From positions 1-12,408 of the forward strand of contig JANTGW010000012.1 of assembly GCA_024762705.1 (NCBI GenBank): 12,408 nucleotides of DNA, given 5' to 3'. Both the position numbers and the translations under genes were made by a program. Shown piece by piece: positions 1-12,408 of the stretch; position 1 is the first letter of the stretch, and every line of letters begins with the position of its first letter. The notes beneath the pieces were generated by a model. It had not been told where the DNA came from. It saw only the letters and a list, made by a program, of their open reading frames with translations, and ran no database searches. The stretch is from Sulfurimonas sp. (lineage in GTDB: Bacteria > Campylobacterota > Campylobacteria > Campylobacterales > Sulfurimonadaceae).

Positions 1-831
1 GAACAGGTTAATGAGGAAAAAAGAGAAGGCAGTACTCCAAAAGAAGTTGGAGGAGTACCTGGAACAGTAAGTAATATCGGCCCTGTACAAGGTCTCTCAT
101 CAAACCAGACAGTGGAAAAATATTCGAAAAACTCCGGTACAACCAACTATGAAGTCGGCAAAACTGTCAGTACAACAAAGAGCCAGTTTGCACGTATTAA
201 AAGAATCACAGCTGCTGTTGTCGTTGACGGGAAATATAAAGCAAAAGTGGATAAGGAAGGAAACCCGACAGAAGAGATGCAGTATGTGCCGCTTGACAAT
301 GCAGATATTGAGGCACTTACATCACTTGCAAGCCGCTCAATTGGAATTGATCCAAACAGAGGAGATCAGATAAGTGTGCAGAACCTGCAGTTTGAACGGG
401 CATCAACAAGTGAGGGTGTAGCAAGTGTAAATAAGGCTATTACATTTACAGAAACGTATCTTGCACCTTTTTCAGACCTGTTCAAATATCTGTTTGTACT
501 TATATTACTATTTATTCTTTACAAGAAAGTCATTGCTCCTTTTGCAGGTAAAATGCTTGAAATATCAAAAGAAGATGAAGAATTGGTTGCACCATCACTT
601 GAACTTGATGAAGAAGAGGGTGATGACTTGGTAGAAAAAGTACAACAAATGCGTAAAAAAGTCGAAGACCAGCTTGGAATGGGCAGTAACTTTAACGAAG
701 ATGATCTTAAACACGAAGTCATCTTAGAAAAAGTTAAGACAATGGCAGAAGAAACACCGGAGGAAGTGGCTTCCTTACTTGAAGCACTTCTGAGTGAAGA
801 ATCGGAAATTCCTACAAGAGAGAGGAAATAA
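1..831 (+). CDS. fliF: Flagellar MS-ring protein FliF, C-terminal part (5' end outside window)
   Basis: The reading frame is open from base 1 to a TAA at 829-831, giving the last 276 residues of FliF, the inner-membrane MS-ring on which the flagellar motor is built. The GTG at 112 is only an internal codon. Visible parts are a low-complexity Gly/Pro/Ser/Asn linker (about fragment residues 9-50) ending in the family-typical stretch IGPVQGLSSNQ, a beta-rich periplasmic segment containing ITAAVVVDG, and the C-terminal transmembrane helix LFKYLFVLILLFILY (about bases 478-525). A very acidic cytoplasmic tail follows, with coiled-coil character. Its last helix (TMAEETPEEVASLLEALL, about 740-795) is the region that in this family binds the N-terminal domain of FliG. 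The next gene, fliG, starts 3 bases after the stop. The assignment rests on the tail, the membrane helix and the fliG/fliH context. Confidence 0.95.
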   Translation, partial: EQVNEEKREGSTPKEVGGVPGTVSNIGPVQGLSSNQTVEKYSKNSGTTNYEVGKTVSTTKSQFARIKRITAAVVVDGKYKAKVDKEGNPTEEMQYVPLDNADIEALTSLASRSIGIDPNRGDQISVQNLQFERASTSEGVASVNKAITFTETYLAPFSDLFKYLFVLILLFILYKKVIAPFAGKMLEISKEDEELVAPSLELDEEEGDDLVEKVQQMRKKVEDQLGMGSNFNEDDLKHEVILEKVKTMAEETPEEVASLLEALLSEESEIPTRERK

Positions 832-833
832 CT

Positions 834-1862
834 ATGTCTGTATTAACACAGCAACAGCAGGCTGCACTTGATGAGATGAGCATGGCGGAAAAAATTGCTA
901 TTCTTCTATTGCAGCTAGGTGAAGATGCCACTGCTTCTATATTTTCTCACATGGGTGTTGAAGCAATTACTGAAGTATCGAAGTATATTGCATCAAATAA
1001 AACGATAGATAAAGCGATTGCAACTGCAGTTTTAGAAGAGTTTCATGCAATCTTTCAGTCCGGACAATTTATGACATCTGGTGGTATGGAATATGCAAGA
1101 GAATTATTGTACAGAACACTTGGAGCGGAAGAGGCCAAGAAAGTTTTAGACAAACTTTCTAAAAGTATGCAAAATACACAAAACTTTGCCTATCTTTCAA
1201 AAATCAAACCACAGCAGCTCTCCGACTTCATTGTGAATGAGCATCCTCAGACTATTGCATTGATATTGGCACATATGGATCCGACTGAAGCAGCAGATAC
1301 ATTGCAGTATTTTCCTGACGACCTGCGAAGTGAAGTTGCTATGCGTATGGCAAGACTTGGTGATATTTCTCCTTCAGTCATTAAGCGTGTCTCGGCAGTA
1401 CTGGAGTCAAAACTTGAGTCACTTGCATCGTACAAAGTAGAAGTGGGTGGAACTCGTGCAGTTGCAGATATCTTTAATCGTCTTGGTGCGAAAAACTCTA
1501 AAGCGACACTTGCCAACATAGAGCAGGTAGATGAAGAACTTGCAACGCAGATCAAAGAGATGATGTTTACTTTTGAGGATATTGTCACGCTTGACAAAAA
1601 TTCTATTACTGAGATTTTAAAAGCAGTAGATAAACCTGAACTTATGTTAGCGCTTAAATCTGCTCCTGAAGAGCTGAAAGAGAAATTCTTCTCTGCAATG
1701 AGTGAGAGAGCCCGTGAAGCATTTGAAGAAGAGATGCAATTCCTCGGTGCAGTAAAAATGAAAGATGTGGAAGCTGCCCAAAGAAAAATTGTTGAAGTTG
1801 TAAACCAGTTGGCTGAGTCTGGTGCTATTCAGCTTGGCTCAACTGAAGAGATGATAGAGTAA
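834..1862 (+). CDS. fliG: Flagellar motor switch protein FliG
   Basis: FliG is the rotor protein of the C-ring. It links the FliF ring to FliM and carries the charged surface that the stator pushes on. At 342 residues it has normal length. The N-terminal domain (about 1-110) contains AEKIAILLLQLGE. The middle domain carries the signature EHPQT at 136-140 followed by IALILAHMDP. The C-terminal domain (about 240-335) includes the torque helix SERAREAFEEEMQFLGAVK. Aligned by eye to E. coli FliG, R281, D288, D289 and R297 correspond to R292, E299, E300 and K308, so every charge is kept although three side chains differ. The ATG at 834 is preceded by a strong Shine-Dalgarno AGAGGAAA (821-828) inside the end of fliF, consistent with translational coupling. 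Confidence 0.98.
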   Translation: MSVLTQQQQAALDEMSMAEKIAILLLQLGEDATASIFSHMGVEAITEVSKYIASNKTIDKAIATAVLEEFHAIFQSGQFMTSGGMEYARELLYRTLGAEEAKKVLDKLSKSMQNTQNFAYLSKIKPQQLSDFIVNEHPQTIALILAHMDPTEAADTLQYFPDDLRSEVAMRMARLGDISPSVIKRVSAVLESKLESLASYKVEVGGTRAVADIFNRLGAKNSKATLANIEQVDEELATQIKEMMFTFEDIVTLDKNSITEILKAVDKPELMLALKSAPEELKEKFFSAMSERAREAFEEEMQFLGAVKMKDVEAAQRKIVEVVNQLAESGAIQLGSTEEMIE

Positions 1863-1866
1863 ACAG

Positions 1867-2646
1867 ATGGCAAGCATAATATCAAGAAACGAAATTGATG
1901 AGCATAACGTGCACAAATACAATTTTAAAGTTATTGCAGCAGGCTCAGGTGAACAGCAAAAAAGTGAAGAAAAAGTTGTTGCAGAAGATAATAATCCAAA
2001 GCCACAAGTTTCGGATGTTGATGCAAGTGCTTTAAGTACGAGTTCTAAAGATTCTTTGATAGAATCATTAATGAAAAAAACGGATGAAATGTCATCAAAC
2101 TTTATCAAATTGCAAATGAAACTTGAGGCCAAAGAAGAAGAATTTGAACAAGAGTTGAAAAAAGCAAAAGAAGAAGCTTTCAGCGAAGGGCTTAAAGCTG
2201 GAGAGGCTAAAGCACGTGAAGAGATTGACAAAGCACTCAATGATAAACTGGTACTCTTGACAGGCTCGATTCAAAAACTTGAAGAGAGTGCAGCTGAATT
2301 TGAAAAAGCTTTAGAAGGCGTTAAAAATGAACTCCTTCATGCAGCGCTGGATATAGCAAAAGAAGTTGTACAGATAGAAATAAGTGAAAATTCAGCCCAG
2401 ATTGCAAAAACATTAAGTGATGAGCTGATGAAAGAGCTACAAAGTGCTTCAAAAATCACTTTAAAAGTCAATCCGAAAGATTACAGCGCAATCGTCGAAC
2501 ATTTCACAAAACTTGAACATGTGGAAGTGTCGCCTGATAAAGCAGTCAGTGAAGGCGGTGTTATTGTATTAAGCGATGCAGGAAATATAGATGCACAGAT
2601 ATCAAAAAGATTTGAACGAGTAAAAAAGGCAGCTTTGAGTGAGTAG
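1867..2646 (+). CDS. fliH: Flagellar export ATPase regulator FliH
   Basis: FliH is the cytoplasmic stator-like partner of the export ATPase FliI in the flagellar type III secretion apparatus. The 259-residue protein has a variable N-terminus (1-60) and a long charged coiled coil (about 63-122) containing the small-residue stretch EAFSEGLKAGEAKAREE, typical of FliH stalks. A C-terminal FliH/HrpE-like domain (about 125-255) ends in GGVIVLSDAGNIDAQISKRFE, the usual closing pattern of the family. The gene starts 4 bases after the fliG stop. The Shine-Dalgarno is weak (GAG-rich stretch around 1853-1859), so translation probably depends on coupling to fliG. The reading frame of dxs begins 8 bases before the fliH stop. 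Recognition rests on the domain pattern and on the fliF-fliG-fliH order. Confidence 0.93.
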   Translation: MASIISRNEIDEHNVHKYNFKVIAAGSGEQQKSEEKVVAEDNNPKPQVSDVDASALSTSSKDSLIESLMKKTDEMSSNFIKLQMKLEAKEEEFEQELKKAKEEAFSEGLKAGEAKAREEIDKALNDKLVLLTGSIQKLEESAAEFEKALEGVKNELLHAALDIAKEVVQIEISENSAQIAKTLSDELMKELQSASKITLKVNPKDYSAIVEHFTKLEHVEVSPDKAVSEGGVIVLSDAGNIDAQISKRFERVKKAALSE

Positions 2647-4471
2647 AATAGATATAAAAGATAAGAGCATAAAAGAACTTGAAGTTTTAAGTGAAGATAT
2701 TAGAAAAAGAATTTTAGAAGTAGTGAGTAAAAATGGTGGGCATCTAAGTTCAACATTGGGTGCTACAGAGATCATAGTAGCAATGCATAAAGTATTTGAT
2801 TCTCAAAAAGACCCTTTTATCTTTGACGTTTCGCATCAGGCATATGCACATAAACTCATTACAGGACGATGGGAAGCATTTGATACTTTAAGACAGTTTA
2901 ACGGTATATGTGGATATACAAAACCAACTGAGAGCAGTGATGACTATTTTGTTGCTGGACATAGCTCCACTTCAATCTCTTTAGGCGTGGGTGCTGCAAA
3001 AGCCATCGCACTCAAAGGAGAGCAAAATGAGCGTATTCCGGTTATCTTGATTGGTGACGGTTCTATGACAGCAGGTATGGTATATGAAGCACTTAACGAG
3101 TTGGGTGAGAGAAAATATCCAATGGTCATTATTTTAAATGACAATGAAATGAGCATAGCCAAACCAATCGGTGCAGTGAGCCGAATGCTAAGTTCTGCTA
3201 TGGCTTCGCCTTTTTATCAAAGATTTAAGAAAAATACAGAGAGCTTTGTGGACAATTTTGGTGACGGTGCAAGATACATTGCCAAACGCATGGAAGAATC
3301 GCTCAAACTTATAACACCCGGTATGCTTTTTGAAGAAATGGGTATTAACTACATTGGCCCAGTAAATGGTCATAATATTTCACAACTTGTAGATATTTTG
3401 CAAACGGCAAAAAACCTGAACGAGCCGGTAATTATTCATGCGCAGACGCTTAAAGGTAAGGGTTATGAGATTGCAGAAGGAAAAGAAGAAAAATGGCACG
3501 GAGTAGGACCGTTTGATATTTCAAGTGGAAATTCTGCAAAAAAAGTTGCGAATAAAAGTGCTACACAGATCTATACGGAAAGTCTACTTGCATTAGCAGA
3601 AAAAAATGAGAAGATAGTCGGTGTTACGGCTGCAATGCCAAGCGGAACAGGATTGAGTGCACTTATAGAAAAATATCCCAACCGTTTTTGGGATGTGGCG
3701 ATTGCAGAACAGCATGCAGTGACTTCAATGGCAGCACTTGCAAAAGAAGGTTTTAAGCCTTTTTGTACCATTTATTCGACATTTTTACAGCGTGCATATG
3801 ATCAGGTCATTCATGATACCTGTTTGATGGACTTGCCTGTTGTCTTTGCTCTTGACCGTGCGGGCATAGTCGGTGAAGATGGTGAAACACATCAGGGTGT
3901 CTTTGACATAAGTTATTTAAGAGCCATTCCAAATATGACGCTGTTCGCACCTAGGGATGAAAAAAGTTTTCATCAGGCAATGGGGTTTGCTGCACAGTAT
4001 GAACATCCCTGTTCACTTCGTTATCCACGAGGTTCTTTTATAGGGAGTAAACTTCCTGAATCAGCACCTTTTGAACTGGGAAAATCTCAGCTTTTACAGA
4101 CTGCAAAGAGTGATATTCTTTTTATCGGTTATGGAAATGGCGTAGGTCGGGCACATGAGACAAGTAAGTTTTTGGATGAAGATGTGAGTATTTTGGATTT
4201 ACGCTTTGTAAAGCCTCTTGATGAAGAGATGCTTACAGAAATGTCCAAAAGATATAAAAAATGGTTTATCTTTTCAGATAGCGCAAAGCATGGTGGTGTC
4301 GGTTCTGCTATTTTGGAGTTTTTGGCAAAAGAAAATATTTTAGATATTTCAGTAGTCTCTTTTGAATATGAAGACGAGTTCATTACGCATGGAAATACAA
4401 AGGTAGTAGAAGAATCATTAGGATTACTACCGCAACAGCTCGCGAAAAGAATTCAAAGCTATAATCCATAG
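2639..4471 (+). CDS. dxs: 1-deoxy-D-xylulose-5-phosphate synthase
   Basis: This thiamine-diphosphate enzyme condenses pyruvate and glyceraldehyde 3-phosphate to DXP, the entry step of the MEP isoprenoid pathway and a source for thiamine and pyridoxal synthesis. Visible motifs in the 610-residue protein are DVSHQAYAHK (63-72), GHSS (107-110), the ThDP/Mg motif GDG at 139-141 with its closing LNDNEMS (166-172), and VNGHN (242-246). They continue with AIAEQHA (354-360, where E357 is the likely catalytic glutamate), YSTFLQRAYDQ (379-389) and DRAGIVGEDGETHQG (406-420). The start is GTG at 2639, 8 bases inside fliH, with Shine-Dalgarno AAAGG at about 2625-2629. Placement behind fliF-fliG-fliH matches Campylobacter jejuni and Helicobacter pylori, so the linkage is ancient in this phylum although the functions differ. 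Confidence 0.98.
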   Translation: MSRIDIKDKSIKELEVLSEDIRKRILEVVSKNGGHLSSTLGATEIIVAMHKVFDSQKDPFIFDVSHQAYAHKLITGRWEAFDTLRQFNGICGYTKPTESSDDYFVAGHSSTSISLGVGAAKAIALKGEQNERIPVILIGDGSMTAGMVYEALNELGERKYPMVIILNDNEMSIAKPIGAVSRMLSSAMASPFYQRFKKNTESFVDNFGDGARYIAKRMEESLKLITPGMLFEEMGINYIGPVNGHNISQLVDILQTAKNLNEPVIIHAQTLKGKGYEIAEGKEEKWHGVGPFDISSGNSAKKVANKSATQIYTESLLALAEKNEKIVGVTAAMPSGTGLSALIEKYPNRFWDVAIAEQHAVTSMAALAKEGFKPFCTIYSTFLQRAYDQVIHDTCLMDLPVVFALDRAGIVGEDGETHQGVFDISYLRAIPNMTLFAPRDEKSFHQAMGFAAQYEHPCSLRYPRGSFIGSKLPESAPFELGKSQLLQTAKSDILFIGYGNGVGRAHETSKFLDEDVSILDLRFVKPLDEEMLTEMSKRYKKWFIFSDSAKHGGVGSAILEFLAKENILDISVVSFEYEDEFITHGNTKVVEESLGLLPQQLAKRIQSYNP

Positions 4472-4489
4472 TAAACTACTAAGTTTACT
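4470..4489. promoter_or_regulatory. Perfect 8-4-8 inverted repeat, candidate Rrf2 operator
   Basis: AGTAAACT (4470-4477) and AGTTTACT (4482-4489) are exact reverse complements around the loop ACTA. The repeat starts within the dxs stop codon and touches the -35 hexamer of the promoter that follows. No T-run follows it, so it makes a poor intrinsic terminator. Rrf2-family regulators bind dyads of about this size next to promoters, and the second gene downstream encodes one, so autoregulation is a reasonable inference. It could still stem the dxs transcript weakly. Confidence 0.45.
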
Positions 4490-4517
4490 TGACTTTAATC
4501 CGCTTCTTTATTATTAT
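4489..4517 (+). promoter_or_regulatory. Sigma-70 type promoter for the DUF4395-Rrf2 unit
   Basis: A -35 TTGACT (4489-4494) and a -10 TATTAT (4512-4517) are separated by exactly 17 bases. The predicted transcript starts near 4524, about 20 bases ahead of the ATG at 4544 and before its Shine-Dalgarno. This is the best -35/-10 pair in the window, where most other promoters lack a -35. The adjoining inverted repeat suggests regulation. Confidence 0.55.
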
Positions 4518-4543
4518 TGCACCAATTAATACAAGGAGTCGGC

Positions 4544-4978
4544 ATGAGTCAAAAATTCTGTCCTGTTTCATTCATAAAAATCGATGCCAATATTATTCGA
4601 ATCAATGCGTTTTATATGCTATTACTCTTTAGTGTTTATTTTGTAACACTGAATAAATTTATAATACTTTTTCTCATTACAGATTTTATCATAAGACTTT
4701 TTGTAAATAAAAATTACAGTCCTTTGTATCAATTATCTGCGAGCACAAAAGAGCTGTTACATGTAAAGAGTAAAATGGAAGACAGTGCTCCAAAAACTTT
4801 GGCTGCGTATTTCGGCTTAATGTTCTTAGGTTTGATATTCTTGTTTGATTTGTTACATCTGCAAACTTTTTTCTTCGTTACAAGCGGCGTACTTGTTGTA
4901 TGTCTATTTTTAGAAATAGCTTTTGATTATTGTTTAGGATGTAAAATGTACTACCTGTATAAAAGGTTTATCGTTTAA
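4544..4978 (+). CDS. DUF4395 family integral membrane protein
   Basis: This is a 144-residue membrane protein with no known reaction. It fits the DUF4395 pattern: an N-terminal CPVSFIKID...RINAF block, a central YSPL (58-61), and a cysteine pair near the end, CLGCKMYY, with C130 and C133. Hydrophobic segments lie at about 22-37, 38-54, 86-105 and 107-128, suggesting four membrane helices. The N-terminal C6 and the C130/C133 pair could form a redox or metal site, which is inference. The ATG at 4544 is preferred over the in-frame TTG at 4517 because AAGGAG lies at 4533-4538 and because the TTG falls inside the predicted -10 box. Its stop overlaps the start of the Rrf2 gene (TAATG), so the two are translationally coupled, hinting that the regulator responds to what this protein handles. 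Confidence 0.8.
   Translation: MSQKFCPVSFIKIDANIIRINAFYMLLLFSVYFVTLNKFIILFLITDFIIRLFVNKNYSPLYQLSASTKELLHVKSKMEDSAPKTLAAYFGLMFLGLIFLFDLLHLQTFFFVTSGVLVVCLFLEIAFDYCLGCKMYYLYKRFIV
4757..4766. repeat. Palindrome TTACATGTAA, copy 1 (in DUF4395 gene)
   Basis: Perfect 10-bp palindrome. It is read here as codons tta-cat-gta-a (L72-H73-V74-K75), within LLHVKSK. First of five exact copies in the window. Confidence 0.9.
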
Positions 4979-5382
4979 TGGTCGGTGTTTCCACAAAAAG
5001 CCTTTATGGAGTTGCAGCAATGCATGCCCTATATAATTCTCCAAGAAACAAACTTATGCAAATCAAAGAGATAGCGGCTGTAACACAAATATCTCATGGT
5101 TACCTTGAACAAATACTCTCAACACTGAAAAAGCATGGTTTTGTTGTCAGTATCAGAGGTGCGAATGGGGGTTACAAGTTAGCTAAAGATGCTTCGGCCA
5201 TTATAGTCCTTGACATTGTAGAAGCCCTTGAAGGAGAGCTTTTTTGTGTCCCTCAAAACGTCGGTGCAAGTGTCGTACTGGATTCTTTTTGGAGGGATAT
5301 CCAAGAAAAGGTTCGGGCAGTGTTCAATGTAAAACTCTCTGAACTTGACAGTGCGTATGCAACATTCTTTTATGAGATCTAG
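4978..5382 (+). CDS. Rrf2 family transcriptional regulator (CymR/IscR-like)
   Basis: A 134-residue winged-helix DNA-binding regulator. The N-terminal KSLYGVAAMHALYN and the helix-turn-helix with wing (about 28-70: IKEIAAVTQISHGYLEQILSTLKKHGFV, then IRGANGGYKLAK) are typical of Rrf2. DIVEALEG (79-86) is the usual following helix. IscR and NsrR hold an Fe-S cluster with three cysteines after this helix. Here there is only one cysteine in the whole protein, C90, so a cluster of that type is unlikely and the protein resembles CymR, the cysteine-metabolism repressor of Firmicutes. Ligand and targets are unknown. The ATG at 4978 shares its A with the upstream stop, with AAAAGG at 4961-4966. The TAG stop lies in the palindrome CTAG, which also supplies the stop of the opposing pgeF gene. 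Confidence 0.88.
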   Translation: MVGVSTKSLYGVAAMHALYNSPRNKLMQIKEIAAVTQISHGYLEQILSTLKKHGFVVSIRGANGGYKLAKDASAIIVLDIVEALEGELFCVPQNVGASVVLDSFWRDIQEKVRAVFNVKLSELDSAYATFFYEI

Positions 5383-6101
5383 AGCATTATAATACCGGCA
5401 AATCTTCCTGTTTCTTTATTGTTCCTGTAGGAATAAAACTTATCCGCTTGACAACAGTTACAGGTATCAGATATCTCTATATTTTCTTTCTTGATTCCCG
5501 TTACATGTAACTGTGCATGTAAAATTGCTCTAATGTCCAAGTAAATTTTTTCATTTTTGATTGTAATGGCATAATCAAGCCTCAACTCTTTTGCTTTTTG
5601 ATAAATTTCTTCGTTTATCTCATAACAGTCTTGACAAATGGCAGGACCAATACTGACAAGAATATCTTCAACCTTTGAACCAAAATCATTTGTAAAACTT
5701 TCAATGACATTTTGTACAATATTTTCAAATGCTCCGGCTCTTCCAGCGTGCACTGCTGCTATTACATTTTGTTTAGGGTCAACAAAAAGCAGAGGCGAGC
5801 AGTCTGCGACCATTACCATCAAAGGTGTGTTCTTTTTGTTTGTGATGATGGCATCACAGGTTGGAGGGTTTTCAAAATCATCATTTTTACCGACTATTTT
5901 TACAATGTTTGAGTGGATCTGTTTCATATGAACAAGTGTTCTATGTTCATATTTCAGCTCTTTTGCCAATTGTTTATGATTTTGTATTACATTTTCTTGT
6001 ATATCATTGACATGAAAAGCTAAATTGTTACTTTCCTTACATGTAAAGGCATGTGTCAACTCTGGATAGTTGTTTAATAATTTACTTTGATAAAATTTCA
6101 T
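5379..6101 (-). CDS. pgeF: Laccase-domain protein PgeF/YfiH (Cu-oxidase_4, DUF152 family)
   Basis: This family has been described as a multicopper polyphenol oxidase, a purine nucleoside phosphorylase and a peptidoglycan editing factor that removes misincorporated residues. The reaction in this organism cannot be told from sequence. Motifs in the 240-residue protein are QIHS (61-64), VADCSPLLFVD (98-108), AAVHAGRAG (115-123), IGPAICQDCYEI (151-162), DTCNCC (212-217) and YSYRNNKETGRFAGI (223-237). H63, C101 and H118 are the expected metal ligands. The frame extends 15 codons further to an ATG at 6146, but conserved sequence begins at MKFYQSKLL, giving the start at 6101. That ATG has no Shine-Dalgarno and sits exactly where a TGTTATAAT promoter would initiate, suggesting a leaderless mRNA. 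The 3' end overlaps the Rrf2 gene by 4 bases. Confidence 0.9.
   Translation of the reverse strand: MKFYQSKLLNNYPELTHAFTCKESNNLAFHVNDIQENVIQNHKQLAKELKYEHRTLVHMKQIHSNIVKIVGKNDDFENPPTCDAIITNKKNTPLMVMVADCSPLLFVDPKQNVIAAVHAGRAGAFENIVQNVIESFTNDFGSKVEDILVSIGPAICQDCYEINEEIYQKAKELRLDYAITIKNEKIYLDIRAILHAQLHVTGIKKENIEISDTCNCCQADKFYSYRNNKETGRFAGIIML
5501..5510. repeat. Palindrome TTACATGTAA, copy 2 (in pgeF)
   Basis: Exact copy inside pgeF, where the minus-strand codons give L198-H199-V200-T201, the same LHV peptide as copy 1 in an unrelated protein. A partial copy GCATGTAA follows at 5515-5522. Confidence 0.9.
6037..6046. repeat. Palindrome TTACATGTAA, copy 3 (in pgeF)
   Basis: Exact copy near the start of pgeF, read in a different codon phase as F19-T20-C21-K22. 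The change of phase shows that DNA rather than peptide is conserved. Confidence 0.9.
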
Positions 6102-6106
6102 ATAAT
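6101..6106 (+). promoter_or_regulatory. Possible plus-strand -10 (TATAAT) facing ovoA
   Basis: The dyad TATAATGATTATA at 6101-6113 gives a consensus -10 on both strands. Plus-strand initiation would start near 6113 and give ovoA a leader of about 148 nt that includes the 77-bp inverted repeat. There is no convincing -35 or TG extension on this strand, so it is weaker than the opposing promoter. Confidence 0.3.
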
Positions 6107-6107
6107 G

Positions 6108-6116
6108 ATTATAACA
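6108..6116 (-). promoter_or_regulatory. Extended -10 promoter of pgeF (leaderless)
   Basis: Read on the minus strand the sequence is TGTTATAAT, a consensus extended -10. Counting seven bases from its last T (6108) puts +1 at 6101, the A of the pgeF ATG. No -35 is apparent. The same bases form half of the perfect dyad TATAATGATTATA (6101-6113). Confidence 0.6.
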
Positions 6117-6141
6117 TAAGATGTTGTGTTGACTAGTGACC

Positions 6142-6218
6142 GTCATTTTAGCTTTGTAATTCCGAGGACGAATCCTCCCCTTCGGCTCTGAGCCTCTCCA
6201 TTACAAAGCTAAAAAGAC
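6142..6218. repeat. 77-bp inverted-repeat element with two internal GC-rich hairpins
   Basis: The arms 6142-6160 and 6200-6218 pair over 19 positions with one mismatch (GTC-a-TTTTAGCTTTGTAAT against ATTACAAAGCTAAAA-a-GAC). Fifteen of these pairs (6146-6160 with 6200-6214) are uninterrupted. The 39-base centre is clearly richer in G+C than its surroundings and folds into two more hairpins: GAGGA-CGAA-TCCTC (6164-6177) and GGCT-CTG-AGCC (6184-6194). The whole forms a three-way junction. No T-run follows on either strand, so it is not an intrinsic terminator, and it lies between divergent genes. It could be a MITE- or REP-like mobile repeat, a protein-binding cruciform, or a structured leader RNA of ovoA. 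Confidence 0.8.
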
Positions 6219-6229
6219 TATAAACTAGA

Positions 6230-6235
6230 TAAAAT
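6230..6235 (+). promoter_or_regulatory. Candidate proximal -10 (TAAAAT) of the ovoA operon
   Basis: TAAAAT lies in TAGATAAAATAA (6226-6237). The identical 12-mer stands at a similar place ahead of the dUTPase gene (10365-10376), which supports a promoter role. The start would be near 6242, leaving about 19 nt before the TTG start and including the Shine-Dalgarno. No -35 was recognised; the upstream bases belong to the inverted repeat. Confidence 0.45.
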
Positions 6236-6260
6236 AAGTATTAGCAAAAAGGAAATTATA

Positions 6261-8360
6261 TTGAGTAAATTAAGCATGTACCCTGTAACACTTGAGGGTC
6301 AAAGTGTGGAAGAAAAACGTAAAGAGATACGTGCGTATTTTCATAACACTTTTGATTTGTTTGAAAAAGTGTTTGAACTCTTAAAAGATGACAGTGTGTT
6401 TTATAAGCAAAGCGAACCGACCCGTCATCCTATGATATTTTATTTTGGGCATACAGCGACTTTTTTTATAAACAGGCTTATTGCTATGAAAATTATAAGT
6501 GAAAGGGTCAATCCTGAGTTCGAATCAATATTTGCAGTCGGTGTAGATGAAATGAGCTGGGACGATATGTCAAAAGAGCATTATAAATGGCCAAAGGTAA
6601 GCGAGGTAAGGGCATATAGAAACAGTGTGCGCAAAATTGTAGATGATTTGATAACAAACATTGAATTCACTCTGCCTATACGTGATGACTCGCCGATGTG
6701 GATTATTTTGATGGGGATTGAACATGAGCGTATTCATGTGGAAACATCATTGGTCTTGCACCGGCAAATGCCTATAGAGTTCATCAAAGATGTAGCGGAG
6801 TTCAATCTCTGTACACACTCTTTTAAAGCTCCTAAAAATGAGATGGTACATGTAACAGGTGGTGAAGTTACATTGGGTAAAGACAAGGAACATCATCTTT
6901 ACGGATGGGACAATGAATATGGTACTTATAGTGAAGTTGTCAAAGATTTTGAAGTGTCCAAGTACCTTGTAAGTAATGGTGAATTTATGGAATTTGTCAA
7001 TGACGGCGGTTATGAAAATGAAGAGTTTTGGGATGAAGAAGGTTTGGAGTTCCTAAAAAAATCAAATGCCAAACATCCGCATTTTTGGCTCAAAGAAGAT
7101 GGAAAGTTCAGATACAGAGCACTTAGTAAGATTATTGATATGCCGTTAGATTGGCCGGTCGATGTCAATGCACTCGAAGCGCAGGCATATTGTAGATACA
7201 AAAGCCAAAAAGATGGTGTTGAGTATACGCTGCCGAGTGAAGCAGAGTATGAACTGGTATATAAGCATGCAAATCTCAAAGATGTCCCAGAGCTTCATGA
7301 AAGCCGTGCAAATATAAACTTTTACCATTATGCATCTTCATGCCCTGTAAATGAATTTGATTTTAATGGTATCTATGATGTTATAGGAAATGTTTGGCAG
7401 TGGAGCAGAACACCTATACGTGCTTTTAAAGGTTTTGAAGTGCATGAGGCTTATGATGACTTTTCTGTGCCTACATTCGATGACAAACATGCACTGATAT
7501 TGGGATCGTCATGGGCAAGCAGTGGGAATTTGATAATGAAACATTCTCGCTATGCATTTAGAAAGCATTTCTTTCAAAATTCCGGATTTCGTTATGTCAT
7601 CACACATAATAATCAAGACGAAAGTGAAGATATTTATGAAAGTGATGAGCTTGTTTCACAATACTGTGAATTTCAGTATGGTGACACGCATTTTGGTGTA
7701 GAAAATTTTGCGATTTCCTGTGCTGCGCTTGCTGCAAAATTCGCAACTAACACAAAAAAAGCTCTAGATTTGGGCTGTGCGACCGGTAGAGCGAGTTATG
7801 AGCTTGCAAAAACCTTTGATGAGGTTGAGGGCATAGACTTCTCGGTGCGTTTTGTCGGCGTTGGTTCTAAACTCAAAGAAGACGGCTATGTGGCATTTAG
7901 CTCAAAAGAAGAGGGCGAGCTTACATGTAACAAAAAAGTTACTCTTGAGGATTTAGGTTATGTAAATCTGGCAAATAAAGTCTCATTTTGGCAGGGTGAT
8001 GCATGTAATATGAAGCCGAACTTCTCGGGATATGATCTCATAATGGCAACAAACCTCATAGACAGGCTCTACAACCCGCGACTCTTTTTAGATACGGTTG
8101 ATGAAAGACTCAACGATAATGGGATTTTAATGCTGACATCTCCGTATACCTGGCAGGAGAGCTCTACGAAAAAAGAGTTTTGGCTGGGCGGATATAAAGA
8201 TGAAAACGGTAATGAAGTCAAGACAATTGAGAGTCTGAAAAATATTTTAAATGACAAGTTCGAGCTGTTACATGTACAGGATTTGGAGTTTGTCATAAAA
8301 GAGACCGCTAGAAAGTATCAGCATACCATTTCTCAGGTGAGTATATGGAAAAAGTGTTAA
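6261..8360 (+). CDS. ovoA: 5-histidylcysteine sulfoxide synthase / methyltransferase OvoA
   Basis: OvoA is a non-haem iron enzyme that uses O2 to join cysteine to C5 of histidine as a sulfoxide. Its fused methyltransferase later N-methylates 5-thiohistidine to ovothiol. The 699-residue protein shows all three parts. A DinB-like domain (about 20-180) has iron ligands H64 (FGHTATFF) and HX3HXE at 155-161 (HERIHVE). A formylglycine-generating-enzyme-like domain (about 195-447) contains MVHVTGGEVTLG, PSEAEYE, IGNVWQWS and SGFRYV. A SAM methyltransferase (about 470-699) carries the glycine motif ALDLGCATGR at 501-510 and the tail YQHTISQVSIWKK. The start is TTG at 6261 behind AAAAAGGA (6246-6253); an in-frame ATG at 6276 is the alternative. 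The close relative EgtB lacks the fused methyltransferase, which favours ovothiol over ergothioneine. Confidence 0.96.
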   Translation: MSKLSMYPVTLEGQSVEEKRKEIRAYFHNTFDLFEKVFELLKDDSVFYKQSEPTRHPMIFYFGHTATFFINRLIAMKIISERVNPEFESIFAVGVDEMSWDDMSKEHYKWPKVSEVRAYRNSVRKIVDDLITNIEFTLPIRDDSPMWIILMGIEHERIHVETSLVLHRQMPIEFIKDVAEFNLCTHSFKAPKNEMVHVTGGEVTLGKDKEHHLYGWDNEYGTYSEVVKDFEVSKYLVSNGEFMEFVNDGGYENEEFWDEEGLEFLKKSNAKHPHFWLKEDGKFRYRALSKIIDMPLDWPVDVNALEAQAYCRYKSQKDGVEYTLPSEAEYELVYKHANLKDVPELHESRANINFYHYASSCPVNEFDFNGIYDVIGNVWQWSRTPIRAFKGFEVHEAYDDFSVPTFDDKHALILGSSWASSGNLIMKHSRYAFRKHFFQNSGFRYVITHNNQDESEDIYESDELVSQYCEFQYGDTHFGVENFAISCAALAAKFATNTKKALDLGCATGRASYELAKTFDEVEGIDFSVRFVGVGSKLKEDGYVAFSSKEEGELTCNKKVTLEDLGYVNLANKVSFWQGDACNMKPNFSGYDLIMATNLIDRLYNPRLFLDTVDERLNDNGILMLTSPYTWQESSTKKEFWLGGYKDENGNEVKTIESLKNILNDKFELLHVQDLEFVIKETARKYQHTISQVSIWKKC
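7921..7930. repeat. Palindrome TTACATGTAA, copy 4 (in ovoA)
   Basis: Exact copy in the methyltransferase part of ovoA, read as L554-T555-C556-N557, the same phase as copy 3. Two nine-of-ten matches also lie in ovoA: GTACATGTAA at 6846-6855 (V196-H197-V198) and TTACATGTAC at 8268-8277 (L670-H671-V672). Confidence 0.9.
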
Positions 8361-9541
8361 AGTACACTTTTACAACGGCAAGTGAGCGTGAGGGTACGAA
8401 TGCCGAAAAATATGTGCTCAGAAAAGAGCTCTTTGGTACGGATGATGTACTTCCTGCCTGGGTCGCAGATATGGATATAGACACACCGCCATGTGTTTTA
8501 GAAGCTGTAAAAAAGAGACTGGAACATCCTGTTATAGGGTATGAAGAAGTGCCGGAGTCTGCATTCCAAGCACAGATCGAGTGGATGAAAAGAGAACATG
8601 GTGTGAACTTTGAAGCCGAAGATATGCTCTATTCTCATTCAGTTGTTGCTTCAATGCACACGGCCATAGAAGCATTTACAAAAGAAGGCGAAGGGGTGAT
8701 CGTACAAACACCTGTGTATCCTCCATTTTTTCACAGTGTACTCAAGCTCAACAGAAAACTTGTAAAAAATTCTCTAAAAATTGATGAAGGCGGGCACTAC
8801 AGTTTTGACATAGAAGACTTGAAGTCAAAAATTGATGAAAATACCAAGCTGTTACTTCTGTGCTCACCACATAATCCAGTAGGAAGGGTATGGAAAAAAG
8901 AGGAGTTAGAAGAGATATTACAAGTCTGTTTGGAACATAACATTGTAGTCTTTGCAGATGAAATACATTCAGATCTTGTTTATGCACCGAATAAGCACAT
9001 TCCTTTTGCATCACTTAGTGAACAGGCAAAAGAGATTAGTATAACCGCTGTAGGCGTAGGAAAGACATTTAATATGGCAGGTTTTGCAATCAGCAGTGTG
9101 GCTATTCAAAACCAACGCTTAAGAGAACAGTTTAAAAAGGCTTATGACAAGGTACATTTCGCGCAAGGATCTTCACTTTCTCATGTTGCATTTGAGACAG
9201 CTTACAAAGAAGGAAAAGAGTGGCTTGAAGCATTAAAAAAACATTTGTATGAAAACTATGTCATGCTTGAAGAAGTTGCAAAGCAGTATCCGCAGTTTAT
9301 AAAAATAACACCCATAGAAGCGACATATCTGGCATGGATAGACTGCCGAGGGATGGGGCTCAAAGATAAAGAATTACGTACTTTTTTCATCGAAGAAGCA
9401 AAACTCGGACTCAATCCGGGCATAAGTTTTGGCAGAGAGGGCAGCGGTTTCATGCGCTTGAACTTTGCCGTAAGCTCTGCTAAAATGACAGAGATAGTTA
9501 GGCGACTCAAAAGTGCACTGCAAAGGAGAACAATTGGCTGA
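8345..9541 (+). CDS. ovoB: PLP-dependent C-S lyase OvoB (PatB/MalY family)
   Basis: A fold-type I PLP enzyme of 398 residues, closest by eye to the cystathionine beta-lyases PatB and MalY. Key features are PAWVADMDIDTPP (37-49), NPVG at 177-180, ADEIHSDLVY (204-213) with D205 expected to contact the PLP nitrogen, GKTFNMAG (239-246) with K240 as the Schiff-base lysine, and RLNFA (371-375) with the substrate-carboxylate arginine R371. Characterised OvoB proteins of this superfamily cleave the OvoA sulfoxide product to 5-thiohistidine. The ATG at 8345 lies 16 bases before the ovoA stop, with AGGTGAG at 8335-8341 inside ovoA, so the two are coupled. The gene symbol is inferred from this tight linkage. 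From sequence alone it could also be an ordinary cystathionine beta-lyase. Confidence 0.85.
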   Translation: MEKVLKYTFTTASEREGTNAEKYVLRKELFGTDDVLPAWVADMDIDTPPCVLEAVKKRLEHPVIGYEEVPESAFQAQIEWMKREHGVNFEAEDMLYSHSVVASMHTAIEAFTKEGEGVIVQTPVYPPFFHSVLKLNRKLVKNSLKIDEGGHYSFDIEDLKSKIDENTKLLLLCSPHNPVGRVWKKEELEEILQVCLEHNIVVFADEIHSDLVYAPNKHIPFASLSEQAKEISITAVGVGKTFNMAGFAISSVAIQNQRLREQFKKAYDKVHFAQGSSLSHVAFETAYKEGKEWLEALKKHLYENYVMLEEVAKQYPQFIKITPIEATYLAWIDCRGMGLKDKELRTFFIEEAKLGLNPGISFGREGSGFMRLNFAVSSAKMTEIVRRLKSALQRRTIG

Positions 9542-9755
9542 TATAAATTGGGCTGAATATAAAGAATATAAAAAATATACAACGAAAAAAGATAACTTTG
9601 AAATACTTTTGGACTTCATTAAGAGCTACTACAATATGACTAGCCCTTTTGAGATGTTTGAAATGCTCGAAAATGATGAAACTGCAAAGATGATGCTGGA
9701 TAAACGAGACATTACAGATGCGGAAAAACTTGAAAGTTTTTTATTTAAACACTGA
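9534..9755 (+). CDS. Small acidic protein of unknown function in the ovothiol operon
   Basis: I do not recognise this 73-residue protein. It is soluble-looking and probably helical, rich in Asp/Glu/Lys and aromatics, with no cysteine or histidine motif apart from a final FLFKH. It begins MADINWAEYKEYKKYTTKK, and the middle stretch SPFEMFEMLENDETAKMML is the most distinctive. The TTG at 9534 is chosen because AAAGGAGAA (9522-9530) stands just before it; the in-frame GTG at 9513 lies upstream of that Shine-Dalgarno. The start overlaps the last 8 bases of ovoB and its stop overlaps the next start as TGATG. Its position between ovoB and the YhbP-like gene suggests coupled translation and a role linked to one of them, which is inference only. 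Confidence 0.75.
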   Translation: MADINWAEYKEYKKYTTKKDNFEILLDFIKSYYNMTSPFEMFEMLENDETAKMMLDKRDITDAEKLESFLFKH

Positions 9756-10174
9756 TGCATAAAGATTTACAAAAGATCAATGAGTTTATATCAAACCATC
9801 ATGTCATGAGTCTTGCAACGACAGACAAAGAAGATGTAAGTGTCTGCAGCCTCTTTTATGCTTATGATGAGAACAATCTTTGTTTTGTAGTTGCAAGCAG
9901 TGATGATACCTTACATGTAAAGCATCTTCTTAAAAACCCTGCAGTTGCAGGCAATATCTTACTGGAGACCGATGAAGTAGGAAAAATACAAGGACTGCAG
10001 TTTAGAGGGCGTATGTTGCCACTTGAGAGTGCGTCTTTAAAAAAGCTCTACTTTAAAACCTTTCCTTATGCTGTCGCAATGATGCCAAAACTATGGCAGA
10101 TAGAAGTAAATTATTTTAAATTGACCGATAACAGGCTTGGATTTGGAAAAAAGATTATTTACTTACCTGCTTAG
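9755..10174 (+). CDS. YhbP/UPF0306 family split-barrel (FMN-binding-like) protein
   Basis: A 139-residue protein resembling E. coli YhbP, a member of the pyridoxamine-5'-phosphate-oxidase-like split-barrel superfamily that commonly binds FMN or similar cofactors. Matching stretches by eye are ISNHHVMSLATTDKEDVSVCSLFYAYDENNL (12-42), AVAGNIL (63-69), IQGLQFRGRM (78-87), FPYAVAMMPKLWQIEV (103-118) and TDNRLGFGKKIIYL (124-137). The last nearly repeats the YhbP ending. No reaction is established for the family as far as I know. The ATG overlaps the preceding stop (TGATG) without a clear Shine-Dalgarno, implying translational reinitiation. As fourth gene of the ovothiol operon it could supply a redox step, which is inference. 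Its 3' end overlaps the opposing mini-protein gene by 20 bases. Confidence 0.85.
   Translation: MHKDLQKINEFISNHHVMSLATTDKEDVSVCSLFYAYDENNLCFVVASSDDTLHVKHLLKNPAVAGNILLETDEVGKIQGLQFRGRMLPLESASLKKLYFKTFPYAVAMMPKLWQIEVNYFKLTDNRLGFGKKIIYLPA
9911..9920. repeat. Palindrome TTACATGTAA, copy 5 (in YhbP-like gene)
   Basis: Exact copy read as L53-H54-V55-K56 in the YhbP-like protein. Last copy in the window; none was found in 1-4756 or 9921-12408. Confidence 0.9.
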
Positions 10175-10328
10175 GCGAAAACAATGAACACTCTGAACCA
10201 CTGCTTTTTAAAACGACCATAGAAGGGATCTGGGCAGATTTAAACCCGTAAGCTTTGCATCCATGAGGTTGAGATGCCTCCCATGTCACATAGTAATATT
10301 TACATCGTCTGCAGTTAATTCTTTTCAT
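10155..10328 (-). CDS. 57-residue four-cysteine mini-protein of unknown function
   Basis: A small basic protein, MKRINCRRCKYYYVTWEASQ at its start, with C6, C9, C24 and C47 in the arrangement CxxC-x14-C-x22-C. The cysteines and the aromatic patch YYYVTW suggest a zinc or Fe-S knuckle. Similar short proteins may be labelled uracil-DNA glycosylase in databases, a vague recollection that I cannot check. Nothing in a 57-residue chain supports a glycosylase. The ATG at 10328 has a good Shine-Dalgarno (AGAGGG) and a TGCTAAAAT promoter behind it. The frame stays open 30 codons further upstream, but that extension is low-complexity and would cross the promoter. The 3' end overlaps the YhbP-like gene by 20 bases. 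Its divergent neighbour is the dUTPase gene. Confidence 0.75.
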   Translation of the reverse strand: MKRINCRRCKYYYVTWEASQPHGCKAYGFKSAQIPSMVVLKSSGSECSLFSPKQVSK

Positions 10329-10351
10329 AAATCCCTCTTTTTGAGTAAGAA

Positions 10352-10360
10352 ATTTTAGCA
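10352..10360 (-). promoter_or_regulatory. Extended -10 promoter of the four-cysteine mini-protein gene
   Basis: On the minus strand the bases read TGCTAAAAT, an extended -10 with one deviation from TATAAT. The start would be near 10345, about 17 nt ahead of the ATG at 10328, with the Shine-Dalgarno between. It lies only 8 bases from the plus-strand -10 of the dUTPase gene, so the two promoters face away from each other and overlap. Confidence 0.5.
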
Positions 10361-10368
10361 TATTTAGA

Positions 10369-10374
10369 TAAAAT
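10369..10374 (+). promoter_or_regulatory. Candidate -10 (TAAAAT) of the dut operon
   Basis: TAAAAT sits in TAGATAAAATAA (10365-10376), identical to the 12-mer ahead of ovoA. The expected start is near 10381, giving a leader of about 30 nt ending in AAAGGAAA and the ATG at 10411. No -35 is visible, as is usual in Campylobacterota. Confidence 0.45.
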
Positions 10375-10410
10375 AAATAAAAGAAACAGTGTTTTATACA
10401 AAGGAAACAG

Positions 10411-11100
10411 ATGGACAATAAGATTTTATTGATGTTGCAACTACAAAATCAGTTAAATGATGCGACCAATGGAGAAGAGTGGACAAAAGGCGTTACCAAA
10501 AACGGAAAAACTATCAATTGGAAACGCTGTATTTATATGGAATGCGCAGAGATGGTAGACAGCTTTGCATGGAAGCACTGGAAAAGCATTGATGTAGAGC
10601 CGGATTGGCAAAATCATCAGATTGAAGTCATAGATGTCTGGCATTTTATAATGAGTCTTGCAATTGAAGTTTATGCAAAAGATTTAAAAGGAACGATTGA
10701 AGATATTGCTATTGATATTTCAGCTTTGGAGGCTTTAAGCAGTATTCAAACAGATGATTTGAAGTTTGCGTCACAGGAAGATGTTATACAGAAGGTAGAA
10801 AATCTGATAAGAATTGCTGTTTCAAAGAATGAAGTCGATATAGGAGAAATGGTCTCGGAATTTTTTGATTTGGTCAGTATAAGCGGATTAAATTTAGAAA
10901 CTTTGTACCGATTATATGTTGGAAAAAATATTCTAAACCAATTCCGTCAGGACAATGGCTATAAGGAAGGTACTTACATTAAAGTCTGGAATGGTGATGA
11001 GGATAACGTAGTTATGAAGAGAATATGGGAAGAAAATGCTGATATAACACCGGAACTGTTGTATGAAAAACTGCAACAATCCTATCTTACATTAAATTAG
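10411..11100 (+). CDS. dut: Dimeric dUTPase (Campylobacter type)
   Basis: Hydrolyses dUTP to dUMP and pyrophosphate, keeping uracil out of DNA and feeding thymidylate synthesis. This 229-residue protein belongs to the all-alpha dimeric dUTPases, related to MazG and unlike the trimeric beta-type enzyme of E. coli. The matches by eye to the C. jejuni enzyme are strong: NWKRCIYMECAEMVDSFAWKHWK (36-58), IEVIDVWHFIMS (71-82) and the C-terminal GKNILNQFRQDNGYKEGTYIKVWNGDEDN. The metal ligands are expected at E44, E47, E72 and D75 (ExxE plus ExxD). The ATG at 10411 has an excellent Shine-Dalgarno AAAGGAAA (10400-10407). The next gene starts 9 bases after its stop, so it probably heads a two-gene operon. 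Confidence 0.95.
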   Translation: MDNKILLMLQLQNQLNDATNGEEWTKGVTKNGKTINWKRCIYMECAEMVDSFAWKHWKSIDVEPDWQNHQIEVIDVWHFIMSLAIEVYAKDLKGTIEDIAIDISALEALSSIQTDDLKFASQEDVIQKVENLIRIAVSKNEVDIGEMVSEFFDLVSISGLNLETLYRLYVGKNILNQFRQDNGYKEGTYIKVWNGDEDNVVMKRIWEENADITPELLYEKLQQSYLTLN

Positions 11101-11109
11101 AGCTGATTT

Positions 11110-11682
11110 TTGAAACGAAATGTATTGGAAATTAAAGAACTGACTTTTGGGTATACAAAAGAAAAAATCATTTTTGAAAATTTTTCTATTACATTGAAAG
11201 AAGGTGAGTTAAAAGCAATTGTTGGAGAGAGTGGTGCGGGTAAAAGTACACTTTTTGAGCTAATTCTCGGAAACATCAAACCACATAAGGGTAGTATTGA
11301 AATTTCAAGTGTTTCTGAAATCTTTCAAGATCCTTACAGCTCTTTTCATCCTAGCTATACACTGTTACATCAAATTAAAGATGTGGCACCTCTCAATAGA
11401 TTGGAATCTCTAATGGAGACTATGAACTTGGGACATGATCTGTTGTTAAAGCTTCCTCATGAACTTTCAGGTGGACAGCTGCAACGTGCTTCCATTTTAA
11501 GGGCTATGCTCATGCAGCCACAGCTGCTTTTACTGGATGAGCCGACATCGGCTTTAGACAATGTGATTCAATTGGAAGTTATGAAGATGCTTGTGAGTAA
11601 CCTGGACTCTATGGGAATGTTGCTTATTACCCATGATATGGATTTGGCAAAATGGTGTGCTGATGAGATTATCAGGATCTGA
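11110..11682 (+). CDS. Orphan short ABC transporter ATPase (peptide/nickel-type)
   Basis: A 190-residue ABC ATP-binding subunit with every catalytic motif: Walker A GESGAGKST (39-47), Q-loop Q73 in IFQDPYSSFHP, signature LSGGQ (119-123) followed by LQRASILRA, Walker B LLLLDE (139-144), D-loop SALD (147-150) and switch H175 (ITHD). The Q-loop and signature wording resemble the DppF/NikE/OppF branch. The chain is much shorter than those (usually about 260-330 residues) and ends right after the switch region, without the C-terminal oligopeptide/nickel domain. No permease or binding protein is in the window, so substrate and direction are unknown. The start is taken as TTG at 11110, with only a weak GAG-containing Shine-Dalgarno; TTG at 11125 is possible. 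The 3' end overlaps crcB by 11 bases. Confidence 0.85.
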   Translation: MKRNVLEIKELTFGYTKEKIIFENFSITLKEGELKAIVGESGAGKSTLFELILGNIKPHKGSIEISSVSEIFQDPYSSFHPSYTLLHQIKDVAPLNRLESLMETMNLGHDLLLKLPHELSGGQLQRASILRAMLMQPQLLLLDEPTSALDNVIQLEVMKMLVSNLDSMGMLLITHDMDLAKWCADEIIRI

Positions 11683-12061
11683 AATAATTATTGACTAAAT
11701 AGTAACCGCTTCCAGCCATAAATATAGTTCCAATAAGATTTAAGCTCATGTTCATAAGAGCCAGACCGATACTCCCACCCTCTAAAAGTAAAAAACTCTC
11801 AATTGCAAAGGTAGAGTAGGTAGTAAGTGCTCCAAGGATTCCTGTCGTTAGAAAGGATTTCATATGAGGAGTGAAAAATGTCGAGTACATAAAATAAGCG
11901 ACAAGAACACCCATTATGAAACTTCCGATAAGATTTACTCCAAGTGTTCCAAAAGGAAGGTCATGAGGAAGTCTGTGAGAAATAAGACCATTGAGATAAG
12001 AGCGTAAAACAGCTCCGATAAATCCACCGCTACCTATTGCTAGTATTGTTTGCCAACTCAT
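11672..12061 (-). CDS. crcB: Fluoride channel CrcB/Fluc
   Basis: A small membrane protein that releases toxic fluoride and works as an antiparallel dimer. The 129 residues contain the family blocks GSGGFIGAVLRSYL, PFGTLGVNLIGSFIMG and TTGILGALTTYSTF, and four hydrophobic helices. The usual TTFSTF is TTYSTF here. One copy is present, so a homodimer is expected. The start at 12061 is preferred to an ATG two codons upstream (12067): AAAAGG ends about 9 bases before the former and only about 3 before the latter. The gene begins inside the end of plsC, so the pair is coupled. This placement leaves no 5' region for the fluoride riboswitch that precedes many crcB genes. The 3' end overlaps the ABC ATPase gene. 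Confidence 0.94.
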   Translation of the reverse strand: MSWQTILAIGSGGFIGAVLRSYLNGLISHRLPHDLPFGTLGVNLIGSFIMGVLVAYFMYSTFFTPHMKSFLTTGILGALTTYSTFAIESFLLLEGGSIGLALMNMSLNLIGTIFMAGSGYYLVNNYFRS

Positions 12062-12408
12062 GATCATACACCTTTTGCATTTTTTCTCGAAGTTTCTTCA
12101 ACCAGTCTGGATCATTCTTATCTGCCATGAAAGAATCTAGGAAGATAACCTTGATTTTACGTGGAACATAATAAAAGCGTTTTATATCATAACAGCCTGC
12201 CGTATTTATAAGTACTATTGGCTGTACCTTAAGCTTGTACTGATCAGCTATTACTTTTGCCCCTGATTTGAAAGGGAGCATCTTGTGACCTCTTGAACGG
12301 GTACCTTCTGGAAATATAGTAATAACGCGTTTCTTTTTAAGCCTGTCCTTTGCAGCACGAAGCAGTTTGATCAATGAAGTCTTACTCTCACGTTCTACTT
12401 CTATGTCT
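12030..12408 (-). CDS. plsC: 1-acyl-glycerol-3-phosphate acyltransferase PlsC family, 5'-truncated
   Basis: This is the C-terminal half of a PlsC-type acyltransferase, which transfers a fatty acyl group to the sn-2 position of lysophosphatidic acid at the inner membrane. The frame is open to the window edge, and its first full codon is at 12407-12405 (D, then IEVERES). The TTG at 12374 is internal. The key block is ITIFPEGTRSRG (acyl-acceptor binding and catalysis), preceded by basic helices and followed by PFKSGAKVIADQYKLKVQPIVL, which carries the later acyltransferase motif (proline in VQPIVL). The HX4D motif lies outside the window. The tail, ending NNTSNR, overlaps crcB by 32 bases. A related acyltransferase with a different acceptor cannot be ruled out from this part. 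Confidence 0.9.
   Translation of the reverse strand, partial: DIEVERESKTSLIKLLRAAKDRLKKKRVITIFPEGTRSRGHKMLPFKSGAKVIADQYKLKVQPIVLINTAGCYDIKRFYYVPRKIKVIFLDSFMADKNDPDWLKKLREKMQKVYDHELANNTSNR

Follow-up and report, generated by a model that had tools for sequence, protein, structure and literature searches.

A palindromic word over-represented in some Campylobacterales genomes: a candidate uptake sequence of natural transformation

Self-recognition tags for DNA uptake, present in thousands of copies, are ascribed in passages of PMC3630211 to two families, the Neisseriaceae and the Pasteurellaceae. For the Neisseriaceae DUS, parts of that paper and of PMC2397512 describe hundreds to thousands of copies, dialects that differ by lineage around a core that never varies, inverted pairs between genes that are linked to terminators, and absence from recently acquired genes. 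Mismatched forms of known uptake sequences, the DUS among them, are over-represented (passages of PMC1939737). The Pasteurellaceae USS joins a core to AT-rich segments at helical-turn spacing, and its pairs act as terminators (PMC12616744, in part). The DUS (GCCGTCTGAA), which has a known receptor, ComP, and the USS, in which the AT-rich regions lie downstream only, are both non-palindromic. Even spacing of sites has been reported for the USS, and the HIP1 palindrome of cyanobacteria is still unexplained. HIP1 is over-represented, with more variable outer positions (passages of PMC4390886); orphan GATC and CGATCG methyltransferases accompany it, and in many cyanobacteria forms one letter away from it are common too. 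Campylobacter jejuni, of the same order as the bacteria considered here, separates its own from foreign DNA by a methylated palindromic 6-mer, RAATTY (passages of PMC10046745).

The whole stretch of DNA that we analysed, hereafter the window, is 12.4 kb long (37.6% G+C) and carries five exact copies of the palindrome TTACATGTAA, against 0.03–0.04 expected from Markov models. With up to one mismatch allowed there are seven sites against a mean of 0.82, and none of 200 dinucleotide shuffles held seven or more. Synonymous shuffling within genes (50 shuffles) left a mean of 1.0 and a maximum of three exact copies. Our literature search found no paper on this palindrome. Judged by title, no paper containing the string TTACATGTAA concerns these bacteria, and the passages seen of PMC9141341, PMC8112702, PMC3035281, PMC12927875, PMC2734928 and PMC3847290 do not describe the motif.

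All seven sites lie in open reading frames. One scan of loci took in 69 of 80, those of at least 9 kb. The first exact copy (4757–4766) is in a DUF4395 gene (4517–4978, forward strand); it is identical in loci L001 and L003 and reads CTACATGTAA in L004. Two copies, at 5501–5510 and 6037–6046, are in pgeF (5379–6146, reverse strand). Both are identical in L001, and L003 has a copy of the second of them with closely alike flanks. Three sites fall in an ovoA-like gene (6261–8360, forward strand). Here the exact copy at 7921–7930 is absent from L001 and L004, and the other two are one-mismatch forms that keep the octamer TACATGTA intact: GTACATGTAA at 6846–6855, absent from L004 and in a part where L001 is unaligned, and TTACATGTAC at 8268–8277, which is TTACATGTAG in L001 and lost in L004. 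The fifth exact copy (9911–9920), in a PNPOx-like gene (9755–10174, forward strand), is identical in L001 and L004. The exact copies are translated as LHVK (twice), LHVT, FTCK and LTCN. The original prediction had given five exact and two one-mismatch copies, about 0.04 exact copies by chance, a location inside four genes on both strands and two codon phases, LHV(K/T) and TC(K/N), and in all of this it was borne out. It had also claimed that the copies avoid fliF–dxs and the last 2.5 kb. This is true of the exact copies, but the avoidance is uninformative, since at the density of the window the first 4.7 kb should hold only about two copies.

Genome-wide counts were made in the genomes of relatives rather than in that of the window itself. 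The nearest, the metagenome-assembled genome G001, holds 278 copies of TTACATGTAA in 1.5 Mb and three of the reversed word. Within the genus 17 of 135 genomes have 43–425 copies. The highest counts are 1061 in the rest of the family and 1496 in the wider order, and the reversed control gives 0–10 throughout. Carriers assembled as a single contig include G037 (425 copies), G020 (340), G149 (Sulfurimonas sp. HSL3-2; 367) and two that are probably Sulfurospirillum, G406 (1496) and G386 (1484). TTACATGTAA is the top ten-base palindrome in eight of ten sampled genomes (the ten include the low-count control G019), and in sampled stretches of G157, at 52.7% G+C, it occurs 51 times against 0.05 expected. 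Synonymous shuffles in the seven genomes that have TTACATGTAA as their main form left means of 0.7–3.5 copies where there are 9–40. Counts thus stand far above the reversed-word control and, in sampled stretches, far above Markov models, and most of the excess disappears when synonymous codons are shuffled; selection or copying therefore acts on the DNA, as originally proposed. Neither of the two outcomes that the original prediction had named as refuting it was seen. We consider the excess in the window confirmed, and the reading of TTACATGTAA as a genome-wide word selected or copied at the DNA level in some Campylobacterales lineages supported. Most copies are coding and most of the coding ones read LHV(x). 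Sites are kept between close relatives, and presence among relatives is patchy, with a minimum of eight changes on a dxs tree.

Copies have ACATGT or TACATGTA as their core, and the flanks differ between lineages. The forms CTTTACATGTAAAG, CCTTACATGTAAGG and TTACATGTAA and some looser ones all share ACATGT, the fit of dialect to lineage being judged by genome group. A palindrome is without orientation. Forms of the 10-mer with one mismatch are enriched when it falls on the outermost letter (208 against 10.0 expected, seven genomes summed). One-mismatch forms of the octamer mostly are not, with observed/expected counts of 44/70.5 in the third group, 210/261 in Sulfurimonas and 95/87, 85/99, 48/60.5 and 32/38.5 in further sets; the exceptions are G006 (105/71), G022 (107/91) and, in the 10-mer context, G157 (20/5.1). 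In this respect the palindrome differs from both the DUS and HIP1.

Intergenic copies are enriched (p < 0.05) in eight of 12 genomes and, by group, in two of three; the other four genomes, G020, G003, G006 and G022, show no such enrichment. Close pairs number 23 against 7.3 expected with uniform placement, G157 being at expectation, and of the 18 close pairs that are intergenic, 11 have convergent genes on either side. Around single coding sites A+T is helically phased with a period of 11–11.5 bp: the signal surpasses every one of 500 draws matched for composition in four of the five genome sets, and at intergenic sites it does so in two of the five. The phasing is absent from the set G149, G014 and G164. 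(The sets were built without G386, which is closely related to G406, and from sites more than 45–60 bp away from any other.) Scores are positive on both flanks, unlike the downstream-only AT-rich regions of the USS. One-sided flanks of the USS kind were rejected, left and right phase scores being uncorrelated in the three sets tested. Even spacing was likewise dropped: the variance is below the mean in six of ten genomes, with a pooled p of 0.45. In one genome, G022, two of seven stretches are without the octamer; they carry polysaccharide and transposase/resolvase genes, as read by eye, and still hold seven and one copies of ACATGT.

Our reading is based on the copy numbers, on a core that is strict while the flanks vary by lineage, on the position of copies between genes and in pairs in two groups, on the helical phasing of A+T in most sets and on the two octamer-free, island-like stretches. 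The best fit, held with about as much doubt as confidence, is that TTACATGTAA is an identity tag, most likely a self-recognition sequence for uptake in natural transformation. Of the three analogies first offered, HIP1, an uptake sequence and a methyltransferase target, the uptake sequence is the one preferred, and the last has been weakened. The resemblance to the DUS extends to copy number, dialects and intergenic pairs, and perhaps to absence from acquired DNA; that to the USS lies in the core, the helical AT spacing and the pairs.

Somewhat more tentatively, we suggest a palindromic uptake sequence that does not depend on methylation, with a symmetric receptor that bends the DNA on both sides; it would have been either kept and lost or spread, with dialects, in at least two families. 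To judge by our literature search, no amplified uptake sequence has been described before in Campylobacterota. On the preferred reading, the uptake apparatus would include a DNA-binding protein with two-fold symmetry; it would read the strict core ACATGT/TACATGTA, and some 30 bp to each side would be bent or wrapped. Free DNA carrying the tag may be preferentially taken up and recombined, and in this way, we propose, the core genome would retain its tags and gain more of them. Copies between genes may settle as hairpin pairs that could serve as transcription terminators.

ComEC was matched in 210 of 228 genomes, with no match in the carriers G001, G004 and G085 (genomes of unstated completeness), and a secretin in 19 of 19. 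Competence genes were rejected as carrier markers because both are equally common in low-count genomes. Among the genomes examined no reader of the tag was found, and the passages seen on Sulfurimonas and on natural transformation mention no transformation of a carrier. Counted against the uptake reading were these points, ComEC and secretin and the lack of a reader, with the mostly unenriched core mismatches and the palindromic form; so too were the four genomes without intergenic enrichment, the lack of even spacing and the one set without phasing.

If the uptake reading is true, this would be a third, symmetric uptake-tag system beside those of the Neisseriaceae and Pasteurellaceae, in free-living bacteria, the carriers being some Campylobacter relatives that live on sulfur and similar chemistry. 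Such a system, with a single-contig genome available for one named carrier strain, would allow a comparative test of how tags of this kind arise and of what keeps them, be it uptake bias, methylation or DNA bending. The tag might also help with the transformation of bacteria that resist it.

Possible, if unlikely, is a site for a nucleoid or segregation protein that organises the chromosome. As a dimer it would occupy hundreds of palindromes and wrap their flanks, with the sites under purifying selection. The two-fold symmetry, the strict core with mostly no halo of mismatched forms, A+T phasing that scores positive left and right of the site and the conservation of sites between close relatives would all suit such a protein. 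It does not predict the octamer-free stretches or the convergent hairpin pairs, and the patchy presence among relatives would be odd for such a system.

We think it quite improbable that the word is an iterated palindrome like HIP1, which an orphan methyltransferase specific for the core would create or maintain by methylation. Palindrome, strict core and variable outer position are as in HIP1 (PMC4390886, section 2.6). PF02086 is matched in eight of 11 carriers and in none of four low-count genomes, with relatives 31–67% identical among G006, G149, G154, G157 and G164 (55 of 61 loci were compared, fragments being dropped). On the matched part of five PF02086 proteins only the second G149 copy scored above an NCBIfam cut-off (Dam family), and a PDB search with one of the five gave no match. 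As the cause, PF02086 was rejected since it is missing from the single-contig carriers G020 and G037 and is widespread (at least 7997 matches). G020 also lacks PF00145 and PF01555 and has only PF02384 loci, two of them with PF07669 matches; in G149 the matches are confined to two PF02086 genes and a weak one to PF07669 on a 238-residue frame, of a type also present in the low-count G019 and G031. Weak PF07669 matches are all that G149 and G020 share among the five families searched, unlike the methyltransferases that accompany HIP1, and a methyltransferase common to the carriers is unlikely. The cytosine-deamination product TTATATGTAA is not in excess in six of seven genomes (the exception is G157, 4 against 0.3), and the m5C motifs listed for Sulfurimonas denitrificans, which may or may not be a carrier, do not include ACATGT (passage of PMC8112702). 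RAATTY of C. jejuni differs too: there the methyl mark is required, whereas here the sequence itself is amplified and no common methyltransferase was found in the families searched.

A Chi-type recombination signal, read by AddAB or RecBCD, has very little probability. Hundreds to about 1500 copies, mainly within genes, would fit, but the Chi sites known so far act in one orientation and lack palindromic symmetry, and neither hairpin pairs between convergent genes nor helically phased A+T is, to our knowledge, a feature of Chi. Chance, or a side effect of preferred codons or amino acids, to which the mostly coding, mostly LHV(x) copies might seem to point, is already refuted by the two codon phases, the intergenic copies, the synonymous shuffles and the reversed control.

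The five exact copies of TTACATGTAA (4757, 5501, 6037, 7921 and 9911) and the two one-mismatch copies (6846 and 8268) that the original prediction placed in the window were recovered at the same positions, and its figure of about 0.04 exact copies expected agrees with a Markov expectation of 0.03–0.04 at 37.6% G+C. The seven copies with at most one mismatch compare with a shuffle mean of 0.82; 0 of 200 shuffles reached seven. As claimed, the copies occupy four genes, with both strands represented: the DUF4395 gene, pgeF, the ovoA-like gene and the PNPOx-like gene.

Whole-genome counts in relatives of the window bore out the suggestion of a genome-wide motif, lying far above a control in which the letters of the palindrome were reversed. 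G001, the source of locus L001, carries 278 copies in 1.5 Mb, and G003 (locus L003), G004 and G002 carry 400, 165 and 104; the control gave 0–7 across 18 genomes including these four. At least 40 copies occur in 17 of 135 genomes from the genus of G001 (control at most 7) and in 33 of 228 from the family of G014, headed by G157 with 1061 in 2.9 Mb. An even sample of 398 genomes across the order includes 40 with at least 50 copies, 33 of them outside the family's 228; the highest count is 1496 in 3.0 Mb (G406) and the control did not exceed 10. The single-contig carriers, taken as complete, are G149, G020, G037, G406 and G386. Sulfurimonas sp. HSL3-2 is the named source of a protein identical to one encoded by G149. 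Since the best match of a G406 protein among named organisms is from Sulfurospirillum barnesii (83%), we infer that the G406 group is Sulfurospirillum.

Selection or copying acts at the DNA level, as had been proposed. Fifty synonymous shuffles of ORFs in the sampled stretches reduced TTACATGTAA to means of 1.4 versus 40 observed (G157), 1.1 versus 21 (G149), 3.5 versus 28 (G020), 2.4 versus 21 (G003) and 1.1 versus 5 (G006); G022 gave 0.3 versus 0. For the octamer TACATGTA the values were 7.4 versus 43 in G006 and 5.0 versus 25 in G022. TTACATGTAA is the top 10-base palindrome in eight of ten sampled genomes (G149, G020, G164, G157, G014, G006, G001 and G003), with 51 observed and 0.05 expected in the stretches of G157, 34 and 0.25 in G149, 30 and 0.38 in G020, and 24 and 0.23 in G003. 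The top palindrome of G022 is CTACATGTAG, and in the sampled stretches of the low-count G019 TTACATGTAA is not top.

A dxs scan of genome contigs supplied 80 of 133 related loci (L001–L080), mostly from Sulfurimonas MAGs; among the matches listed, L001 is closest to the window (90% amino-acid identity). TACATGTA is among the most over-represented 8-base palindromes in the window and in 10 of the 69 loci of at least 9 kb. In a dxs tree built quickly from the window and 50 loci, the window clusters with L001–L004 (SH-aLRT 97). Octamer counts are 8–62 in 35 of these genomes and 112–848 in 15 (reversed word 10–68). Thirteen, including all four of L001–L004, are high, defined as an octamer count three or more times that of the reversed word, and the tree demands at least eight high/low changes. 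Five of six aligned octamers are kept between the window and L001 (p 0.002), the background being 21.7% for 8-mers containing two G/C; one of one is kept with L003 and two of five with L004. Comparing G406 with G386 gives 10 of 10 kept in one direction and 10 of 12 in the reverse direction, against a background of 64%.

Our first choice, to which we give roughly even credence, is that the motif is an uptake tag. Matches to ComEC (210 of 228 genomes) and to secretin (19 of 19) are general, which makes it plausible from gene content that carriers would possess transformation machinery; ComEC was not matched in 18 of the 228, carriers G001, G004 and G085 included. Flanks differ in dialect: the window's group has TTACATGTAA, the genomes G149, G157, G014 and G164 have C(C)TTACATGTAAG(G), and G406, G386, G277 and, from few sites, G569 have CTTTACATGTAAAG; the variant genomes G006 and G022 show a looser ACATGT with Y/R flanks. 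PMC1939737 describes over-representation of mismatched forms throughout known uptake sequences. Our motif resembles them in this at its edge and mostly not in its core: single changes at the outermost 10-mer position total 208 versus 10.0 expected in seven genomes, whereas the octamer itself seldom varies, position −4 of G006 being the exception. Observed and expected one-mismatch octamers are 44/70.5 (G406 group), 210/261 (Sulfurimonas), 95/87 (G157), 85/99 (G149), 48/60.5 (G014), 32/38.5 (G164), 105/71 (G006) and 107/91 (G022); in 10-mer context they are 20/5.1 in G157, 25/7.7 in G006 and near expectation elsewhere.

Placement was judged against ORFs picked by a plain longest-ORF criterion, which locates gene ends only approximately. 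Compared with 5–12% non-coding sequence, octamers are enriched between genes (each p<0.05) in G277 (19/51), G406 (11/41), G386 (12/31), G569 (4/9), G149 (16/54), G157 (72/312), G014 (10/39) and G164 (6/33); enrichment was not found in G020 (4/59), G003 (3/39), G006 (4/47) or G022 (3/28). Pairs 10–30 bp apart number 23 in 12 genomes versus 7.3 expected with uniform placement, an expectation that intergenic crowding raises; G157 alone is at expectation (5 versus 3.9). Eleven of 18 intergenic pairs lie between convergent genes (background 7–46% per genome; binomial p 6e-5 at 18%), and one divergent pair each in G406 and G386 are evidently the same site. Two of seven G022 stretches lack the octamer; judged by eye from their ORFs, L141 carries a polysaccharide-type gene cluster, and L144 carries resolvase and transposase genes.

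Around 420 unpaired coding octamers pooled from four sets, sides averaged, A+T peaks 9–13, 21–25 and 32–35 bp from the centre and dips at 16–20 and 27–31 bp, which suggests DNA bent or wrapped by protein. With composition- and phase-matched WWSWWSWW words as controls, coding-site phasing exceeds all 500 draws in four sets (Sulfurimonas, the variant genomes, the G406 group and G157); in G149, G014 and G164 together it is not beyond control (213 of 500 draws reach the value). Intergenic phasing exceeds all draws in the G406 group and G157; in the remaining three sets, of which two hold only 8–10 sites, it is not beyond control. As regards an uptake tag, the phasing recalls the AT-rich segments of the USS described in PMC12616744.

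A chromosome-organising site is our second choice, though an unlikely one. A methylation-linked HIP, our third choice, is improbable; a search for five methyltransferase families in 15 or 16 genomes found two PF02086 genes and a weak PF07669 match of 238 aa in G149, and in G020 three PF02384 loci, one with HsdM above the NCBIfam cut-off and two bearing PF07669 matches.

Several minor observations may be added. In G157 a PF02086 methyltransferase gene (L232:173–2352) comes after genes whose products are related to the DUF4395 (36% identity) and Rrf2 (54%) proteins of the window, at the position where the window has pgeF; its relatives in L227 and L228 adjoin a TsaD-like gene, named by eye. GATC is strongly depleted (observed/expected 0.15–0.34) in stretches of G006, G020, G003, G022, G164 and G001, and CATG outside the motif stands at 0.60–0.93 in 14 sets counted. 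G001 has a CRISPR array of 23 repeats at ~60-base spacing (L167:2235–3556), its repeat resembling those of type I-F. In the window, an OvoA-like protein (6261–8360) with DinB_2, FGE-sulfatase and methyltransferase domains, from which it is named, is followed by an aminotransferase-fold PLP enzyme (8345–9541); judged by these domains, the two are probably an ovothiol-synthesis pair. A 26-nt inverted repeat, 85% complementary, lies at 6142–6218, at the pgeF start and ahead of the ovoA-like gene.
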